DNA of 64,000 bases from Pseudomonadota bacterium (GTDB lineage Bacteria > Pseudomonadota > Gammaproteobacteria > Steroidobacterales > JBCBZW01), in NCBI GenBank assembly GCA_039193195.1, contig JBCCWS010000002.1:372001-436000 (forward strand). The letters are read 5' to 3'. Made by a program: the position numbers and the translations under genes. The notes under the pieces were generated by a model that was given only the letters and a program-made list of their open reading frames with translations, was not told the origin of the DNA and searched no databases. Positions 1 through 64,000 of the stretch are shown here, piece by piece. Within the stretch, counting starts at the first letter, position 1, and each line of letters starts with the position of its first letter.

Positions 1-761
1 AGGTCCTCGACTTCCTGCAGCGACACTTCGATGAATTGCGGTACATCGGCGGTCAGGTCAGCGTAAATCACGGCGCCGCCGCCTTCGCTTGTGCAGAACA
101 CCTGCTCCACGTCCACGAGCCGAATGGTCACGGCCAGCGAATCTGTCGAGCGCACGAAAAAACGCACGAGGAAGTCGAAGCCAAGGCCCGTGTTGCGGAC
201 GTCTTCAAGGACGCAGAAACCGGGAGAGCCGGTGACGTCGGCGGTGGGAATGCCGGTGCGCACGAACTGACCGAACGTGGGGCTTAGGACGGGCACGTTG
301 AACTCGTCGATATCGATCACGCCAAACACTTGGGCGTCCTGCTTGCCGTCGCCGCCGACGAACAGATCGCTGCCATCGCCGGGTGCCCAAATGTTGGTGT
401 CGTTGCCCAGGCCGCCGCGGATGATGTCGCGGTTACCGAAGCCTTCCGGGTCGAACTGCTCGACGCCACCGATGGTGATATCGTTGCCGGGCCCGCCTTC
501 GATTACATCATCGCCCGATAGACCTATCAGCACGTCGCAGCCACCGCGGCCATCGAGCATATCCGCGTTGTCGAGACTCTGGTTGGGCGGTGCTTCCACG
601 ATCTGGATGATCGGGTTGTTCACGTTGTCATCGTCCTGACCGATGAGCACGTCGGGGCGGCCGTCACAGCCATCGCCTAGGCCCTGCAGGTTAGCGGCAA
701 AGCCAGCGTTGGCAGACAAGGCAGCCGCGAGGGCAATAGCGAGAATTGGGTGCTTGCGCAT
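1..761 (-). CDS. Secreted RTX-like calcium-binding protein (N-terminal part; runs off the window)
   Basis: The reading frame is open from an ATG at 761 to the window edge, giving 253 codons with no stop. A signal peptide is clear: charged MRKH, a hydrophobic Ala/Leu core, and a likely cut after GFAA. Residues about 30-140 hold Gly/Asp-rich motifs such as GLSGDD, GGPGND and GGLGND. These resemble the calcium-binding nonapeptide repeats of RTX/hemolysin-type proteins, here degenerate and interrupted. The part after about residue 150 has no motif I recognise. AGGAG lies about 9 bases upstream of the ATG. The protein is probably exported, but its C-terminus and its function cannot be judged from this window. 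RTX-like character is inferred from composition and short motifs only. Confidence 0.75.
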   Translation of the reverse strand, partial: MRKHPILAIALAAALSANAGFAANLQGLGDGCDGRPDVLIGQDDDNVNNPIIQIVEAPPNQSLDNADMLDGRGGCDVLIGLSGDDVIEGGPGNDITIGGVEQFDPEGFGNRDIIRGGLGNDTNIWAPGDGSDLFVGGDGKQDAQVFGVIDIDEFNVPVLSPTFGQFVRTGIPTADVTGSPGFCVLEDVRNTGLGFDFLVRFFVRSTDSLAVTIRLVDVEQVFCTSEGGGAVIYADLTADVPQFIEVSLQEVED

Positions 762-905
762 GGGGGACTCCTGGTTTTTCTGTGAGGGTCGGTGCCCCCA
801 CTGCTGTTCGCTGCAGGGGCACCTAGGGAGGATCAACACAACAACTGAGAGGAGCGGAGGGCTCGCTTGCCCTCATGCTGTTCTCGGGACGTAGGTTCCC
901 TTCGC

Positions 906-939
906 ACCGTGGAATGGTTCGTTGTATTTACCGTGGAAT
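906..939. repeat. 10-bp direct repeat in the intergenic region (two copies)
   Basis: ACCGTGGAAT occurs at 906-915 and again at 930-939, starting 24 bases apart. It lies in the 298-base gap between two divergent genes, about 150 bases upstream of the RTX-like gene and 120 bases upstream of the nuclease-kinase gene. It could be a paired regulator site. The rest of the gap (762-1059) shows no gene. No protein is assigned to this repeat. Confidence 0.3.
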
Positions 940-1059
940 CCCAAAACGGCCAGATGAGCGGCATTCGATAAGCGGTGAGGGCATTGCCGCGAGGCCCGGG
1001 ATGTGAGTGTTGCGCGCTATCATGGGCAGGTAACGCAAGCTCAAGGATGATCCGCGCTC

Positions 1060-2907
1060 ATGCTCTATCTGGTCGATGCCAGCATCTACGTGTTCCGTGC
1101 ATGGTTTTCCCTGCCCGATTCCATGACCGACCCTGCTGGTCGTCCGATCAACGCCCTCTACGGCTTCGCTCGCTTTCTCGGAGAGCTCCTGGCGACGGAA
1201 GCGCCAGGGAGTATCGGTGTGGCCTTCGACACCTCCCTCACTACCTCCTTTCGCAATGAGATTTACCCACCTTACAAGGCGAATAGGCCGCTTCCACCGC
1301 CTGAACTCGAGTACCAGTTCGCCCTGTGCCGTGAGCTGTGTCGCTTGCTGGGAGTGGCGGAGTTCGCGTCCGCGCGCTACGAGGCGGATGACATCATCGG
1401 CACGCTCGCCGCGTGGTCGCGGTTGCAGCAGACTCCCGTGGCCGTGGTGTCGGCGGATAAGGATCTGGCTCAGCTCCTTCGTGAGGGCGATGTGATGCTC
1501 GACCCAGCGCGTGAGCGACGGCTCGGGTATCGAGACATTGCCGCCGAGTACGGAGTGCGTCCCGAGCAGATCGCCGATCTGCTGGCCCTAATGGGGGATG
1601 CGGTGGACAACATTCCCGGCGTTCCGGGCATCGGCCGCAAGACCGCGATTTCCCTTCTTGGCGCCTTCGCCGATTTGGGGGAGATCTACGCGGATCTAGA
1701 TCGCATCGCCGGGCTTCAGCTGCGCGGCGCCGCGCGGGTCCAACGTCTCTTAACGGAGCACAGGGAACAGGCGTTTCTCGCCCGCGAACTGGCGACGATC
1801 GCTGAGGATGCCGATGTGGAAGCTGACGCTAGTCTCCTGCGTCGCCGCCATCCTGATCTAGAAGGGCTCGGCGCGTTCTACGACGCGCTCGGCGTGGGGG
1901 AAGTGCTGCGCAAACAGGCCTCCAGCATAGCCTGCGCGATCACCGATGAGATCCCGACCGCGCGGCGGCCGGCGGCGGCGTCCACGCCGGCGACCTTGCC
2001 GCTGTTTCGCCCAGTGACCGCGGACGGCCCAGCGGACTGGTACGCCATCGCCGATACGGTGCGTGAGGACGGCGGGCCTGCTCTCTTTCCAGAAGATGTC
2101 ACGCCCGTGTCAGGCGGCTGCATTCACGGCACCTTCCGCGTGCGCGGGGAGCAGGGTTGGTACTTCGTGAAGCGCAACGATGCAAAGCAACTGCCGGTAC
2201 TGCGCGCAGAAACGCAGGGTTTGCGTGCCCTGCACGATGCGGATGTGGTGCGAGTGCCAACCCCCTTGCGTTGCGGTGTTGCGGGCGAGGCGGCCTACCT
2301 AGTGATGGAGTGGATCGACTTCGGCAAGCTGCAAAAGTCCGGTGCTCGCCAGCTAGGTAATTCGTTGGTTGCGCTGCATCGTAAGCAGTGTGATCGCTTC
2401 GGATGGCACGAGCCGAACTACCTTGGCGCCACCGTGCAGCGCAACAGCTGGTATCGGGATTGGACGGAGTTCTTCGCGGACTGTCGCTTGGGGCCGCAGC
2501 TGCGCCTGGCCTACGACAACGGCTATCGCGGTCGACTGTACGTAGACGGTGAACGACTGTTGACCCGTCTGGATGCCTTCTTCGCCGGCCATAAGCCTGC
2601 GCCTTCTCTGCTCCACGGGGATTTGTGGGCAGGCAACTGCGCGGCGGATAAGCAGGGTCGGCCCGTGCTGTTCGATCCGGCCGTCCACTACGGCGACCGC
2701 GAGTGCGACCTCGCGATGATGGCGCTCTTCGGCGGTTTTGATCGACGCTGCTTCGATAGCTACGAAGAGGTCTTGCCGCTCGGTGAGGGCGCACTGACGC
2801 GCCAAGCCCTCTACCAGGCCTACCACGTACTCAATCACCTAAACCTCTTCGGCGGCGGCTATCTGGCCCACGCGCAGCGACTCCTGCGGGACTGCCTCGA
2901 GGCCTGA
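1060..2907 (+). CDS. Fusion protein: 5'-3' exonuclease (Pol I N-domain/Xni type) + fructosamine kinase
   Basis: One uninterrupted 615-residue ORF carries two complete, unrelated domains. Residues 1 to about 290 are a 5'-3' exonuclease/flap endonuclease: LVDAS at the start, YEADDIIGTLA near 110, VSADKDLAQL near 130, then the helix-hairpin-helix stretch GDAVDNIPGVPGIGRKTA near 180. These supply the metal-binding acidic residues. A Pro/Ala/Thr-rich linker covers about 295-335. Residues about 340-615 are a fructosamine-3-kinase family domain with VSGGCIHGTF, YFVKRND, HGDLWAGN (catalytic loop) and FDPAVHYGDRECDLAM (metal-binding loop), ending YHVLNHLNLFGG as in stand-alone kinases. The kinase family phosphorylates ketosamine adducts of glycated amines, which triggers deglycation. 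Both domains are about full length with key residues kept. AAGGAT lies about 12 bases before the ATG. I know these as separate genes; the combined function is unknown. Confidence 0.9.
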   Translation: MLYLVDASIYVFRAWFSLPDSMTDPAGRPINALYGFARFLGELLATEAPGSIGVAFDTSLTTSFRNEIYPPYKANRPLPPPELEYQFALCRELCRLLGVAEFASARYEADDIIGTLAAWSRLQQTPVAVVSADKDLAQLLREGDVMLDPARERRLGYRDIAAEYGVRPEQIADLLALMGDAVDNIPGVPGIGRKTAISLLGAFADLGEIYADLDRIAGLQLRGAARVQRLLTEHREQAFLARELATIAEDADVEADASLLRRRHPDLEGLGAFYDALGVGEVLRKQASSIACAITDEIPTARRPAAASTPATLPLFRPVTADGPADWYAIADTVREDGGPALFPEDVTPVSGGCIHGTFRVRGEQGWYFVKRNDAKQLPVLRAETQGLRALHDADVVRVPTPLRCGVAGEAAYLVMEWIDFGKLQKSGARQLGNSLVALHRKQCDRFGWHEPNYLGATVQRNSWYRDWTEFFADCRLGPQLRLAYDNGYRGRLYVDGERLLTRLDAFFAGHKPAPSLLHGDLWAGNCAADKQGRPVLFDPAVHYGDRECDLAMMALFGGFDRRCFDSYEEVLPLGEGALTRQALYQAYHVLNHLNLFGGGYLAHAQRLLRDCLEA

Positions 2908-3006
2908 GTCGGGCACGGTTCACACGCAGGGGCCCCCTGCGCCCGCTGTGCTCCAGTTCCGGGGAAAGCGGCCGACTAGGATGACAGGCCGGTCCGGACA
3001 AGTCCC

Positions 3007-6000
3007 TTGCGCTCGCTTAACGCCTCCCTACTTATGTCTTTGCTCTGCCTGCTCATGGGGCTGCCCGCGCGGAGCATGGATCTCGCCTTGGCGCCCGATC
3101 CACCCTTCCGGGTCTACACGGTGGCGGATGGGTTGAATCAACGCACGGTGCTCGAGGTGGCGCAGGACCAGGACGGCTACCTCTGGATTACCACCTTCGG
3201 TGGCCTGAACCGCTTCGACGGGCAGCGCCTCGAGTCGCTCACCACGCGCCAAGGGATGCGTCTGAATCAGGTGCAGTCTCTGCTAGTGGACGAGGGCAAG
3301 CATCTTTGGGTCGGCGATGTGGGTGGCGGCCTCACACTTCTGCGAGATGGCCAAGTCGTTCGTACGGTCGAGCCGCTTCAGGGACGACAAGGGGTCGTGC
3401 GAGCTCTCCTGCGGATCGGCGATATCCTGTACTACGGTTTGGATCCCGGTGGTCTCGCCAGCCTGGATCTGCGTGAACCTGGCGCCCAACCTGTCCCTCT
3501 GCCTAGCGCACCCTCCTCGGTGCTGCGCCTGGCCCAGGTGGACAACACGATCATCGCCCTTGCTCGCGATGGGCTCTATCGCCTCAGGCTCGATACAAAT
3601 GACGGGTTCGAGATGCTCCTCGAGACGGCTAGCGGCCTGCGCAGCGATCGCCCTGGGGAGGTGCTGGTCGGAAACGAGGATGGCCGCATCGGACACCTCC
3701 GCGACGGGCAGGTGCAGTGGCACGAGACTCACTATCCAGGTCGAGTGACGGAGTTCGGCTTCGATCAGCACGGCGATCTCGGGTGGGTGCTCATCGATGA
3801 GCGTACTTGGCTGGATGCACAGGATCCCGCTGACAGTTTCGCCTTGGAAGGTGCCGATGGCACCATGTTGTTCGATCACGAAGAAGTGCTTTGGATCCCG
3901 ACTCGGCACGGCCTAGCGAGATACCTAGGTGATCGCTTTCGGCACTACGGGCTGGAACTCGAGGGAGCGCGGCCTGAGGTGTTCGCTATCCAGCCCGGCA
4001 CGCAAGGTGATGTGTGGTTCGGTACCAACGACGGTCTCATTCATGTCGATCGGCAAGGGCGCATCGAGAACATCTCGAAGACCCTGGGAATCGAGCGCGC
4101 AGAGGTTCGCGGTGTGGCCATGTCGGCGGACGGGCAATCGCTTTGGGCCGGTCATGTGGGAGAGGAGTTCTACCATATAGACTTGCCCTCGCTAACGGCG
4201 ACGCCGGTCATCACCGGGGACTCTGTGGTAAGTACGGGCCTCGACATCGATCCCCAGGGTCGCGTGTGGATCGGGTCCTTTCGTGGTGCTCTGATCGCCC
4301 ACGATCCGAGCGAGGGAAGCTTGCGGCGCTACCCCCTTGGCGCAGGCGCTGCGGTCTACGGCATTGACAGCTCCCAGGCCGGCGAAGTGTGGTTCACGGC
4401 CAATCAACAGGGTTTGTATCGCCTCGACAGTCGACAGGCCAATAACGAGCCCGAGCTGATCGTCACTTCTGAGGACTTCGCTCGCGAATTCTTTACCCAA
4501 GTGGTGGTCGATCCCCACGCTGAGCCACGCACGGTATGGGTGGCGGCGGTAGAGGGCGGCGTGTTCCGTTGGACGGACGGCCGGCTGGAGCGCTTCAAGA
4601 TCGACGCGGCCCTAGGCGACTACACGGTGTACGCGTTACACCCGCTTGCCGATGGCACGGTAGTGCTCGCGACCAGTCGTGGCGCCTACCGCTTCGATCC
4701 AAACACGGGCGCGTTGGATCACTACACGGCCCTCGACGGCTTCGTCTCGCTCGAAGCAAAGGCACATGCTACCTACTTCGATGGGGATCACACGCTCTGG
4801 ATCGGCACCACCTCCGGGGTGACGGCGATGGATGTGCGCAAGCCCCCAGGGCGCGCGATCTCGCCGCGGCCCTTGATTTTGCGCCGACTCCTCGACGGCG
4901 AACTGCACGGCGACGATGGGACCGCGAAAGCCAGCAGAGGTAGCATTTTGGTGGACTTTAGCGCCATCTCGATGCGCCGCCCGGAGGGCATCGAGTACAG
5001 CTACTACCTCGATGGCCAAGATGAGCTCTGGAGCGAACCCACGCGCACCACCTCGATTGGCTACTCGAGTCTCGCGCCCGGTGAGTATCGATTTTCCGTG
5101 CGCGCTCGCTCGCCCGGCAGTGCGTGGAGCGATCCTGTGAGTTGGTCGTTCACCGTGCCGACGCCGTTCTGGCGAACCTATTGGTTCGCTGTCGTGATGA
5201 CTATCCTTACGGCGGGAATCGCCTGGGCGGCGGTGCAGCTGCGCCTGCGCTCGATCCAGAGTGCCAACGAGCGCCTGCGCCTGCTGGTCGCTCAGCGCAC
5301 CGCCTCGATCGATGCTGGGCGGCACGCGCTCGAGGCAGCGAACGGACACCTTAGTCAAGAGATCGAGGAGCGCCAGCGCGCAGATGCGGCTCGCGCCGAT
5401 ATCGAAGCCCGCTTCCGCCAGGCCTATCGCAACTCCCCGATCGGCATGGCGCTGGTGGATACGAAAGGCATCGCCTACGAGGCGAACCCTAAGATGAAGA
5501 CCTTATTCTGGCCGGACGCCACAGAGCAGGATGTCGAACCGCTGATTAGCGTGGTGGTCGAGGCTGATCGCACGGCCTTCATCCGACGCTTCGATGCGCT
5601 GCTGAATGACGGCGAGCGTCGATTCGACAGCATGGAGGTAGATTGCCTCTCCCACGCCGGTGACCTGCATCGCATCGACTTTCTCCTTTCCCCGGTGCGC
5701 AATGGACAGGATGTCATTCAGTATGTGGTGGTGCTGGCCCAGGACGTCACGCAAAGTCGGGCGATGACTCGCCAGCTCGAGTTCCAGGCTAGCTACGACG
5801 AGCTGACGGGGTTGCTCAACCGTCGCGCCTTCAAGGAGCGCCTTGCGGAGGTCAACTGTACGGTACCCGAGCAGCGCGCCTACCTGGTCTTTCTCGATCT
5901 CGATCAGTTCAAGGTGGTGAACGATACGTGCGGCCACGCGGCAGGAGATGAACTACTGCGCATGGTGGGGCAGCGCATCACCGACAGCGTGCGCAAGGAG

Positions 6001-7092
6001 GATGTCGTGGCCCGCCTCGGCGGCGATGAATTCGCCTTGATTCTGGTCGATTGCCCCGAGGACGTGGCGCTCGATCGCGCGGAGAAAATCCGGGTGGCCA
6101 TCCAGGATCTCGAGTTTCTATGGGAGTCAGATGTCTTCCGCATTGGGGCAAGCGTCGGGCTGGTGCCACTGGGCGGTTCGACGCACGATATCGACGAGCT
6201 GCAGCAGATCGCTGACGCGGCGTGCTACGCGGCGAAAGACGCAGGCCGAAATCGCATTCATCTGGTCTCAGGTAACGAAGATGCAGTACACGCGCGGCGC
6301 GGCGAGATGCGCTGGGTGCAGCGCCTCAACCAGGCGATCGATACCGATAGCTTCGTGCTTTACGGTCAGCGTATCGTACCCTTGAACGACATCGGTGCCG
6401 AGCGCATCGAAGTGCTTCTGCGCATGATCGATCGCTCCACGGGACGACTGATTCCGCCTGGCGCCTTCCTGCCGGCGGCGGAGCGCTACGGGCTGCAATC
6501 GAGGCTCGATCAGTGGGTGGTGAACCAAGTGATCGATATGCTCTCGGCGACCGAACTAGACGCCGAGGGAGGTTGCGAGCTCTGGGTGAACCTGTCCGGC
6601 GCGAGCGTTGGCGAGGAGGCCTTCTCACGGGCGCTCCTAGCACAAATGCAGGAGGCTGAGCTGCCGTCGGGTAGCCTGAACTTCGAGATCACGGAGACGG
6701 CGGTCATTCGCCAGATCGACGGTGCAACGGCATTGATCGAAGCTCTGCGGTGCATGGGCTCTAGCTTCGCCCTTGATGACTTCGGCAGCGGCTTGTCCTC
6801 CTTCGGCTATCTCAAGCGCCTACAGGTCGACTGCGTGAAGATCGATGGCCAGTTCGTGCGCGACATCACCACCGATCCCACGGACCGGATTTTCGTCAAG
6901 TCCATCATCGATATCGCGCACACCCTCAATATGCAGGCGGTGGCCGAGTTCGTTGAAGATGACGAGGTGCTTGCCATGGTGCAAGGCCTTGGCAGCGACT
7001 ACGCACAGGGCTTCGGCGTGCACCGTCCCCAGCCGCTGGATCAGCTGCTGGGGGTGAGCTTACCTGCGGCGAAGGCCAGCGATTCGGCGTGA
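3007..7092 (+). CDS. Sensor diguanylate cyclase/phosphodiesterase with periplasmic propeller (Reg_prop-Y_Y_Y-TM-PAS-GGDEF-EAL)
   Basis: This 1361-residue inner-membrane cyclic-di-GMP enzyme begins at TTG 3007. That start gives a signal peptide (MRSLNASLLMSLLCLLMGLPA); an ATG at 3034 would cut into it. Residues about 35-620 hold repeated propeller blades with motifs such as DGYLWITTFGGLNRFDG and VWFGTNDGLIHVD. Residues about 640-715 are a Y_Y_Y-type Ig fold. A membrane segment follows near 725-745, then a coiled coil and a PAS domain (about 800-920). The GGDEF domain has RLGGDEF intact and an RKED inhibitory site five residues upstream. The EAL domain reads EVLLR in place of EALLR and keeps NLSG, EITE, DDFGSG, KID and YAQGF, so both activities look possible. 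The propeller plus Y_Y_Y input is usual for hybrid histidine kinases (polysaccharide sensors), so the ligand may be a carbohydrate. The gene stands alone. Confidence 0.93.
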   Translation: MRSLNASLLMSLLCLLMGLPARSMDLALAPDPPFRVYTVADGLNQRTVLEVAQDQDGYLWITTFGGLNRFDGQRLESLTTRQGMRLNQVQSLLVDEGKHLWVGDVGGGLTLLRDGQVVRTVEPLQGRQGVVRALLRIGDILYYGLDPGGLASLDLREPGAQPVPLPSAPSSVLRLAQVDNTIIALARDGLYRLRLDTNDGFEMLLETASGLRSDRPGEVLVGNEDGRIGHLRDGQVQWHETHYPGRVTEFGFDQHGDLGWVLIDERTWLDAQDPADSFALEGADGTMLFDHEEVLWIPTRHGLARYLGDRFRHYGLELEGARPEVFAIQPGTQGDVWFGTNDGLIHVDRQGRIENISKTLGIERAEVRGVAMSADGQSLWAGHVGEEFYHIDLPSLTATPVITGDSVVSTGLDIDPQGRVWIGSFRGALIAHDPSEGSLRRYPLGAGAAVYGIDSSQAGEVWFTANQQGLYRLDSRQANNEPELIVTSEDFAREFFTQVVVDPHAEPRTVWVAAVEGGVFRWTDGRLERFKIDAALGDYTVYALHPLADGTVVLATSRGAYRFDPNTGALDHYTALDGFVSLEAKAHATYFDGDHTLWIGTTSGVTAMDVRKPPGRAISPRPLILRRLLDGELHGDDGTAKASRGSILVDFSAISMRRPEGIEYSYYLDGQDELWSEPTRTTSIGYSSLAPGEYRFSVRARSPGSAWSDPVSWSFTVPTPFWRTYWFAVVMTILTAGIAWAAVQLRLRSIQSANERLRLLVAQRTASIDAGRHALEAANGHLSQEIEERQRADAARADIEARFRQAYRNSPIGMALVDTKGIAYEANPKMKTLFWPDATEQDVEPLISVVVEADRTAFIRRFDALLNDGERRFDSMEVDCLSHAGDLHRIDFLLSPVRNGQDVIQYVVVLAQDVTQSRAMTRQLEFQASYDELTGLLNRRAFKERLAEVNCTVPEQRAYLVFLDLDQFKVVNDTCGHAAGDELLRMVGQRITDSVRKEDVVARLGGDEFALILVDCPEDVALDRAEKIRVAIQDLEFLWESDVFRIGASVGLVPLGGSTHDIDELQQIADAACYAAKDAGRNRIHLVSGNEDAVHARRGEMRWVQRLNQAIDTDSFVLYGQRIVPLNDIGAERIEVLLRMIDRSTGRLIPPGAFLPAAERYGLQSRLDQWVVNQVIDMLSATELDAEGGCELWVNLSGASVGEEAFSRALLAQMQEAELPSGSLNFEITETAVIRQIDGATALIEALRCMGSSFALDDFGSGLSSFGYLKRLQVDCVKIDGQFVRDITTDPTDRIFVKSIIDIAHTLNMQAVAEFVEDDEVLAMVQGLGSDYAQGFGVHRPQPLDQLLGVSLPAAKASDSA

Positions 7093-7099
7093 GACTCGC

Positions 7100-7984
7100 C
7101 TATCGTAAAGGCTTGGGATGTGCCAGCAGAAACTCGACGACACTCTGAGCGAAGGCTGGTTCGAAGCTAGGCACGTGACCCGTGCGCGGGCTCGACCAGA
7201 GCTCGACGGCAGAGTCAGTGCAGCCCTCGAACACCTGTCGCAACGTATCCAGCCCCGGCCGACGCTCCACGATATCGAGTAGTGGCAAGCGCACGCCGAT
7301 TTGCGCGTCGCAGCCGTTGATGGAAGCCCAGGTGTCGGCGGTGGTGCGGGCGGAGGGGTGGCAGGCGAGGCCCGGAATGCACCCACCGCCGTAGGGAATC
7401 GTGAAGTCGGCGGTGCCGTGGAACTGAACGACGCTCACCGGTTCGCTCGGCAGGCATCGCTCCACGTCCTCCCACTGCGCCCCGGCGAAGCTGAACACTG
7501 CAGCCACCCGATCCGCGTGATCGCACGCCATCCGGTGGCTCATGAAGCCGCCGTTCGAATGCCCCACCACGTAGACTCGACGGTCATCCGTAGGGTACGC
7601 CTCGGCGATCACCTCGATCAGGGCGCGCAGGTACGAGGAGTCGTCCGGGGCGACGCCGAAGAAGTCGCAGCAAGCGTCGGTGGCGTTCCAGTAGCGCAGG
7701 CCTGCCAGATCTTCCATGCCGTCGGGAATCGCCACCATCACGCCCTGCGCGTCGGTCTGTGGAAGCAGGCCAAAATAGGCTTGTTGACCCACCGCGTCAC
7801 CGCTGTAGCCGTGCAGATTGAGGATCAGCGGCAGTGGCGTGCTGCCATCGAAGGCGGGCGGCAAGTGCAGGGTGACGAGCCCGCGGCCTGCATCGACGCT
7901 TACCTCCGACTGCGCCCGGGCAAGAGGAACGACGAAGAGCATCAGGGCGGCGAAAGCTAGGGCGGCGGTGATTCTGTCGAGCAT
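7100..7984 (-). CDS. Secreted alpha/beta-hydrolase of the PHB depolymerase/feruloyl esterase (LpqC-like) family
   Basis: This 294-residue protein has a signal peptide (hydrophobic core AALAFAALMLFVVPLA, cut near ARA-Q). The family pattern LILNLHGY is followed by YWNATDACCDFFGV and the nucleophile elbow VGHSNGGFMSHRMAC around residue 143. VVQFHGTADFTIPYGGG near 190 carries the catalytic Asp, and a late RTGHVPS likely supplies the His. The family hydrolyses ester bonds of short polyhydroxyalkanoates or aromatic plant-wall esters outside the cytoplasm; the substrate cannot be told from sequence. Its 3' end is seven bases from the end of the convergent cyclic-di-GMP gene. Confidence 0.88.
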   Translation of the reverse strand: MLDRITAALAFAALMLFVVPLARAQSEVSVDAGRGLVTLHLPPAFDGSTPLPLILNLHGYSGDAVGQQAYFGLLPQTDAQGVMVAIPDGMEDLAGLRYWNATDACCDFFGVAPDDSSYLRALIEVIAEAYPTDDRRVYVVGHSNGGFMSHRMACDHADRVAAVFSFAGAQWEDVERCLPSEPVSVVQFHGTADFTIPYGGGCIPGLACHPSARTTADTWASINGCDAQIGVRLPLLDIVERRPGLDTLRQVFEGCTDSAVELWSSPRTGHVPSFEPAFAQSVVEFLLAHPKPLR

Positions 7985-8459
7985 TGGGCTGCGCTTCCGT
8001 GTGCGGTTAAATCGGCGAAGCCGTCGCCGTCAGCGGTGAGAGTATGCGGCTTCAAGACTCTCGAATTTACCACCCACAGTGTGCGCGGGTCGCCCCCAAC
8101 GCTAGTTTGGCGTTGGTCATAAGTCATCGTCGCATCATGCGATATCGATCGCAGTCCCGCTCTTGCACCGGCGGTCAGGCAACGAGGGATAGATACCTGC
8201 GGACTGGCCATGACCATGCAGGAATCGGTCGGTTCACCTAGTTGATACTATCGGTTTGCGGCTTCGGGAGTCGCGTCGCTCGGCTTCGCACAATGCGTGC
8301 GATACGCGAACGGGAATCGCACGGTTCATGCGCTCGCCAGTCGGACTCGGGTCGCCGACTCCGCGCTCGATTGGGTTGATCTTCAAGGCAACCCAACGTT
8401 TGCTCGGCGGCGTCTGACCAATCGGTCAGACGCCGCGTGAGGTCGTAGCTGCGCAGTGC
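7985..8459. other. 475-base intergenic stretch without a supported gene
   Basis: It lies upstream of the secreted esterase and downstream of ogt, both on the minus strand. Small ORFs here have no recognisable domain and atypical composition. It holds several short inverted repeats, for example GTGCGAT at 8297-8303 paired with ATCGCAC at 8316-8322, and the strong hairpin listed separately at 8407-8436. It probably contains the esterase promoter, but I cannot point to clear -35/-10 boxes. Confidence 0.5.
8407..8436 (-). terminator. Perfect 13-bp stem, 4-base loop hairpin downstream of ogt
   Basis: GCGGCGTCTGACC (8407-8419) is followed by AATC and then its exact reverse complement (8424-8436). 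It begins 24 bases after the ogt stop in the direction of ogt transcription. No U-tract follows on either strand, so it is not a classic intrinsic terminator. It may act as a 3' mRNA-stabilising hairpin, a factor-assisted terminator or a protein site. Confidence 0.4.
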
Positions 8460-9044
8460 CTAGAAGATGGGCAGCTGCCGGTCCCTCGGTTCGTGGTCGA
8501 TGAACTCCGCCCCCTCGTGCGCGAGCAACCAGCGCTTGCGTAAGAGCCCGCCCCCAAAACCCGTAAGCTGGCGGTCTGCCCCGATCACCCGATGGCAGGG
8601 AATGATGATCGGGATCGGATTGCGCCCGTTGGCGCCGCCCACGGGGCGTGCGTGGGCCTTTGGGCTCAAGGCATCTGCCATCTGGGCGTAGCTCCACGTC
8701 TCGCCGTAGGGGATCCGCTGCAGCAGCGCCCACACGCGCTGCTGGAACGCGGTGCCGGCTGGGGCCAGGGCTATCCCGTCGAATTCTCTGCGCTCCCCGG
8801 CGAAGTACTCGCGTAGCTGTGTGATCACTCGGCGCAGCGGCGCGAAGGACGGGTCTGCTGATGCCATCGTCGAGGACGGATCCTCGCGGCCTTCGAAGGC
8901 GATACGCAATAGCGACCCCGAGGCATCGATGACAAGCGCCAACTCGCCCACGGGGGACTCCATGGTGGCGGCACGCGCCGTGGCCGGGTATGGCGCCGTG
9001 GGTGCGCCGGATGCGCGATCAGGCACCATGGGTTCTGTGCTCAT
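8460..9044 (-). CDS. ogt: Methylated-DNA-[protein]-cysteine S-methyltransferase
   Basis: This enzyme repairs O6-methylguanine (and O4-methylthymine) in DNA by one-step transfer of the methyl group to its own cysteine. The active-site motif is PCHRVIG, preceded by GGANGRNPIPII and followed by LTGFGGGLLRKRWLLAHEG. GTAFQQRVWALLQRIPYGETWSYAQMA is the DNA-binding helix-turn-helix region. I chose ATG 9044 (194 residues) because AGGAGGAGG lies upstream; a longer ORF from 9146 adds a low-complexity Arg-rich stretch unlike the family. An ATG at residue 28 (MESPVGEL) is also possible and matches the usual family start. The next gene upstream is an alkA-like glycosylase on the same strand, which fits an alkylation-repair pair. 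Confidence 0.93.
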   Translation of the reverse strand: MSTEPMVPDRASGAPTAPYPATARAATMESPVGELALVIDASGSLLRIAFEGREDPSSTMASADPSFAPLRRVITQLREYFAGERREFDGIALAPAGTAFQQRVWALLQRIPYGETWSYAQMADALSPKAHARPVGGANGRNPIPIIIPCHRVIGADRQLTGFGGGLLRKRWLLAHEGAEFIDHEPRDRQLPIF

Positions 9045-9093
9045 TTTTCGACCGCCCCTCCTCCTACCGCCGGCGGTTAAGTTGCGCCAGGCC

Positions 9094-10380
9094 TCACGCT
9101 TGCCACGTCCACAGGTGCTGGCACGCCACGCTGCGAGCGGGAGCAAGCGGAGCTAGGCAACGAGCCACGTCGTGCGCCGTCGGGCGTTCCTGCGTGCCCA
9201 GTATCCCATGGAGGTTGCGCATGAGTCCCGCGTCGGCGGCGGGCACACAATCGTTCAGGCCCATGCCTCGCAGCATCACGTACTGTGCGGTCCAGTCGCC
9301 TATCCCCTTTTGAGCGAGTAGCCCATCGTAAGCTTCGCATGCAGGTGCACTGCCGAGCGCACGAAGGCGCAGCTGACCCTGCACGATAGCGCCCGAGAGG
9401 TCCACTACCCAGCGGGCCTTGCTGCGCGAGAAGCGTCGCCCCTGAAGCGTCTTCGGATCGAGTTGCGCCACCTGCGCCGGCGTTGGGTGAGGAAGCAGCT
9501 TGTTGTCGCTGCTGGCGAGTCCTGGTTGTGCCAAACGAATCAATTCGGCACGCAGCTGTGCGGCAAAGGTGAGGTTGACCTGCTGGCCGAGGATGGCCCA
9601 GATCAGCGCTTCGTACTCACTGCCCATCAGCGGCACGCGGAGCCCTGGCTGGTGCGCGAGCAGTGGCGCGAACCAGGCGCATTGAGGATCGCGTGCTCGC
9701 GCGCGCAGGGTGGGTAGGTGAGACTCGAAGCCCAGGAGCCGTCGCGTGATGGCGTGGGCCGTCAGGCACAGCGCCGGGGAACAGGGGGTGCCCGAGCGGG
9801 AGGTGATGCACAGGTGGGCCTCGCGTCCACTCACGCTAAGGTGCAACACTCCCGCTTCCCTCGTGTCGGCGCTTTGGAAGCCACGCTCCAGGCTGAGCGC
9901 GTGGCCGTCGGCCTGCAGCACGCGTTCACTTGCCGCACTGGGATCGCGGCCCATCAAATGGCGTATGGGCACCGTCGCGAAACCCGCCGGTAGGCGCAGG
10001 ATGAGTGCGCGCATTGGTCGGCGCTGTATGCGGCCATTGGCCAGTTCACGATACGCGGACGGCGTGAGTCCGTGGGCATGGAGAAACTGCTGCGTGTAGT
10101 TCCGTTCGCTCGAGAAGCCCGCGTCACTGCCCGCGGCGCTTGTACTGACGCCGGCTGCCAGGGACGCGCGCGCCGACTCTACGCGAGCTCGATCCACTAG
10201 CGTCCGGGCGCTCAGGTGGTAGTGCTCGCGGCAGAGCTGATCGAGGCGGGCCTGGCTGACCCGCGCGAGTGCGGCGAATGCCCGCATGTCTGCTAGCGTC
10301 GCTGGCTGCGCGCGCAGCGCGGTGACGGCCTCACGCAAGGCAGTGATGTCAGCATCAGAAGATGGTGGTGCGCAGGTCAT
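9094..10380 (-). CDS. alkA: AraC-type HTH + AlkA-type DNA-3-methyladenine glycosylase II
   Basis: This 428-residue protein starts at ATG 10380; a longer ORF to 10518 has no conserved residues. Residues about 15-110 are an AraC-type DNA-binding domain ending with GFSSERNYTQQF and LTPSAYREL. Residues about 115-190 match the AlkA N-domain. The C-terminal part is the HhH-GPD glycosylase fold, with GSEYEALIWAILGQQVN, KGIGDWTAQYVMLRG (hairpin) and a catalytic Asp in VPAADAGL. AlkA excises alkylated bases to start base-excision repair. Many proteobacterial relatives carry an N-terminal Cys4 methyl-acceptor (Ada) domain before the HTH. That domain is absent here: the protein begins almost directly with the HTH and shows no zinc-cysteine motif. 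A complete Ada is encoded separately at 23188-24255. Confidence 0.88.
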   Translation of the reverse strand: MTCAPPSSDADITALREAVTALRAQPATLADMRAFAALARVSQARLDQLCREHYHLSARTLVDRARVESARASLAAGVSTSAAGSDAGFSSERNYTQQFLHAHGLTPSAYRELANGRIQRRPMRALILRLPAGFATVPIRHLMGRDPSAASERVLQADGHALSLERGFQSADTREAGVLHLSVSGREAHLCITSRSGTPCSPALCLTAHAITRRLLGFESHLPTLRARARDPQCAWFAPLLAHQPGLRVPLMGSEYEALIWAILGQQVNLTFAAQLRAELIRLAQPGLASSDNKLLPHPTPAQVAQLDPKTLQGRRFSRSKARWVVDLSGAIVQGQLRLRALGSAPACEAYDGLLAQKGIGDWTAQYVMLRGMGLNDCVPAADAGLMRNLHGILGTQERPTAHDVARCLAPLAPARSVACQHLWTWQA

Positions 10381-10421
10381 GGGACGAGTGTAGGCCGCGC
10401 GCTTGCGGTGTGTTCGAGGGC

Positions 10422-11138
10422 CTAGGCGGCCTCGTGCACCACGATCGAAAGCGAGTCCGGACCGGTGAAGCTGAAGGCCATCTCCGCGCCAGCGGGAGGC
10501 GTGGACAGGGTTTTCCATGGGATGTCCACGTCGTCAAGCAGCATCGCGATACGCCCCGGCTCAGCGCAAGCGAAGCGCAGGGCGCGACGAGGCAGCACGG
10601 AGGCATCGTGCAGGCCGATGGTCACGTCTTCGGCGGCCAGATGTGCGTGTTCGTAGGGGCTTTCCCGAAGCCCCGAGGAGCGCAGGCCTATCGCTTCCCA
10701 GTAGCGAAGCTCGCGCGTCACATCGGCACACGGGACCATCAGTTCCACGAAGCGCCCGAGGTGGGACACATCGAGCGTGTCGAAGGGAGCGGGCGAGTAG
10801 GTGCGTGCCTCGAGGAGCGTGATCATCTGCCCGGCGGGGGTCACAAATCCGGCCTCGTTGAACTGGTCGTCGCCGGTCTTGGCGAAGGCGAATTCGATCC
10901 CTTGATCCGCCAGGCGCGGCAGTTTCGTGCGCAACGACTGGAGCACGAAGGTGACCGCAGGTGAATCGAATTCGTAGGCGTGCAGGCCGATGACAGCACG
11001 ACCGTCCGACACGACGGCGTAGGGGTGTGACCAGGTCTCGCCCACGCTCAGCTGGCGAAAGCCTAGGCGCTCGTAGTGGCGCACGGCGGCGAGCACATCC
11101 CGTGCGTGTACGCTGAACTCGAGGAAGCGACCGATCAT
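10422..11138 (-). CDS. VOC-superfamily (glyoxalase/dioxygenase-like) protein, two-module
   Basis: This 238-residue protein contains two paired beta-alpha-beta-beta-beta modules typical of the vicinal oxygen chelate superfamily. The first begins FLEFSVHARDVLAAVRHYERLGF, the second GRFVELMVPCADVTRELRYWEAIGL. Start ATG 11138 has GGAG about seven bases upstream; a TTG at 11156 is less likely. The family covers glyoxalase I, extradiol dioxygenases and antibiotic-binding proteins, and nothing visible here fixes which. Same strand as the alkA-like gene, 41 bases before it. Confidence 0.75.
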   Translation of the reverse strand: MIGRFLEFSVHARDVLAAVRHYERLGFRQLSVGETWSHPYAVVSDGRAVIGLHAYEFDSPAVTFVLQSLRTKLPRLADQGIEFAFAKTGDDQFNEAGFVTPAGQMITLLEARTYSPAPFDTLDVSHLGRFVELMVPCADVTRELRYWEAIGLRSSGLRESPYEHAHLAAEDVTIGLHDASVLPRRALRFACAEPGRIAMLLDDVDIPWKTLSTPPAGAEMAFSFTGPDSLSIVVHEAA

Positions 11139-11192
11139 CTCAGGCTCCGACAGCAAGCGGCGATGCGCGCCCCGTCGGTCAGTCGGTCCCGC

Positions 11193-12293
11193 CTAGCGCG
11201 CAGCACCCATGGCGAGCGCACGTTTAACCGTGTTCTCGTCCTTGTAAGGCGTTTGGCTGGGCGTGACTTCCGGCCACCCACTGGCGTGGCGCACGACCAG
11301 ATCATACAACGCCTCGATGTGGTCATCGCGATCGTTAAGTGCAGGCACGTAGGAGAACTCTCCGCCGCCCGCTTCCTGGAAGATGTCACGATTCTCCAGC
11401 TGGATCTCCTCCAGTGTTTCCACACAGTCGGCAGAGAAGCCCGGGCAGACCACGTCCACCCGCTTAGTGCCGGCCTTGCCCAACTCCTCCATGGTGGCGG
11501 CCGTGTAGGGCTGCAGCCACTCGGCGGGGCCGAGGCGGGACTGGAAGGTCACGCGGAAGCTGCCCTCGGCGAGTTGCAGCCGATCTGCTACCAAGCGAGC
11601 GGTCTTCAGGCAGTGGCAATAGTAGGGATCGCCAGCGAGCATGCTCTGTCGCGGGATGCCGTGGAAGGAGAAGACCAGCACATCTCCACGACCGTTCGCT
11701 TGCCAGTGCTCTCGCAGGCTCGTGGCGACGGCCTCAATGTAGGCCGCGTCGTCGTGGTAGCTGTTGACGAAGCGAAACTGAGGCACCCAGCGCTGGCCGT
11801 TCAGTACGCGGGTCACCTCGTCGAAGGTGGAGGCGGTAATGGCCGAGCCGTACTGCGGGTAGAGGGGCAGCACCAGCAGGCGCCGTACGCCACCAGCGAG
11901 CATCTGCTTCATGGCCGATTCGATCGACGGATTGCCGTAGCGCATGCCCAAGGCGACGAGTGGTGGATTCTCGAAGCGCTCGTCCATCATCACTTGCAGC
12001 GCGTCGCGCTGGCGCTTGCAGATGGCGAGCAGCGGCGAGCCCTCGTCAGTCCACACGGAGGCGTAGGCCTCGGCTGACCTGGCCGGACGCGTGCGCAGGA
12101 TGATCAGGTTCAGGACCAGCCACCAGATCGGGCGCGGGAGCTCGATCACGCGTGGATCTGACAGGAACTCCTTCAAATAGCGGCGAAGTGCTTTCGGCGT
12201 GGGCGCATCGGGCGTGCCAAGATTGCTCAATAGGATACCGAGGCGGTCAGAACTGCCGTGGTCGAACTGGCGTTGGCCGGCGAATCGGGGCAT
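11193..12293 (-). CDS. hemH: Ferrochelatase
   Basis: HemH inserts ferrous iron into protoporphyrin IX, the last step of protoheme synthesis. The 366-residue frame from ATG 12293 shows LLSNLGTPDAPTPKALRRYLKEFLSDPRVIELP at the N-terminus. It then shows YGNPSIESAM, LPLYPQYGSAI (with the family His/Tyr region), FSFHGIP (active-site His) and CPGFSADCVETLEEI with the catalytic Glu. Length and motif order match bacterial ferrochelatases. An upstream ATG at 12344 adds 17 residues that do not resemble the family. Its promoter region would be shared with nothing obvious. Confidence 0.95.
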   Translation of the reverse strand: MPRFAGQRQFDHGSSDRLGILLSNLGTPDAPTPKALRRYLKEFLSDPRVIELPRPIWWLVLNLIILRTRPARSAEAYASVWTDEGSPLLAICKRQRDALQVMMDERFENPPLVALGMRYGNPSIESAMKQMLAGGVRRLLVLPLYPQYGSAITASTFDEVTRVLNGQRWVPQFRFVNSYHDDAAYIEAVATSLREHWQANGRGDVLVFSFHGIPRQSMLAGDPYYCHCLKTARLVADRLQLAEGSFRVTFQSRLGPAEWLQPYTAATMEELGKAGTKRVDVVCPGFSADCVETLEEIQLENRDIFQEAGGGEFSYVPALNDRDDHIEALYDLVVRHASGWPEVTPSQTPYKDENTVKRALAMGAAR

Positions 12294-12455
12294 GAAGCGG
12301 GGATGACCTCGCGAGGGACTGAACAGAACGATACCGCAACGCACGCTAGCTCGCGCGTGACGCGTGACTCACCTCGAGGTTTCGCTCGCGGCAAGCGTTT
12401 CGGATTCGTCCCAGGCGACCCCTCGTTGGATCCTAAGCAGTTGTCTCAGCGACAA

Positions 12456-14138
12456 TTATTGCTGTTTTTCAAACTCACCCGAATCGAGGCGGCGAATGTA
12501 GTTGCGGTAAGCAGCAATAGCCTGGTGGCCGAACAGCCACATGATCGGCAGGTTGGCTACCAGCATGACTCCCATGCCGATGCCGGTGAGGTTGTCGAGC
12601 TCGGTGCTGGTGCGGATGAAGCCCAAGGTGGCCACGACGATCAGTGCACAGTAGGCGACCTTGTAGGGCAGGACTGCTCGTTGGCCGGCGAGGTACACGA
12701 TGCCCTGCTCGCCGTAGTAACTCCAAGACACCATGGTGGAGATGGCGAACAGCCAGGCGGCGAAGGTCACCAACCACTGGCCAAGGCCCGGGGCCACGCT
12801 GTCGAAGGCCTGCGCCGTTAGGGTAGCGCCCGTGTAGTCGAGGTAGATTCCGGCGTTCTGAACCTGTGGCACGACCCCGCTCGTGAACTCCCCCCAGACT
12901 AGCGTCGCCTCTCCGGACGCCCCGAACTCGACGTGTCCGTACAGTCGGTGCAGCGCGTTGCCAGAAGCTGGATTTGCGTCCGCCTGATAGATGAGGAAGA
13001 CGTCGTCCGCCGTACTCCAGGCACGCCCGTCCACACGGGCCGGAGCCGCCATCGTCTCCACGGTCCACATGGACGCGGAGACGGGCAACACTGTTGGTGC
13101 CGTCTCAAAGTAGGCACCCGGCGGCCGGTTCCACACGCCTGTGCTGAGGATGATCAGCGCGGTAAAGGTGCACACCACCACCGTATCGACGAAGGGCTCG
13201 AGGCCCGCGACCACCCCCTCGCGAACGGGTTCGTGGGTCCTCGCCGCTGCGTGCACGATGGGCGACGTGCCCTGGCCCGCCTCGTTTGAGAATTGCGCGC
13301 GCTTCATGCCGAAGAGGAACGCGCTGGCGACGCTACCGCCGATGAATGCGCCCTGCGCGTCGGCGGGCGAAAACGCTGACGTCACGATGAGGATCAGCAT
13401 CTGGGGGATAGCCCCTGCGTTGCTGAGGAGCACGAAGCTGCCTGCGAGCAGGTAGAGAGCCACCATCGCCGGTACCAGCTTGGAGGTGACGGCGCCGATG
13501 CGGCTGATGCCGCCGATGATCACCGAACCCACGATGAGCGCGAGCACGATGCCCGTGATCACGCTGGGCACTCCGAAGTAGCTTTCCGTGAGGTCACCCA
13601 CGCTCCAAGCCTGGAACATGTTGCCACCGGTGGTGGTGGCGATTAGCAGGGTGATGCACAGGAGCACGCCCACGGCCTTGCCGAAGCCGGCGAGGTCGGC
13701 GCGCTTGGCGGCGAAGCCCTTGCGGGCCACCCACATGGGGCCTCCGTGGGGATTGCGGGGGTCGTCGACGTTGCGGTAGAGCATCGCCAGGGTCACTTCC
13801 GTGAGCTTGGTGGCCATGCCGACAAGACCCACGAGCCACATCCAAAACACGGCCCCCGGGCCGCCGAGCGAAATTGCGAGCGCGACGCCGCCGATGTTGC
13901 CAAGGCCCACCGTGCCCGACAGGGCGGCCGTCATTGCCTGGAAGTGGCTGACCGCCCCGGGCGCGTCGCTGGCGTCGTAGCGTCCGCGCAGGAGCTCGGT
14001 GCCGTGGGAGAGGGCGCGAAATTGGGAGAAGCGGCTCCACAGGGTGAACAACACGCCGGTGCCGAGCAGGGCGAACAGCACGATCTCATGCCACAGCACC
14101 GCGTTGATCGCGGCCATGAAATCGTTCAGTTGCTGCAT
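12456..14138 (-). CDS. Sodium:alanine symporter (AGCS family) with a large periplasmic insertion
   Basis: This 560-residue multi-pass inner-membrane transporter takes up alanine or glycine with a cation. Family motifs include AALSGTVGLGNIGGVALAISLGGPGAVFWMW near residue 75, NEAGQGTSPIVHAAA near 280 and a C-terminal SWSYYGEQGIVYL. Between the helix ending TALIILSTGVWN and the next helix GLGQWLVTFAAWLF lies about 110 residues with no membrane segment (about 335-440). They are rich in Thr, Asp and Tyr and look like a folded beta-rich extracytoplasmic module. Classic AGCS proteins of about 450-480 residues have only a short loop here. I took ATG 14138; ATG 14165 adds nine residues. Confidence 0.92.
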   Translation of the reverse strand: MQQLNDFMAAINAVLWHEIVLFALLGTGVLFTLWSRFSQFRALSHGTELLRGRYDASDAPGAVSHFQAMTAALSGTVGLGNIGGVALAISLGGPGAVFWMWLVGLVGMATKLTEVTLAMLYRNVDDPRNPHGGPMWVARKGFAAKRADLAGFGKAVGVLLCITLLIATTTGGNMFQAWSVGDLTESYFGVPSVITGIVLALIVGSVIIGGISRIGAVTSKLVPAMVALYLLAGSFVLLSNAGAIPQMLILIVTSAFSPADAQGAFIGGSVASAFLFGMKRAQFSNEAGQGTSPIVHAAARTHEPVREGVVAGLEPFVDTVVVCTFTALIILSTGVWNRPPGAYFETAPTVLPVSASMWTVETMAAPARVDGRAWSTADDVFLIYQADANPASGNALHRLYGHVEFGASGEATLVWGEFTSGVVPQVQNAGIYLDYTGATLTAQAFDSVAPGLGQWLVTFAAWLFAISTMVSWSYYGEQGIVYLAGQRAVLPYKVAYCALIVVATLGFIRTSTELDNLTGIGMGVMLVANLPIMWLFGHQAIAAYRNYIRRLDSGEFEKQQ

Positions 14139-14300
14139 CGAGTGTTCGGCACCTAGGGGCCCCATGCCCGCATCGCGCCCATGATCGCGAGCCCCCGGCA
14201 GCGGTGCAAGCAGCGCACGTCCCTGCTAGGCTCGCCGGCCCGGTGAGCGTCGCCGGGTCGCGCCGACTGCTGGCGCGATCAGCTGATCAGCGAGTCCGCT

Positions 14301-15698
14301 ATGAGCGCCCCGACACCATCTTCTTCCCGTCGTCTGACCCGCGAATTGAGCGCCATGCTGCACCTGGCGGCGCCGATCATCGTCAACAACCTGGCGACCA
14401 CCGGTATGGGGTTCTTCGACACGGTGATGTCCGGCCGCCTGGGCGCAACCACGCTCGCCGCCGTGGCGGTGGGCCACGCGCTCTACATGATGCCGTACCT
14501 CCTTGGCCTCGGCCTGCTGATGGCGGTCAACCCGCTCACGGCGCATCGCGTCGGGGCTGGCGAGCGGGGCCGCGTGGGGCGCCTGTTTCGCCAGGCCTTA
14601 TGGTTGGCGCTGGCGCTAGCCGTCGTGCTCCTGTTGACGCTCCAGTGGAGTGATGAGTTTCTCCGTTGGATCGGTATCGACGAGGCGGTTCTGCCGGAAA
14701 CGGCGGGTTACATCGGTGCTATCGCCTGGGGCTTGCCCGCCCTGTTCGCCTTTCTCACCTTGCGCTACACGAGCGAGGGCATCGGTCATACGGCACCTAT
14801 CCTGCTAACGGCAGTGATAGGTTTTGCGATCAATCTGCTAGGGAACTACGTGCTCATGTTCGGGCACTTCGGTTTGCCGGCGCTCGGTGCGGTGGGCTGT
14901 GGACTGGCCTCGGCGTTTGCGCATTGGAGCATGCTGGTCGTGCTTTTCGTCTACGTGCTGGTGCGGCGACGGGTCTACGCGCGCCTGAATCTCTTCTCTC
15001 GCTTCGAGTGGCCGCGCCTGGATCGCCTACGCGAGATCGTGGGCCTGGGGCTGCCGATCGGGGGCTCGGTGCTCGCCGAGGCGAGCCTGTTCACCTGCGT
15101 TGGTCTGATGATGGGGACGCTGGGAGCCCACGTGGTTGGGGCGCATCAGATCGCGATCAATTACGCGGCGATGATGTTCATGCTGCCCCTATCGGTGCAC
15201 AACGCCGTGACCGTACGCGTGGGGCATGCACTCGGGGCGGGCCAAGCCGATGATGCGCGCTTTCGCGCGTGGCTAGGGGTGAGCCTGTGCGGCGCCTTTA
15301 TGGTGCTATCTGCCGTCGTGATGCTGATCTTCGGTGAGCAGATCGTTGGCTTTTACCTGCGCCCCGGTGAGGCGGAACAGGTGCGCACGGTGGCGATTAG
15401 CCTGCTCGGCATGGCGGCCCTGTTTCAGATTTCCGATGGTCTTCAGGTGGGTGCAGCGGGTGCTCTGCGCGGCTATAAGGACACGCGGATCCCGTTCCTC
15501 ATGAATCTCTTCTCGTACTGGGTGGTGGGTTTTCCCCTCGCGTACCTGCTCGGTATCGTACTCGAGCTGGGCCCACGTACGGTGTGGATTGGACTGGTCG
15601 TGGGGCTCACGGTGTGCGCGGTGCTGCTCAACTATCGACTTTGGCAGGTGAGCCGGCGCCCGTGGATGGCGACCGCGGCGACGCCCGCGCCATCGTGA
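14301..15698 (+). CDS. MATE-family multidrug/cation efflux transporter
   Basis: The 465-residue protein has about 12 predicted membrane helices and the two-fold repeat of MATE exporters. The first half begins HLAAPIIVNNLATTGMGFFDTVMSGRLG and the second REIVGLGLPIGGSVLAEASLFT. Conserved stretches ALYMMPYLLGLGLLMAVNPLTAHRVGAG and GAHQIAINYAAMMFMLPLS are present. Such proteins export cationic drugs and dyes using sodium or proton gradients; resemblance is to the NorM branch. The DUF429 gene starts within its stop codon (GTGA overlap at 15695), suggesting coupled translation. Confidence 0.93.
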   Translation: MSAPTPSSSRRLTRELSAMLHLAAPIIVNNLATTGMGFFDTVMSGRLGATTLAAVAVGHALYMMPYLLGLGLLMAVNPLTAHRVGAGERGRVGRLFRQALWLALALAVVLLLTLQWSDEFLRWIGIDEAVLPETAGYIGAIAWGLPALFAFLTLRYTSEGIGHTAPILLTAVIGFAINLLGNYVLMFGHFGLPALGAVGCGLASAFAHWSMLVVLFVYVLVRRRVYARLNLFSRFEWPRLDRLREIVGLGLPIGGSVLAEASLFTCVGLMMGTLGAHVVGAHQIAINYAAMMFMLPLSVHNAVTVRVGHALGAGQADDARFRAWLGVSLCGAFMVLSAVVMLIFGEQIVGFYLRPGEAEQVRTVAISLLGMAALFQISDGLQVGAAGALRGYKDTRIPFLMNLFSYWVVGFPLAYLLGIVLELGPRTVWIGLVVGLTVCAVLLNYRLWQVSRRPWMATAATPAPS

Positions 15699-16426
15699 CC
15701 CTGCCGACGCTCGAGCCGGCGATCGGCGTCGCGATTGGCGTAGATGGTTGCCGTTGCGGCTGGCTCGCGGTCAGCCTTTGCGATGATGGCGTGGCGAGCT
15801 GGGGCGTGTTTGCCGGCTTTGAGGAGGTGCTAGTTCGCTGGCCTGAAGGTCGAATACTCGTCGACATGCCTATCGGCTTGGCCGATGATGCGCCGCGCGC
15901 CGTAGAGCGCGAGGCGCGCCAGCGCCTCGGCCGTGGTCGTGCCTCCTCCGTCTTTGCTGTCCCTAGCCGAGCCGCCGTCTACGCGCCGAACTACGAAAGC
16001 GCCTGCGAGCGAAATCGCGAGCGCCTCGGTGTGGCGATCAGCAAACAGGCCTGGTACCTCACGCCGAAGATCCGCGAGTTGGATCGCTTGCTCGCTGATG
16101 ATCCGTCACGCCGCCAGCGCATCGTGGAGGCGCACCCAGAGCTGTGTTTCGCCGCGCTCGCGGCCGATGGTGTCGCCATGGCCCAGAGCAAGAAGACCGA
16201 TGCCGGCCAGGCGGAGCGCTACGCCGTCTTGACGCAACACCTGGCGACCGCTCACATCGTTCGAGAGGCGATACTGCGCTCCACGCGGCGGGCTGATGTG
16301 GCCCCAGACGATGTTGCTGACGCTCTCGTCCTGGCGGTCAGCGCCCGCATGGCTCTCACGAGAATTCCGGCGGATGCTGATGCCTGTGCGCATATGGTGT
16401 TTCCGACTAATCGCAGTGATCCGTAA
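15695..16426 (+). CDS. DUF429-domain protein (predicted RNase H-like fold nuclease)
   Basis: The ORF is open from 15584, but GTG 15695, overlapping the upstream TGA, gives a start just before the conserved GVAIGVDGCRCGWLAVSL. The 243-residue protein continues with ILVDMPIGLADD, REARQRLGRGRASSVFAVPSRAAVYA, KIRELDRLL and EAHPELCFAAL, the ordered motifs of DUF429. The conserved acidic residues in VDG, VDMPIG and EAHPE fit an RNase H-like nuclease fold, but no biochemical role is established to my knowledge. Its last 20 bases overlap the end of the convergent secreted-protein gene. Confidence 0.85.
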   Translation: MTLPTLEPAIGVAIGVDGCRCGWLAVSLCDDGVASWGVFAGFEEVLVRWPEGRILVDMPIGLADDAPRAVEREARQRLGRGRASSVFAVPSRAAVYAPNYESACERNRERLGVAISKQAWYLTPKIRELDRLLADDPSRRQRIVEAHPELCFAALAADGVAMAQSKKTDAGQAERYAVLTQHLATAHIVREAILRSTRRADVAPDDVADALVLAVSARMALTRIPADADACAHMVFPTNRSDP

Positions 16427-17351
16427 GTCCGCTGGGGCCTGGTGGTTGGAATAGGAGAGGACGCAGTACGCGGAAGTCGCCTAAGTTCACCAGGCCGTCT
16501 TCATTCAGGTCCAGTTCCGGGTCTGTGCCTGGGACCCCTGCGCGCAGCGCCATGACATCAGCCACATCCACCTCGCACGAGTCGTCGAAGTCCGGGTCGC
16601 AGCTGTTGCCGTACCCGTCGCCATCGGCGTCGATCTGCGCTGGATTGGCGACCAGCGTGCAGTTGTCCAGTGCATTCACGAGGCCATCACTATCGCTGTC
16701 CAGAGCATAGGGGTCGAGCGTTAGGGTCGCCGATGCTGCGGATGACACGGTGGCGTTGAATTCCGCCTCTCCCGATACGGCCACTTCGAGCTCGTAGGTG
16801 TAGCCCGGTTCGAGGGTCGTGACGTACGGGAGAGTATCGCCGAATCCTGTGTTGAAGCGGGCAGCACCGTTGCGCTTGAGGAGCACTTGCACGTAGTCCA
16901 GGGCGCCGGAGTTGGTGTTCCCTGTGAAAGAACCCGTTAGCTCGGCGCTAATCGCGCTGTCGACGGTAAAGGCGAGGAGGAAGCGGCTGCGGCTGAAGAT
17001 GCCCGGTGAGCCGTAGTCGGTGGAGACCGTCGTGACTTGACTGACGGTGGCGTGGATACGTCCCTCGTCGATGGTGCTGTACTGATCGACGGTCCAGTTG
17101 CCCACGTTGGTAGCGCCGTTGGATTGCTCATGGACGGGGTTGCCCTCGAGGGTGGCGTCGAAGGTGCCGTTCAGCGAGGTGCTTTCCTCGTAGTAGTCGG
17201 GACCGCCTGGAGGGCTGCCAAGGCCGGCTTCGTCAACAGAGACGAAGGATAGGCGATCCAGAGGCGTGATCTGAGCTGTCGCTTGGCTGGCGATCAAGGA
17301 AGCAGCCAGGGGGATGCAGACGCTGGTGAGTAGGGTGTTGGCGCGGAGCAT
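16407..17351 (-). CDS. Secreted protein with thrombospondin-3/dockerin-like calcium-binding C-terminus
   Basis: This 314-residue protein has a signal peptide (MLRANTLLTSVCIPLAASLIASQATAQ), starting at ATG 17351 with GGGAGA upstream. The middle part (about 30-210) is beta-rich and unrecognised. From about 220 the protein carries DSDSDGLVNALDNC and DADGDGYGNSCDPDFDD, which are thrombospondin type-3 calcium-binding repeats. A region with DVADVMALR and LDLNEDGLVNLGDFRVLRPL follows; it resembles paired EF-hand-like dockerin loops. It is probably an extracellular calcium-stabilised protein. The function is unknown. Confidence 0.7.
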   Translation of the reverse strand: MLRANTLLTSVCIPLAASLIASQATAQITPLDRLSFVSVDEAGLGSPPGGPDYYEESTSLNGTFDATLEGNPVHEQSNGATNVGNWTVDQYSTIDEGRIHATVSQVTTVSTDYGSPGIFSRSRFLLAFTVDSAISAELTGSFTGNTNSGALDYVQVLLKRNGAARFNTGFGDTLPYVTTLEPGYTYELEVAVSGEAEFNATVSSAASATLTLDPYALDSDSDGLVNALDNCTLVANPAQIDADGDGYGNSCDPDFDDSCEVDVADVMALRAGVPGTDPELDLNEDGLVNLGDFRVLRPLLFQPPGPSGLTDHCD

Positions 17352-17456
17352 GGTGCTCTCCCGATGTGGACTCACTCCGGAGTTCGCAACACGCGGGCTG
17401 AATCTGACCGAGCGCTACCCGGTCGGGTGGAGGGGCAGCGTCGCGCCGCTAAGGGG

Positions 17457-19607
17457 CTACCCCGGCGCTGCCTTTGGCAAGCTGACGCGGAAAACTGCGC
17501 CCAGGGGCTGATCCACGTTCGAGGCGTCCACTCGCCCGCCGTGCAGCTGCGCGACCAGCCTCACCACGTAGAGGCCCAGCCCCAAGTGGGGCGAGCCGTC
17601 GTCGCGCTCGTCGTCGATGCGTCGAGATCCCCCCTCTCGCACCGACACCATGCTGTCGAACAGGCGGGCCTGCATGTCTCTTGGCAGCGGTGGGCCTTCG
17701 TTGCGCACGATCAATCGATACGTATCCGCAGTCTCTTCCAGCGCCAGTTCGATCAGCTTGGCTTGGGGAGAAAAGCTGACGGCGTTGTCCACGAGCTTAT
17801 CGAGCAGCTGGGCGATCAACTCTGGCGCGCCGTTTAGGGGGCTCGTCGCGGTATGCACGGGTAGACGCAGCCCGAAAGTGGCATCGGGGTAGGCTGTCCC
17901 ATACCCCGCGTGCATGCCCATCACAAGCGTCCGCAGGTCGAAGCGCTCGAACTCAACCGTCTCCAGACTTTGCTCTAGGCGCGTCGCCTCGCTCATCGCT
18001 TTGAGGATGGCCCCCAACCGCCGCGTGCCTGCGGCGGCGCGGGTCAGATACTCTTGGGTCTCCACCGAGTGCTCGCCGTCGAGATTCTCCAGCGACGATT
18101 GCACGATGGTCAGGGGCGTGCGCAGCTCGTGGGAGAGCTTCTGGGCCAGGGTTTTCAGGTAGTCGGTCTGCTCCCGCAGACGTTCGAGCAGCACCTGAAA
18201 GCTCCGGGCCAGATCGCCGAGTTCATCACCGGAGCGGGTCAGGGGCATGTGTGTACTCAAGGCGGCGCCCGGTCGGAGCACCCCGTCCGCCGCCCGCTCA
18301 GCGGCGTTGCGCAGGCGAGCGATGCGCAGGGACAGCACGGTGGCGTAGGCGAGCAAGCCCAAGGCAGCGATGAGGCTCGCTAGCACGGTGGTTTGCATCA
18401 ATCCTGAGAACGCGGGTGTGTTGAGGGTGAGAAACCTGTCCGTGGATTGCTCGATGAGCACCGCCCCGAGCACTTCGTTCTCGCGCCCGCGCATCGGGTG
18501 GGCAGCAGAGAGGACGACCGGGCCATCAACGTCACCGGCCACGCGATAACGCATGCCGCCGGGCGTGCCGCCTAGGGCACCGTCTAGGCTGACGAGGGAG
18601 GGTCTTGGCAAATCTGTGCGCACCACGGGCATCGCTTCGTCTTCACGACGCAGGAGGAAGCGAAGCAGTGCTTCCGTGAAGGGGACGCTCCTCGCCTCGG
18701 TGATGCCGTCGGCGGCGTAGCGATCGGGGAGCGCCACGTCGCTTAGTCGACCGGAGCTCGCCACTCTCCATCCTGCGCTGTCTACCACACTGAGACGCTG
18801 GCCAGGGCGACGTAGTTGGCTAAGGAGTTCATTGATGCGTGCTGCAGGGCGGATCAACAGTCCTGGCTGGACCGAACGCCAGCTGCTGACGGTCGCCGGA
18901 CGAGGCATCTCGGCGAGGTCGCCCTCAAGGCTTCCGCTCAGTCGCGTGTATTGGCCATCATCATTCGCGTCGAGAATGGCGAAACCAAAGCGGTCGCCGA
19001 CCATATCCAGCGGCAAGCGCACTTCGATCGCGTGCCCGCCAGGGGCGGCGCGCCAGAACCCACGGATCCGCGGCAGCACGTCGTCGTCGCGCAGGTGCCG
19101 AGCGCTAACCGGCCCGGGCGAGGGAGTGTCGATGCGTGCGAAGGTGCGTTCGCCGTTCGGCGCGTCGAAGATGAGGACTAGGGCGTCATGATCCGCATCG
19201 CCGGCGCCAGGGGCAGAGCGGTAGCGCGGGCTGTTGTCATCGGCCTCCACGTAGAGGTAGATGAAGCGATCGTCGAGACCGGCTTGCCAGCGCGTGCGCT
19301 TCGTACCCGTGGCGCCGCTTGCGACCGGCGCCCATTCATCGACGAAGCCATCGATCAATACGGTTCGCGTCAGCTGGCGCGCGCTAAGTTCGCGCGCCGG
19401 GTTGCGGCCCTGGGTCTCCAACAGAGGATCCGGTAGGCGTTCGAGGCGCGCCGACAGGATGCGTTCGACTAGGGCCGCGTTCTCCACTAGCCCGGTCTGG
19501 CGATCCGCTCGCTGAGCGCGCTCGACGGCCACTGTGTAGCGCCAGCCGGCCCAAGGCAGAGCCAGGGTCAGTAGGCTGACCAGCAGCAGTTGCCAGCGAA
19601 GGCGCAT
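17457..19607 (-). CDS. Sensor histidine kinase of the proteobacterial dedicated sortase system
   Basis: This 716-residue membrane kinase has TM1 at about 5-25. A large periplasmic region of about 350 residues follows and includes a carbohydrate-binding-like beta domain (TVLIDGFVDEW, DDRFIYLYVEADDN, IEVRLPLDMVGDRFGFAILDAND). TM2 lies near 400-425, then a HAMP-like linker. The dimerisation box SHELRTPLTIVQSSLENL contains the phosphorylated His, and the ATPase domain shows LLDKLVDNAVSFSP and HLGLGLYVVRLV. The layout and length match the kinase always found with class GN sortases. It ends before the response regulator by 12 bases on the same strand; the regulator comes first in the operon. The target and sortase genes lie 12 kb away. 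Confidence 0.88.
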   Translation of the reverse strand: MRLRWQLLLVSLLTLALPWAGWRYTVAVERAQRADRQTGLVENAALVERILSARLERLPDPLLETQGRNPARELSARQLTRTVLIDGFVDEWAPVASGATGTKRTRWQAGLDDRFIYLYVEADDNSPRYRSAPGAGDADHDALVLIFDAPNGERTFARIDTPSPGPVSARHLRDDDVLPRIRGFWRAAPGGHAIEVRLPLDMVGDRFGFAILDANDDGQYTRLSGSLEGDLAEMPRPATVSSWRSVQPGLLIRPAARINELLSQLRRPGQRLSVVDSAGWRVASSGRLSDVALPDRYAADGITEARSVPFTEALLRFLLRREDEAMPVVRTDLPRPSLVSLDGALGGTPGGMRYRVAGDVDGPVVLSAAHPMRGRENEVLGAVLIEQSTDRFLTLNTPAFSGLMQTTVLASLIAALGLLAYATVLSLRIARLRNAAERAADGVLRPGAALSTHMPLTRSGDELGDLARSFQVLLERLREQTDYLKTLAQKLSHELRTPLTIVQSSLENLDGEHSVETQEYLTRAAAGTRRLGAILKAMSEATRLEQSLETVEFERFDLRTLVMGMHAGYGTAYPDATFGLRLPVHTATSPLNGAPELIAQLLDKLVDNAVSFSPQAKLIELALEETADTYRLIVRNEGPPLPRDMQARLFDSMVSVREGGSRRIDDERDDGSPHLGLGLYVVRLVAQLHGGRVDASNVDQPLGAVFRVSLPKAAPG

Positions 19608-19619
19608 GCCCCCGTCGCC

Positions 19620-20315
19620 CTAGCGCCCGTCGAGCCAGCGGTAGCCCATGCCGTACACGGTCTCGATCGCATCGAAGGCCGTATCGGCGGCCACGAACTT
19701 TCGCCGGATGCGCTTCACCTGGGAGGTCACCGTGCTGTCGTCGAAGACCACGTTGGCGGCCTCCATGAGCTGCTGGCGGTTCTTCACGTGGCCGGGGTAG
19801 CGGGCCAGGGCATGCACGATCCAGAACTCTGTCAGCGTGAGCGGTACCTCCTGCCCGTCCCAGCTAACGTGCATCCGGTCGAGGTCCAGGCGCAGCTTGC
19901 CGCGCTCGAGTACATCTTCAGCTGCTTCCTGGCTGGTCAGTGCATCGACCCGTCGCAGGAGCGCGACCACGCGCGTGGTGAGGTGGGCGATGGAGATGTC
20001 CTTGGTGAGGTAGTCGTCGGCGCCCAGGCGCAGGCCGGAGATCACGTCGAGCTCCGAGTCGCGGGCGGTGAGGAAGATCACCGGTAGGCGCTGGGACATG
20101 CTGCGCAGCTCGCGGCACAGCTCGAAGCCGCCCTCCACGTCGTCGCCGAGGCCCACATCGACGATCACCAGTTCCGGCAATCGATCGCGAAAGGCGCGCA
20201 GGGCATCCTCGCGATTGCCGTAGGTGCTCACGCGGTAGCCCAGGCGCGTGAAGGCGGCCGAGTAGTTGGCGCGGATGTCGGGTTCGTCCTCGACGATGGC
20301 GATGTGGCGGCTCAT
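19620..20315 (-). CDS. Response regulator of the dedicated sortase system (OmpR/PhoB type)
   Basis: This 231-residue protein has a receiver domain at residues 1 to about 120: HIAIVEDEPDIR (acidic pocket), LVIVDVGLGDD (phospho-acceptor Asp near 52), FLTARDSELD (Thr) and DYLTKDIS (Lys). A winged-helix DNA-binding domain follows at about 135-230, with LTLTEFWIVHALARYPG and VTSQVKRIRRKF ending VYGMGYRWL. It precedes and is likely co-transcribed with the histidine kinase at 17457-19607. By its pairing with that kinase it should control the sortase and its substrate. Confidence 0.9.
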   Translation of the reverse strand: MSRHIAIVEDEPDIRANYSAAFTRLGYRVSTYGNREDALRAFRDRLPELVIVDVGLGDDVEGGFELCRELRSMSQRLPVIFLTARDSELDVISGLRLGADDYLTKDISIAHLTTRVVALLRRVDALTSQEAAEDVLERGKLRLDLDRMHVSWDGQEVPLTLTEFWIVHALARYPGHVKNRQQLMEAANVVFDDSTVTSQVKRIRRKFVAADTAFDAIETVYGMGYRWLDGR

Positions 20316-20457
20316 GGCGCTCCGTTGGGCGGCGGATCAGCGGCGGATCACTATCCTGCTAGAGTAGCGTGCGACAGGGGTCGGGCGGGCCAGTTCCCGC
20401 TCGTGTCCGGCCGGCGCGACCCCGCCCGGCACCCGTGAACACCTGAAGGAGTATCGC

Positions 20458-22233
20458 TTGAGTCACGCCGCCCCCGCATTTCTCGTCGGCGCCCTGCGCC
20501 GCCTAACCGCGCTCGTCCTCCTGGCCTTGCTCGGGATCGCTGCCGCCCAGGCAGTCGAGGCGGTGAACACCTTCGAGCCCACGGCCGTATCCCTCGGCGC
20601 TAGCAGCGATGGCGTGCACGGCGAGAACGGCGTGGTGTCTTCGCGCTCGTCGCTGGCCTCCGAGGCCGGCGTCGCTATCATGCGCCAGGGTGGCAACGCC
20701 ATCGACGCCGCGGTGGCGACGGGCTTCGCCCTGGCGGTGACCTACCCTTCTGCCGGCAACATAGGCGGTGGCGGCTTCATGGTCATCCACCTCGCCGATG
20801 GCACCCTAGTGACCAATGACCACCGCGAGCGCGCCCCCCTGGCAGCCAGCCGCGACATGTACCTCGACAAGGAAGGCAAAGTCATCCCTGGCCTGTCCCG
20901 CGAGTCGCACCTCGCCTCTGGCGTGCCTGGTACAGTCGCGGGTCTTCTAGATGTGCTCGAGCGCTACGGCACGCTACCGCGCGCGCAGGTGATGGCGCCC
21001 GCGATCGCCCTCGCCGAAGATGGCTTCGCCCTCGGCTACGACATGGTGGGGCAGTTCGATCGGCGCCAGGAGGTCTTTGCGCGTCACGAACCCACCCTGC
21101 GCATGTTCACGCACCCGACGGGTCGCCCCTACGCGGTGGGCGACGTCTTCCGCCAACCCTACCTTGCCGCCACCCTCAAGCGCATCGCCGCCGAGGGCAA
21201 GGCAGGCTTCTATGCGGGTCGGACGGCAGACCTGCTGGTGGCGGAGATGGAGCGCGGCGGCGGCATCATCAGCCACGAGGACCTCGCCCAGTACGAGTCC
21301 GTCTGGCGCGAGCCGATGCTCGGCACTTACCGAGACTATGAGGTAATGAGCATGCCTCCGCCCTCGTCTGGCGGTACGCTGCTCATCCAGATGCTCAACA
21401 TGCTGGAAGCCTACGACGTTAGCGAGATGGGCTACGGCAGCGCCAACGCTGTACACCTGATGGTGGAGGCGGAGCGCCGCGCCTACGCGGACCGCGCCGA
21501 ACACCTGGGCGACAGCGACTTCTACGAGGTACCCCTGGCCATGCTCACGGACAAGGGCTACGCCCGCATGCGCATGGAGACCTACGATCCGTCCGTCGCC
21601 TCACTTAGCGATGACATTTTGCCGGGCCAGGTGGCACCTGAGCCCGTCGACACCACGCACGCCTCGGTAATGGACAAGGCCGGTAACGCTGTGGCCTACA
21701 CCACCACCCTCAACCTCTCCTACGGGGCCAAGTATGTGATCCCCGGAGCCGGGTTTCTGATGAACAACGAGATGGACGACTTTTCGGTGAAGGCAGACGA
21801 GCCGAACGCCTACGGCCTCATCGGCCGCGTGGCCAACGAGATCCAGCCGGGCAAGCGCATGCTCTCCTCGATGACGCCGACGATCCTCCTAAAAGACGAC
21901 AAGCCCGTACTGGTGACCGGCTCGCCAGGCGGCTCGACAATCATCACCACGGTGTTCCAGGTGGTCGTGAACACCGTAGATCACAAGATGAAGCTTCTCG
22001 ACGCGGTCGGTCGCCCGCGCTTCCACCACCAGTGGAAGCCCGAGCGGGTCATCTACGAGCCCTTCGGCTTGTCACCTGACACGCTGATGCTGCTGAACCT
22101 GCGCGGCCACGACATGCGCCCGCTACCGGGCCAGTGGCTGTTGGGCGATGCGAACTCCGTGAGCCGACTGGAGGATGGGTCACTGCTGGGGGTGAGTGAC
22201 CCACGCAACGACGGTGGGGCGGCAGCCTATTAG
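20458..22233 (+). CDS. ggt: Gamma-glutamyltransferase (periplasmic)
   Basis: The enzyme hydrolyses or transfers the gamma-glutamyl group of glutathione and related peptides. The start is TTG 20458, supported by AAGGAG seven bases upstream. It gives a signal peptide (core LTALVLLALLGIAAAQA). The 591-residue proprotein shows EAGVAIMRQGGNAIDAAVATGFALAVTYP, GGGGFMVIH, RERAP and the processing site DTTHASVMD, where the second Thr becomes the N-terminal nucleophile of the small subunit. MNNEMDDFS, RMLSSMTPTI and TGSPGGSTIITTV follow, matching the oxyanion and substrate loops. It is divergent from the response regulator with a 142-base gap. Confidence 0.96.
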   Translation: MSHAAPAFLVGALRRLTALVLLALLGIAAAQAVEAVNTFEPTAVSLGASSDGVHGENGVVSSRSSLASEAGVAIMRQGGNAIDAAVATGFALAVTYPSAGNIGGGGFMVIHLADGTLVTNDHRERAPLAASRDMYLDKEGKVIPGLSRESHLASGVPGTVAGLLDVLERYGTLPRAQVMAPAIALAEDGFALGYDMVGQFDRRQEVFARHEPTLRMFTHPTGRPYAVGDVFRQPYLAATLKRIAAEGKAGFYAGRTADLLVAEMERGGGIISHEDLAQYESVWREPMLGTYRDYEVMSMPPPSSGGTLLIQMLNMLEAYDVSEMGYGSANAVHLMVEAERRAYADRAEHLGDSDFYEVPLAMLTDKGYARMRMETYDPSVASLSDDILPGQVAPEPVDTTHASVMDKAGNAVAYTTTLNLSYGAKYVIPGAGFLMNNEMDDFSVKADEPNAYGLIGRVANEIQPGKRMLSSMTPTILLKDDKPVLVTGSPGGSTIITTVFQVVVNTVDHKMKLLDAVGRPRFHHQWKPERVIYEPFGLSPDTLMLLNLRGHDMRPLPGQWLLGDANSVSRLEDGSLLGVSDPRNDGGAAAY

Positions 22234-22448
22234 TAAGGTCTTGTGCTTGTGCGGCCAGATGTCGCGCTAACGATACACGAAGGACGATATGTCACTACGG
22301 CTTTGTGTATCTTTAATAACAGTCAGTGTTCGTTGGCGGAGTCGGGGTGAGAGCGACAGCTACGACTGAACCAGAACTCAACCAGCCATTGGCTTCGCTA
22401 AGTGTTGTCGACACTTCTGACGAGCGGAACCGTTAAGCCCGCGCGCTG

Positions 22449-22856
22449 ATGGCCAATCATTTACCGGCGCGCTTTGAGACGAAGCACAATAAGCTGCTTT
22501 TGGCGAACCAGGCCGAGTTAGCGCGGTGGGTGGCCGGCCACGCTCCGCGCGAGTATCTCGCGACCACCTTTGCGCTAGCGGAGGATTTGTCCTGCGTCCC
22601 TAACATCTCCAAAACGGAAGTCATTCCCAACGGACTTTTCCTCTCGGGAAAATGCGAAAACAACCTGATGCACGTAACCGTCGTCATTCGGGACGACTAC
22701 TCGACCATACGAGCAATAAGGGTGTTCGGTAGGGGGCGGCTGGCAATCGCGAAGCCTGTTGATGACCAGGGCTACTTCATGTCCTATGAGATCGCCGATC
22801 CCCGAGAGCGGGCCACTCGCATTGAAGCGCAACGCAGCGGCGGGTCCACAAGTTGA
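22449..22856 (+). CDS. Hypothetical protein, orphan ORF in a lower-G+C patch
   Basis: I do not recognise this 135-residue ORF. It has no signal peptide or membrane segment. Its sequence is unbiased and protein-like (for example LAEDLSCVPNISKTEV and HVTVVIRDDYSTIRAI), and its base composition is visibly less G+C rich than the flanking genes. No Shine-Dalgarno is evident; the ATG is 10 bases after GTTAAGC. A competing minus-strand ORF over the same bases is less plausible. The surrounding segment separates ggt from a decayed gene, so it may be acquired DNA. Confidence 0.4.
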   Translation: MANHLPARFETKHNKLLLANQAELARWVAGHAPREYLATTFALAEDLSCVPNISKTEVIPNGLFLSGKCENNLMHVTVVIRDDYSTIRAIRVFGRGRLAIAKPVDDQGYFMSYEIADPRERATRIEAQRSGGSTS

Positions 22857-22917
22857 GACGTGTTCACAAAGCCGTCGCGTCGCTCTCGTGGTGTAGCCAG
22901 TGGGCTCAATCGGGTTT

Positions 22918-23191
22918 TCACGGGTGGCGGTACGCCCCTTCGACGTCGATGCCGAAGGGAGCGGTGACCGTAGCGGCGATAAGTTCGGCCACTCTGAGCA
23001 TGGTATCGATGGGGATCTGTTCCCCATCCTCGCACCCCTGTGCTGGCGGCCCCTGCCCAACTTCCCGTGGCGATCGCAGGCGCCCCCGCCGACGCAACGG
23101 CGGTGGCGCTGCCCGCGTCCTAGACGTCATAGAGCACCAGCGGCCTACCGGGCACGTGCAGCGATCGAAAGGTGGCGTCGGCGGTGTTCAT
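22918..23191 (-). pseudogene. Remnant of an isocitrate lyase/PEP mutase family gene
   Basis: The ATG at 23191 overlaps the ada stop as ATGA, as for a coupled downstream gene. The frame reads MNTADATFRSLHVPGRPLVLYDV, then TAG where the family has Trp (V-W-D-A-G-S), then DAGSATAVASAGAPAIATGSWAGAA. A frameshift follows. The next frame continues GCEDGEQIPIDTMLRVAELIAATVTAPFGIDVEGAY, again typical of the family, and homology then stops at a TGA near 22918. Only about 90 of the expected 250-plus residues remain. The lesions are one nonsense codon, one frameshift and a 3' deletion. The original product would have been a TIM-barrel lyase or mutase. Confidence 0.8.
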
Positions 23192-24255
23192 CGTGTCGTC
23201 GGGCGATAGCACGCTTCGATCTCCAGCAGTCTCTGCTTGCGCCACAAGCCACCGCCGTAGCCGGTCAGCGACCCATCCGCGCCGATCACTCGATGGCAGG
23301 GCACGATCAACGCCAGCTGATTGGCCCCGTTGGCGCGGGCCACGGCGCGGGTGGCGGTAGGTTGGCCGATCGCCCGGGCGATGTCGGCGTAGCTGCGCGT
23401 CTCGCTCGGAGGAATCTCCACTAAAGCGTGCCAGACGCTCTGTTGGAAGGCGGTGCCTGCAAAGGCTACGGGCGTTTCGAAGGCCGCTGAGGTGCCCGCG
23501 AAGTAGGCCCGGAGCTCGGCGTCGATCTGCTCGGCCGGCGAGCATGCACCAAAGCCTATCCGGCCCTTCACTGCTGCCGCGAGCTTGTTCAGTTCTGTCT
23601 TCAAGGCCTTGCGCTCAAAGAACTCCAGCAGGTGTAGGTGTGTGCGCGAGGTCACGCTGATCATGTCACCTAGTGGAGTCGTAAGCCAGTTCACCATCAG
23701 GGTCGGCTTCGGATCGAGAGCGCCCGGCGCGCAGCCCAGCAGCTGAGCGAAGGCGCTGCGGAAGGCACTGGGGGAGTCGAAGCGCGCGTCGAGCTGGGCA
23801 TCGATCACGGCGCCGCCCTCGCGCAAGGTGTCGAAGCCGGCCTTAAGGCGCCGTTGGCGGGCCATCTCCAGGAACGTCATGCCGAACTGGTGTTTGAAGT
23901 GCTTGCGCACGGTGGATGGGTCGTAGCCGAGGCGTTGTACGTCGACCTCCAGCCAGCGCCGTGTCGGGTCTGCCTCCAGGGCGTCGAGCAAGGCGCTGAT
24001 CATCGGGTCCATCGCCGCCGCGTCCGCCAAGGGCTGGCAGCGCTTGCAGGCGCGATAGCCGGCCTCCAGGCACTCACCGACGGTGCTGTAGAAGGTACAG
24101 TTCTCGCGCTTGGGCTTGCGCGCAGGGCAGGTCAGGCGGCAGAAGATGCCCGTGCTGGCCACGCACACGTAGGCGCGACCCTCGTAGGCGCTGTCGCGTG
24201 ACAGGAGGGCGGCGTAGAGCATCTCATCGTTGGGCAGATCGATTAGGGCGTGCAT
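23188..24255 (-). CDS. ada: Bifunctional transcriptional activator/O6-methylguanine-DNA methyltransferase Ada
   Basis: The 355-residue protein has the full Ada domain order. The N-terminal zinc/methylphosphotriester domain (about 20-85) has FCRLTCPARKP with the acceptor Cys, and CKRCQPL. The AraC-type HTH (about 95-190) includes RLGYDPSTVRKHFKHQFGMTF and FDSPSAFRSAF. The C-terminal methyltransferase has GTAFQQSVWHALVEIPPSETRSYADIARAIG and the active site PCHRVIG, then LTGYGGGLWRK. In characterised Ada, methylation of the N-terminal Cys turns it into an activator of ada and alkylation-repair genes. Here alkA-like and ogt lie 13-15 kb away, not in its operon. The overlapping downstream gene is dead. 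Confidence 0.95.
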   Translation of the reverse strand: MHALIDLPNDEMLYAALLSRDSAYEGRAYVCVASTGIFCRLTCPARKPKRENCTFYSTVGECLEAGYRACKRCQPLADAAAMDPMISALLDALEADPTRRWLEVDVQRLGYDPSTVRKHFKHQFGMTFLEMARQRRLKAGFDTLREGGAVIDAQLDARFDSPSAFRSAFAQLLGCAPGALDPKPTLMVNWLTTPLGDMISVTSRTHLHLLEFFERKALKTELNKLAAAVKGRIGFGACSPAEQIDAELRAYFAGTSAAFETPVAFAGTAFQQSVWHALVEIPPSETRSYADIARAIGQPTATRAVARANGANQLALIVPCHRVIGADGSLTGYGGGLWRKQRLLEIEACYRPTTR

Positions 24256-24325
24256 GGGCGCACCCTACCATCGGCGTCCCGCGATGCCGCCGAAAATCGG
24301 GCGAGGAATTGCGCAGCGGATCGTC

Positions 24326-26329
24326 CTAGCCGGCGTCCAGGGGCAAGCGGCCGAGGCTGCCGCTGCGATAGCGGGCCAAGTTGTCCTGGATGCGATTGAG
24401 CTGGGCCTCGCTGGCGCGCCCCTGGGCCTGGCCCAGCACCTGCTCCTGCAGCTCGATGGCATCGGCAGCGCGACCCGCCGCTGCCAGGGCCAAGGCCAAG
24501 GTCTCCGCATGGCCGATCGCGCCGCTGCGGCGCAGGGACCGCTCGGCGAGCCCCAGGGCACGGTCCACATCGCGCACGGCCGGGTCGCCGGTGAGCACCA
24601 ACAGGCGGGCCAGGGAGGAGAGCACGCGGGGGCTGGGGCTCTGCAGCGCCGCGCCGGCCTCGAGCAGGCGCAGGGCGTCGGGACCGCTGCCGCCGAGCAC
24701 CGCGCTCATGGTGGCCTCCATGCGCACCTGGGTATCGCTGGGTGCGTAAGCTAAGTAAGCTTCATAGGTGGTGACAGCGGAGGCGTAGCGACGACCGCCG
24801 GCCTGGGTGCGTGCGAGGCCTAGGCGTGAGGGTTGGTGATCTGGGTCAGCGCTGAGGGCTTGCTCGAAGGCTTCGATCGCCTCCGGCACCTTCTGCGCCT
24901 CCTGCTCCAGGCGCCCGATGGCGTACCAGACGCGGGCGCGGCCGCCGTCGTCACTGGTCTGGACGAGTGCGTCGTTGAGTTCGGCGGCCGCCTCATCTGC
25001 GCGCCCAGCCTGGGCCAGGAGGATGCCGTAGGCACCTCGCAACACCCCGTCGCCCGGGTTGGCCTGCGTCGCCGCGGCGATCGGCGCCAGGGCCTGCTCG
25101 CTGCGACCGAGAGGCAACAAGGCCTCGGCGCGAGTTAGCAGTAGCTGGCGATCCTCGGGAGCCAGGGCGAGCGCGGCGTCGTACGCTTCGATGGCGCTCT
25201 CCGGTCGCTCGGTGGCGATAAGCAGATCAGCCAAGCCGAGATGGGCGTCCGCCAGGGCTGGGTCGAGCGCCAGGGCGTGGCGAAAGTGCGGTTCGGCATC
25301 CTCGTAGCGTTTGCTCGCAAGCTGCAGCTTCCCGAGCGCTAGATGGGCGTCGGCGCTCTCTTCTATGGCGAGCGCTTGCTCGTAGGCATCCGCGGCATCG
25401 TCGCCCTGGCCCAGGCGGGTGAGGGCGCGGGCGAGGCCTACCCAGGCCCGTGCGTCGTTCGGTAGGTCTTCGGTGGCCTGACGGAATTGTTCGGCGGCGC
25501 GGCGGTAGTCGCCGTCGATGAGCGCCTCGGAGCCGAGCGTGAGCGAGGTGTACAGGCCGCCGATGCGCGATTCGCCGCCGCTGATGGCATCGAACAACGG
25601 ATCTTCGAAGGACGGTTCCACCATGCCATGTTGGGCGAGGCTCGCGCGAGCCTTCTCATTCTCGCCGAGGTTGCGGTAGGCGAGGCCGAGGAGGTAGTGG
25701 GCGCGGTTCGCGCCGGGTTGTTCGGCGAGGACTGTTTCGAAGTGGCGCACGGCGGCGCGATCATCGCCGCGGGTGCTTGCGATCTGGCCGAGGCCGTAGT
25801 GGGCGGCGGCTTCGCGAGGCGAGCTCGCCAACACCTGTTTGTAGGCGTCGCTCGCCTCGTCCAGGCGTGCCTGCTCGAAGCGTACGTCGCCGAGGCGTAG
25901 GAGGGTCGGGACATCGCCGGGACGTTGGTCGAGCACGCGTTCCAGGGCAGAGGTGGCCTGGTCGAAGTCGCCCGTGAACTGGTGGAGCAGGGCGAGGAAG
26001 TAGACCCAACGGGCGTCATCAAGATCGAGGGCGACGGCGTTCTCGAAGGCAACCCGGGCGGGGAGGACGAGGCCGTTGCCGAAGCTCGCGAGCCCGTAGT
26101 CGGCGTAGGCCTCGGCGCGGGCCGTGTCGCCGTCGGCGGCATCGAGGTTGGTCTGGAACTCCTCCCAGCGCTGCGCCATGTAGGCCGCCACGTCCTCGCT
26201 CATCGCGTCGGCGACGGGCGCCTCCAGAGTGCGCAGGGGCGCCGGGGGCGCGTCGGGGGCCTCCGGCGCGCATGCGCCGAGCAGCGCCGCTAGGGCGCTG
26301 AGCGAGAGGATGTGTGCGCGGCGGATCAT
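24326..26329 (-). CDS. TPR-repeat lipoprotein coupled to the CRTAC1-like gene
   Basis: The start is ATG 26329, which overlaps the upstream TGA (ATGA) and gives a lipoprotein signal: MIRRAHILSLSALAALLGAC with the lipobox Cys at 20. The remaining 650 residues are almost entirely tetratricopeptide repeats of about 34 residues, such as ALDQRPGDVPTLLRLGDVRFEQ and LALDPALADAHLGLADLL. It should be anchored to a membrane on the periplasmic side and act as a protein-interaction scaffold. The tight coupling with a CRTAC1-family lipoprotein suggests the two work as a pair. No enzymatic motif is visible. Confidence 0.85.
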   Translation of the reverse strand: MIRRAHILSLSALAALLGACAPEAPDAPPAPLRTLEAPVADAMSEDVAAYMAQRWEEFQTNLDAADGDTARAEAYADYGLASFGNGLVLPARVAFENAVALDLDDARWVYFLALLHQFTGDFDQATSALERVLDQRPGDVPTLLRLGDVRFEQARLDEASDAYKQVLASSPREAAAHYGLGQIASTRGDDRAAVRHFETVLAEQPGANRAHYLLGLAYRNLGENEKARASLAQHGMVEPSFEDPLFDAISGGESRIGGLYTSLTLGSEALIDGDYRRAAEQFRQATEDLPNDARAWVGLARALTRLGQGDDAADAYEQALAIEESADAHLALGKLQLASKRYEDAEPHFRHALALDPALADAHLGLADLLIATERPESAIEAYDAALALAPEDRQLLLTRAEALLPLGRSEQALAPIAAATQANPGDGVLRGAYGILLAQAGRADEAAAELNDALVQTSDDGGRARVWYAIGRLEQEAQKVPEAIEAFEQALSADPDHQPSRLGLARTQAGGRRYASAVTTYEAYLAYAPSDTQVRMEATMSAVLGGSGPDALRLLEAGAALQSPSPRVLSSLARLLVLTGDPAVRDVDRALGLAERSLRRSGAIGHAETLALALAAAGRAADAIELQEQVLGQAQGRASEAQLNRIQDNLARYRSGSLGRLPLDAG

Positions 26330-28095
26330 GGGCGCGTGCTGCCCGTGCCGCGCACCAGCGTGTGGTAACGCTGCGAGGGAAGGGAGCCGAACTGCTCGCG
26401 GGTGCCGTCCACCCAACGCACGGTAACTGTCACGTCCTGCGGGCTGCTGCCCCGTGCACCTAAACCGAAGAGTAGGCGAGGGTCGTTGGTAGAGACGTAG
26501 CTGCCCGCGGTGCGCACGCGCCGAAGCCATCGCTGTCCGTTGGTCAGGGTCACCGTTGCGGCGGCGCCGAGGGCGTGCCCTTGTTCGGCTCCCACCCGTA
26601 AGGACAGGCCGATCCAGTCGCCGTCCTGGCCGACGCGGTTCTCCAGCACGCGCGCCGGTCCGCCGTTGTTGGTGATCACGACGTCGGTGTCGCCGTCGTT
26701 GTCGAGGTCGCCGAAGGCGGCGCCGCGGCTCACCTCGGAGCGGGCGAAGGGGTCTTGCGCGTCGTGGGTGTAAGCCTCAAAGGCGAGTGTGTCGCCTGTG
26801 CTCACGTTGCGGAACAGTTGGTTCGGCTGATGGTAGGGGAAGTCGTCGCCGGCGAGGGCGAGCTTCTCCTCCACGGTTACGGCGCCATTCACGGCGAGTA
26901 GATCCAATAGGCCGTCGTTTTCCACGTCGAGCCAGGCGGTGCCGAAGCCGGTGGCGGCGAGGCTGCTGGCGGCGAGGCCGAAGCGTAGGGTGCGATCTTC
27001 GAAGACGGCGTCGCCGCGGTTGAGGTAGAGCGTGTTGGTCTCGCCGCGCAGGTGGGTCATGAAGATGTCTTCGTCACCGTCGCCGTCCACGTCGGCGGCG
27101 TCGACGCCCATGCTTGCTTCGGGCGCGCCTTCGAAGTTCACGGCGCAGCCGGCGAAGAGGGCGTCCTCCTGGAAGGTGCCGTCGCCCTGGTTGATCCAGA
27201 GCTGGTTGGCGACGCCGTCGTTGGCGACGTAGAGGTCGGTGCGACCGTCGTCGTTGAAGTCGCCGGTGATCACGCCTAGGGCCTTGCTGGCGATCCCGCG
27301 CACACCGGCGGCGGCGCTCACGTCCTCGAAGGTGCCCTCGCCCGTGTTGCGCAGGAGTCGATCGCGGGTGGAGCCGTAGCTCAGGGGGCTGCAGTAGTCC
27401 GAGGCGCCGGTGGCGGTGAAGCAGTCCTGGTGGTTGGCGAGGCGGAAGTCGACGTAGTTGCCGACGAAGAGGTCGAGGTAGCCGTCGGCGTCGAGGTCTA
27501 GGAAGGTGGCGGGCACGGACCAGGCGGGATCGTCCGCGCCGGCCGCGTCCGTGATGTCCTCGAAGGTGCCGTCGCCGCGGCTGAGCAGGAGGCGGTTCGG
27601 ACCCCAGTTGGTGATGTAGAGATCGGCGAGGCCGTCGCTGTTCACATCGCCCGTAGCCACGCCCATGCCGTAGCCGTCGGCGGGGATGCCGGCGCCGGTG
27701 GTGATGTCGGTGAAGCGCAGCTCGCCGTCGGCGTTGAGGTCGTTGCGCAGGAGCACGTCCTGGCGGGGCACGGCAGGGTTGTCCAAGGGGCCGCCTTGGA
27801 GCAGGTAGACGTCGAGATCGCCGTCGCCGTCAGCGTCGAAGAGGGCGGCGCCCGCGCCCATAATCTCGGGCATGTAGCGTTGGTCCGAGCGGCCGTTCTG
27901 GTGCACGAAGCGCATGCCGCTGCGGTCGGTGATGTCGGCGAAGGGGGCCGGTCCGCTTGTCACGCCCTGGGCCGTCGTGGTGAGCGGGGCTGACCCACTC
28001 CCCGGCGCCGGTGCTCGCGGCTGTTCACCGCACGCGCTTAGGCCGAAGGCGCACAAGGCCACAACAGTGAGGCGGAGGGAATTGGGTGGTGGCAT
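26326..28095 (-). CDS. CRTAC1-family lipoprotein (FG-GAP/VCBS propeller + ASPIC/UnbV domain)
   Basis: This 589-residue lipoprotein has signal MPPPNSLRLTVVALCAFGLSAC (lipobox). It carries many FG-GAP/VCBS blades with calcium-type loops, for example LFDADGDGDLDVYLL, DVNSDGLADLYITN, DLDADGYLDLFVGNY, DVDGDGDEDIFMTH and DLDNDGDTDVVITN. These fit a beta-propeller. The C-terminal 90 residues (LRVGAEQGHALGAAATVTL through VTVRWVDGTREQFG) match the ASPIC/UnbV domain. The family is exported and calcium-binding; its role in bacteria is poorly known. Stop and start overlap with the TPR lipoprotein that follows. Confidence 0.9.
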   Translation of the reverse strand: MPPPNSLRLTVVALCAFGLSACGEQPRAPAPGSGSAPLTTTAQGVTSGPAPFADITDRSGMRFVHQNGRSDQRYMPEIMGAGAALFDADGDGDLDVYLLQGGPLDNPAVPRQDVLLRNDLNADGELRFTDITTGAGIPADGYGMGVATGDVNSDGLADLYITNWGPNRLLLSRGDGTFEDITDAAGADDPAWSVPATFLDLDADGYLDLFVGNYVDFRLANHQDCFTATGASDYCSPLSYGSTRDRLLRNTGEGTFEDVSAAAGVRGIASKALGVITGDFNDDGRTDLYVANDGVANQLWINQGDGTFQEDALFAGCAVNFEGAPEASMGVDAADVDGDGDEDIFMTHLRGETNTLYLNRGDAVFEDRTLRFGLAASSLAATGFGTAWLDVENDGLLDLLAVNGAVTVEEKLALAGDDFPYHQPNQLFRNVSTGDTLAFEAYTHDAQDPFARSEVSRGAAFGDLDNDGDTDVVITNNGGPARVLENRVGQDGDWIGLSLRVGAEQGHALGAAATVTLTNGQRWLRRVRTAGSYVSTNDPRLLFGLGARGSSPQDVTVTVRWVDGTREQFGSLPSQRYHTLVRGTGSTRP

Positions 28096-28162
28096 GGGCG
28101 AGCGGTGATCAGCACAAAGCGCTAGAGCTTAATGGAGCCAGACGCGCTAGCGAAACCACCCC

Positions 28163-30661
28163 CTAACCTGCCAATACCCTCACGGGCGGTACAGACGCGC
28201 TGCGCCCCGCTGAGGCCACCCCGGCGATCCCCACGAGAAGCCATCCGAGTAACACGCCGATCAGCAACAGTGACGGTGCTGGCACGTAGTCGAAGGAGAA
28301 CGCCTCGCGGGCGAGGAAATACCCCGTGACGCCTGCCCCGATCGCGCCGCCAAGCCCCGCCAGCGCCCCGATCGCCGAGTACTCGGCCGCGATCCCCGCC
28401 AACACCTGCCGACGCGACGCACCCAAGGCACGCAGGGTGGCAGCCTCCACCATCCGCGGCTCGCGCGTCGACTCCACCGCTGCAAGCAGCACGAGTACCG
28501 CAGCAATCAGGCTCAAGGCGAACACATACTGCACCGCTGCCACCGCGCGCGACACGGTGGAGCGCACCTGCGTGAGCAGGGCATTCACGTCGTAGACGGT
28601 CACCGTAGGATAGCGCTGACCGAGGGCGACGAGGGCGTTGCGTTGATCGTCATCCACGTGAGCGCTCGTGAGGTAGCTCGCTGGGAAGTCGCCGAGGGCA
28701 CCTGGGGAGAACACCAGGAAGAAGTTCGGCTCGAAGGAGTCCCAGTCCACTTCGCGCACGCTGGTCACTGACACTGCGAACTCCTCTCCGCCGGCGGAGA
28801 AGATCAGTCGATCGCCGAGGGCGAGGCCAAGCGTGGCGAAGGTCTCCTCCTCCACGGACACCTCTCGCACAGCGTCGCCGTCCTCCCACCATTGCCCGCG
28901 GACGACGCGATTGGCCGGCGGTAAGTTGGCTGCCCAGCTAATGTTGGCTTCCCGGCTGGCGAACACGCCGCCCTCATCGCGTGGGAACGCCACCTTGTCG
29001 ATGGCGGTGTCGTTGATCGAGACCAGGCGTCCTCGGCTAAGGGGTGCGTAAGCTGCCGTTTCGACGCCAGCCTCCTCGAAGAGCGCGCGTACGCCCTCGC
29101 GCTCTTGCGGTTGGATGTTGAGCAGAAAATAGTTCGGCGCATCGGGCGGTAGGCTGCGTTGCCAGGCTTCCAGCAGATCGCCGCGAAGCAGGGCCAACAG
29201 CATCATTACCGCCAAGCCGAGTCCGAAGGCGACCACCTGGGTGGCGCTATCCCAGCCCCGTCGCCCGAGGTTTGCCAGGCCGTAGCGCCATGCAACGCCG
29301 ACGCCCGCGCGAGACACGCCCACCAGGCGCACCGCGGCGTACGCTAGCAGCAACATAAGCAGGGCAGCCCCAGCGAGTCCGCCAAGCAGCCAGAGCACCA
29401 GGCGAGGGTCATCCACGATCAACCATAGTAGTCCGCCTAATGCAATCGTTGCACTTAGGTAACTTATCCATTGGCCGGCGCCGGGTGGGGGTAGGTCGGA
29501 GCGCAAGACTCGTAGCGCAGGCGTACGCTGGAGAGCGAGTAGCTGCGGTAAGGCGAAGCCGCCGCTCACCAGCAGCGCGGTTACCAGGCCGACCCCCAGA
29601 GGCCACGCCGCCGCCGGCGGCAGCGTGACGTCTATGAGCCGCGCGGCGATCCCTGTGAGTCCTGTCTGCACGAGTAGTCCCAGCGCCATGCCGAGTAGCG
29701 CGCCCGCCACGGCCACGGCGCCGAGCTCCACGGCGAACACGATGGCTACCTCACCCTGGCTACGGCCCAAGACCTTCATTAGGGCAGCCGTGTCCAGGTG
29801 CCGTCGCATGAAGCGGGATGCAGCGATGGCCACCGCGGCCGCGGCCAGGATCACCGCGCTCATGGCGGCGAGGCCGAGGAAGCGGCGCAGGTTGTTGAGG
29901 GCGTCGCGGATCGGCCCTTGCAGTGAGGCGGGGTCGGTGAGGGTTTCACTCGGCGCGAGCGCACCCTCAAGGGCGGTTTCCAGGGCGCCGACGGATGCGG
30001 CGTCGCCCGCGAAGAGCTGGCGGTAGACGACGCGGCTGCCAGGACGCAGCAGGCCAGTGGTGGCGAGGTCGTCGAGACGCATCAGCAGGCTGGGCGCGAT
30101 CTCGGCGAAGGCGAAGGCCTGGTCGGGACGGCTCACCAATACGCGACCGACGCGGAAGCTTGCGGTGCCCACGCTAATCTGTGTACCGACGTTCCCGCCG
30201 AGGCGCAAAAGAAGGTTCGTGTCCACCCACACTTCCCCGGGCACGGGGAGTCCTTCGGCGATGCGGCCCTCCTGGCCAACGCCATCGGTGATTAGCACCT
30301 CACCGCGTAGGGGGTAGCCGTCCTCGGCGGCCTTCAGTGACACAAGCTCCCGACGCACGTCGCCGTCCTGCGCCCAAGAGACGACCGTGGGGAAGCCAAC
30401 GGTCTGCACCGTGTCTGTGTCAGTGGCGGTTGCCAGCTGCACGATCTCCGGCCGCGGCGGATGGGCACTGCGGACACTGAGATCAGCGGCTAGTACAGAT
30501 GCTGACTGGCGTTCGACCCCGCGCGCAATGCGATCGGTGAACACGCCCACGGCCGTGAGCGCACCCACGGCGACCACTAGGCCTAGAAGGAGTACCGTCA
30601 GGTGTCCGGCGCGTAGGTCGCGCACCAGCAGGCGCAGGGCAAGGGTGAGCAGGCGCGTCAT
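28163..30661 (-). CDS. ABC transporter permease, FtsX/MacB fold (YbbP-like)
   Basis: This 832-residue protein is the large permease partner of the adjacent ATPase. A first helix (LTVLLLGLVVAVGALTAVGVF) is followed by a periplasmic domain. Further helix groups lie near 265-290, 315-370, 400-440 and 465-485. A second large extracytoplasmic domain spans about 490-690, and three C-terminal helices include FALSLIAAVLVLLAAVESTREPRMVEAATLRALGASRRQV, the FtsX-family signature. The architecture matches the duplicated FtsX-type permeases found beside tesA. Such systems often extract lipids or lipoproteins, but the substrate is not established. Its ATG 30661 overlaps the ATPase stop (ATGA). Confidence 0.9.
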   Translation of the reverse strand: MTRLLTLALRLLVRDLRAGHLTVLLLGLVVAVGALTAVGVFTDRIARGVERQSASVLAADLSVRSAHPPRPEIVQLATATDTDTVQTVGFPTVVSWAQDGDVRRELVSLKAAEDGYPLRGEVLITDGVGQEGRIAEGLPVPGEVWVDTNLLLRLGGNVGTQISVGTASFRVGRVLVSRPDQAFAFAEIAPSLLMRLDDLATTGLLRPGSRVVYRQLFAGDAASVGALETALEGALAPSETLTDPASLQGPIRDALNNLRRFLGLAAMSAVILAAAAVAIAASRFMRRHLDTAALMKVLGRSQGEVAIVFAVELGAVAVAGALLGMALGLLVQTGLTGIAARLIDVTLPPAAAWPLGVGLVTALLVSGGFALPQLLALQRTPALRVLRSDLPPPGAGQWISYLSATIALGGLLWLIVDDPRLVLWLLGGLAGAALLMLLLAYAAVRLVGVSRAGVGVAWRYGLANLGRRGWDSATQVVAFGLGLAVMMLLALLRGDLLEAWQRSLPPDAPNYFLLNIQPQEREGVRALFEEAGVETAAYAPLSRGRLVSINDTAIDKVAFPRDEGGVFASREANISWAANLPPANRVVRGQWWEDGDAVREVSVEEETFATLGLALGDRLIFSAGGEEFAVSVTSVREVDWDSFEPNFFLVFSPGALGDFPASYLTSAHVDDDQRNALVALGQRYPTVTVYDVNALLTQVRSTVSRAVAAVQYVFALSLIAAVLVLLAAVESTREPRMVEAATLRALGASRRQVLAGIAAEYSAIGALAGLGGAIGAGVTGYFLAREAFSFDYVPAPSLLLIGVLLGWLLVGIAGVASAGRSASVPPVRVLAG

Positions 30662-31344
30662 GTGTCAGCCTCAGTGAGGCGACCCTCGGCCAGGCGCAGC
30701 ACGCGATCGCAGCGCTGGGCGAGACGGTCGTCGTGGGTGACGAGAACCAAGGTCACGCCGGCCTCGTGCTGCAGGCGAAACAACAGGTCAGCGACGCGCT
30801 GGCCGGTCCGCGTGTCGAGATTTCCCGTCGGTTCGTCCGCGAACAGGAGCTGCGGCTCGGTCACGAAAGCGCGCGCGATCGCCACGCGCTGGCGTTCACC
30901 GCCGGAGAGATGCTTGGGGTAGTGGCGAGCGCGATGGGTGAGATCTACTGCCTTTAGGGCATCCAGCGCCCGCTCGCGGGCGCCCGCCGAGCCGGCGAGT
31001 TCTGCCGGTAGCATCACGTTCTCCACCGCGGTCAGGGATGGCAGCAGATGGAAGGACTGAAACACGAACCCGACGCGAGCGTTGCGCAGCTGAGCGCGCG
31101 CATCCTCGGACAGGCTTGTGATCGCCTGATCGCCCAGCCACACTTCGCCGGCGGTGGGCGTATCCAAGCCCGCGAGCACAGCCAACAGCGTCGATTTGCC
31201 GGCGCCAGACGGTCCGACCAGAGCCACCGACTCTGAAGGTGCAATCTGCAACGTGATCTCCGACAGTATCTCCAGCGTGCCCTCTGGGCCTTCGACCTGC
31301 TTGCCCACGCCCTCGGCGCGGAGTACGGATTGGCCGTCGTGCAT
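30658..31344 (-). CDS. ABC transporter ATP-binding protein (YbbA-like, LolD family)
   Basis: This 228-residue ATPase has [11 protein letters not shown] (Walker A), FVFQSFHLLPSLTAVENV (Q-loop), HLSGGERQRVAIARAF (signature), [12 protein letters not shown] (Walker B) and VTHDDRLA (H-loop). The start is ATG 31344, with GGAG about 10 bases upstream; the longer ORF to 31476 runs into the divergent tesA gene. It energises the permease encoded by the overlapping downstream gene. The arrangement with divergent tesA is the same as in Escherichia coli tesA/ybbA/ybbP. Confidence 0.93.
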   Translation of the reverse strand: MHDGQSVLRAEGVGKQVEGPEGTLEILSEITLQIAPSESVALVGPSGAGKSTLLAVLAGLDTPTAGEVWLGDQAITSLSEDARAQLRNARVGFVFQSFHLLPSLTAVENVMLPAELAGSAGARERALDALKAVDLTHRARHYPKHLSGGERQRVAIARAFVTEPQLLFADEPTGNLDTRTGQRVADLLFRLQHEAGVTLVLVTHDDRLAQRCDRVLRLAEGRLTEADT

Positions 31345-31351
31345 CGTCGCC

Positions 31352-32023
31352 TTGCTCCTGACTGCGCTGCTCGTAGGCATCGCATCGTTGGTAATCTCCC
31401 CTCGCGTATTCGCCGCGCAAGCGGAGCGCGATGCGTCGCCTGCGCCCACCGTGCTCCTGTTTGGGGACAGCCTCACCGCAGGCTACGGCCTGGCGCCCGG
31501 CGAAGGTTGGGCAGATCTGTTGGCACGCGAACTCGACCGACGCACCCCTGCGTGGCGGGTGGTCAACGCGAGCGTGAGCGGCGAGACCACGGCGGGCGGG
31601 CGCACGCGTCTCGCGCGCGCGCTCGAGAAGCATCGCCCACGCGTGCTAGTGCTGGAACTTGGCGGCAACGACGGCCTACGCGGCATGCCCGTGAATGTGA
31701 CCCGGTCGAACCTCGCGGCGATGATCGCCGAGGGACGTAAAGCCGGCGCCGAAGTCGTGCTGGTGGGTGTTCGAATACCGCCGAACTACGGCCCCGACTA
31801 CGCCGCGGACTTCGAGGCGGTATTCACGGACCTCGCGGCCGAAGGGACCGGCGGGGTCCACCTCGTCCGCTTCCTGCTGAAAGGGGTCGCCCTCGACTTC
31901 AGCCTGATGCAGCCCGACGGCATCCACCCCACGGCCGCCGCCCAGCCGCGCCTACTCGAGAACGTGCGCGGGGCGCTCTTCGAGGCCATTGCCGCCGCGG
32001 GCGCCACAATTCGTCAGGATTGA
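31352..32023 (+). CDS. tesA: Periplasmic GDSL arylesterase/thioesterase I
   Basis: This SGNH hydrolase acts on acyl thioesters and esters in the periplasm. Block I VLLFGDSLTAGYGL carries the catalytic Ser, block II is NASVSGETTAGG, block III LELGGNDGLRG, and block V PDGIHPTAAAQ carries the Asp-His pair. A signal peptide (ALLLTALLVGIASL to FAAQA) is in frame. The start is uncertain. No ATG or GTG lies near the signal peptide, and the nearest usable codon is TTG at 31352. The frame stays open to 31154 inside the divergent ATPase gene. The two genes are transcribed away from each other with only a few bases between the proposed starts. Confidence 0.85.
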   Translation: MLLTALLVGIASLVISPRVFAAQAERDASPAPTVLLFGDSLTAGYGLAPGEGWADLLARELDRRTPAWRVVNASVSGETTAGGRTRLARALEKHRPRVLVLELGGNDGLRGMPVNVTRSNLAAMIAEGRKAGAEVVLVGVRIPPNYGPDYAADFEAVFTDLAAEGTGGVHLVRFLLKGVALDFSLMQPDGIHPTAAAQPRLLENVRGALFEAIAAAGATIRQD

Positions 32024-32113
32024 TCACGGCGCCGTCCTCAGCCGCCCCCTAACCCTCCTGGCGCATGCGCTCCAATGGCGGTCATCCCAACCGTCGTCAC
32101 GGAGACCCCAGCC

Positions 32114-34366
32114 ATGGCCAGCACCCCGCCCTCCAGCTCGCCTCAACCCGAACCATCCGCTTCGATCCGCGCCGAACCAAGTCGCTCCCTCGCCCCACCG
32201 CTGGCATCGGTGCAGGATGAGCGTGACTGGTACCGACTGATCGCGCTCACGATCGGCCTCGCCCTGCTGCTGCTCGCCGCTGGCATCGCCAACGCGCAGG
32301 GACCGGGGGAGCCCGTACCAGAGCGCCCCGCCTCGACCGCTGTGCGGTCCGCCGTCCCTGCGGGCAGCAGCAGTGCCGGCGGCGCACCGACCGCGCCGGC
32401 TCCGAACACCAGTGCACGTGCCGCACAGGTGGCCACGCGGCTCCTGGATACGAGCGGTGCGGGCCGCCTCCTTCTGCACGATAAGTCAGGCAACACCGCC
32501 CTGGCCCCGTGGGTCGACAGCGATGTTCAGGTGAGCATCTCGGGCGTGATTGCCCACGTCACCCTGCGCCAAGGCTTCATCAACGTGGCCGAGGATTGGG
32601 TCGCGGGTGAGTACACCTTCCCCCTGCCAGCGGATGGGGCGATTCGAGAGATGCGCTTGGTGCTGGCCAACCGGGAGATCGTCGGCCAGATCGAGGAACG
32701 CGAAGAAGCGCGGCGTACCTACGAAGCAGCGAAGGCAGCCGGTCAGCAGGTGGGATTGCTGGAACAGCAGCACGCCGACATCTTCGGCCTCAACGTCGCC
32801 AACATCCCGCCCGGCGAGCGCATCGACGTGGTGTTGAAGTACGTGCAGCCGCTGCACCTGGAAGCCGGTGCCTTCGAGTTCCGCTTCCCGATGACGATCA
32901 CGCCACGCTACGCCCCGGCCAAGGTGAGCGCGGTCGACCGCCGCCCCACCCCCGCCAGCGTGTTGCGCACCGCCATCCTTGATGATGCGGAGGACTACCG
33001 CGCCCTCGCTTCCCTCGAGGTGACCCTGGATCTGGGCATCGCGGCGGACTCCATGATCAGCCCGAGCCATGGATTCGAGTTGCGCAGCGACGCCTACGGC
33101 CACCAGCTCACCTTGCGTGACGGTAAGGTGGCTATGAACCGAGATTTCGTCTTGCGCTTTTCGCCCTCTGCGCAGGACCAACCGCGCTTTGGGGTGTACT
33201 CGGAAGCGCGTGATGGCTACCACTACGCCCTGGCCATGATCGTGCCGCCGAACACTCTGCCTGTGCAGCGCCGCCCGCGAGAGATGATCGTGGTGGTCGA
33301 TACCTCGGGCAGCATGCAAGGTGAGTCGATGCGCCAGGCCCGTCGGGCAGCGCAGCTAGCCCTCGATGCGCTCACGCCGACGGATCGCCTGAATGTGATC
33401 GCGTTCTCCGACGAGCCGACCGCCTTGTTCCCCTTCGCTGTGCCTGCCGACCGCCATCAGATCCGCAAGGCACGCGAGTTCCTGCGCGGCCTCGATGCGA
33501 ACGGGGGCACGGAGATGCACAAGGCCCTGACCCGCGCCCTGGACGTGCGCCCGCCGGCGGATCACCTGCGTCAGGTCGTATTCGTCACCGACGGTGCCGT
33601 GTCGTCCGACGGCTCCCTCGAGTCTCTGGTGCGGCGCCTTCGCGGTGAAGCGCGCCTGTACCCGGTGGGTATCGGCTCTGCTCCCGCCACGCACCTGATG
33701 CAACGCTTAGCGGAGGTGGGGCGAGGGACCTACACGCAGATTGTCACCCTAACGGAAGTGGCGGAGCGTATGAGTGCGCTGTTCGCCCGCCTCGAGCACC
33801 CGGTGCTGACGGACATCACCATCGCGTGGCCCGCGGGCGCCGAGGTGTGGCCGCAGGAAGTGCCGGATCTGTACGCCGGCGAGCCGCTGTTGGTCAGTGC
33901 ACGCCTGCCGAGCGCAGCAGGCACCGTCGAATTGGCGGGTCGCTACGGTGGCTCCGGCGCCACCTGGCAGGCGCAGATCCCCCTCGCTGGGGCGATCGGG
34001 GCGGATGGCGTAGGTGTCCTCTGGGCTCAACGCAAGGTGGCGACGCTGCTCGCCGATGGCACGCGCAGCGGCTTCGGCGGGGACGACGTGCGGGCGATGG
34101 TGGTGGAAACCGGTCTGCGTCACGGATTGCTCACACCCCATACGAGCTTCGTCGCCGTGGAGCGCGAGCGTGACCGTCCCCTGTTCGCCTCCCTGGAGGA
34201 CGCGGTGGTGCCCGCCCTCGCGCCCGCGGGCGGTCGCCGGGTGGGCTACCTGGCCACGGCCACGCCGGCGCCCTGGCTCAGCTCCATGGCCCTGTTCCTG
34301 ATGCTGTTCGGTGGCTTGCTGCTCACCTTGTCACGAGCGTCCGCCGAGCGCCGGTGTCCGGTGTGA
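32114..34366 (+). CDS. Marine proteobacterial sortase target protein (VIT + VWA domains)
   Basis: The start is ATG 32114, with GGAG nine bases upstream; ATG 32075 is the alternative. A long polar N-tail of about 45 residues precedes the export helix (LIALTIGLALLLLAAGIA). A VIT (inter-alpha-trypsin inhibitor) domain covers about 140-290 with VTLRQGFINVAEDWVAGEYTFPLP. A VWA domain covers about 395-570 with MIVVVDTSGSMQGESM, the DxSGS metal-ion-dependent adhesion site. The C-terminus has the sortase-substrate layout: a hydrophobic helix (SMALFLMLFGGLLLTL) and an Arg-containing tail. I see no exact LPXTG; the segment before the helix reads GYLATATPAPWLS. The class GN sortase gene follows with overlapping codons. 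Confidence 0.92.
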   Translation: MASTPPSSSPQPEPSASIRAEPSRSLAPPLASVQDERDWYRLIALTIGLALLLLAAGIANAQGPGEPVPERPASTAVRSAVPAGSSSAGGAPTAPAPNTSARAAQVATRLLDTSGAGRLLLHDKSGNTALAPWVDSDVQVSISGVIAHVTLRQGFINVAEDWVAGEYTFPLPADGAIREMRLVLANREIVGQIEEREEARRTYEAAKAAGQQVGLLEQQHADIFGLNVANIPPGERIDVVLKYVQPLHLEAGAFEFRFPMTITPRYAPAKVSAVDRRPTPASVLRTAILDDAEDYRALASLEVTLDLGIAADSMISPSHGFELRSDAYGHQLTLRDGKVAMNRDFVLRFSPSAQDQPRFGVYSEARDGYHYALAMIVPPNTLPVQRRPREMIVVVDTSGSMQGESMRQARRAAQLALDALTPTDRLNVIAFSDEPTALFPFAVPADRHQIRKAREFLRGLDANGGTEMHKALTRALDVRPPADHLRQVVFVTDGAVSSDGSLESLVRRLRGEARLYPVGIGSAPATHLMQRLAEVGRGTYTQIVTLTEVAERMSALFARLEHPVLTDITIAWPAGAEVWPQEVPDLYAGEPLLVSARLPSAAGTVELAGRYGGSGATWQAQIPLAGAIGADGVGVLWAQRKVATLLADGTRSGFGGDDVRAMVVETGLRHGLLTPHTSFVAVERERDRPLFASLEDAVVPALAPAGGRRVGYLATATPAPWLSSMALFLMLFGGLLLTLSRASAERRCPV

Positions 34367-34959
34367 GATGCGATCGCATCCTCGCGCCCACTACATGGGT
34401 GGCTCTGCTGTTGCTCCTGGGCGGAGCGACGCTGGGCTTGAAGGCGGCGGTTATCCCCGCCAAGGCAATGCTTGCCCAGCGGCTGCTGAGCAGTGCCTGG
34501 CGTCGGGCCCAGGCCGGTGAGCTGGCGCCGAGGCCGTGGTCCTGGGCTGACGCGTGGCCGGTGGCGCGCCTGCAGTTGCCCGATGCCGCGCACGTCGTCC
34601 TCGCGGGCACGGAGGGCAGCGCGCTAGCCTTCGCCCCGGCGTGGGTGCCCGCTTCAGCCGCCCCCGGATCCGTTGGAACCACGGTGATCGCCGCGCACCG
34701 CGACACGCACTTCCGCGGCCTTGAGCGACTGGCAGTCGGCGACTCGGTGCACGTGCAGACCGCCGAGGGCACCACCGTGACCTACCGGGTGTCCGCCACC
34801 GAAGTGCATAACCTTCGCCGCGCACCGCTGCTCACCCTGCGCGAGGACGGGCAACAGCATCTGGCGCTCATCACGTGCTACCCCTTCGACACCCTGCGCG
34901 CCGACCCGACCCAGCGCTACGTGGTATGGGCGCGCGCCCAGCCGGACCCACCGGGCTGA
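34363..34959 (+). CDS. Class GN (marine proteobacterial) sortase
   Basis: This transpeptidase of about 200 residues is anchored by one N-terminal helix (TWVALLLLLGGATLGLKAAV). The catalytic His lies in IAAHRDTHFRG, the Cys in LALITCYPF, and an Arg in TQRYVVWAR, the three residues of class B-like Gram-negative sortases. Two GTG starts are possible: 34363, which overlaps the target's TGA as GTGA, and 34354. I took 34363 because of the overlap. It should process the adjacent VIT/VWA protein, which is usually its only substrate. The regulator pair for the system is at 17457-20315. Confidence 0.93.
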   Translation: MRCDRILAPTTWVALLLLLGGATLGLKAAVIPAKAMLAQRLLSSAWRRAQAGELAPRPWSWADAWPVARLQLPDAAHVVLAGTEGSALAFAPAWVPASAAPGSVGTTVIAAHRDTHFRGLERLAVGDSVHVQTAEGTTVTYRVSATEVHNLRRAPLLTLREDGQQHLALITCYPFDTLRADPTQRYVVWARAQPDPPG

Positions 34960-34995
34960 TAAGCTTGCGCAGCCCCGCGCTATCGCCCGCTCGCC

Positions 34996-36168
34996 GTGTA
35001 CCGACGCCTCCTGTTCACCATCTACGCCCCTTCCTCCTGCACGTCGCTAGCGCAGGAGGGCATGCTGGTCATCGTGCCGTTGTACGTGCTAGCCCTCGGG
35101 TACTCGCCGGCCACCGCCGCCTTTGTGGCGGCAGCGCGCGGTCTGGGCATGCTGCTCGTGGATCTGCCCATCGGTCTGCTCGCCGCCCGCCATGGGGAGC
35201 GCGCCGTGATGCTCGGTGGCCTCGTCGGGCTTACCGTAGCGATGGTCGGCTTTGCCCTCGCCAACACCCCGATCGGTCTAGCTCTATCCGCGTTGCTGTC
35301 CGGCTCGGCGTTCTCCGCCTGGATGCTCGGGCGCCAGTCCTATCTCGCCGCCTCGTGCGCGAGCGCTGAGCGGGGCCGCGCGATCGCTGTGCTTGGCGGC
35401 CTGATGCGCGTGGGCGCGCTGACCGGTCCCCTGGCTGCCGGCCTGATCGCAGCTCGTCACGGGTTTCCCGCGGCTCTGCTCGTCTCCGCGGCACTGTGCG
35501 CACTGGCCGCCGTGTTCGTTGCCACTCAGGCGCGCCCCTTGGATCAAGACCGACCCGCCGCTCGGGAACCGGCTGCAGCTCGCCTAAGCAAGTTGCTCGC
35601 TGAGCACGGTGGTATCTACGCTCGGGCGGGCTTCGCCTCCATCTCCCTGCAACTGATGCGCTCCGCCCGCGCCATCCTGCTGCCGCTGATGGGCCACGCG
35701 CTTGGCTTGGAGGTGGTGACGATTACGCTCGTGGCCACCTTGGCGGCCTGCGCGGATCTCGTGCTGTTCCTACCCGCAGGGCTGGTGATGGATCGCTACG
35801 GTCGCAAGTGGTCTGCCGTGCCGTGCATGATCGGCCTTGTCTCGACCCTGGCGTTGCTTCCCTTAGTGAATAATTTCAATAGCTTAGTGGCCGTGGCGAT
35901 GGCGATGGGGTTGGCCAACGGTATGGGGTCTGGGGTCGTCTTGACCTTAGGCGCAGACCTGGCGCCGGCGCACGATAGGGCCACCTTCCTCGGCGTCTGG
36001 CGCCTGATCGGCGACACCGGCCGCGCGGGCGCCCCCTTGCTCGTGGGGACGCTGGTGGCGCATGTGGGCAGCCTTGGGCTCGCCGCGTGGGTGATCGGCG
36101 CCGTCGGGCTCGCCGGCGCCGGCGTATGGTCCTGGTTAGTGCCGGAAACCCTAGAACGCGGCACCTAG
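34996..36168 (+). CDS. MFS transporter
   Basis: This 390-residue protein has about 12 hydrophobic helices in two bundles. The cytoplasmic loop between helices 2 and 3 (DLPIGLLAARHGERAVMLGG) and its counterpart in the second half (FLPAGLVMDRYGRKWSAVP) carry the major-facilitator signature. The start is GTG 34996. It resembles sugar-efflux/drug-efflux MFS proteins, but no substrate can be named. It follows the sortase by 36 bases and could be co-transcribed. Its TAG stop overlaps the TAG of the convergent patatin gene (CTAG). Confidence 0.88.
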   Translation: MYRRLLFTIYAPSSCTSLAQEGMLVIVPLYVLALGYSPATAAFVAAARGLGMLLVDLPIGLLAARHGERAVMLGGLVGLTVAMVGFALANTPIGLALSALLSGSAFSAWMLGRQSYLAASCASAERGRAIAVLGGLMRVGALTGPLAAGLIAARHGFPAALLVSAALCALAAVFVATQARPLDQDRPAAREPAAARLSKLLAEHGGIYARAGFASISLQLMRSARAILLPLMGHALGLEVVTITLVATLAACADLVLFLPAGLVMDRYGRKWSAVPCMIGLVSTLALLPLVNNFNSLVAVAMAMGLANGMGSGVVLTLGADLAPAHDRATFLGVWRLIGDTGRAGAPLLVGTLVAHVGSLGLAAWVIGAVGLAGAGVWSWLVPETLERGT

Positions 36169-38381
36169 CGGAAGTTCCTGCCTAGGTTCAGGAAGAAGTT
36201 GTAGCGCCCCTCATCGCTGAAGCCGATGCCGAGGAAGGCAGGGCCGACAAAGGTATCGGCACCAATAAAGAAGGATAGGGCGCCAAAGTTCTCCTCGGCG
36301 TCTTGGCCGAAGGTGTCGAAGCTCACGTTGGCAAACTCGAGATCTGCGCCCAGATAGACGGGTAACGTGCCGACCTTCTCGGGGGCGTCGAGACGGCGGT
36401 AGTAGCTGATGCCAAGGAGGGCGTACTCGGTCGAGGGGATCGAGTTTGGTGAGAAGGCGCCTAGACGGCGAAAGCCACCGAGGCTAAGAATTTCGATAAC
36501 ATCATTGTCCTCAGCATCGATGGACTCCGCTCGAGCGCGAAAGTTAAGGACGTTTCGACCGAAGGGCACGGGCTTGCTCAAGCTGAAGCGGTACTTGGCG
36601 TTGACGTCGTCGTCGCGTAGATCGACCAGCTGCTGGGCAGTGAGGTTTAGCGAGATGCCCGAGCGGGGGAAGGTGGCGGAGTCGAGCGTGTCCACCGCGA
36701 AGCGGGCGCCGATGCCCGCGTTACTGAAGCCCTCCGCTGGGAACAGCTCCGGGGCAACGGTGACCTGAGGCCTGACACGCCCCTCGTTGATTAGCGCATC
36801 GAAGGAGAGCACGCCCCACAGGCCGAGCTCTCGGCCAACGCGCAGCTGCGCATTGGCGGTCTGCTGCCAGAACTCACCGAGCCTCACGTCGCCGATATCG
36901 AAGAAGATCTCCTCGGCGCGGTAGGACAAGGCCGGCAGGAAGAAGTATCGTCCTTCCGCGCCGACCGGGCGGTATAGCTCGGCGGTGACGCCGAGGTTGG
37001 TGCCGAACTCGCCGGAGACGGCGAACTCGCCGCCCTTGGGGCCAAAGGGGCGGCGTGAGATGCGGGCGAGGAGGGCGAAATTGCTGTCGCCGTCTAAGTC
37101 TGTGGCGCCGCGGGCTCCCGCCTGGATCAGGGTAGTACCGAGGGGGCGCTCGAGCGTGCGCACGACCGGAGTTAGGCCGTCGAGGGCGAGGTCGACCTCG
37201 CCGAAGCCACCGAACGAGGCGAGGTCACGCAGCTTTCGGCGAAGCGTGGCGGGCTCCCCGAGATCTTGGGGCTCGAAGGCGAGGCGGCCGCGCAGGGCAT
37301 CGTCGCTGATCTTGGTGGCGTTGCGGATCTGCACTTCAGCGAGCACCCCTTCCGGTGCTTCGCGAGGGAGGGCTTTCTCCGTCCTTGCGGCGGCGAGTTC
37401 GCGAATGCGCAGGAGTGCCTCACGATACTCTTCGGCGGCCTCACGGCCCCGCGCGTAGCCACTATCTGCGTCTGCGGGGGCGAAAGAGCTCACGCTGAGG
37501 CCCTCGAAGTCCGGCTTGATCACCACGTCCAGTTCGCTCAGTAACTCCAGCTGCTTCAGGTAGTTGTTCCAGACCGTGATGCGGTTTAGCTGCAGGTTGA
37601 TATCCGCCAGAGACACGCTGCGGTCCATCTTCGGCGGTTCGATCGTGAGGTCGATGCCGATCACGATATCCGCGCCCATGAGCAACGCAGTTTCCACCGG
37701 CAGGTTTTGGATGAGGCCGCCGTCCACGTAGACCTCGCCGTCGATGATGCGGGGCGTGAACACGGCGGGCACGGCCATGCTGGCGAGCATTGCCTCGACG
37801 AGATCGCCGCGCTCGAACACGAAGGCGGCGCCCGTGGAGAGATTTGTAGCCACCGTGCGCACTGGCACGCGAAGGTCGTCGAAGTCCGAGGCGAGGGGGA
37901 CGTGCCGGGTGAGCTCGCGGAAGTACTGCTGCATGCTGCCCATGCCGACGACGCCGCCCGGCAGGGCGAGCCCATCACTGGTAATGCCGGCGATGTACTC
38001 GGAGAAGAACTCGTCGCGGCGCTCCTTGGCGATGAAGGTGGTGTCGCGGCGAGACTGGACGTTGGCGAAGAGGGCGGGCCATGGCGCGGTGCGGAAGATC
38101 TCACGGATCTCGCCCACGTCGTAGCCAGCGGCGTAGAGGCCGGCCACCACTGCGCCCATGCTCGTGCCGACCACGCAGTGAATGGGGATCTTCAGTTCCT
38201 CGATAACGGCCATGGCGCCGATCTGTGTGTTGGCGAGGGCGCCGCCGCCGCTGAGCACGAGGGCTACCGTCGGGCCACCGCCTTCGGGCGCGCGGCAGGC
38301 CTTGGCGGCGGTGCAGGCGAGGCTGGTCAGGCCGAGGAAGCACACGAGGAGAGCGCGCCAGCGCATGGGGGCTTGGCTCAT
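36165..38381 (-). CDS. Patatin-like phospholipase with POTRA-like region and outer-membrane beta-barrel
   Basis: This 738-residue protein starts at ATG 38381 (MSQAPMRWR), with a signal or lipoprotein-like hydrophobic segment ending LTSLACTA. The patatin domain (about 35-330) has LVLSGGGALANTQIGAM (oxyanion hole), VVGTSMGAVVAGLYAAGY (GxSxG nucleophile) and VYVDGGLIQNLP (catalytic Asp in DGG). A short POTRA-like part follows, with FEPQDLGEPATLRRKLRDLASFG. A C-terminal surface-antigen barrel has alternating beta strands ending RYNFFLNLGRNFR with terminal Phe-x-aromatic residues. This is the PlpD/RssA-type autotransported phospholipase layout. The frame stays open upstream through a repeat into a dead lysE gene, giving a misleading 904-codon ORF. 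Confidence 0.9.
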   Translation of the reverse strand: MSQAPMRWRALLVCFLGLTSLACTAAKACRAPEGGGPTVALVLSGGGALANTQIGAMAVIEELKIPIHCVVGTSMGAVVAGLYAAGYDVGEIREIFRTAPWPALFANVQSRRDTTFIAKERRDEFFSEYIAGITSDGLALPGGVVGMGSMQQYFRELTRHVPLASDFDDLRVPVRTVATNLSTGAAFVFERGDLVEAMLASMAVPAVFTPRIIDGEVYVDGGLIQNLPVETALLMGADIVIGIDLTIEPPKMDRSVSLADINLQLNRITVWNNYLKQLELLSELDVVIKPDFEGLSVSSFAPADADSGYARGREAAEEYREALLRIRELAAARTEKALPREAPEGVLAEVQIRNATKISDDALRGRLAFEPQDLGEPATLRRKLRDLASFGGFGEVDLALDGLTPVVRTLERPLGTTLIQAGARGATDLDGDSNFALLARISRRPFGPKGGEFAVSGEFGTNLGVTAELYRPVGAEGRYFFLPALSYRAEEIFFDIGDVRLGEFWQQTANAQLRVGRELGLWGVLSFDALINEGRVRPQVTVAPELFPAEGFSNAGIGARFAVDTLDSATFPRSGISLNLTAQQLVDLRDDDVNAKYRFSLSKPVPFGRNVLNFRARAESIDAEDNDVIEILSLGGFRRLGAFSPNSIPSTEYALLGISYYRRLDAPEKVGTLPVYLGADLEFANVSFDTFGQDAEENFGALSFFIGADTFVGPAFLGIGFSDEGRYNFFLNLGRNFR

Positions 38382-38470
38382 AAGGTCTACGGTCGGTGGA
38401 GAAGGAGGGAGAAGCCTACCAGCCCTCGGGGGCCTGACAACCGCCGAGCGTCTCGCGAGCGCAACCTGGC

Positions 38471-38525
38471 GTGGCGTGGCGTGGCGTGGCGTGGCGTGGC
38501 GTGGCGTGGGGTGGCGTAGGGTGGC
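38471..38525. repeat. Pentanucleotide tandem repeat (GTGGC)n
   Basis: There are eleven consecutive 5-base units. The first seven (38471-38505) are perfect GTGGC, followed by GTGGG, GTGGC, GTAGG and GTGGC. The array lies 90-145 bases upstream of the patatin start, at the 3' end of the lysE remnant, and runs in an open frame between them. Such arrays change length by slipped-strand mispairing. A change of one unit would shift any frame crossing it or alter promoter spacing by five bases. Confidence 0.9.
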
Positions 38526-39138
38526 AGTGAGCACGCCCATGGTGATGAGCGCGAGGCCGCCGCCCTGGGAGAGGCGTCGCCGCGCCCCAGCACTAGTGAG
38601 TTGTTGTCGGATCAGGTCCGCCAGCACGGCGTAGGCGAGGGCATTCAGGAACGCGAGGCTGACGAAGGTGGCGATGAGCACCGCAGCCTGCCCCGCCAGG
38701 GGTGCCTGCGGCGTCATGAACTGAGGCACGAAAGCGATGCAAAAACCGATGCTTTTCGGATTGAGGGCGGTGACCAGGGCTGAGTGCCCGAGCACCTGGC
38801 AGGCGTTTACGGCGTCGGTCGAGGGCTGCTCGCAGGTGTCATCGGCGCGCGGTGCCTGTCGCCACATGCTGATCCCCAACTAGACGAGGTTAGGCGCGCC
38901 GATCCACTTCAGGGTGGCGAACGCCGTTGCGCAGGCCTGCATCAGGGCACCGAGTCCGAGCAGGGAGACGCTCATGGCAGCCAGATCGCCGAGGGCTACG
39001 CCCACGGCGCAGGCGACGGCGATACGTCGACCCTGCGAAAGGGCGTAGGTGAGCACCAGCAGCACCGTCGGTGCCCGGGATGATCAGCTGTAGCGCGGAA
39101 GCTGCGGTGAAGGCGAGCCAAAGTGTCGGATCCGACAT
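38526..39138 (-). pseudogene. Decayed LysE/RhtB-family amino-acid exporter gene
   Basis: The start ATG 39138 gives MSDPTLWLAFTAASALQLIIPG. One extra base (at about 39072) then shifts the frame: removing it restores PTVLLVLTYALSQGRRIAVACAVG and so on, the LysE signature. The restored frame runs to KWIGAPNLV, then meets TAG at 38880-38882 where the family has Trp, and continues LGISMWRQAP. The second half is ALNPKSIGFCIAFVPQFM to VLADLIRQQL, also typical. The 3' end has lost its own stop and runs into the GTGGC array. An intact gene of about 205 codons would export small amino acids such as homoserine or lysine. Confidence 0.88.
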
Positions 39139-39193
39139 CGCCGCTCGCTCCCGGTGTTGGTGGTGGCAGGTGTGGTCGGGGCTGCCGTGCGCG

Positions 39194-41500
39194 TCAGCGC
39201 AGCAGCCGCTGCGCAGCGTCGCGAATCTGCCCTTCGCTGACCAGCACGAGGTTGGCCGCATCGCCGAGGGGAATGTAGCTATCTTCTCCGGTCACCCGTC
39301 GCTTATGCACCGAAGGGGCGTGTTCGTCGAGGAGCGTGAAGATCTCCTCGGAGATCCCGCCCGTGCGCCGCCCCTCGTCGACCACCAACACTCGCCCCGC
39401 ATCGCGTGCGTGGTTGGCGATCACCGGCGCGTTCAGGGGCTTCAACCACCGCAGGTCCAGCACCCGCGCCCGTGCTCCATGCTCTTGCTCCAGCTGACGT
39501 GCGACACGCAAGGACATGCGCACACCGTTGCCGTAGGTCACGATCAAGAGCACGGGATCGCGCGAGCTGCCCTCGGCTTCCTCGTATACGCGGGGTGCAC
39601 CGAAGGGCGCAGCCTTGTCGGGCTCCGGGTAGGGGAACACCCACTTCCCGTCCCGCTCCTCGTGCAGGTCTTTGGTCATGTACAGGGCTATGGGCTCGAG
39701 GAAAGCGACCACGCGTCCGTCCAACTGGGCCAATGCGGCGCAGGTGCGAAGGAGCTCAGCGGCATCGTCGCCCCGAGAAGGACAGGCGATGATCAGGCCG
39801 GGGATGTCGCGTAGGGCCGTGATCGAGTTGTCGTTGTGGAAGTGTCCGCCAAAGCCGCGCTGATAGCCGAGGGAGGCGATGCGCATCACCATGGGGTTGG
39901 TGAATTGGCCGTTGGAGAAGAACTTCAGGGAGCAGGCTTCGCCGCGGATCTGATCGCCGGCGTTGTGGAAGTACGCCAGATACTGGATCTCTGGGAAGGG
40001 CAGCAGGCCCATGTGGGCGGCGCCCTGGGCGATGCCGAGTACGGTGGTCTCGTCGAGCAGCGTATTGAAGACGCGGCGACCACCGAAGGTATTCGCCAGG
40101 CCAGTCGTCACCGTATACACGCCGCCCTTCTGCGCCACGTCTTCCCCAAACAGGGTCATCTGCGGGTACTTGACCATGAGGTCCGTTAGGGCTCGGTTGA
40201 TTTGGATGGCGAGGTGGCGGGGGGCCGCTAGCTCCGGCAGTCCGCCCTTGGCGAAGGCACGTTCACGGTCCTCCACGGGCACGGCTCGGGTGGCCTCTTC
40301 CAGCACGCGATCGGCCGGCGAGACGCGCGTAAGCGGCCGCATGACCTCCTGGGCCGTACGCAGCTTGGGGGCCTTGGCGGCGCGGCGGGCAGCAATCTCC
40401 GTGCGTTCGCGGATGGCCTCGTAGCGTTGGCGTAGCTCCATCACGCTCAGAAGACGCGCCGCCACGATGGAGCGGGCCGAGTTAAGTAGCGGGTCGCGAG
40501 CCTCGTCAGCTTCGATCTCTGCTACCGGGCGATACTCCGCTTCTGCATCCGTGCCTGCGTGCGCGAGCAAGCGCGGATGGGTGATGTGGAGGAAGACCGG
40601 GCGCCGTTCGCGTCGGCACCAGTCGATCGCCGCGCGCGCCACGCGCACAGTGTCCAGGAGGTCCGTGCCGTCGGCGTGCAGGTAACGCAGATCTTGCCGG
40701 TGAGCGAAGTTCTGCTTCACCCAGCCGCCTGGCGTGCGCACGGAGATACCGAGGCCGTTGTCTTCGCATACGAACAGGATGGGCACGGGCAAGCGCTGGT
40801 AGGCAGTCCATGCCGCCGAGTTGAACGCGCTGAGCGCCGTGGCGTGGTTCGTGCTCGCATCGCCGAAGCTGCAGTAGACGATGCTGTCGTCGGGTACCGG
40901 GAGAGCCCCTTCCACGCGAGCGGCCTGCGCGAGTGCTACCGCGGCACCTACTGCTTTCGGTAGCTGGCTCGCGATCGTGGAGGTTTGAGGGGGAATCCAC
41001 AGGGGGCGGCTGCCCCACACCTTGTGGCGCCCGCCTGAGATTGGATCTTCGGCGCTGGCGGCGATACCGTGCGCCGTGTCCAGCACCGGGTCGAGGCCCG
41101 GCACTTTCATCCCGCGCGCCATCACGAAGGCGCCGCTGCGGTAGTGGAGGAAGGCGGGATCAGTTACGCGGGTTAGCCAGCCCAGTACGGCGTTGGCTTC
41201 ATGGCCGGCGCTGCCGATCGTGTAAAAGCCCTCGTTGCGCGAGCGCATCCGGCGCGCGGCGTAGTCCAGGTGGCGGGACATCAGCTGCGCTTCAAGAATC
41301 TGCAGGGCGTCGTCGCTTGCGAGTCCCGCTGTTTCGAAATCGGCGCGGGTGACGCTCGGCAACATCTGTTCGGGCGTCGCCTCGATATCGGCGAGCAAGG
41401 CCAGGAAGTTGCGGTCGATGATCTCGGCGCGGTTGACGCTGCGCGTGGCGGCTTTCGTGGCGCGCGCAGGCGGCGGCGGAGGCGTGGGCGTGGCAGCCAT
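39194..41500 (-). CDS. 2-oxoacid dehydrogenase E1, fused alpha and beta subunits
   Basis: This 768-residue thiamine-diphosphate enzyme joins the usual E1 alpha and E1 beta chains of branched-chain or acetoin-type 2-oxoacid dehydrogenases. Residues about 60-385 are alpha: FYTIGSAGHEANAVLGW, HYRSGAFVMARG and the cofactor motif GDASTNHATALSAFNSAA to CEDN. Residues about 430-768 are beta: LFGEDVAQKGGVYTVTTGL, NTLLDETTVLGIAQGAAHMGLLPFPEIQYLAYF and RVLVVDEGRRTGGISEEI. The long Pro/Ala-rich N-tail precedes the fold. No E2 or E3 gene is adjacent. The next gene upstream is glutaryl-CoA dehydrogenase on the same strand, which suggests acyl-CoA or amino-acid catabolism. The substrate is not assignable. 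Confidence 0.88.
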   Translation of the reverse strand: MAATPTPPPPPARATKAATRSVNRAEIIDRNFLALLADIEATPEQMLPSVTRADFETAGLASDDALQILEAQLMSRHLDYAARRMRSRNEGFYTIGSAGHEANAVLGWLTRVTDPAFLHYRSGAFVMARGMKVPGLDPVLDTAHGIAASAEDPISGGRHKVWGSRPLWIPPQTSTIASQLPKAVGAAVALAQAARVEGALPVPDDSIVYCSFGDASTNHATALSAFNSAAWTAYQRLPVPILFVCEDNGLGISVRTPGGWVKQNFAHRQDLRYLHADGTDLLDTVRVARAAIDWCRRERRPVFLHITHPRLLAHAGTDAEAEYRPVAEIEADEARDPLLNSARSIVAARLLSVMELRQRYEAIRERTEIAARRAAKAPKLRTAQEVMRPLTRVSPADRVLEEATRAVPVEDRERAFAKGGLPELAAPRHLAIQINRALTDLMVKYPQMTLFGEDVAQKGGVYTVTTGLANTFGGRRVFNTLLDETTVLGIAQGAAHMGLLPFPEIQYLAYFHNAGDQIRGEACSLKFFSNGQFTNPMVMRIASLGYQRGFGGHFHNDNSITALRDIPGLIIACPSRGDDAAELLRTCAALAQLDGRVVAFLEPIALYMTKDLHEERDGKWVFPYPEPDKAAPFGAPRVYEEAEGSSRDPVLLIVTYGNGVRMSLRVARQLEQEHGARARVLDLRWLKPLNAPVIANHARDAGRVLVVDEGRRTGGISEEIFTLLDEHAPSVHKRRVTGEDSYIPLGDAANLVLVSEGQIRDAAQRLLR

Positions 41501-41621
41501 GCGTTACGGCCTGTCCCTAGTCCGTGATTGGCGAGCGAGGAGTGTAGCTCCGTTGCGCAGCGCAAGCATCAGGACGTCGCCATGATCGAAGACGCCCTAC
41601 GCTGGCCGGCGACGGGATTTG

Positions 41622-42839
<1,218 letters not shown>

Positions 42840-42883
42840 AGCGTCAGCTCCGTGGGCGGGCTTTTCTTTGGGGGCGCAATGAT

Positions 42884-42911
42884 ACCCGTGCGGGCGGGGG
42901 CCCGCACGGGT
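42884..42911 (-). terminator. Perfect 12-bp stem, 4-base loop hairpin after rpoH
   Basis: ACCCGTGCGGGC (42884-42895), loop GGGG, then its exact reverse complement (42900-42911). It lies 42 bases beyond the rpoH stop and 45 bases before gcdH, in the direction of transcription. No run of U follows, so factor-independent termination is uncertain. Its strength suggests rpoH transcripts end here or are protected by it. Confidence 0.45.
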
Positions 42912-42952
42912 CGACGCTAGTCGTGAATCAGCGCCGGGAGGCGCCTGTGGCC

Positions 42953-43825
42953 TTAGGCGGCGGCGACCAGTTTGCCGAGCTTCTTGATCGCGGCGGCTTC
43001 GATCTGGCGGATGCGTTCCGCAGACACTCCATAGCGATCGGCGAGCTGGTGCAGGGTCGACTTGTTCTCGGTCAGCCAGCGCGACTGCACGATGTCCCGG
43101 CTGCGCTCATCGAGCGCATCCAGGCCCGCGTTCAGGCTGGCGTGGTTCGCCGCCTCCCAGTCGTCCGCCTCGAGGGCCACGGCGGGATCCTCCTCGGCAG
43201 CCGGCAGATAGGTCTGGGGCGAGTAGCCGCCGTCCTCGTCGTCCTCACCGGGCAGGGGATCGAAGGACTGGTCGCGAGCCGCGAGGCGCCGCTCCATCTC
43301 CGTCACCTCCGCCGGCGACACGCCGAGGTCTTCGGCCACGGCCTTGGTCTCGTCGGCCGAGAGCCAGCCTAGGTGCTTTTTTGCTTTTCGCAAGTTGAAG
43401 AACAACTTACGCTGGGCCTTGGTGGTCGCGACTTTGACCACGCGCCAGTTGCGCAGGACGAACTCGTGGATCTCAGCGCGGATCCAGTGCACCGCGAAGG
43501 ACACCAGGCGTACGCCCACCTCAGGGTCGAAGCGCTTCACGGCCTTCATCAGGCCCACGTTGCCTTCCTGCACCAGATCGCCGAGCGGCAGGCCGTAGCC
43601 CATGTAGCCGCGGGCGATGTGCACGACAAAGCGAAGGTGCGCGATCACCAGTGAACGTGCCGCCTCCACGTCGTTATCTTCGCGGAAACGCGCCGCCAGG
43701 GAGCGCTCCTCTTCCACCTCGAGCACGGGCACGGTCTGCACGGCGCTGATGTAAGCGTCGAGGTTACCGACGGGGCCGACGGCCAGCAGGTTGTTCTGAT
43801 TGTTGATAGTCAGGGCAGTACTCAT
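42953..43825 (-). CDS. rpoH: RNA polymerase heat-shock sigma factor (sigma-32)
   Basis: This 290-residue sigma-70 family factor directs RNA polymerase to heat-shock promoters. Region 2 is [39 protein letters not shown], with [22 protein letters not shown]. The RpoH box QRKLFFNLR identifies it among sigma factors. Region 4 is [35 protein letters not shown] at 43834-43840 lies eight bases before the ATG. It sits directly after ftsX, the usual gammaproteobacterial order, but a 191-base gap with an exact CIRCE operator gives it its own control. Confidence 0.97.
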
Positions 43826-43864
43826 GAGATCGCCCTCCTTCCAAGCATGGATGTCATTACCTCA

Positions 43865-43894
43865 AATTTAGCACTCAACCTTGGGGAGTGCTAA
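43865..43894 (-). promoter_or_regulatory. CIRCE operator (HrcA site) with overlapping rpoH promoter
   Basis: On both strands 43868-43894 reads TTAGCACTC, nine bases, GAGTGCTAA, the exact CIRCE consensus bound by the HrcA repressor. On the minus strand TTAGCA (43894-43889), 18 bases, and TAAATT (43870-43865) form a plausible sigma-70 promoter inside the operator. Transcription would start near 43858, giving a leader of about 33 bases. The operator is seen directly; the promoter is inferred. hrcA itself is not in the window. Confidence 0.9.
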
Positions 43895-44016
43895 CACCAG
43901 CGGCGTTCCTGTGACGCATTACCGTGAATAACGGTGGGGTCAGTGCCGTCGAGCTGTGACCGGGGGCGCAATCGGAGCACGCGTGTTCGCTATCACCCTA
44001 TTAGTGTACCGACCGG

Positions 44017-45135
44017 TCAATTTGGTTCCATCGATCGCAACACCCGATCGGCCGCCATCCAGGCACTGATCGCCCCAAGAAATGCCGCTCCGCTGATAAC
44101 CGCTAGGGCGGTGACCGGCCCGAGGCCCCTAAGCGTGAACGATGTGCCATAAACCTCGGCCAATCGTGCTACTGGCCCGCCCAGGGCGAGGAGCGCCAGA
44201 CCGACCAGCGAGACCGCGACGAGGCCGCCACCGAGGCCGTACCACAGGCCGCTGAACACGAAAGGCTGTCGAACGAAACTGTCGCTGGCACCGATCAGGC
44301 GCGAAATCACGATCTCTTCTCTTCGTGCGCTTACATCGCCGCGAATCGCATTCGCGATCACAAGTAGGGCCGCGATGCCGAGGAGTACCGTACTGAGCAA
44401 GCTCACTTGGCCAAGCAACGTCAGCGTGGCGCGCAGGCGCCGTAGCCAGGCGAGATCTTCCGTGACCGTATCCACCTGGCCAAGGTCATTGAGTTCGCCG
44501 ACCAGTGCTCGGATGGATGCATCGTCATCGCGACCTTCCGCCGGCACGAGCACCAGCGCGTGAGGGATTGGGTTGGTCGGCTCGCCCCGCTCATCTGTGA
44601 GTGTCTCGAGCAGCTCCGCCATACCGCTGTTCTCGCGGAACCACGCCAGCCCATCCTTAGCCGGGATTGCCACCGCCGTGGCGATTCGCGCGTCCGATCG
44701 GTATCGCACGGCCAGCTCTTGTAGGGTCGACTCGGGAAGACCGGGTGTCAGGTAGGCGGAGATCTCCGCCCGGTAGCGCCACGCCGAGGTCGCTCGCTTC
44801 GCGTTATCGGTGAGCAACTGGAGTGCGAGAGGCAAGGCAAGTGAGACGCCGATGACGGCCACCGTGAGCGCCGCCGTGGTGGGGGTACGCACCAGACGGC
44901 CGAGCGCCCCAATGAGCATCTGCGCCTGCCGCAGCCCATAGGTGCGTAGGCGAGTGATGAAGCGCTGTCCTTCGCCGTCGCGACGAGGCGGGCGTTTCTC
45001 CTCGCGCTGCGCGGCGTGCTCGCTCGCGGCTTCCCGCTCGCGTCGTGCCCGGCGCCGGCGTCGCTCGGCCGCGGCTTGACGGTCTGGGCCGGCATCGGTG
45101 CCGGCATTGCGCGAGCCTTCACGCCGAGTCGGCAT
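44017..45135 (-). CDS. ftsX: Cell-division ABC transporter permease FtsX
   Basis: This 372-residue partner of FtsE activates cell-wall hydrolases at the division septum. After a cytoplasmic N-tail, TM1 is TPTTAALTVAVIGVSLALPLALQLL. The periplasmic loop (about 115-250) includes DEALAWLRR-like text (VTEDLAWLRRLRATL). Three C-terminal helices follow with LLGIAALLVIANAIRGDVSARREEIVISRLIGAS, the FtsX family signature. The first 65 residues are unusually charged, with runs of Arg and Glu. The ATG at 45135 lies 17 bases inside the end of ftsE. Confidence 0.95.
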   Translation of the reverse strand: MPTRREGSRNAGTDAGPDRQAAAERRRRRARREREAASEHAAQREEKRPPRRDGEGQRFITRLRTYGLRQAQMLIGALGRLVRTPTTAALTVAVIGVSLALPLALQLLTDNAKRATSAWRYRAEISAYLTPGLPESTLQELAVRYRSDARIATAVAIPAKDGLAWFRENSGMAELLETLTDERGEPTNPIPHALVLVPAEGRDDDASIRALVGELNDLGQVDTVTEDLAWLRRLRATLTLLGQVSLLSTVLLGIAALLVIANAIRGDVSARREEIVISRLIGASDSFVRQPFVFSGLWYGLGGGLVAVSLVGLALLALGGPVARLAEVYGTSFTLRGLGPVTALAVISGAAFLGAISAWMAADRVLRSMEPN

Positions 45136-45820
45136 CGCTGGGTCCGGTAGAGGTGGCTTGGCGGTTGGCGAGGAGTTGACCCTGATCGAGGGTCAGTACC
45201 CGACTACCCATCAATCGAATTAGCTGTACATCGTGGCTGGCGATGAGCACCGTCACCCCCACCTCGTTGAAGCGCAGGAACAGCTTCATGATCTCGTAGG
45301 ACAGCAGGGGGTCGAGGTTTCCCGTCGGTTCGTCCGCGATGAGCAGCCGCGGGCGGCTTACCACAGCGCGGGCGATGCCTACCCGCTGCTGCTCGCCGCT
45401 GGACAAGGCGTCAGGCGAAGAACGTTCGTACTGCGACAGCCCCACCTGATCGAGGGCGGCGCGAACGCGCTTGCCGATCTCGCGCGTGCTGGCGCCGGCG
45501 ATCACAAGCGGCAGGGCAACGTTGTCGAACACTGTGCGGTCGGCCAGCAGCTTGTGATCTTGGAACACGATGCCGATGCTACGTCGAAAGGCTGGCACTG
45601 CTCGACGCGACAAGCGCGAGGTGTTGGTGCCGCCCACGAACACTTGGCCACGGGTTGGGCGATCCACCAGGGCGATCAGCCGCAGCAGCGTGCTCTTGCC
45701 GGCGCCGGACCGACCGGTGAGGAACACCATCTCGCCGTCGTCGACGGTGAAGCTCAGTTCGCGCAGCGCGTCGCGGCCGCCTTGCGCGTAGCGCTTGGTG
45801 ACGTTGTCGAACTGGATCAT
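45119..45820 (-). CDS. ftsE: Cell-division ATP-binding protein FtsE
   Basis: This 233-residue ATPase has [23 protein letters not shown] (Walker A region), [40 protein letters not shown] (signature), [13 protein letters not shown] (Walker B) and IASHDVQLI (H-loop). With FtsX it forms the septal complex that couples ATP hydrolysis to peptidoglycan hydrolase activation. The start codon ATG 45820 fits the family N-terminus [11 protein letters not shown]. It follows ftsY by 54 bases and overlaps ftsX by 17 bases, so the three are probably one operon. Confidence 0.97.
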
Positions 45821-45874
45821 TGGTGTGAGCCTTCGGCCCGAGGGCGCCCCAACGACGCATCGCGTCGCCCCACC

Positions 45875-46930
45875 TCAGTCTGCCTCACCATCCTCGACGG
45901 CAAGCAGGGCCTCGGCGTACTGCCTCGCATCGAAGGGGCCGAGGTCCTCCAGCCCTTCGCCGACGCCGATGTAGCGGATCGGCAGCCCGAGCTCGCCAGC
46001 GATCGCCAATAGGGTACCGCCACGGGCCGTCCCGTCGAGCTTGGTGATGGTAATGCCGGTCACCCCGATGGCCTCGTGGAAGGCCCTGGCCTGCTGAACG
46101 GCGTTTTGGCCCATCCCCCCGTCGAGCACCAGCATCACCTCGTGGGGGGCCACCGGATCGTGACGTGACACGACGCGCTTCACCTTGGCCAACTCATCCA
46201 TCAGGCCGCCCTGCGTGTGCAGGCGACCGGCCGTATCGGCGATCAACACGTCTACCTTGCGGGCCCGGGCAGCTTCCATCGCATCGAATACCACTGCGGC
46301 CGGGTCAGCCCCATCGGTCTGCGCGATGACATCGATCTGATTGCGCTCGCCCCACACCTTGAGCTGATCGACGGCCGCGGCACGAAAGGTATCGCCCGCC
46401 GCCATCATCACCCGCTTGCCTTGGCTCGTGAAGTGGCGCGCCAGCTTGCCTGCGGTGGTGGTCTTGCCGGCGCCGTTGACACCTACCATGAGGATCATGA
46501 ACGGCGCCACATTGCTCGGCAGCTTGAGCGGGGCGCTCACTGGCTCTAGCAGGCGCACGATCTCCTCGCGCAAGGCCGCGCTCAACGCGTCGTAATCCGC
46601 GAGTTCAGCGCGTGCCACGCGCTTGTGCAGACCGCTCATTATCTGCTCGGTGACCCCGAGACCCACGTCCGCCATGAGGAGATTGGTCTCGAGTTCCTCG
46701 AGCACCTCGTCGTCGATCTTGCGGCCGGGCAGGAGGTTGCCCACCTTCAGCCAAGGGTCCTTGCGCCCGAGCTTCTGCCGCATGCGCGAGAAAAACCCCT
46801 TGCGGTGGCCGTCCTCGGCGGTGGACGCAGCAGCAGCGCTGACCTCAGCGCCCGCTTCGGTGTTCCCTGCTACGGTGGGTTCCTCGGGCGTCGCCTCGGC
46901 GTCGCCTTTCTTTTTCTTACGTCCAAACAC
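45875..46930 (-). CDS. ftsY: Signal recognition particle receptor FtsY
   Basis: This 351-residue GTPase docks SRP-ribosome complexes to the membrane. An acidic/Ala-rich N-tail follows MFGRKKKKG. The N-domain begins near KGFFSRMRQKLGRKDPWL. The G-domain has GVNGAGKTTTAGKLA (G1), AAGDTFRAAAVDQL (G2), IADTAGRLHTQGGLMDEL (G3), TKLDGTARGG (G4) and IRYIGVGEGLEDLGPFDA at the end. I chose GTG 46930 as start because the family N-terminus begins there. The frame stays open to 47047, but that extension overlaps the divergent rsmD gene. Confidence 0.96.
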   Translation of the reverse strand: MFGRKKKKGDAEATPEEPTVAGNTEAGAEVSAAAASTAEDGHRKGFFSRMRQKLGRKDPWLKVGNLLPGRKIDDEVLEELETNLLMADVGLGVTEQIMSGLHKRVARAELADYDALSAALREEIVRLLEPVSAPLKLPSNVAPFMILMVGVNGAGKTTTAGKLARHFTSQGKRVMMAAGDTFRAAAVDQLKVWGERNQIDVIAQTDGADPAAVVFDAMEAARARKVDVLIADTAGRLHTQGGLMDELAKVKRVVSRHDPVAPHEVMLVLDGGMGQNAVQQARAFHEAIGVTGITITKLDGTARGGTLLAIAGELGLPIRYIGVGEGLEDLGPFDARQYAEALLAVEDGEAD

Positions 46931-46991
46931 GGCGCCGGTATGGTAGCGCAGGGGCCGTGGTGGCGGTACGGCGGATCGATCGGGAGATGCG

Positions 46992-47597
46992 GTGAGCAGA
47001 CAGGCGCGTGGCCGCGCAGGCGGTCGGGACAACCGCTTCCGCATCATCGGCGGTCACCACCGCGGACGGCGCCTCAGCTTTCCGGACTTGCCGTCATTGC
47101 GTCCGTCCCCCGATCGGGTGCGGGAGACGCTCTTCAATTGGCTGGGACCGTCGATCGTCGGAGCTCGCTGCGCCGATGTGTTCGCGGGATCCGGGGCGCT
47201 CGGCCTAGAAGCTCTCTCGCGAGGGGCGGTCAGCTGCCGATTCATCGATCAGGCACCGCAGGCCATCGAGGCCATCGAGGCGCATCTGCAGGTGCTGGGC
47301 CTTGCGGACGGCATGCGAGCAACGTGCAGTTGCGGCGATGTCGAGGACATCCTGCGCCAGGGCGCCTTGCCGCCGATGGACCTGTACTTCGTCGACCCTC
47401 CCTTTCACGGCAATCACTGGGACCGTTTGTGTACACTCCTGGACGAATCGCTGGCGGGCGCCATCGCGCTGGTCTACCTGGAGCACCCTGTGCAGCTCGA
47501 GCCGACCTTACCCCCTGGGTGGCAGTTGCTCAAAAGCTCGCGGGCGGGGCGCGTGGGGTTTCGCCTGGCGCGGACCGTCACGGCCACTACGGAGTGA
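46992..47597 (+). CDS. rsmD: 16S rRNA (guanine(966)-N(2))-methyltransferase
   Basis: The 201-residue enzyme methylates G966 of 16S rRNA using S-adenosylmethionine. Visible motifs are RIIGGHHRGRRL, RPSPDRVRETLFNWL, VFAGSGALGLEALSRGA (SAM-binding motif I), FIDQAPQAI, and the catalytic DPPF in LYFVDPPFHG. The start is GTG 46992. It is divergent from ftsY, the common arrangement, and lies nine bases before coaD on the same strand. Confidence 0.95.
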   Translation: MSRQARGRAGGRDNRFRIIGGHHRGRRLSFPDLPSLRPSPDRVRETLFNWLGPSIVGARCADVFAGSGALGLEALSRGAVSCRFIDQAPQAIEAIEAHLQVLGLADGMRATCSCGDVEDILRQGALPPMDLYFVDPPFHGNHWDRLCTLLDESLAGAIALVYLEHPVQLEPTLPPGWQLLKSSRAGRVGFRLARTVTATTE

Positions 47598-48382
<785 letters not shown>

Positions 48383-48394
48383 CCTCCAGGCCTG

Positions 48395-49450
48395 CTACTG
48401 CCTGTGGAGATGCGCCCGAATTGTCTCGTTGAAGCGGTGCAGAGCGCCTTCGAAGCGCCCGAAGCGCAGGGCGGCATTCGCGCCGCTCGCCATCCCCGCC
48501 TGCATGCTCTCGGCGAGCGCGAAGTCTTCTCGCAGCGTCTGCACGGTCAAGGCGTGGTTGCGATCCCAGTAGCTTTCATCGCCGGCTTTGGCTTTCGTCG
48601 GCTTCAGCGTCGACACGCGCACGTGCGTGCGCTCGGGGCCCTGGGCGTCTAGGCCGATCCAAATGAGGTGGTCCGATTGCACCAGCAGCATGGATGTGGG
48701 GAACACCGTGTAGAGCACGTTGGCGTGGTCACGGATTCGCCAGGTCTCATGGGCCTGTTGCTTCAGCTCGCAGATCGTCGACCGGGGTAGCACGGAGCGA
48801 ACGTGGGGGCCGAAACCCTGATAGCTAGAGAGGTTGTCGTTGAACAGGGCGGCGATGGTCTTTCGGTGTGCGACGCGGAAGTGGTAAGCCTCGAGGCCGC
48901 CTTCCACAAGTAGCTTCCAGTTGCACTGCCAGGTGCGTGCTTCGGTGGCATGCAGAGTGAGACCCTGTGCGCCGAGCCAGTCCAGGTCCCTTTCCAAGGG
49001 CGCGAGGTAGTCGATGAGCGTTGTGGCACCGCTGGACGGCATGGCCCAGATGAATCCGTACGCCTCCACGGCGCCGATCCGCCTCAAGCCCAGGGTGGTG
49101 CGATCGAGATCAGGGAAACCCACCTCGAAGTGCGGCGCACCGATGAAGTCCCCTCGGTTGTTCCACGTCCATGCATGGTAAGGGCAAGAGAAGCGTTGTC
49201 GACAGCCCTCACTATCATCCACCAAGCGAGTACCGCGATGTCGGCAGACATTGAGGAACAGGCGCGCTTGCCCATCTTCTGCGCGCGTGAGAAGCAGCGG
49301 ACGGCCATTTAGCTCGCGTCTCAGGAAGCTGTTCGGTTCTACCAATTCGCTGCTGTGGGCCAGGATCTGTGGCGAGGCCTCGAAGATGGCAGTCTGCTCT
49401 TGCTGGAAACGTTGCGGGTCCGTGTAGTCTGCGACCGGAGAGGACGACAT
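48395..49450 (-). CDS. Rieske non-heme iron ring-hydroxylating oxygenase, alpha-type subunit
   Basis: This 351-residue protein has an N-terminal Rieske domain with LFLNVCRHRGTRLVDDSEG and FSCPYHAWTW, the CxH and CxxH pairs binding a [2Fe-2S] cluster. The catalytic domain has the mononuclear-iron stretch EGGLEAYHFRVAHRKT with two His. The family uses electrons from a reductase to hydroxylate or demethylate small organic substrates. No reductase or beta subunit is adjacent. The gene faces a TetR regulator across 154 bases holding two matching palindromes, so it is probably induced by its substrate. Confidence 0.9.
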   Translation of the reverse strand: MSSSPVADYTDPQRFQQEQTAIFEASPQILAHSSELVEPNSFLRRELNGRPLLLTRAEDGQARLFLNVCRHRGTRLVDDSEGCRQRFSCPYHAWTWNNRGDFIGAPHFEVGFPDLDRTTLGLRRIGAVEAYGFIWAMPSSGATTLIDYLAPLERDLDWLGAQGLTLHATEARTWQCNWKLLVEGGLEAYHFRVAHRKTIAALFNDNLSSYQGFGPHVRSVLPRSTICELKQQAHETWRIRDHANVLYTVFPTSMLLVQSDHLIWIGLDAQGPERTHVRVSTLKPTKAKAGDESYWDRNHALTVQTLREDFALAESMQAGMASGANAALRFGRFEGALHRFNETIRAHLHRQ

Positions 49451-49541
49451 CTGCTCATCCAGGAAGCACCGCTTGGCTTCTTTGAGTCCGAGCAGCTCCT
49501 GGAGCAGTTCGATTTGCTCTGACTGTCTCAGGACCAGCTCC

Positions 49542-49555
49542 TTACCACTTGGTAA
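49542..49555. promoter_or_regulatory. Palindromic operator 1 between oxygenase and tetR
   Basis: TTACCACTTGGTAA is a 14-base inverted repeat (TTACCA, CT, TGGTAA) with perfect arms. A near-identical copy lies 27 bases away (centre to centre). It sits about 95 bases upstream of the oxygenase start and 50 upstream of the TetR gene. Binding by the adjacent TetR protein is inferred from position and symmetry. Confidence 0.7.
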
Positions 49556-49568
49556 GTTCCATCATCAC

Positions 49569-49582
49569 CTACCAAATGGTAA
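49569..49582. promoter_or_regulatory. Palindromic operator 2 overlapping the tetR -35 region
   Basis: CTACCAAATGGTAA has the same half-sites as operator 1 (TACCA, two bases, TGGTAA) with one mismatch at the outer left base. It covers the expected -35 position of the TATACT promoter at 49593, so a bound repressor would block tetR transcription (autoregulation). Confidence 0.65.
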
Positions 49583-49592
49583 GCCGTCAAGC

Positions 49593-49598
49593 TATACT
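49593..49598 (+). promoter_or_regulatory. -10 box of the tetR promoter, possibly leaderless transcript
   Basis: TATACT is close to the sigma-70 -10 consensus TATAAT. Transcription would begin about seven bases downstream, at or within a base or two of the ATG at 49605, and no Shine-Dalgarno fits between. A leaderless mRNA is therefore plausible. The -35 is not clear and overlaps operator 2. Confidence 0.5.
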
Positions 49599-49604
49599 CG
49601 CCTC

Positions 49605-50192
49605 ATGGCAGACACGACCGCGCGGCCGGACACACGTGAGCGTTTCGTAGCGGCGGCCTCAACGCTTTTCGCAGAGAAAGGGTTTTACGGCGCGAGCATG
49701 GATCTGATTGCGCGCGAGGTGGGTCTGACCAAGCAGGCACTGATTCACCACTTCGGCAGCAAAGAGAAGCTCTACGGTGCGGTATTGAGTGATATCGCGG
49801 CCCGCCTGCAAGCGGAGATCGATCGAGAATCCGACTTCGCCAACGCAGTGCTATGCCTTTTCCGCCGTGCTCAGCGAACGCCAGCGGACATGCAGCTGCT
49901 GATGCGTGAGCTTCTCGACAACCGTGTACGTGCGCCTGAGGCGGGTACCTGGTACCTACGTGCTTTCTTAGATCGTCTCCACTTCCTGCTGAGACGTACT
50001 CCCGGGTGGCAGCGCGTGCCAGCAGCGCTAGTCGCCACCCACACCTATCAGGTGCTCGGTGCAATCAATTACTTCATTGCGTCGACCACCACCCTCGAGC
50101 AGATGTACTCGGCGGGCCAAGTCCGGGCGATGCGCCGCGCGTTTCCAGAGCGCTTGCGCACGCTGGCCGAACTACCGCCACCCGGCGCCTGA
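49605..50192 (+). CDS. TetR-family transcriptional regulator
   Basis: This 195-residue protein has an N-terminal HTH: TRERFVAAASTLFAEKGFYGASMDLIAREVGLTKQALIHHFGSKEKLYGAVL. The C-terminal domain is helical and ligand-binding, with no named relative I can fix. The start is ATG 49605; the frame is open to 49473 but that part contains the operators. It is divergent from a Rieske oxygenase, the usual layout for a local substrate-responsive repressor, and the intergenic palindromes are its likely sites. Confidence 0.92.
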   Translation: MADTTARPDTRERFVAAASTLFAEKGFYGASMDLIAREVGLTKQALIHHFGSKEKLYGAVLSDIAARLQAEIDRESDFANAVLCLFRRAQRTPADMQLLMRELLDNRVRAPEAGTWYLRAFLDRLHFLLRRTPGWQRVPAALVATHTYQVLGAINYFIASTTTLEQMYSAGQVRAMRRAFPERLRTLAELPPPGA

Positions 50193-50202
50193 GCGCGAGG
50201 AG

Positions 50203-51468
50203 TCAGTGCAGTCCCAGGAGCTGGGTGATGAGATGGATCGTCAGACCCACGAGCCCGCCGATGAGGGTGCCGTTGATGCGGATGAACTGCAGATCACGAC
50301 CAACGTAGAGCTCTACGCGTTCTGCGGTGAGGTCCGCGTCCCACTCGCGCACGGTTTCTGAGATCACTCGCGCCATGTCCCCGCGGAAGTGGCTCACCGT
50401 GTGCAACACGGCCTCGCCTAGCCATTCGTTGATCTCCCGCCTCGCCTCGTCGCGCTCGCGCAGAGACCCGGCTAGGGTGGCGAGGGCCTCGGCGATGCGC
50501 CGCGCCAGGCGTGAGTTCGGGCGCTCGGTCTCCCGCCGCACGTAGAGGCGGATCTGCGTTAGCAAATTCGTCAGAAACTCTTGCACGGCAGGGTCATCGA
50601 TGAGGTTGCGTTTGATGCGTTCGGCGGTGGCGTTGAGTTCCGGGTCTTCCTGTAGGCGCACGACCAAGTCCCGAATGCCCCGATTGAAGCGCGTGCGGTC
50701 CGGATCGTTCGGATCGTGACGTACGCGCAGGAGAAAGCGCTCCAGCTCCGTCACCAGTCGCCGGTAGATCTCCCTATCGACAATGTTCGGTAACCACCAG
50801 GGAGTCTCCTCGACGATCCGCCGGTGAATAGACGCCTTATTCTCGTGCAAGTAGTCATAGGCGAGGCCGATGCCGGCGTCCATCAGTTCGCGCTCGCGGT
50901 CAGAGCGCAGCAGCATCTGTATTCCCTCGCCGAGAACCGGCGCGATGCGCAGGCGCCGCAGGCCGACGTTCAGGTTGGTCTGCAGAAGCTCGCGCAGTTC
51001 TTCGTCGTCGAGTGCCTCGAGGACCCGATCGAGGATGCGTGCGGCCTCGCGACCCACGCGCGCGGCGTTGTCCGGCTTGGCCACCCAGGTAGCGCCGGCG
51101 TCTGCGAAGTCGATGTGCGCTAGCCGTGCGGTCAAGGTCTCGGTGCTGAGGAAGTTCTCCCGCACGAAGCGGGCCAGGGCCTCGCCCAGCTGGTCTTTGC
51201 GCTGAGGGACGATAGCGGTGTGTGGAATGGGAATGCCGAGGGGATGGCGGAACAGAGCAGTCACGGCGAACCAATCTGCCAGGGCGCCCACCATGGCGGC
51301 CTCCGTAAAGGCCCGCAGGTAACCTACCCATGTGGTGCTCGTGTCTAGGCGTAAGGTGATCGCGAACACCAGCGCCATCATCGCTAAGAGCCCGCCGGCG
51401 ACCGCCTGCATCCGATGCAAGCGCCGACGTTGCCAGGCCTCAGTGGGTGACTCGCGCTCCCCGTTCAC
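50203..51468 (-). CDS. DUF445 family membrane protein
   Basis: This 421-residue protein has an N-terminal hydrophobic segment (AVAGGLLAMMALVFAITL). The family motif AFTEAAMVGALADWFAVTALFRHPLGIPIPHTAIVPQRKDQLGEALARFVRENFLS follows. A long helical central region comes next, and a C-terminal hydrophobic hairpin ends ISETVREWDADLTAERVELYVGRDLQFIRINGTLIGGLVGLTIH. The function is unknown in the family. It follows hemE by 28 bases on the same strand. Confidence 0.9.
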   Translation of the reverse strand: MNGERESPTEAWQRRRLHRMQAVAGGLLAMMALVFAITLRLDTSTTWVGYLRAFTEAAMVGALADWFAVTALFRHPLGIPIPHTAIVPQRKDQLGEALARFVRENFLSTETLTARLAHIDFADAGATWVAKPDNAARVGREAARILDRVLEALDDEELRELLQTNLNVGLRRLRIAPVLGEGIQMLLRSDRERELMDAGIGLAYDYLHENKASIHRRIVEETPWWLPNIVDREIYRRLVTELERFLLRVRHDPNDPDRTRFNRGIRDLVVRLQEDPELNATAERIKRNLIDDPAVQEFLTNLLTQIRLYVRRETERPNSRLARRIAEALATLAGSLRERDEARREINEWLGEAVLHTVSHFRGDMARVISETVREWDADLTAERVELYVGRDLQFIRINGTLIGGLVGLTIHLITQLLGLH

Positions 51469-51496
51469 CGCCTGCTTGCCATACCGAACGTATTTC

Positions 51497-52588
51497 TTAG
51501 GTCTTGTGGTAAGCCGGGCTCATCTCGTGGACGGCCGCGATCATGGCGCCAGCGTGCTCCGGATCGACGTTCGGGTGAATGCCGTGACCGAGGTTGAATA
51601 CGTGGCCGCTGGAGCCCTTGCCGTAGCTTGCGAGAACCTTGCCGACCTGTTCGCGAATACGCTCCGGTGAGGCGTAGAGTACGCACGGGTCGAGGTTGCC
51701 CTGAAGGGCCACCCGGTCGCCCACCTTCGCCCGCGCATCCGCGAGATCCGTGGTCCAGTCGACACCGAGGGCGTCGCAGCCGGTATTCGCCATGTCCGCT
51801 AACCAGGCGCCACCGCCCTTGGTGAACAGCACCACGGGAATGCGCTGACCGTCGTGCTCGCGATGCAGGGATTCGACCACCTGGGCCATGTAGCGCAGGG
51901 AGAACTCGCGGTAGTCGCTCGGACTGAGGGCACCGCCCCAGGTATCGAACACCATCACCGCCTGGGCGCCAGCGACGATCTGGGCGTTTAGGTAAGCCGC
52001 TGTGGCCTGCGCCACGGTATTGAGCAGCTGATGAGCGAGCTTCGGATCGGAGTAAATAAGGCCCTTGATAAGCGCGAAGTTCTTGCTCGAGCCGCCCTCG
52101 ACCATGTAGGTACCAACAGTCCAGGGACTGCCCGCGAAACCGATAAGCGGCACACTGCCGGCGAGTTCGCGACGGATCAGGCGCACCGCCTCCATGACGT
52201 AGCGTAGCTCGCGCTCTGGATCTGGGATGCCGATCTTGTCCACGTCCGCTTGGCTACGCACTGGCGAGCTGAACACGGGCCCTTCGCCTGTCACGAAGTG
52301 TAGACCGAGGCCCATCGCGTGGGGCACCGTGAGGATGTCCGAAAACAGGATGGCCGCGTCCAGTGGGTAGCGGCGCAGGGGCTGCAGGGTGACCTCGCAG
52401 GCGAGTTCAGGCGCCATGCACAGGGAGAGGAAGTCGCCCGCCTGGCGGCGCACTTCGCGGTACTCGGGCAGGTAGCGACCGGCCTGGCGCATCATCCACA
52501 CGGGCGTTCGCTCGATCGGCTGACGCAGGAGGGCGCGCAGGAAAAGGTCGTTGGCAAGCGGGGCAAAGTCGGTGTTGCTGTCGGTCAT
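51497..52588 (-). CDS. hemE: Uroporphyrinogen decarboxylase
   Basis: HemE decarboxylates the four acetate groups of uroporphyrinogen III to give coproporphyrinogen III in heme synthesis. The 363-residue protein starts at ATG 52588, overlapping the pyrF stop (ATGA). It shows [21 protein letters not shown] (active-site Arg), [17 protein letters not shown] (catalytic Asp), [20 protein letters not shown] and [15 protein letters not shown] with the conserved His. The longer ORF to 52864 lies inside pyrF and is unsupported. Confidence 0.97.
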
Positions 52589-53343
52589 GTCTGGAAGAAT
52601 TCCGCAATGGTGCGTTGGATGGCGAGGGCGGCGGCGCGCGGGTCTGCCGCGTCGCGGATCGGCCGCCCCACCACTATGTGATCCGCGCCGCGCGCGAAAG
52701 CGTCGGCGGGGGTAACGATGCGCTTTTGGTCGGCGGCCTGCTCGCCCTGGCCGATGGGGCGGATCCCCGGCGTAACGACTCGAAAGGGCGAATCGCTGGC
52801 GGGCAGGGCGGCGCGGATCGCAGCCGCCTCCTGGCCCGATGCGATAACACCGGCGCAGCCGCAAGCATGGGCCAGAAGAGCGCGCTGTAGCACCAAGACC
52901 TGGACGCTGGGCACCTCGTGGCCGAGGCGCTGAAGGTCTTGAAGATCCAGGCTGGTGAGTACGGTCACGGCGAGCACGCCGATCTCCTCGCCCGCCGCCA
53001 CCACGGCGGCCTCCATGACCCGCGGATCGCTGTGCACGGTGACGTAGCGAATCCCGCGGCCCCGCAGGCCACGTACAGCGCTCGCTACCGTGGCCGGGAT
53101 GTCGTGGAACTTAAGGTCGGCGAACAGGCGATGTCCACGCTCTTCGGCCAGCCATTGAACGAGGTCGAAGTAGTTTCCGCTCGTGAGCAGCCCGAGCCCT
53201 AGCTTGTAGAACTGGACGGCGTCACCCAGTGTCTCGACTAGGGCTCTCGCGGCCTCGTCGCCGTGCACGTCGAGGGCAAAGATCAGCCGTTCCTCGGCCG
53301 GAAGCGCTTGGGTTTCCGCCGGCGGGTGCAACTCTTCAGCCAT
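52585..53343 (-). CDS. pyrF: Orotidine 5'-phosphate decarboxylase
   Basis: PyrF converts OMP to UMP, the last step of de novo pyrimidine synthesis. The 252-residue TIM barrel has [13 protein letters not shown] near the N-terminus and the catalytic [18 protein letters not shown] (Asp-Lys-Asp set). It ends with VTPGIRP (phosphate loop) and [13 protein letters not shown]. The N-terminal 18 residues are a short extension. It heads a likely pyrF-hemE-DUF445 operon. Confidence 0.97.
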
Positions 53344-53513
53344 TGCCTATTCTAACCATACGTCAACGTTTTCCGGTGTTTTTGACGCGGCCGTCCGTAT
53401 TTTCGTCGCATCCATCTGCCTTGGCTTGTATTGGCAAGCGATTCGTGTAGGGTGCGCGCCTGCGCGAGCTCCACAGCTCGCCTAACCCCTCGCCGGTACC
53501 CTGTTCCGCCGAC

Positions 53514-53828
53514 ATGCTTTCGCGCCCTCTGCAGCTCGTCAACGCGTCTCCGCGGTTACTAGCACCCGCCGCCTGGGTGCTTATCGCCGCCCTGTTGCTA
53601 TCGAGCTTGGCGCTTGCCTCACATGAGCACTCGAGCGAGCACGAGGAAGAGCACAGTTGCGGCCTTTGCCTGTTGGCGGATCGGGACAGTGCGATGTCCT
53701 CGCCGGCACTACCATCGCCGATCCCGACCCTTGCGGTCGGCATACCGAGCAGGGTCGTTGCGCGCGCCGCTCCTAGCGGGCTGCGGTTCACTTCGATCCA
53801 GCCGCGCGCTCCACCAAGCCTTCGCTGA
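53514..53828 (+). CDS. Small membrane/secreted protein with CxxC, DUF2946-like
   Basis: The 104-residue protein has one hydrophobic segment (LLAPAAWVLIAALLLSSLALA) followed by a His/Glu-rich stretch and CGLC, then a Pro/Ser-rich tail. The pattern of signal segment, His-rich region and CxxC resembles DUF2946-type proteins that often precede TonB receptors for metals. The ORF is short and the family match is weak, but position upstream of a ZnuD-like receptor supports it. A metal-binding or delivery role is inference. Confidence 0.6.
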   Translation: MLSRPLQLVNASPRLLAPAAWVLIAALLLSSLALASHEHSSEHEEEHSCGLCLLADRDSAMSSPALPSPIPTLAVGIPSRVVARAAPSGLRFTSIQPRAPPSLR

Positions 53829-53959
53829 CCTCGGATCGCCCCGTTGGGCGTCCCGATCCAATCGTTGGCTGGCCCTGCGTCGCGTCGCGGGCCCTCTGGT
53901 TCATGCAGAGCGTGCACTCAGCTCGCGCGCACCTGCTTCCTAGTTTCAGGAAACATGCT

Positions 53960-56035
53960 ATGCAGCAAATCCACTCCCTACCACGCACCCCAAGGCGTAG
54001 GCCCTACGCCACCTGCCTCAGCGCCGCGGTCGGCGCTGCCTTAATCCTCACCCACGCAGCCGCGATGGCTCAGGATGAGGATGACGAGGACCGCCCAATC
54101 GATGAAGTCGAGGTCGTCGCGACGCTGCTCGACAATACGATCGATGAGATTGCCCAGGGCGTGACCGTGCTCCAGGGTGACGATCTCGAGCGCCTGATGT
54201 CGAATACGATCGGTGAAGTTCTGGCCCTGACGCCCGGTGTCACGTCGAGTGACTTCGGTGCCGGTGCGAGCCGACCGGTGATCCGTGGCCTCGGGGGGGC
54301 GCGCGTGCGCGTGCAGGAAGACGGCATCTCCACCCTCGACGTCTCCACCATTAGCGTCGACCACGCGGTGGCCCTCGAACCGCTGCTGATGGACCGCGTG
54401 GAAGTGCTGCGCGGCCCGGCTACCCTCGCCTATGGCAGCGGGGCTGTAGGTGGCATCGTCAACACGATCACCATGCGCCTGCCGGATGAGGTGCCCGAGG
54501 GTCTCGAAGGTCGCTTCCGCCTCGGCGGCAACACTGTAGCTAATGAAACCTCCGGCGCCCTGGCGTTGCGCGGCGGCATTGGCCAGATCGTCTTGCAAGT
54601 AGATGCCTCTGTGCGGGACCAGGACGACTACGATATCCCCGGCTTTGCTATCACCCTCGATGACTTCGAGGAAGAGCAAGAGCGCGGCACCGTCGCCAAC
54701 AGTGCTCTGGAGTCCCACGCCTTCGGCGGTGGACTGAGCTGGATTGGTGAGCGGGCCTACTTTGGCGTCAATGTGAGCACCTTCAACACTACCTATGGGG
54801 TGCAGACCATTGAGGAGGAGGAAGGCGAAGAAGGTGAAGAGGGCGAGGAAGAGGAGGAGGAAGAAGGCATCAGCATCGACCTCGAGCAGACCCGCATCGA
54901 CTTCAAGGGCGAGATTGAGCCGGCTGACGGGTTCATCAGCAAGGTCGAACTGCGCGGCGCCTACAACGACTACGATCACGTGGAGCTCGAGGGCGACGAG
55001 ATCGGCACAACTTTCGCCAATGAGGCCTTCGAGGGGCGGGTTGACATCGCCCATCAGCCGATCGGCAACTGGGTAGGCTCCTTCGGCGTGCAGCTCGATT
55101 TACGCGAGTTCTCCGCCGTCGGTGCGGAGGCCTTCGTGCCCCCCGTCGAGACCACTAACGTGGGCGTTTACCTGGTGGAAGAGCTCGACGTCAATGATTG
55201 GTTCTTCTCTATCGGCGGTCGCTTCGAGACCCAAGATCAGGAACCCGTCGCCGGCGGCAGCGTCGATGATACGGCCTTCAGCGCCTCAGTCTCGGCCATC
55301 CGCACGATTGCTGAGGATCACCGCATCGGCCTGACCCTGAGCCGTTCCCAGCGTTTGCCCAGCGCCGAAGAGCTGTTCTCCGACGGTCCTCACCTGGCCA
55401 CCAGCACCTTCGAGATCGGTGATCCCGACCTCGATGTAGAGACTTCCAACCACGTGGAACTGTCTTGGCGCTACGGTGGGGAGCGTATCGGCTTCGCCGC
55501 CACGGCCTACCTGACGGATTTCGAGGACTTCATTTTCCTTCGCGAGCGGGGCGACACGGAGGACGGCCTGCCGGTCTTCGTGTGGACTCAAGCGGATGCC
55601 GAATTCGTGGGCTTCGAAGCGGAGTTCACAGCGACGCTTGCCGAGTTCTCTCAGGGCGGTGACTTTGACTTGTCGTTGTTCGCTGATGCGGTGTCGGGTG
55701 AGCTGTCGGGCGGTGAAGACCTGCCGCGCATTTCCCCCGCGCGGGTGGGCGGACGCCTCGAGTATCATGATCGTCGCCTGACCACGGGTCTGGATATAGC
55801 GCACATCTTCGATCAGGACAACGTCGCCCCGTTCGAAACGCAGACCGATGGCTACACGATGCTGAATGCAGACGTTAGTCTCGTCCTCTCCGAGGATGGG
55901 CTGGTGCCGGTTGAAGTGTTCGTGCGTGCCACGAACCTTCTCGATGAGGAAGCTCGTCGCCACACGTCCTTCATCAAAGACCTGGCCCCGCTGCCAGGGC
56001 GCAACTACTCGATCGGCCTGCGCGGACGCTTCTGA
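53960..56035 (+). CDS. TonB-dependent outer-membrane receptor, ZnuD-like
   Basis: This protein of about 690 residues starts at ATG 53960 with AGGA nine bases upstream. It has a signal peptide ending MAQDEDDED, then the TonB-box-like IDEVEVVATLLDN. The plug domain (about 45-165) has DHAVALEPLLMDRVEVLRGPATLAYGSGAVGGIVNTI. The beta barrel ends HTSFIKDLAPLPGRNYSIGLRGRF with a terminal aromatic, as in ZnuD-type zinc receptors. An extracellular loop near residue 290-310 carries an almost pure Glu/Gly run, where relatives typically have a His-rich metal-binding loop. It likely imports a metal ion or metallophore. It follows the CxxC protein by 131 bases. Confidence 0.88.
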   Translation: MQQIHSLPRTPRRRPYATCLSAAVGAALILTHAAAMAQDEDDEDRPIDEVEVVATLLDNTIDEIAQGVTVLQGDDLERLMSNTIGEVLALTPGVTSSDFGAGASRPVIRGLGGARVRVQEDGISTLDVSTISVDHAVALEPLLMDRVEVLRGPATLAYGSGAVGGIVNTITMRLPDEVPEGLEGRFRLGGNTVANETSGALALRGGIGQIVLQVDASVRDQDDYDIPGFAITLDDFEEEQERGTVANSALESHAFGGGLSWIGERAYFGVNVSTFNTTYGVQTIEEEEGEEGEEGEEEEEEEGISIDLEQTRIDFKGEIEPADGFISKVELRGAYNDYDHVELEGDEIGTTFANEAFEGRVDIAHQPIGNWVGSFGVQLDLREFSAVGAEAFVPPVETTNVGVYLVEELDVNDWFFSIGGRFETQDQEPVAGGSVDDTAFSASVSAIRTIAEDHRIGLTLSRSQRLPSAEELFSDGPHLATSTFEIGDPDLDVETSNHVELSWRYGGERIGFAATAYLTDFEDFIFLRERGDTEDGLPVFVWTQADAEFVGFEAEFTATLAEFSQGGDFDLSLFADAVSGELSGGEDLPRISPARVGGRLEYHDRRLTTGLDIAHIFDQDNVAPFETQTDGYTMLNADVSLVLSEDGLVPVEVFVRATNLLDEEARRHTSFIKDLAPLPGRNYSIGLRGRF

Positions 56036-56050
56036 GCGAGTCGGGCTGCC

Positions 56051-57241
56051 CTAACGTTGGCGGCGGGCCTGCTCCGCCGCCAACAGGGCATCGTATTCAG
56101 CCAGGGCGAAGCGGTCGGTCATGCCAGCGACGTAGTCGGCGACAGCTCGGGCGGCCAGGGCTTCGCGGTCTTCCGGTGCCGGCGTTTGGCGGATGCGCGT
56201 CACGGGTAGGTTGGGCGGTACACCCCCCGTGATGTCGGCGTAGGCCGCGTCGCGGTAGTGTTCGAAGAGGCGCCGGATCACCCGTTGTGCCTGGTCCGTC
56301 ATCTCGCGCACGCGCGGATGTTGGTACAGGTTCGCCATCAGGTACTGCTTTAGGGTTAGCACACGAGGTCGCATCGTGTCGCTGAAGCTGATCAGCGGGA
56401 TCTTCAGCGCACGCACATCCTCAAGGCTGCGCGGGTTCGCGTCGGCCAGCCGCTCGCGACTCGTATCTACCAGGTCGTTGACCAGAGCACCGATCATCCT
56501 CCGAATTACCTCGTAGATCATGCGCCGATCGGAGAGCTCGGCGTGCTCCGCGCGTACTTCACGGACAAAGCGGCCGACGAGGTCTACTTCCTGCGCAAGG
56601 GTGTCGACATCGAGGAGGCCCGCGCGAATGCCATCGTCCACGTCGTGGTTGTTGTAGGCGATCTCGTCCGCGATGTTGGCGAGCTGTGCCTCCAGGCTAG
56701 GCTGGTGGCCAGTGAGGAAGCGCTGACCGAGTTCGCCAAGGGTGCGAGCTACATCGGGCGCGCAGTGCTTGAGCACTCCTTCGCGGGTTTCGTAGCACAG
56801 GTTCAGGCCGTCAAAGAGGGCGTAGCGCTGTTCGAGAGTGTCCACCACACGCAGGGATTGGAGGTTGTGCTCGAAGCCGCCGAAGGGCCGCATACAGTCA
56901 TTGAGCGCATCCTGGCCAGCGTGCCCGAAGGGCGTGTGGCCGAGGTCATGGGCCAAGCAGATGGCCTCCGTAAGATCCTCGTTTAGGCTCAGGGTGCGGG
57001 CCACGCTCCGCCCGATCTGGGCGACCTCCAGTGAGTGGGTCAGGCGGGTGCGATACAGGTCCCCCTCGTGATTCACGAAGACCTGCGTCTTGTAGACCAG
57101 TCGACGGAACGCAACCGAGTGAATGATGCGATCCCGATCGCGCTGGAACTCGCTGCGCAGGCGCGGTGGTGGTTCGTCAAAGCGTCTACCGCGAGAGTGC
57201 TCCGTGCTCGTGGCGTAGGGTGCCGAGGTGTGGGCGCTCAA
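56051..57241 (-). CDS. dgt: Deoxyguanosinetriphosphate triphosphohydrolase (dGTPase-like, HD domain)
   Basis: This 396-residue HD-domain enzyme hydrolyses dNTPs to nucleoside plus triphosphate. Motifs are FQRDRDRIIHSVAFRRLVYKTQVF, RTRLTHSLEVAQIGRSVAR (first metal His), CLAHDLGHTPFGHAGQDAL (HD pair) and NIADEIAYNNHDVDDG (Asp). The start is TTG 57241, overlapping the aroB stop as TTGA. It ends 15 bases from the end of the convergent TonB receptor. Confidence 0.93.
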   Translation of the reverse strand: MSAHTSAPYATSTEHSRGRRFDEPPPRLRSEFQRDRDRIIHSVAFRRLVYKTQVFVNHEGDLYRTRLTHSLEVAQIGRSVARTLSLNEDLTEAICLAHDLGHTPFGHAGQDALNDCMRPFGGFEHNLQSLRVVDTLEQRYALFDGLNLCYETREGVLKHCAPDVARTLGELGQRFLTGHQPSLEAQLANIADEIAYNNHDVDDGIRAGLLDVDTLAQEVDLVGRFVREVRAEHAELSDRRMIYEVIRRMIGALVNDLVDTSRERLADANPRSLEDVRALKIPLISFSDTMRPRVLTLKQYLMANLYQHPRVREMTDQAQRVIRRLFEHYRDAAYADITGGVPPNLPVTRIRQTPAPEDREALAARAVADYVAGMTDRFALAEYDALLAAEQARRQR

Positions 57242-58326
57242 GGCTCTGCTGCCGCCAGGGTTTGCATGAGTGCGCCCTCATCGAAGTCCTGCGTGACGAT
57301 GGCGCTTCCGATCTCCTGAAGCAGTACCAACACAAGTTGGCCGTGGCGGTTCTTCTTATCCAGGCGCATGTGATCGAGCAGCTTTGCAGCACCTACCGGA
57401 GGCGGGGCGATCGGCAAGCCTAGGAACTGCAGGAGCCGAACGATTCGGCTCACTTCGGCCTCCTCTAGCCAACCCAGCCGCGCTGACATCTGCGCAGCCA
57501 TCACCATGCCTGCAGCGACCGCCTCGCCGTGTAGCCAGCCGCCGAAGCCCATTGCGCGCTCGATGCCGTGGCCGAAGGTGTGGCCTAAGTTGAGCAAGAC
57601 GCGCAGACCGCTGCGCTCCTGTTCGTCCTGCGCTACCACATCGGATTTGATCATGCAGCAACGCTCGATGGCCTGGGCCAGCACTGCAGGGTCGCGTGCG
57701 TTAAGGGCCGTGCTCGCTTGCTCCAGCCAGCCGAAGAAGGGAGCATCGATGATGAGGCCGTACTTCACTACCTCGGCAAGGCCGGCGCGATACTGGCGTT
57801 CATCGAGGGTGGTGAGCGTGTCCAGATCGGCGAGGACGGCACTGGGTTGGTGGAAGGCGCCGATGAGGTTTTTGCCCGCCGGGTGGTTGACCCCAGTCTT
57901 GCCGCCGACGGAGGAGTCGACCTGGGCGAGCAGTGTAGTGGGTACCTGGATAAAGCTGATGCCGCGCTGGTAGGTGGCGGCAGCAAAGCCAGCGACATCT
58001 CCGGTCACACCGCCGCCGAGCGCGATGAGGCAGCCGTCGCGTCCCATGCGTTGCTCGACCAGCGCATCGAGTATCAATGCCATGGTGTCCAGGCTCTTGT
58101 GCTCTTCGCCGTCGCGAAGGACTAAGCCCTCAAGGCGGGCGCAATGGTCTAGCAATCCTGCGCGCAAGCGATCGGCGTAGAGTGGGGCAACGACGTCGTT
58201 GGTGACGATGAGAGCCTGCCGCGCATCGATGAGTTGCCCCAGTAGCGCGCCGCTATCGGCGAGCAGGTTTTCTCCGATGTAGATGGGGTAGCTCCGGTTG
58301 CCCAGGGCGACTTCTAGCGACCTCAA
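57238..58326 (-). CDS. aroB: 3-dehydroquinate synthase
   Basis: AroB makes 3-dehydroquinate from DAHP in the shikimate pathway with NAD and a metal ion. The 362-residue protein has RDGEEHKSLDTMALILDALVE, LIALGGGVTGDVAGFAAATYQRGISFIQVPTTLLAQVDSSVGGKTGVNHPAGKNLIGAFHQPSAVLAD (NAD and substrate site), LNLGHTFGHGIERAMG (metal His) and HGEAVAAGMVMA. It overlaps aroK upstream by four bases and dgt downstream by four. Confidence 0.97.
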   Translation of the reverse strand: MRSLEVALGNRSYPIYIGENLLADSGALLGQLIDARQALIVTNDVVAPLYADRLRAGLLDHCARLEGLVLRDGEEHKSLDTMALILDALVEQRMGRDGCLIALGGGVTGDVAGFAAATYQRGISFIQVPTTLLAQVDSSVGGKTGVNHPAGKNLIGAFHQPSAVLADLDTLTTLDERQYRAGLAEVVKYGLIIDAPFFGWLEQASTALNARDPAVLAQAIERCCMIKSDVVAQDEQERSGLRVLLNLGHTFGHGIERAMGFGGWLHGEAVAAGMVMAAQMSARLGWLEEAEVSRIVRLLQFLGLPIAPPPVGAAKLLDHMRLDKKNRHGQLVLVLLQEIGSAIVTQDFDEGALMQTLAAAEP

Positions 58327-58925
58327 GGGGAAGGTTCCTGTGCGTCCGGAGGAGTACTTGTGTCGAGGCCTTCACGTTGCTTGAGGCGGGTTATGAGCTG
58401 GCCGACCACAGCGTCTACCGTGCAGCCGTCCGTGGGAAGGGTAAGGTCAGCCACGGACTCGTACAGGGCGTTTCGGACGGTGGCCAACGCCTCAAGCGTG
58501 CGTCCGCGGTCTTCGGTCTGCAGCAGTGGGCGATGGTTGCTGTGGCGCGTGCGAGCGAGCTGCGTGCGCACGCTGGTGGCCAAGTACACCACCAGGCCCC
58601 GTTTGCTGAGCAGGGTGCGGTTTTCATCGGCCAGCACGGCGCCGCCACCGGTGGACAAGATAACTGGCTGTTTCGCCGTTAGTTCGGCAATCACTGCGCA
58701 CTCTCGGCGGCGAAATCCCGCCTCACCCTCACGCTCGAAGATGTAGTCGATGTCCACGCCCGTGCGCTGCTCGATTTCGTCGTCCGTGTCGAAGAACGGC
58801 ATTTGTAGGCGTGCTGCTAAGCGCCGGCCGACCGCCGATTTACCGGCCGCCATCGGCCCGACGATGAACAAGCGATCCTGGGGGAGTGCGCTACTAGCGT
58901 TGCGGGTGCTTTGTCTGTCGCCCAT
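58323..58925 (-). CDS. aroK: Shikimate kinase
   Basis: AroK phosphorylates shikimate. Residues: RLFIVGPMAAGKSAVGRRLA (P-loop), FFDTDDEIEQRTGVDIDYIFEREGEAGFRRREC (shikimate-binding Asp, Arg), ILSTGGGAVL and YLATSVRTQLARTRHSNHRPLL (lid). ATG 58925 gives 200 residues, close to the family length with a short N-tail. The frame is open to 59009, but those residues are not family-like. In many gammaproteobacteria aroK follows pilQ directly; here a lipoprotein gene intervenes. Confidence 0.96.
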   Translation of the reverse strand: MGDRQSTRNASSALPQDRLFIVGPMAAGKSAVGRRLAARLQMPFFDTDDEIEQRTGVDIDYIFEREGEAGFRRRECAVIAELTAKQPVILSTGGGAVLADENRTLLSKRGLVVYLATSVRTQLARTRHSNHRPLLQTEDRGRTLEALATVRNALYESVADLTLPTDGCTVDAVVGQLITRLKQREGLDTSTPPDAQEPSP

Positions 58926-59025
58926 GAGGGGAAGTGTGCCCCAAGGGCGGGGCCCGGCACCAATGTGGAGCAGTGATGGGCCCAGGGCCGGCGGCACTGC
59001 TGCCGCCAACCCCAGCTGCTGCTTG

Positions 59026-60969
59026 CTAGATGTCGATGAAGCAGGAGAAACCGTAGCCGAAGGGGCTTACCGGCCCGGTAGCGAGTCCGTCCGACGCTGC
59101 GTTCGGATAGCCGTTCGCTGGGTCGAGTGCGACGCCGACTCCCGGGGGAGTCACCTGAATGCTGTTTATGTCCGAAGCTGCCGTCGGAAGGATGAAGGAG
59201 GCCGTTTCGCTGAAGCTTGACCCTTCCACATCGGTGCGCGCCTCGACGATCACCTGAAGCCAGCTGCCGAATTGCTGAGCGTAGCTAATGGCCGTTAGCG
59301 CCTCACCCGCCGCGTCGGTGGTCACCGTGCCTGGGATATTGGCGTTGTTACCAACGTCGATCTCACCGTTGTTGTTGTCGTCCTCGCCCGGATCGAGGAA
59401 TCCGTTGCGGTTGCGATCTTCTTCATCGCAGACCACGTTGGAGATCACGAACCAGCGGTTGGCGACGGCGTCGCCCGCCCAGTAGCCCTTGATGTAGCGT
59501 TCAGTGAGTACGGACAGCTGGATGTCCACACCGGCGACACCGTTACCGTCTGCGTCACTGGCCTGAACGAGGAGGGGAAGCTCGTAGGTCGCATCGTCCA
59601 CTTCGGTGATCGTGTTACCGGTCCCGAACGTGAAGAACACCTCACGTCGAGCAACGGTAATAGCTGCCACGTCGGTGATATTCGTATTCTGGACGCGTGC
59701 CGTGATGCGCACGCCTTCGCTCGCACTAGTGGAGCTGCTAGCCACGTAGAAGGTCTGCGCCTCGCCCTGCGTGTTGGTGATTGCCGTACCGACCGTGAGG
59801 CTGCCGTTGGTCACGTCGTCCAGCTCGAAGATCACCGTCTGGTCCGTGACGAGGTTGTTCTGTGGGTCACGGACGGTCGCTCGAATAGCGGACTGCTCGT
59901 TCGGGCCAATATTGAACGGATCTGCCTGCACTTCGATGCTCGCCGGTTGCGTGGCGATGAAGTCGATCGGAAGTTGCGCAGACGGGCCGTCACCGACCGC
60001 AGCCGTGGCGGTGATTACCGCGCGCCCCGCGTTGGACGAGGTAATCGTGTTCGTCGCCACGCCGTTGACCGTGATGACCTGCCCGTTGTCTGCGAGCGTG
60101 CCGCGGGTCGTGGAGAACTGCACGGGCTGCCCATCGACCGGCGCGCCGGAAGTCTCCCACCGCACCTGCACGGTCTGCATCGTGTTCAAGGGGACCCGCG
60201 GGGGATCCTGGTTGGCGTTGGGGGGCGTAGGGGTAACGAAAACGAAGGAATCGGTAGAGATTTCGAGCGGGAGTGCGCGCTCGATACCAAGGCCGCTCAC
60301 CAGGATCTGATCCGTCCCACCATTCTGCGCCGTGAGGGAGAAGGTGACGTTGCCCTCAAAGTTGGTTTCTAGCGCGTCGGGCGTGATCGGATTGCCAAGC
60401 GACGACGTCACGGTGATTGGGACGCCTGCAATGCCGTTACCGTTACCGTCTACCAGCACGGTGGAATACTCCTGAACAGCGCCAATCACGATGGACCCAG
60501 GCCCAGCGATTGGGGAGAACTCCGTGCCGATGACTTGCACGGTGGCAGCTCCCGTCAGGGTTAACCCATCGATGCCTGAGGCGGAGGCAGTCACGGTGAT
60601 GGTCCTGTTGGTGGGATCCTCCTCGGTGCTCAAGGTGGCTGTGGCTCGTCCGGACGCGTCCGTGGTGTCGCTGGCCACTGTCAGCACCCCTGAATCTGCC
60701 GCAAAGCTCACCGCGATGCCCTCGACGGCGATGTTGCTCTCGTCTATCACGCGCGCCGTAATGGTGACTGGCAGGGCGCCGTCGGACTGCAGGATGTTGC
60801 TCGATGAGACTACCGTTACTTCGGACAGGACAACCTGCGGAGTCTCGGGATTCTCCCCCTCGTCGGGGGGCTGCGGGTCCGGGGGGACGACCAGTGTTTG
60901 GTCACTCGAGCAGCCCATGATGAAAAGGGCGGCTATGAGGAGCAGTAGGAAACTGCCTGCCTTGCGCAT
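59026..60969 (-). CDS. Lipoprotein with repeated bacterial Ig-like (Big_1/invasin-type) domains
   Basis: The start ATG 60969 has GAGGA about 10 bases upstream and a lipoprotein signal (AGSFLLLLIAALFIMGCSSD, lipobox Cys). Of 647 residues, most form consecutive Ig-like modules of about 90-100 residues. They show the recurring pattern of a VAV/VTITARVxDxxN start, F(A/T)xxxGxL middle and GxAxxTLS or GVATNTITSSNAGRAVITA end. A Ca-loop-like segment (DRNRNGFLDPGEDDNNNGEID) lies near 525-545. It is probably anchored in the outer membrane and exposed. It sits between pilQ and aroK on the same strand, 57 bases after pilQ, so a role in type IV pilus assembly or adhesion is possible but unproven. Confidence 0.87.
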   Translation of the reverse strand: MRKAGSFLLLLIAALFIMGCSSDQTLVVPPDPQPPDEGENPETPQVVLSEVTVVSSSNILQSDGALPVTITARVIDESNIAVEGIAVSFAADSGVLTVASDTTDASGRATATLSTEEDPTNRTITVTASASGIDGLTLTGAATVQVIGTEFSPIAGPGSIVIGAVQEYSTVLVDGNGNGIAGVPITVTSSLGNPITPDALETNFEGNVTFSLTAQNGGTDQILVSGLGIERALPLEISTDSFVFVTPTPPNANQDPPRVPLNTMQTVQVRWETSGAPVDGQPVQFSTTRGTLADNGQVITVNGVATNTITSSNAGRAVITATAAVGDGPSAQLPIDFIATQPASIEVQADPFNIGPNEQSAIRATVRDPQNNLVTDQTVIFELDDVTNGSLTVGTAITNTQGEAQTFYVASSSTSASEGVRITARVQNTNITDVAAITVARREVFFTFGTGNTITEVDDATYELPLLVQASDADGNGVAGVDIQLSVLTERYIKGYWAGDAVANRWFVISNVVCDEEDRNRNGFLDPGEDDNNNGEIDVGNNANIPGTVTTDAAGEALTAISYAQQFGSWLQVIVEARTDVEGSSFSETASFILPTAASDINSIQVTPPGVGVALDPANGYPNAASDGLATGPVSPFGYGFSCFIDI

Positions 60970-61026
60970 GTTGGATGTTCCTCGAGTCAAATCGCTAAAG
61001 CCTGATGTCGCGCGTCGTCGAAGCGC

Positions 61027-63279
61027 CTAAAAGACATTCGAGCCTTCGCGCAGAATCTTCGGCGTGACGAAGATCAACAGCTCGGCCTTGTTGGAGCTTC
61101 GTGTGCTGCTTTGGAACAGACGGCCGAGCCCTGGGATATCACCGAGTACGGGTACCTTGCTCAAGGTCTCCGTCTTGGTCGTCTCGTAGATGCCGCCGAG
61201 GACGACCGTCTCGCCGTTGTTCACCAGCACCTGAGTGACCACTTCGCGCGTGTCGATACTGGGTACGAAACCACCGGTGGCGCTCGGCACCTGCTCGCCG
61301 ATGCTGTCCTGGCTTACCTGCAGGTCCATGATGATGCGGTTATCAGGTGTGATGAGAGGCACGACCACTAGGCTCAGCACTGCCTCCTTGAAGCGCGTAG
61401 TGGTGGCGCCGCTGGCGGAGGCCTCCTGGAAGGGAATCTCGACACCCTGCTTAATGGTGGCTTCTTGCTGGTTGGCCGTGATCACGCGCGGGGTGGAGAT
61501 GATTTCCCCTCGGCCCTCGGCCTGTAGGGCCGCCAGCTCCAGGTCGAGCAGGTAGTTTGAGTCGAGGATAGCCAGACCTAGGCGGCCCGCAGGCGTCGCG
61601 ATCGGCACATTGACATTGAGGCGATCGTTAAGCGCGGGAACTGCCGTGGGGAACGGGCTGCCCGTGGTGTTCAGGTTGTTCAGTCCCGAGTTGACTATCG
61701 TATCGGCGCCCGCCGCACCACCGGTAATGGCGATGAGGCCGTCGCTGCCGTTTTCCTCCACGGCGGTGATGCCCGAGCGGATTCCAATATCGCGGCTAAA
61801 GTCATCGTTCACTATGACGATGCGCGATTCGATCAGCACCTGGCGTACGGGCACGTCGAGGGTGCGCACGAGGCGACGGATCTCCGCGAGCTTCTCCGCC
61901 GTGTCCTGCACGAGCAGCGTGTTGGTGCGCTCATCTAGGGTGACGCTGCCGCGCTCCGAAAGAAGCGTGCGTCGAGCCCCACCCCCGGGAATGCCTCCGG
62001 TCGCGCCCTGCAGGGCTGCGCCCTGGATCAGCAGCGCTAGGTCTTGGGCCTTGGCGTAGTTCACCTGAATGAATTCGCTGCGCAGGGGCGCGAGCTGTCG
62101 GATCTGGCTGGCGGCCTCGAGTTCGCGACGCTCGCGGTTGGCAATCTCCTCCGCCGGTGCCACGAGGATAACATTGTCCTTCTGGCGCTTATCGAGTCCC
62201 TTGGTTTGGAGCACGATATCGAGGGCCTGGTCCCAAGGTACGTTCTGCAGGCGCAAGGTGACGTTGCCCGCGACCGTGTCGCTGACCACGATGTTCTGGC
62301 CACTCACGTCGGCGAGCAGCTGCAACACGGCGCGCGCTTCGATGTCTTGGAAGTTAAGCGTGAGCCGCTCCCCCGTGTAGCGCTCGCGCTCCTCCTCCTC
62401 GCGGATTCTCAGCTCCTCCGGGGTCAGCGGCTTCAGCTCGACGGTGACGCGCTCATCGGACTGATAGGCGAGCTGATCGAAGGCACCAAATCCGGTCACG
62501 ATGACCCGCGTATCCCGGTTCACCTGCATGGTGTCGATGGTCTTCACAGGGGTGGCGAAATCGAGCACGTCGAGGCGCTGCATCAGCTCCGACGGCACGG
62601 TGGTGTTCTTCAGCACCACAATGACTTGGTCTCCCTCCTGCTGCAGATCGACGACGGTGGAGGGATCGGATAGTTGGAGGACTACGCGTCCGGCGCCTTC
62701 TTCGCTGCGTCGAAAGTCGACGTTGCGTAGCTCGCTAGCGCTGAAGGTACCCGTGCGTGACGCTGGCGACGGGGCGTTAATGCCACCGGAGCCGAGCGGG
62801 GCGGTAGAGGCAGCCGCCATCTCCGCCTCCGAGGCAAGGGTGATGGTAACGGTGTTGCCCTGGGCGGCGGCGGTGTAGGTGACGGGGTTGTCGAGGTTCA
62901 GCACCACGCGCGTACGACCGGCGGCCTCGGCGGCCACCACGCTGTTCAGCAGGCCGATGCCTACATCGCGGCGACGGCTGCTCAGCGCCACGCCCGTGTC
63001 GGCCAGGTCGATGGAGATGCGGGCGGGATTGTCGATGCTGAACGTGTTCGGCTCGGGTGCCGGACCGCGCATGCGCAATACCAGCTGCACCTGTTGGCCG
63101 GGCAAGGTTACCACCTCGATGTCGTCGAGATAGTTGGAGAACTCGTTCTGGGCCAGGGCGGGGCCCGTCGATCCCAGCAGCAGCGCCGCCAGCAGCGTAA
63201 TGGCAGACAGCCACATCGCCGCGTTAGGCGGCCTCAACCACCGCCCCATGGCGCAGACACCCAGAACTTCACGGTTCAT
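61027..63279 (-). CDS. pilQ: Type IV pilus secretin PilQ
   Basis: PilQ forms the outer-membrane gated channel through which type IV pili emerge. The 750-residue protein has a signal peptide (core MWLSAITLLAALLLGSTGPALA). Two AMIN peptidoglycan-binding domains (about 45-145 and 180-285) follow, then an STN/secretin N domain with RLTLNFQDIEARAVLQLLADVSGQNIVVSDTVAGNVTLRLQNVPWDQALD. The N1-type domain has FIQVNYAKAQDLA. The secretin domain ends LSKVPVLGDIPGLGRLFQSSTRSSNKAELLIFVTPKIL. It follows pilP by about 100 bases. Confidence 0.97.
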   Translation of the reverse strand: MNREVLGVCAMGRWLRPPNAAMWLSAITLLAALLLGSTGPALAQNEFSNYLDDIEVVTLPGQQVQLVLRMRGPAPEPNTFSIDNPARISIDLADTGVALSSRRRDVGIGLLNSVVAAEAAGRTRVVLNLDNPVTYTAAAQGNTVTITLASEAEMAAASTAPLGSGGINAPSPASRTGTFSASELRNVDFRRSEEGAGRVVLQLSDPSTVVDLQQEGDQVIVVLKNTTVPSELMQRLDVLDFATPVKTIDTMQVNRDTRVIVTGFGAFDQLAYQSDERVTVELKPLTPEELRIREEEERERYTGERLTLNFQDIEARAVLQLLADVSGQNIVVSDTVAGNVTLRLQNVPWDQALDIVLQTKGLDKRQKDNVILVAPAEEIANRERRELEAASQIRQLAPLRSEFIQVNYAKAQDLALLIQGAALQGATGGIPGGGARRTLLSERGSVTLDERTNTLLVQDTAEKLAEIRRLVRTLDVPVRQVLIESRIVIVNDDFSRDIGIRSGITAVEENGSDGLIAITGGAAGADTIVNSGLNNLNTTGSPFPTAVPALNDRLNVNVPIATPAGRLGLAILDSNYLLDLELAALQAEGRGEIISTPRVITANQQEATIKQGVEIPFQEASASGATTTRFKEAVLSLVVVPLITPDNRIIMDLQVSQDSIGEQVPSATGGFVPSIDTREVVTQVLVNNGETVVLGGIYETTKTETLSKVPVLGDIPGLGRLFQSSTRSSNKAELLIFVTPKILREGSNVF

Positions 63280-63381
63280 GCTTAAGCCTCGACAATTGCA
63301 TTCAGGCCACCGGGATCTCCCTTCGGATTCCCGGTGTCCATCGCTAATCCAACATCCAACGGGTCGCTACGACGGCACCGA

Positions 63382-63945
63382 TCAATCCAGCGCAACGGCC
63401 GCCTCGCGCTCGATGAAGCCATCGATACCGTTCGGTACTAGCTCAGTCAGCTCAATGGCGGCATCGGTCACCGCGTTTACCCGGCCGTCGTACTCGCCCA
63501 TGTACTGCCCTGGCAGCACCTGGTGGACCAACCCGTCCGCATCGCGCACGAGCCCGTAGTAACTCCCTTCGATCTCCAGCGTGCCAACCATGCGCAGGGA
63601 GTCGAGGGAGAAGCTCTCGAGATACTCCTTGCGTCGATTTGGATCGGGCCGCGGCCCATCGCTAGCCGCGGGGGCGCGCTGCGCCAACTCCGTGTCCGGC
63701 TTGAAGGGCGAGCGGAGCTTCGTGGCTGAATACTCGAAACTTTCGTAACTCTTGATCTCGGGCAGCGGTTCGATGCGCCCACCCGGACGCCCCTTGATCG
63801 ACTGCGTGTAACGCTGCAGATCGGACATATCCCGGTTCACGCAGCCACCGAGGAGTAAAATGGCGCCCAGGGGCGCCAGCGTGATGAGTGTTCGCCACAC
63901 GGGACTTGATCGTCGTAACGGGTCGATAGCGTTGGGTTTACTCAC
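63382..63945 (-). CDS. pilP: Type IV pilus lipoprotein PilP
   Basis: PilP is the inner-membrane lipoprotein linking the PilMNO platform to PilQ. The 187-residue protein begins at GTG 63945, overlapping the pilO stop (GTGA). It has a lipobox in LAPLGAILLLGGCVNRDMSDL. The C-terminal beta domain reads YLESFSLDSLRMVGTLEIEGSYYGLVRDADGLVHQVLPGQYMGEYDGRV, typical of PilP. Confidence 0.95.
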   Translation of the reverse strand: MSKPNAIDPLRRSSPVWRTLITLAPLGAILLLGGCVNRDMSDLQRYTQSIKGRPGGRIEPLPEIKSYESFEYSATKLRSPFKPDTELAQRAPAASDGPRPDPNRRKEYLESFSLDSLRMVGTLEIEGSYYGLVRDADGLVHQVLPGQYMGEYDGRVNAVTDAAIELTELVPNGIDGFIEREAAVALD

Positions 63946-64000
63946 TGGCCCGTACTCTCATCTTCGTCGTCCAGATAGCGATAGGTCTTGGCGGTGATGT
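63942..64000 (-). CDS. pilO: Type IV pilus protein PilO, C-terminal end only
   Basis: The last 19 codons before the TGA read ITAKTYRYLDDEDESTGQ, a typical PilO C-terminus (TAKTYRYLDE). The rest lies beyond the window. The stop overlaps the pilP start, as expected in the pilMNOPQ operon. Confidence 0.85.
   Translation of the reverse strand, partial: ITAKTYRYLDDEDESTGQ

Follow-up and report, generated by a model that had tools for sequence, protein, structure and literature searches.

An exact CIRCE operator before rpoH suggests that one bacterial heat-shock switch probably controls the other

Accounts of the heat-shock response usually present two alternatives, a sigma factor in E. coli or a repressor in Bacillus. 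In the Bacillus type, the repressor HrcA and its operator CIRCE control groESL and hrcA-grpE-dnaK. Both heat-shock systems act in one cell in Agrobacterium, where groE is under RpoH and HrcA (PMC11764788). A CIRCE operator before rpoH itself was predicted in Geobacter sulfurreducens, at position -51 (PMC545781, Table 8). In E. coli, the rpoH promoter P3 is RpoE-dependent, and the RpoE -35 box reads GGAACTT (PMC8103513).

Here, we analysed a CIRCE operator before rpoH in a 64-kb stretch of DNA, referred to below as the window, and compared it with these systems. The operator and the repressor family are those of the Bacillus type; however, the gene targeted here encodes the sigma factor of the alternative heat-shock system, and a scan of 3.7 kb at the hrcA locus of this genome, allowing 4 mismatches, found no CIRCE. 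In Agrobacterium, RpoH and HrcA meet at a common target operon, whereas here one would control the gene of the other (PMC11764788). The likeness to G. sulfurreducens is closer in that the same 18 consensus arm positions, the same target rpoH, and a similar distance are found; however, that prediction concerned one delta-proteobacterium, Table 8 gives a site at rpoH for neither G. metallireducens nor Desulfuromonas, and the available portion of the paper makes no mention of a sigma-E promoter sharing operator bases (PMC545781). The likeness to E. coli P3 is that sigma-E drives rpoH from a GGAACTT box; E. coli, one of 14 control genomes, was not among the 7 with an HrcA match, and therefore no HrcA operator is expected at its rpoH. 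Apart from the Geobacter paper, no title or opening of an abstract among the literature matches listed dealt with a gammaproteobacterial CIRCE at rpoH or with an operator nested in a sigma-E promoter; the search covered few subscription papers, and neither the Permina and Gelfand survey of beta- and gamma-proteobacteria nor RegPrecise. A CIRCE before rpoH has thus already been predicted in print, and the nested sigma-E/CIRCE layout described below looks new.

The features of the locus, all on the minus strand, are as follows.
42953..43825, minus strand: rpoH, heat-shock sigma factor sigma-32, 290 aa (TIGR02392)
43834..43840, minus strand: AAGGAGG, likely ribosome-binding site of rpoH, found by eye
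43865..43870, minus strand: TAAATT, possible sigma-70-type -10 that overlaps the right end of CIRCE; the final T is conserved, and the bases past the arm score low
43868..43894, minus strand (direction of rpoH): CIRCE operator (HrcA site), a perfect 9-9-9 palindrome, found by motif scan
43905..43909, minus strand: GGAAC, sigma-E-type -35 core, placed one base nearer CIRCE than is most frequent among near relatives
44001..44029, minus strand: GGAACC...CACTAA, sigma-E-like distal match that spans the ftsX end and lies in a block identical in the congener G001
44017..45135, minus strand: ftsX, upstream of rpoH and in the same direction, in the order ftsY-ftsE-ftsX-rpoH

The palindrome has the form TTAGCACTC-AACCTTGGG-GAGTGCTAA, i.e., TTAGCACTC-N9-GAGTGCTAA with a 9-base spacer, and its plus-strand letters are TTAGCACTCAACCTTGGGGAGTGCTAA. 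Its arms form a full inverted repeat and differ from the CIRCE consensus at none of the 18 positions, which bears out the exact operator reported at rpoH in the first-pass annotation; the start given there (43865) was three bases early, and the gap to the rpoH ATG, given as 43 bases, is 42. At this distance, the operator lies as close to a heat-shock gene as is expected of CIRCE. It was the sole match in the window at up to 3 mismatches, and 100 dinucleotide shuffles of the window gave a mean of 0.02 matches at the same threshold; a chance match was ruled out by these shuffles together with the reversed-motif control. The downstream gene matched the RpoH profile TIGR02392 with 398.2 bits (cut-off 323.1), and it was the only match to this RpoH in the whole genome at E <= 1e-60. 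Upstream, ftsX, ftsE, and ftsY are all co-directional with rpoH. No match to Rfam was found in 43400-44200 at E <= 1, and inspection of the sequence by eye showed no sigma-32 promoter at the operator. Elsewhere in the window, a single open frame at 36165-38879 combines part of a LysE-type translocator with a patatin-like phospholipase and is possibly a fused or frame-disturbed reading; near the junction, at 38467-38525, lies an array of 11.8 copies of the 5-base repeat TGGCG.

The rest of the genome was scanned for CIRCE over 6.71 Mb in 113 contigs (98.7% complete). The rpoH site was the only exact match; the next best, with 2 mismatches, precedes groES-groEL, so that the rpoH operator is nearer the consensus than the groESL operator of the same genome. 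A further site with 3 mismatches was taken as chance because the reversed control pattern was about as frequent (3 CIRCE matches at up to 3 mismatches, against 2 per strand for the control). The first-pass annotation had proposed a search for hrcA and for other CIRCE sites, with a lack of hrcA as grounds for rejection. The genome contains one copy of hrcA, which encodes 354 aa with no internal stop and matches TIGR00331 with 317.6 bits (cut-off 197.2); thus, that refutation fails, and the groESL operator supplies the second site. The sequence after hrcA resembles grpE and dnaK by eye. Since CIRCE is found at rpoH and groESL and not at the hrcA locus, the predicted HrcA targets in this genome are rpoH and groESL. 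The genome also encodes RpoE (TIGR02939, 306.2 bits, cut-off 236).

Conservation of the operator was assessed in up to 350 bases before rpoH at 111 loci of near relatives. These came from genomes of the same order, where RpoH was matched in 58 of 59 and 30 loci were taken, and from contigs ranked by RpoH match (the best 80 of 563), titled mostly Gammaproteobacteria or Proteobacteria. In this redundant set of best RpoH matches, CIRCE with up to 3 mismatches was found at 110 of the 111 loci; by best site, 78 loci had 0 mismatches, 24 had 1, 7 had 2, one had 3, and one had 8. The set includes the window locus twice (L001 and L005), four of five tested pairs across the two collections share sequence, and 99 distinct 60-base segments remain, counting the window copy. 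The operator is perfect, for example, in Thioalkalivibrio sp. XN8 and has 1 mismatch in Steroidobacter agaridevorans. The single locus with no CIRCE within 350 bases upstream of rpoH (L021, genome G051) belongs to a genome in which the groES operator is perfect.

In a wider sample, spread evenly over the class and comprising 184 genomes, rpoH was found in 173 and hrcA in 133. The count comprised 150 places in 148 genomes (29 loci, 120 regions, and the window); another 25 rpoH-bearing genomes, with weaker or unlisted RpoH matches, lay outside it. CIRCE with up to 3 mismatches preceded rpoH at 108 of the 116 places in hrcA-positive genomes vs. 5 of the 34 without detected hrcA (Fisher p about 1e-18 over the 150 places, uncorrected for relatedness). 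With one genome per family (G059-G198), the corresponding counts were 86 of 91 and 4 of 20. In the 150 regions, the reversed motif never had fewer than 4 mismatches. Draft genomes can miss hrcA: none was found in G072, and its genus mate G205 has the gene. The eight hrcA-positive places without CIRCE belong to G188, G119, G215, G087, G210, G236, G191, and G154. The annotation had contrasted rpoH with the normal groESL and dnaK targets; such a position is usual among the hrcA-positive genomes of the class sample (the 108 of 116 above), and, given also the published Geobacter prediction, this contrast should be revised.

Several further arrangements were observed. Two genomes carry two rpoH copies, one with a CIRCE-like site (1 mismatch in G087, L179/L234, and a weak one with 3 mismatches in G215, L216/L219) and the other without, which makes a division of labour possible. 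G148, an hrcA-positive genome outside the class count, has a perfect rpoH operator (L315). In L230 (G066), two operators, one perfect and one with 1 mismatch, lie 32 bases apart before a single rpoH, and a second CIRCE-like site with 3-4 mismatches precedes rpoH in L203, L222, and L244.

Outside the class, 40 rpoH places from other classes of the phylum were compared, and CIRCE with up to 3 mismatches was found at 4 of 29 hrcA-positive places and at none of 11 without detected hrcA. All four sites (L340, L353, L355, and L356; 1-3 mismatches; hrcA-bearing genomes) fall within one family of another class, f172, where the operator was possibly recruited independently. At ten further out-of-class rpoH loci, eight of them hrcA-positive, the nearest match had at least 5 mismatches. 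The rarity of the operator outside the class therefore indicates that the class pattern is not general for hrcA-bearing members of the phylum.

The sigma-E -10 element is TCTGA or TCTAA. An ungapped alignment of 97 distinct near-relative sites (up to 2 mismatches) revealed what is kept outside the arms, namely GGAAC at -16 to -12, TAA at spacer positions 1-3, and A-A-T past the right arm. TCTAA is formed where the left arm passes into the spacer, by two arm bases and three spacer bases; it begins at 7 and GGAACTT ends at -10, which leaves a spacing of 16. At positions 24-29, the commonest form is TAAAAT, which resembles a sigma-70 -10. The sigma-E -10 has also been given as TCAAA (PMC4890791). 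As a control, we used the groES operators from 30 genomes of the order (57 have groES), all of which carry CIRCE with up to 2 mismatches. A GAAC that starts between -16 and -14 was found at 95 of 99 rpoH sites vs. 3 of 30 groES sites, AA at spacer positions 2-3 at 86 of 99 vs. 0 of 30, and T at +29 at 99 of 99 vs. 3 of 30. Because these signals are present at rpoH and mostly not at the groES operators, the rpoH operator is under extra constraints that fit a promoter; on this pattern, the operator of the near relatives appears to be built into a sigma-E-type promoter of rpoH. Among the 110 class-level sites outside the order, G, G, A, A, and C at -16 to -12 were each present in 55-73%, the spacer T-A-A in 68, 40, and 80%, respectively, and 90% had T at +29; the promoter signals are thus weaker at this level, with A as the second spacer base in only 40%.

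The window copy departs from this layout. Its GGAAC begins at -15, shifted by one base from the most frequent position, and its spacer begins with CCC, so that TCTAA is absent; at the TCTAA spacer positions it scored -8.68, whereas the minimum outside its genus was -3.89. The bases past the right arm, ATT (in TAAATT), scored -1.92, against a 5% point of 1.59 and a minimum of -3.38 for the other sites. The congener G001 likewise has GGAAC starting at -15 and no TCTAA; between it and the window genome (G000), the arms are identical at all 18 bases, and the spacer differs at 2 of its 9. The stretch directly upstream of CIRCE on the minus strand (43895-43952) is identical in the two genomes and altered beyond, and it may hold a further regulatory site. 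In the window copy, nothing of the layout but the operator and the -35 core is well preserved, and which promoter would be blocked there is uncertain. HrcA control thus appears well supported at this copy, whereas the sigma-E nesting belongs to the relatives and is incomplete here.

Taken at the level of sequence, we consider it very probable that the palindrome is a functional CIRCE at which the HrcA of this genome binds and blocks polymerase at the rpoH promoter, that the operator is nested in a sigma-E promoter in most near relatives, and that the arrangement forms a gate with feedback by GroEL. The sequences show the operator, the repressor gene, the second site at groESL, the conservation and its link to hrcA, and promoter signals in the relatives; HrcA binding and repression at rpoH are inferred. 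The dependence of HrcA on GroEL is known in other bacteria. In Campylobacter jejuni, GroESL strengthens HrcA binding, and the title of the same paper terms this HrcA an intrinsic thermosensor; titles cited there report GroE dependence of HrcA in Bacillus and Chlamydia (PMC8533110). Therefore, both GroEL load and heat could release HrcA. According to the proposed mechanism, HrcA on CIRCE would block RNA polymerase at the rpoH promoter; in the near relatives, where the operator also covers the possible sigma-70 -10, bound HrcA would exclude both polymerases. Misfolded protein occupying GroEL would deprive HrcA of the GroEL needed for its activity, which would free groESL and rpoH together, and heat sensed by HrcA itself would be a possible further release route. 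After release, sigma-E would drive rpoH, and newly made GroEL would restore repression, so that the gate of the sigma-32 regulon would have GroEL as its negative feedback. The annotation had proposed that the HrcA and sigma-32 circuits are wired in series. The presence of hrcA, the groESL operator, and the hrcA-linked conservation support the HrcA part of this claim as a prediction; in the near relatives, sigma-E would take part as well, which makes three regulators rather than two.

The departures of the window copy leave room for a genus-specific arrangement in which CIRCE binds HrcA and is detached from the main rpoH promoter. The rpoH message would then originate elsewhere, for instance as read-through from ftsYEX or at the distal sigma-E-like match, and the operator would be a weak roadblock or would hardly matter. 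TCTAA is absent in both the window copy and G001, the distal match sits in a block unchanged between the two genomes, and a consensus scan of 43700-44300 found no sigma-70 promoter. However, the congeners keep all 18 arm bases while 2 of 9 spacer bases have changed, the rpoH operator is closer to the consensus than the groESL site, and the distal match overlaps the end of ftsX, where coding constraint may explain part of its conservation. We therefore regard a detached operator as rather unlikely. It is highly improbable that the site is a functionless leftover or is read by another regulator: a recognisable CIRCE does occur at five places without detected hrcA; however, the window genome has an intact hrcA and a perfect site, and conservation in the sample far exceeds that of the control motif.

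A role of the palindrome as RNA, i.e., as a hairpin in the rpoH 5' UTR or at the end of ftsYEX that sets stability or ends transcription, is barely credible: the perfect inverted repeat does lie between co-directional genes, and the commonest changes, at pairs 0-26 (T-G, 22 of 205 distinct sites) and 2-24 (G-T, 30 of 205), keep wobble pairing, but pair 6-20 is C opposite C in 24 of 205 sites and a swapped G-C in 1, the palindrome was not among the terminator scan results, its loss tracks the absence of hrcA, and sigma-E spacing would place the start within the right arm, leaving the RNA without the hairpin. The frequent uncompensated break of pair 6-20 fits a protein reading DNA, with the wobble changes neutral; on this break and the terminator scan, a hairpin or terminator was held unlikely.

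The preferred reading of an HrcA-gated rpoH promoter also bears on genomes that lack the repressor. At four loci without detected hrcA, L213 (G238), L169 (G124), L139 (G204), and L184 (G202), the GAACTT-type -35 is kept, and the CIRCE-like palindrome is disrupted by substitutions or by the absence of a base, which looks like decay after the loss of hrcA. A strict sigma-E-type expression matched 67 of 113 CIRCE-bearing regions (1.8 expected from shuffles), 6 of 29 without CIRCE and hrcA (0.5 expected), and 1 of 8 hrcA-positive regions without CIRCE. Since most hrcA-less regions lack the sigma-E pattern by this expression, the account of such promoters as relics rests on few cases. It may be that the HrcA-gated sigma-E promoter was the ancestral control of rpoH in the class (Gammaproteobacteria as the database draws it), that GroEL load, acting through HrcA, decides whether envelope stress activates sigma-32, and that the rpoH promoters of hrcA-less members are remnants with sigma-E boxes kept and the palindrome decayed; the chances of this being so seem to us evenly balanced.

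In conclusion, as far as can be judged from sequence, one heat-shock switch probably controls the other. If this is true, many Gammaproteobacteria would chain both systems: the repressor would gate the gene for the sigma factor, rpoH, and an envelope-stress sigma factor would drive it. This would explain the joint persistence of the two heat-shock systems. GroEL would gain influence over the entire sigma-32 regulon, and rpoH control of the E. coli type would be the state that remained after the loss of HrcA.
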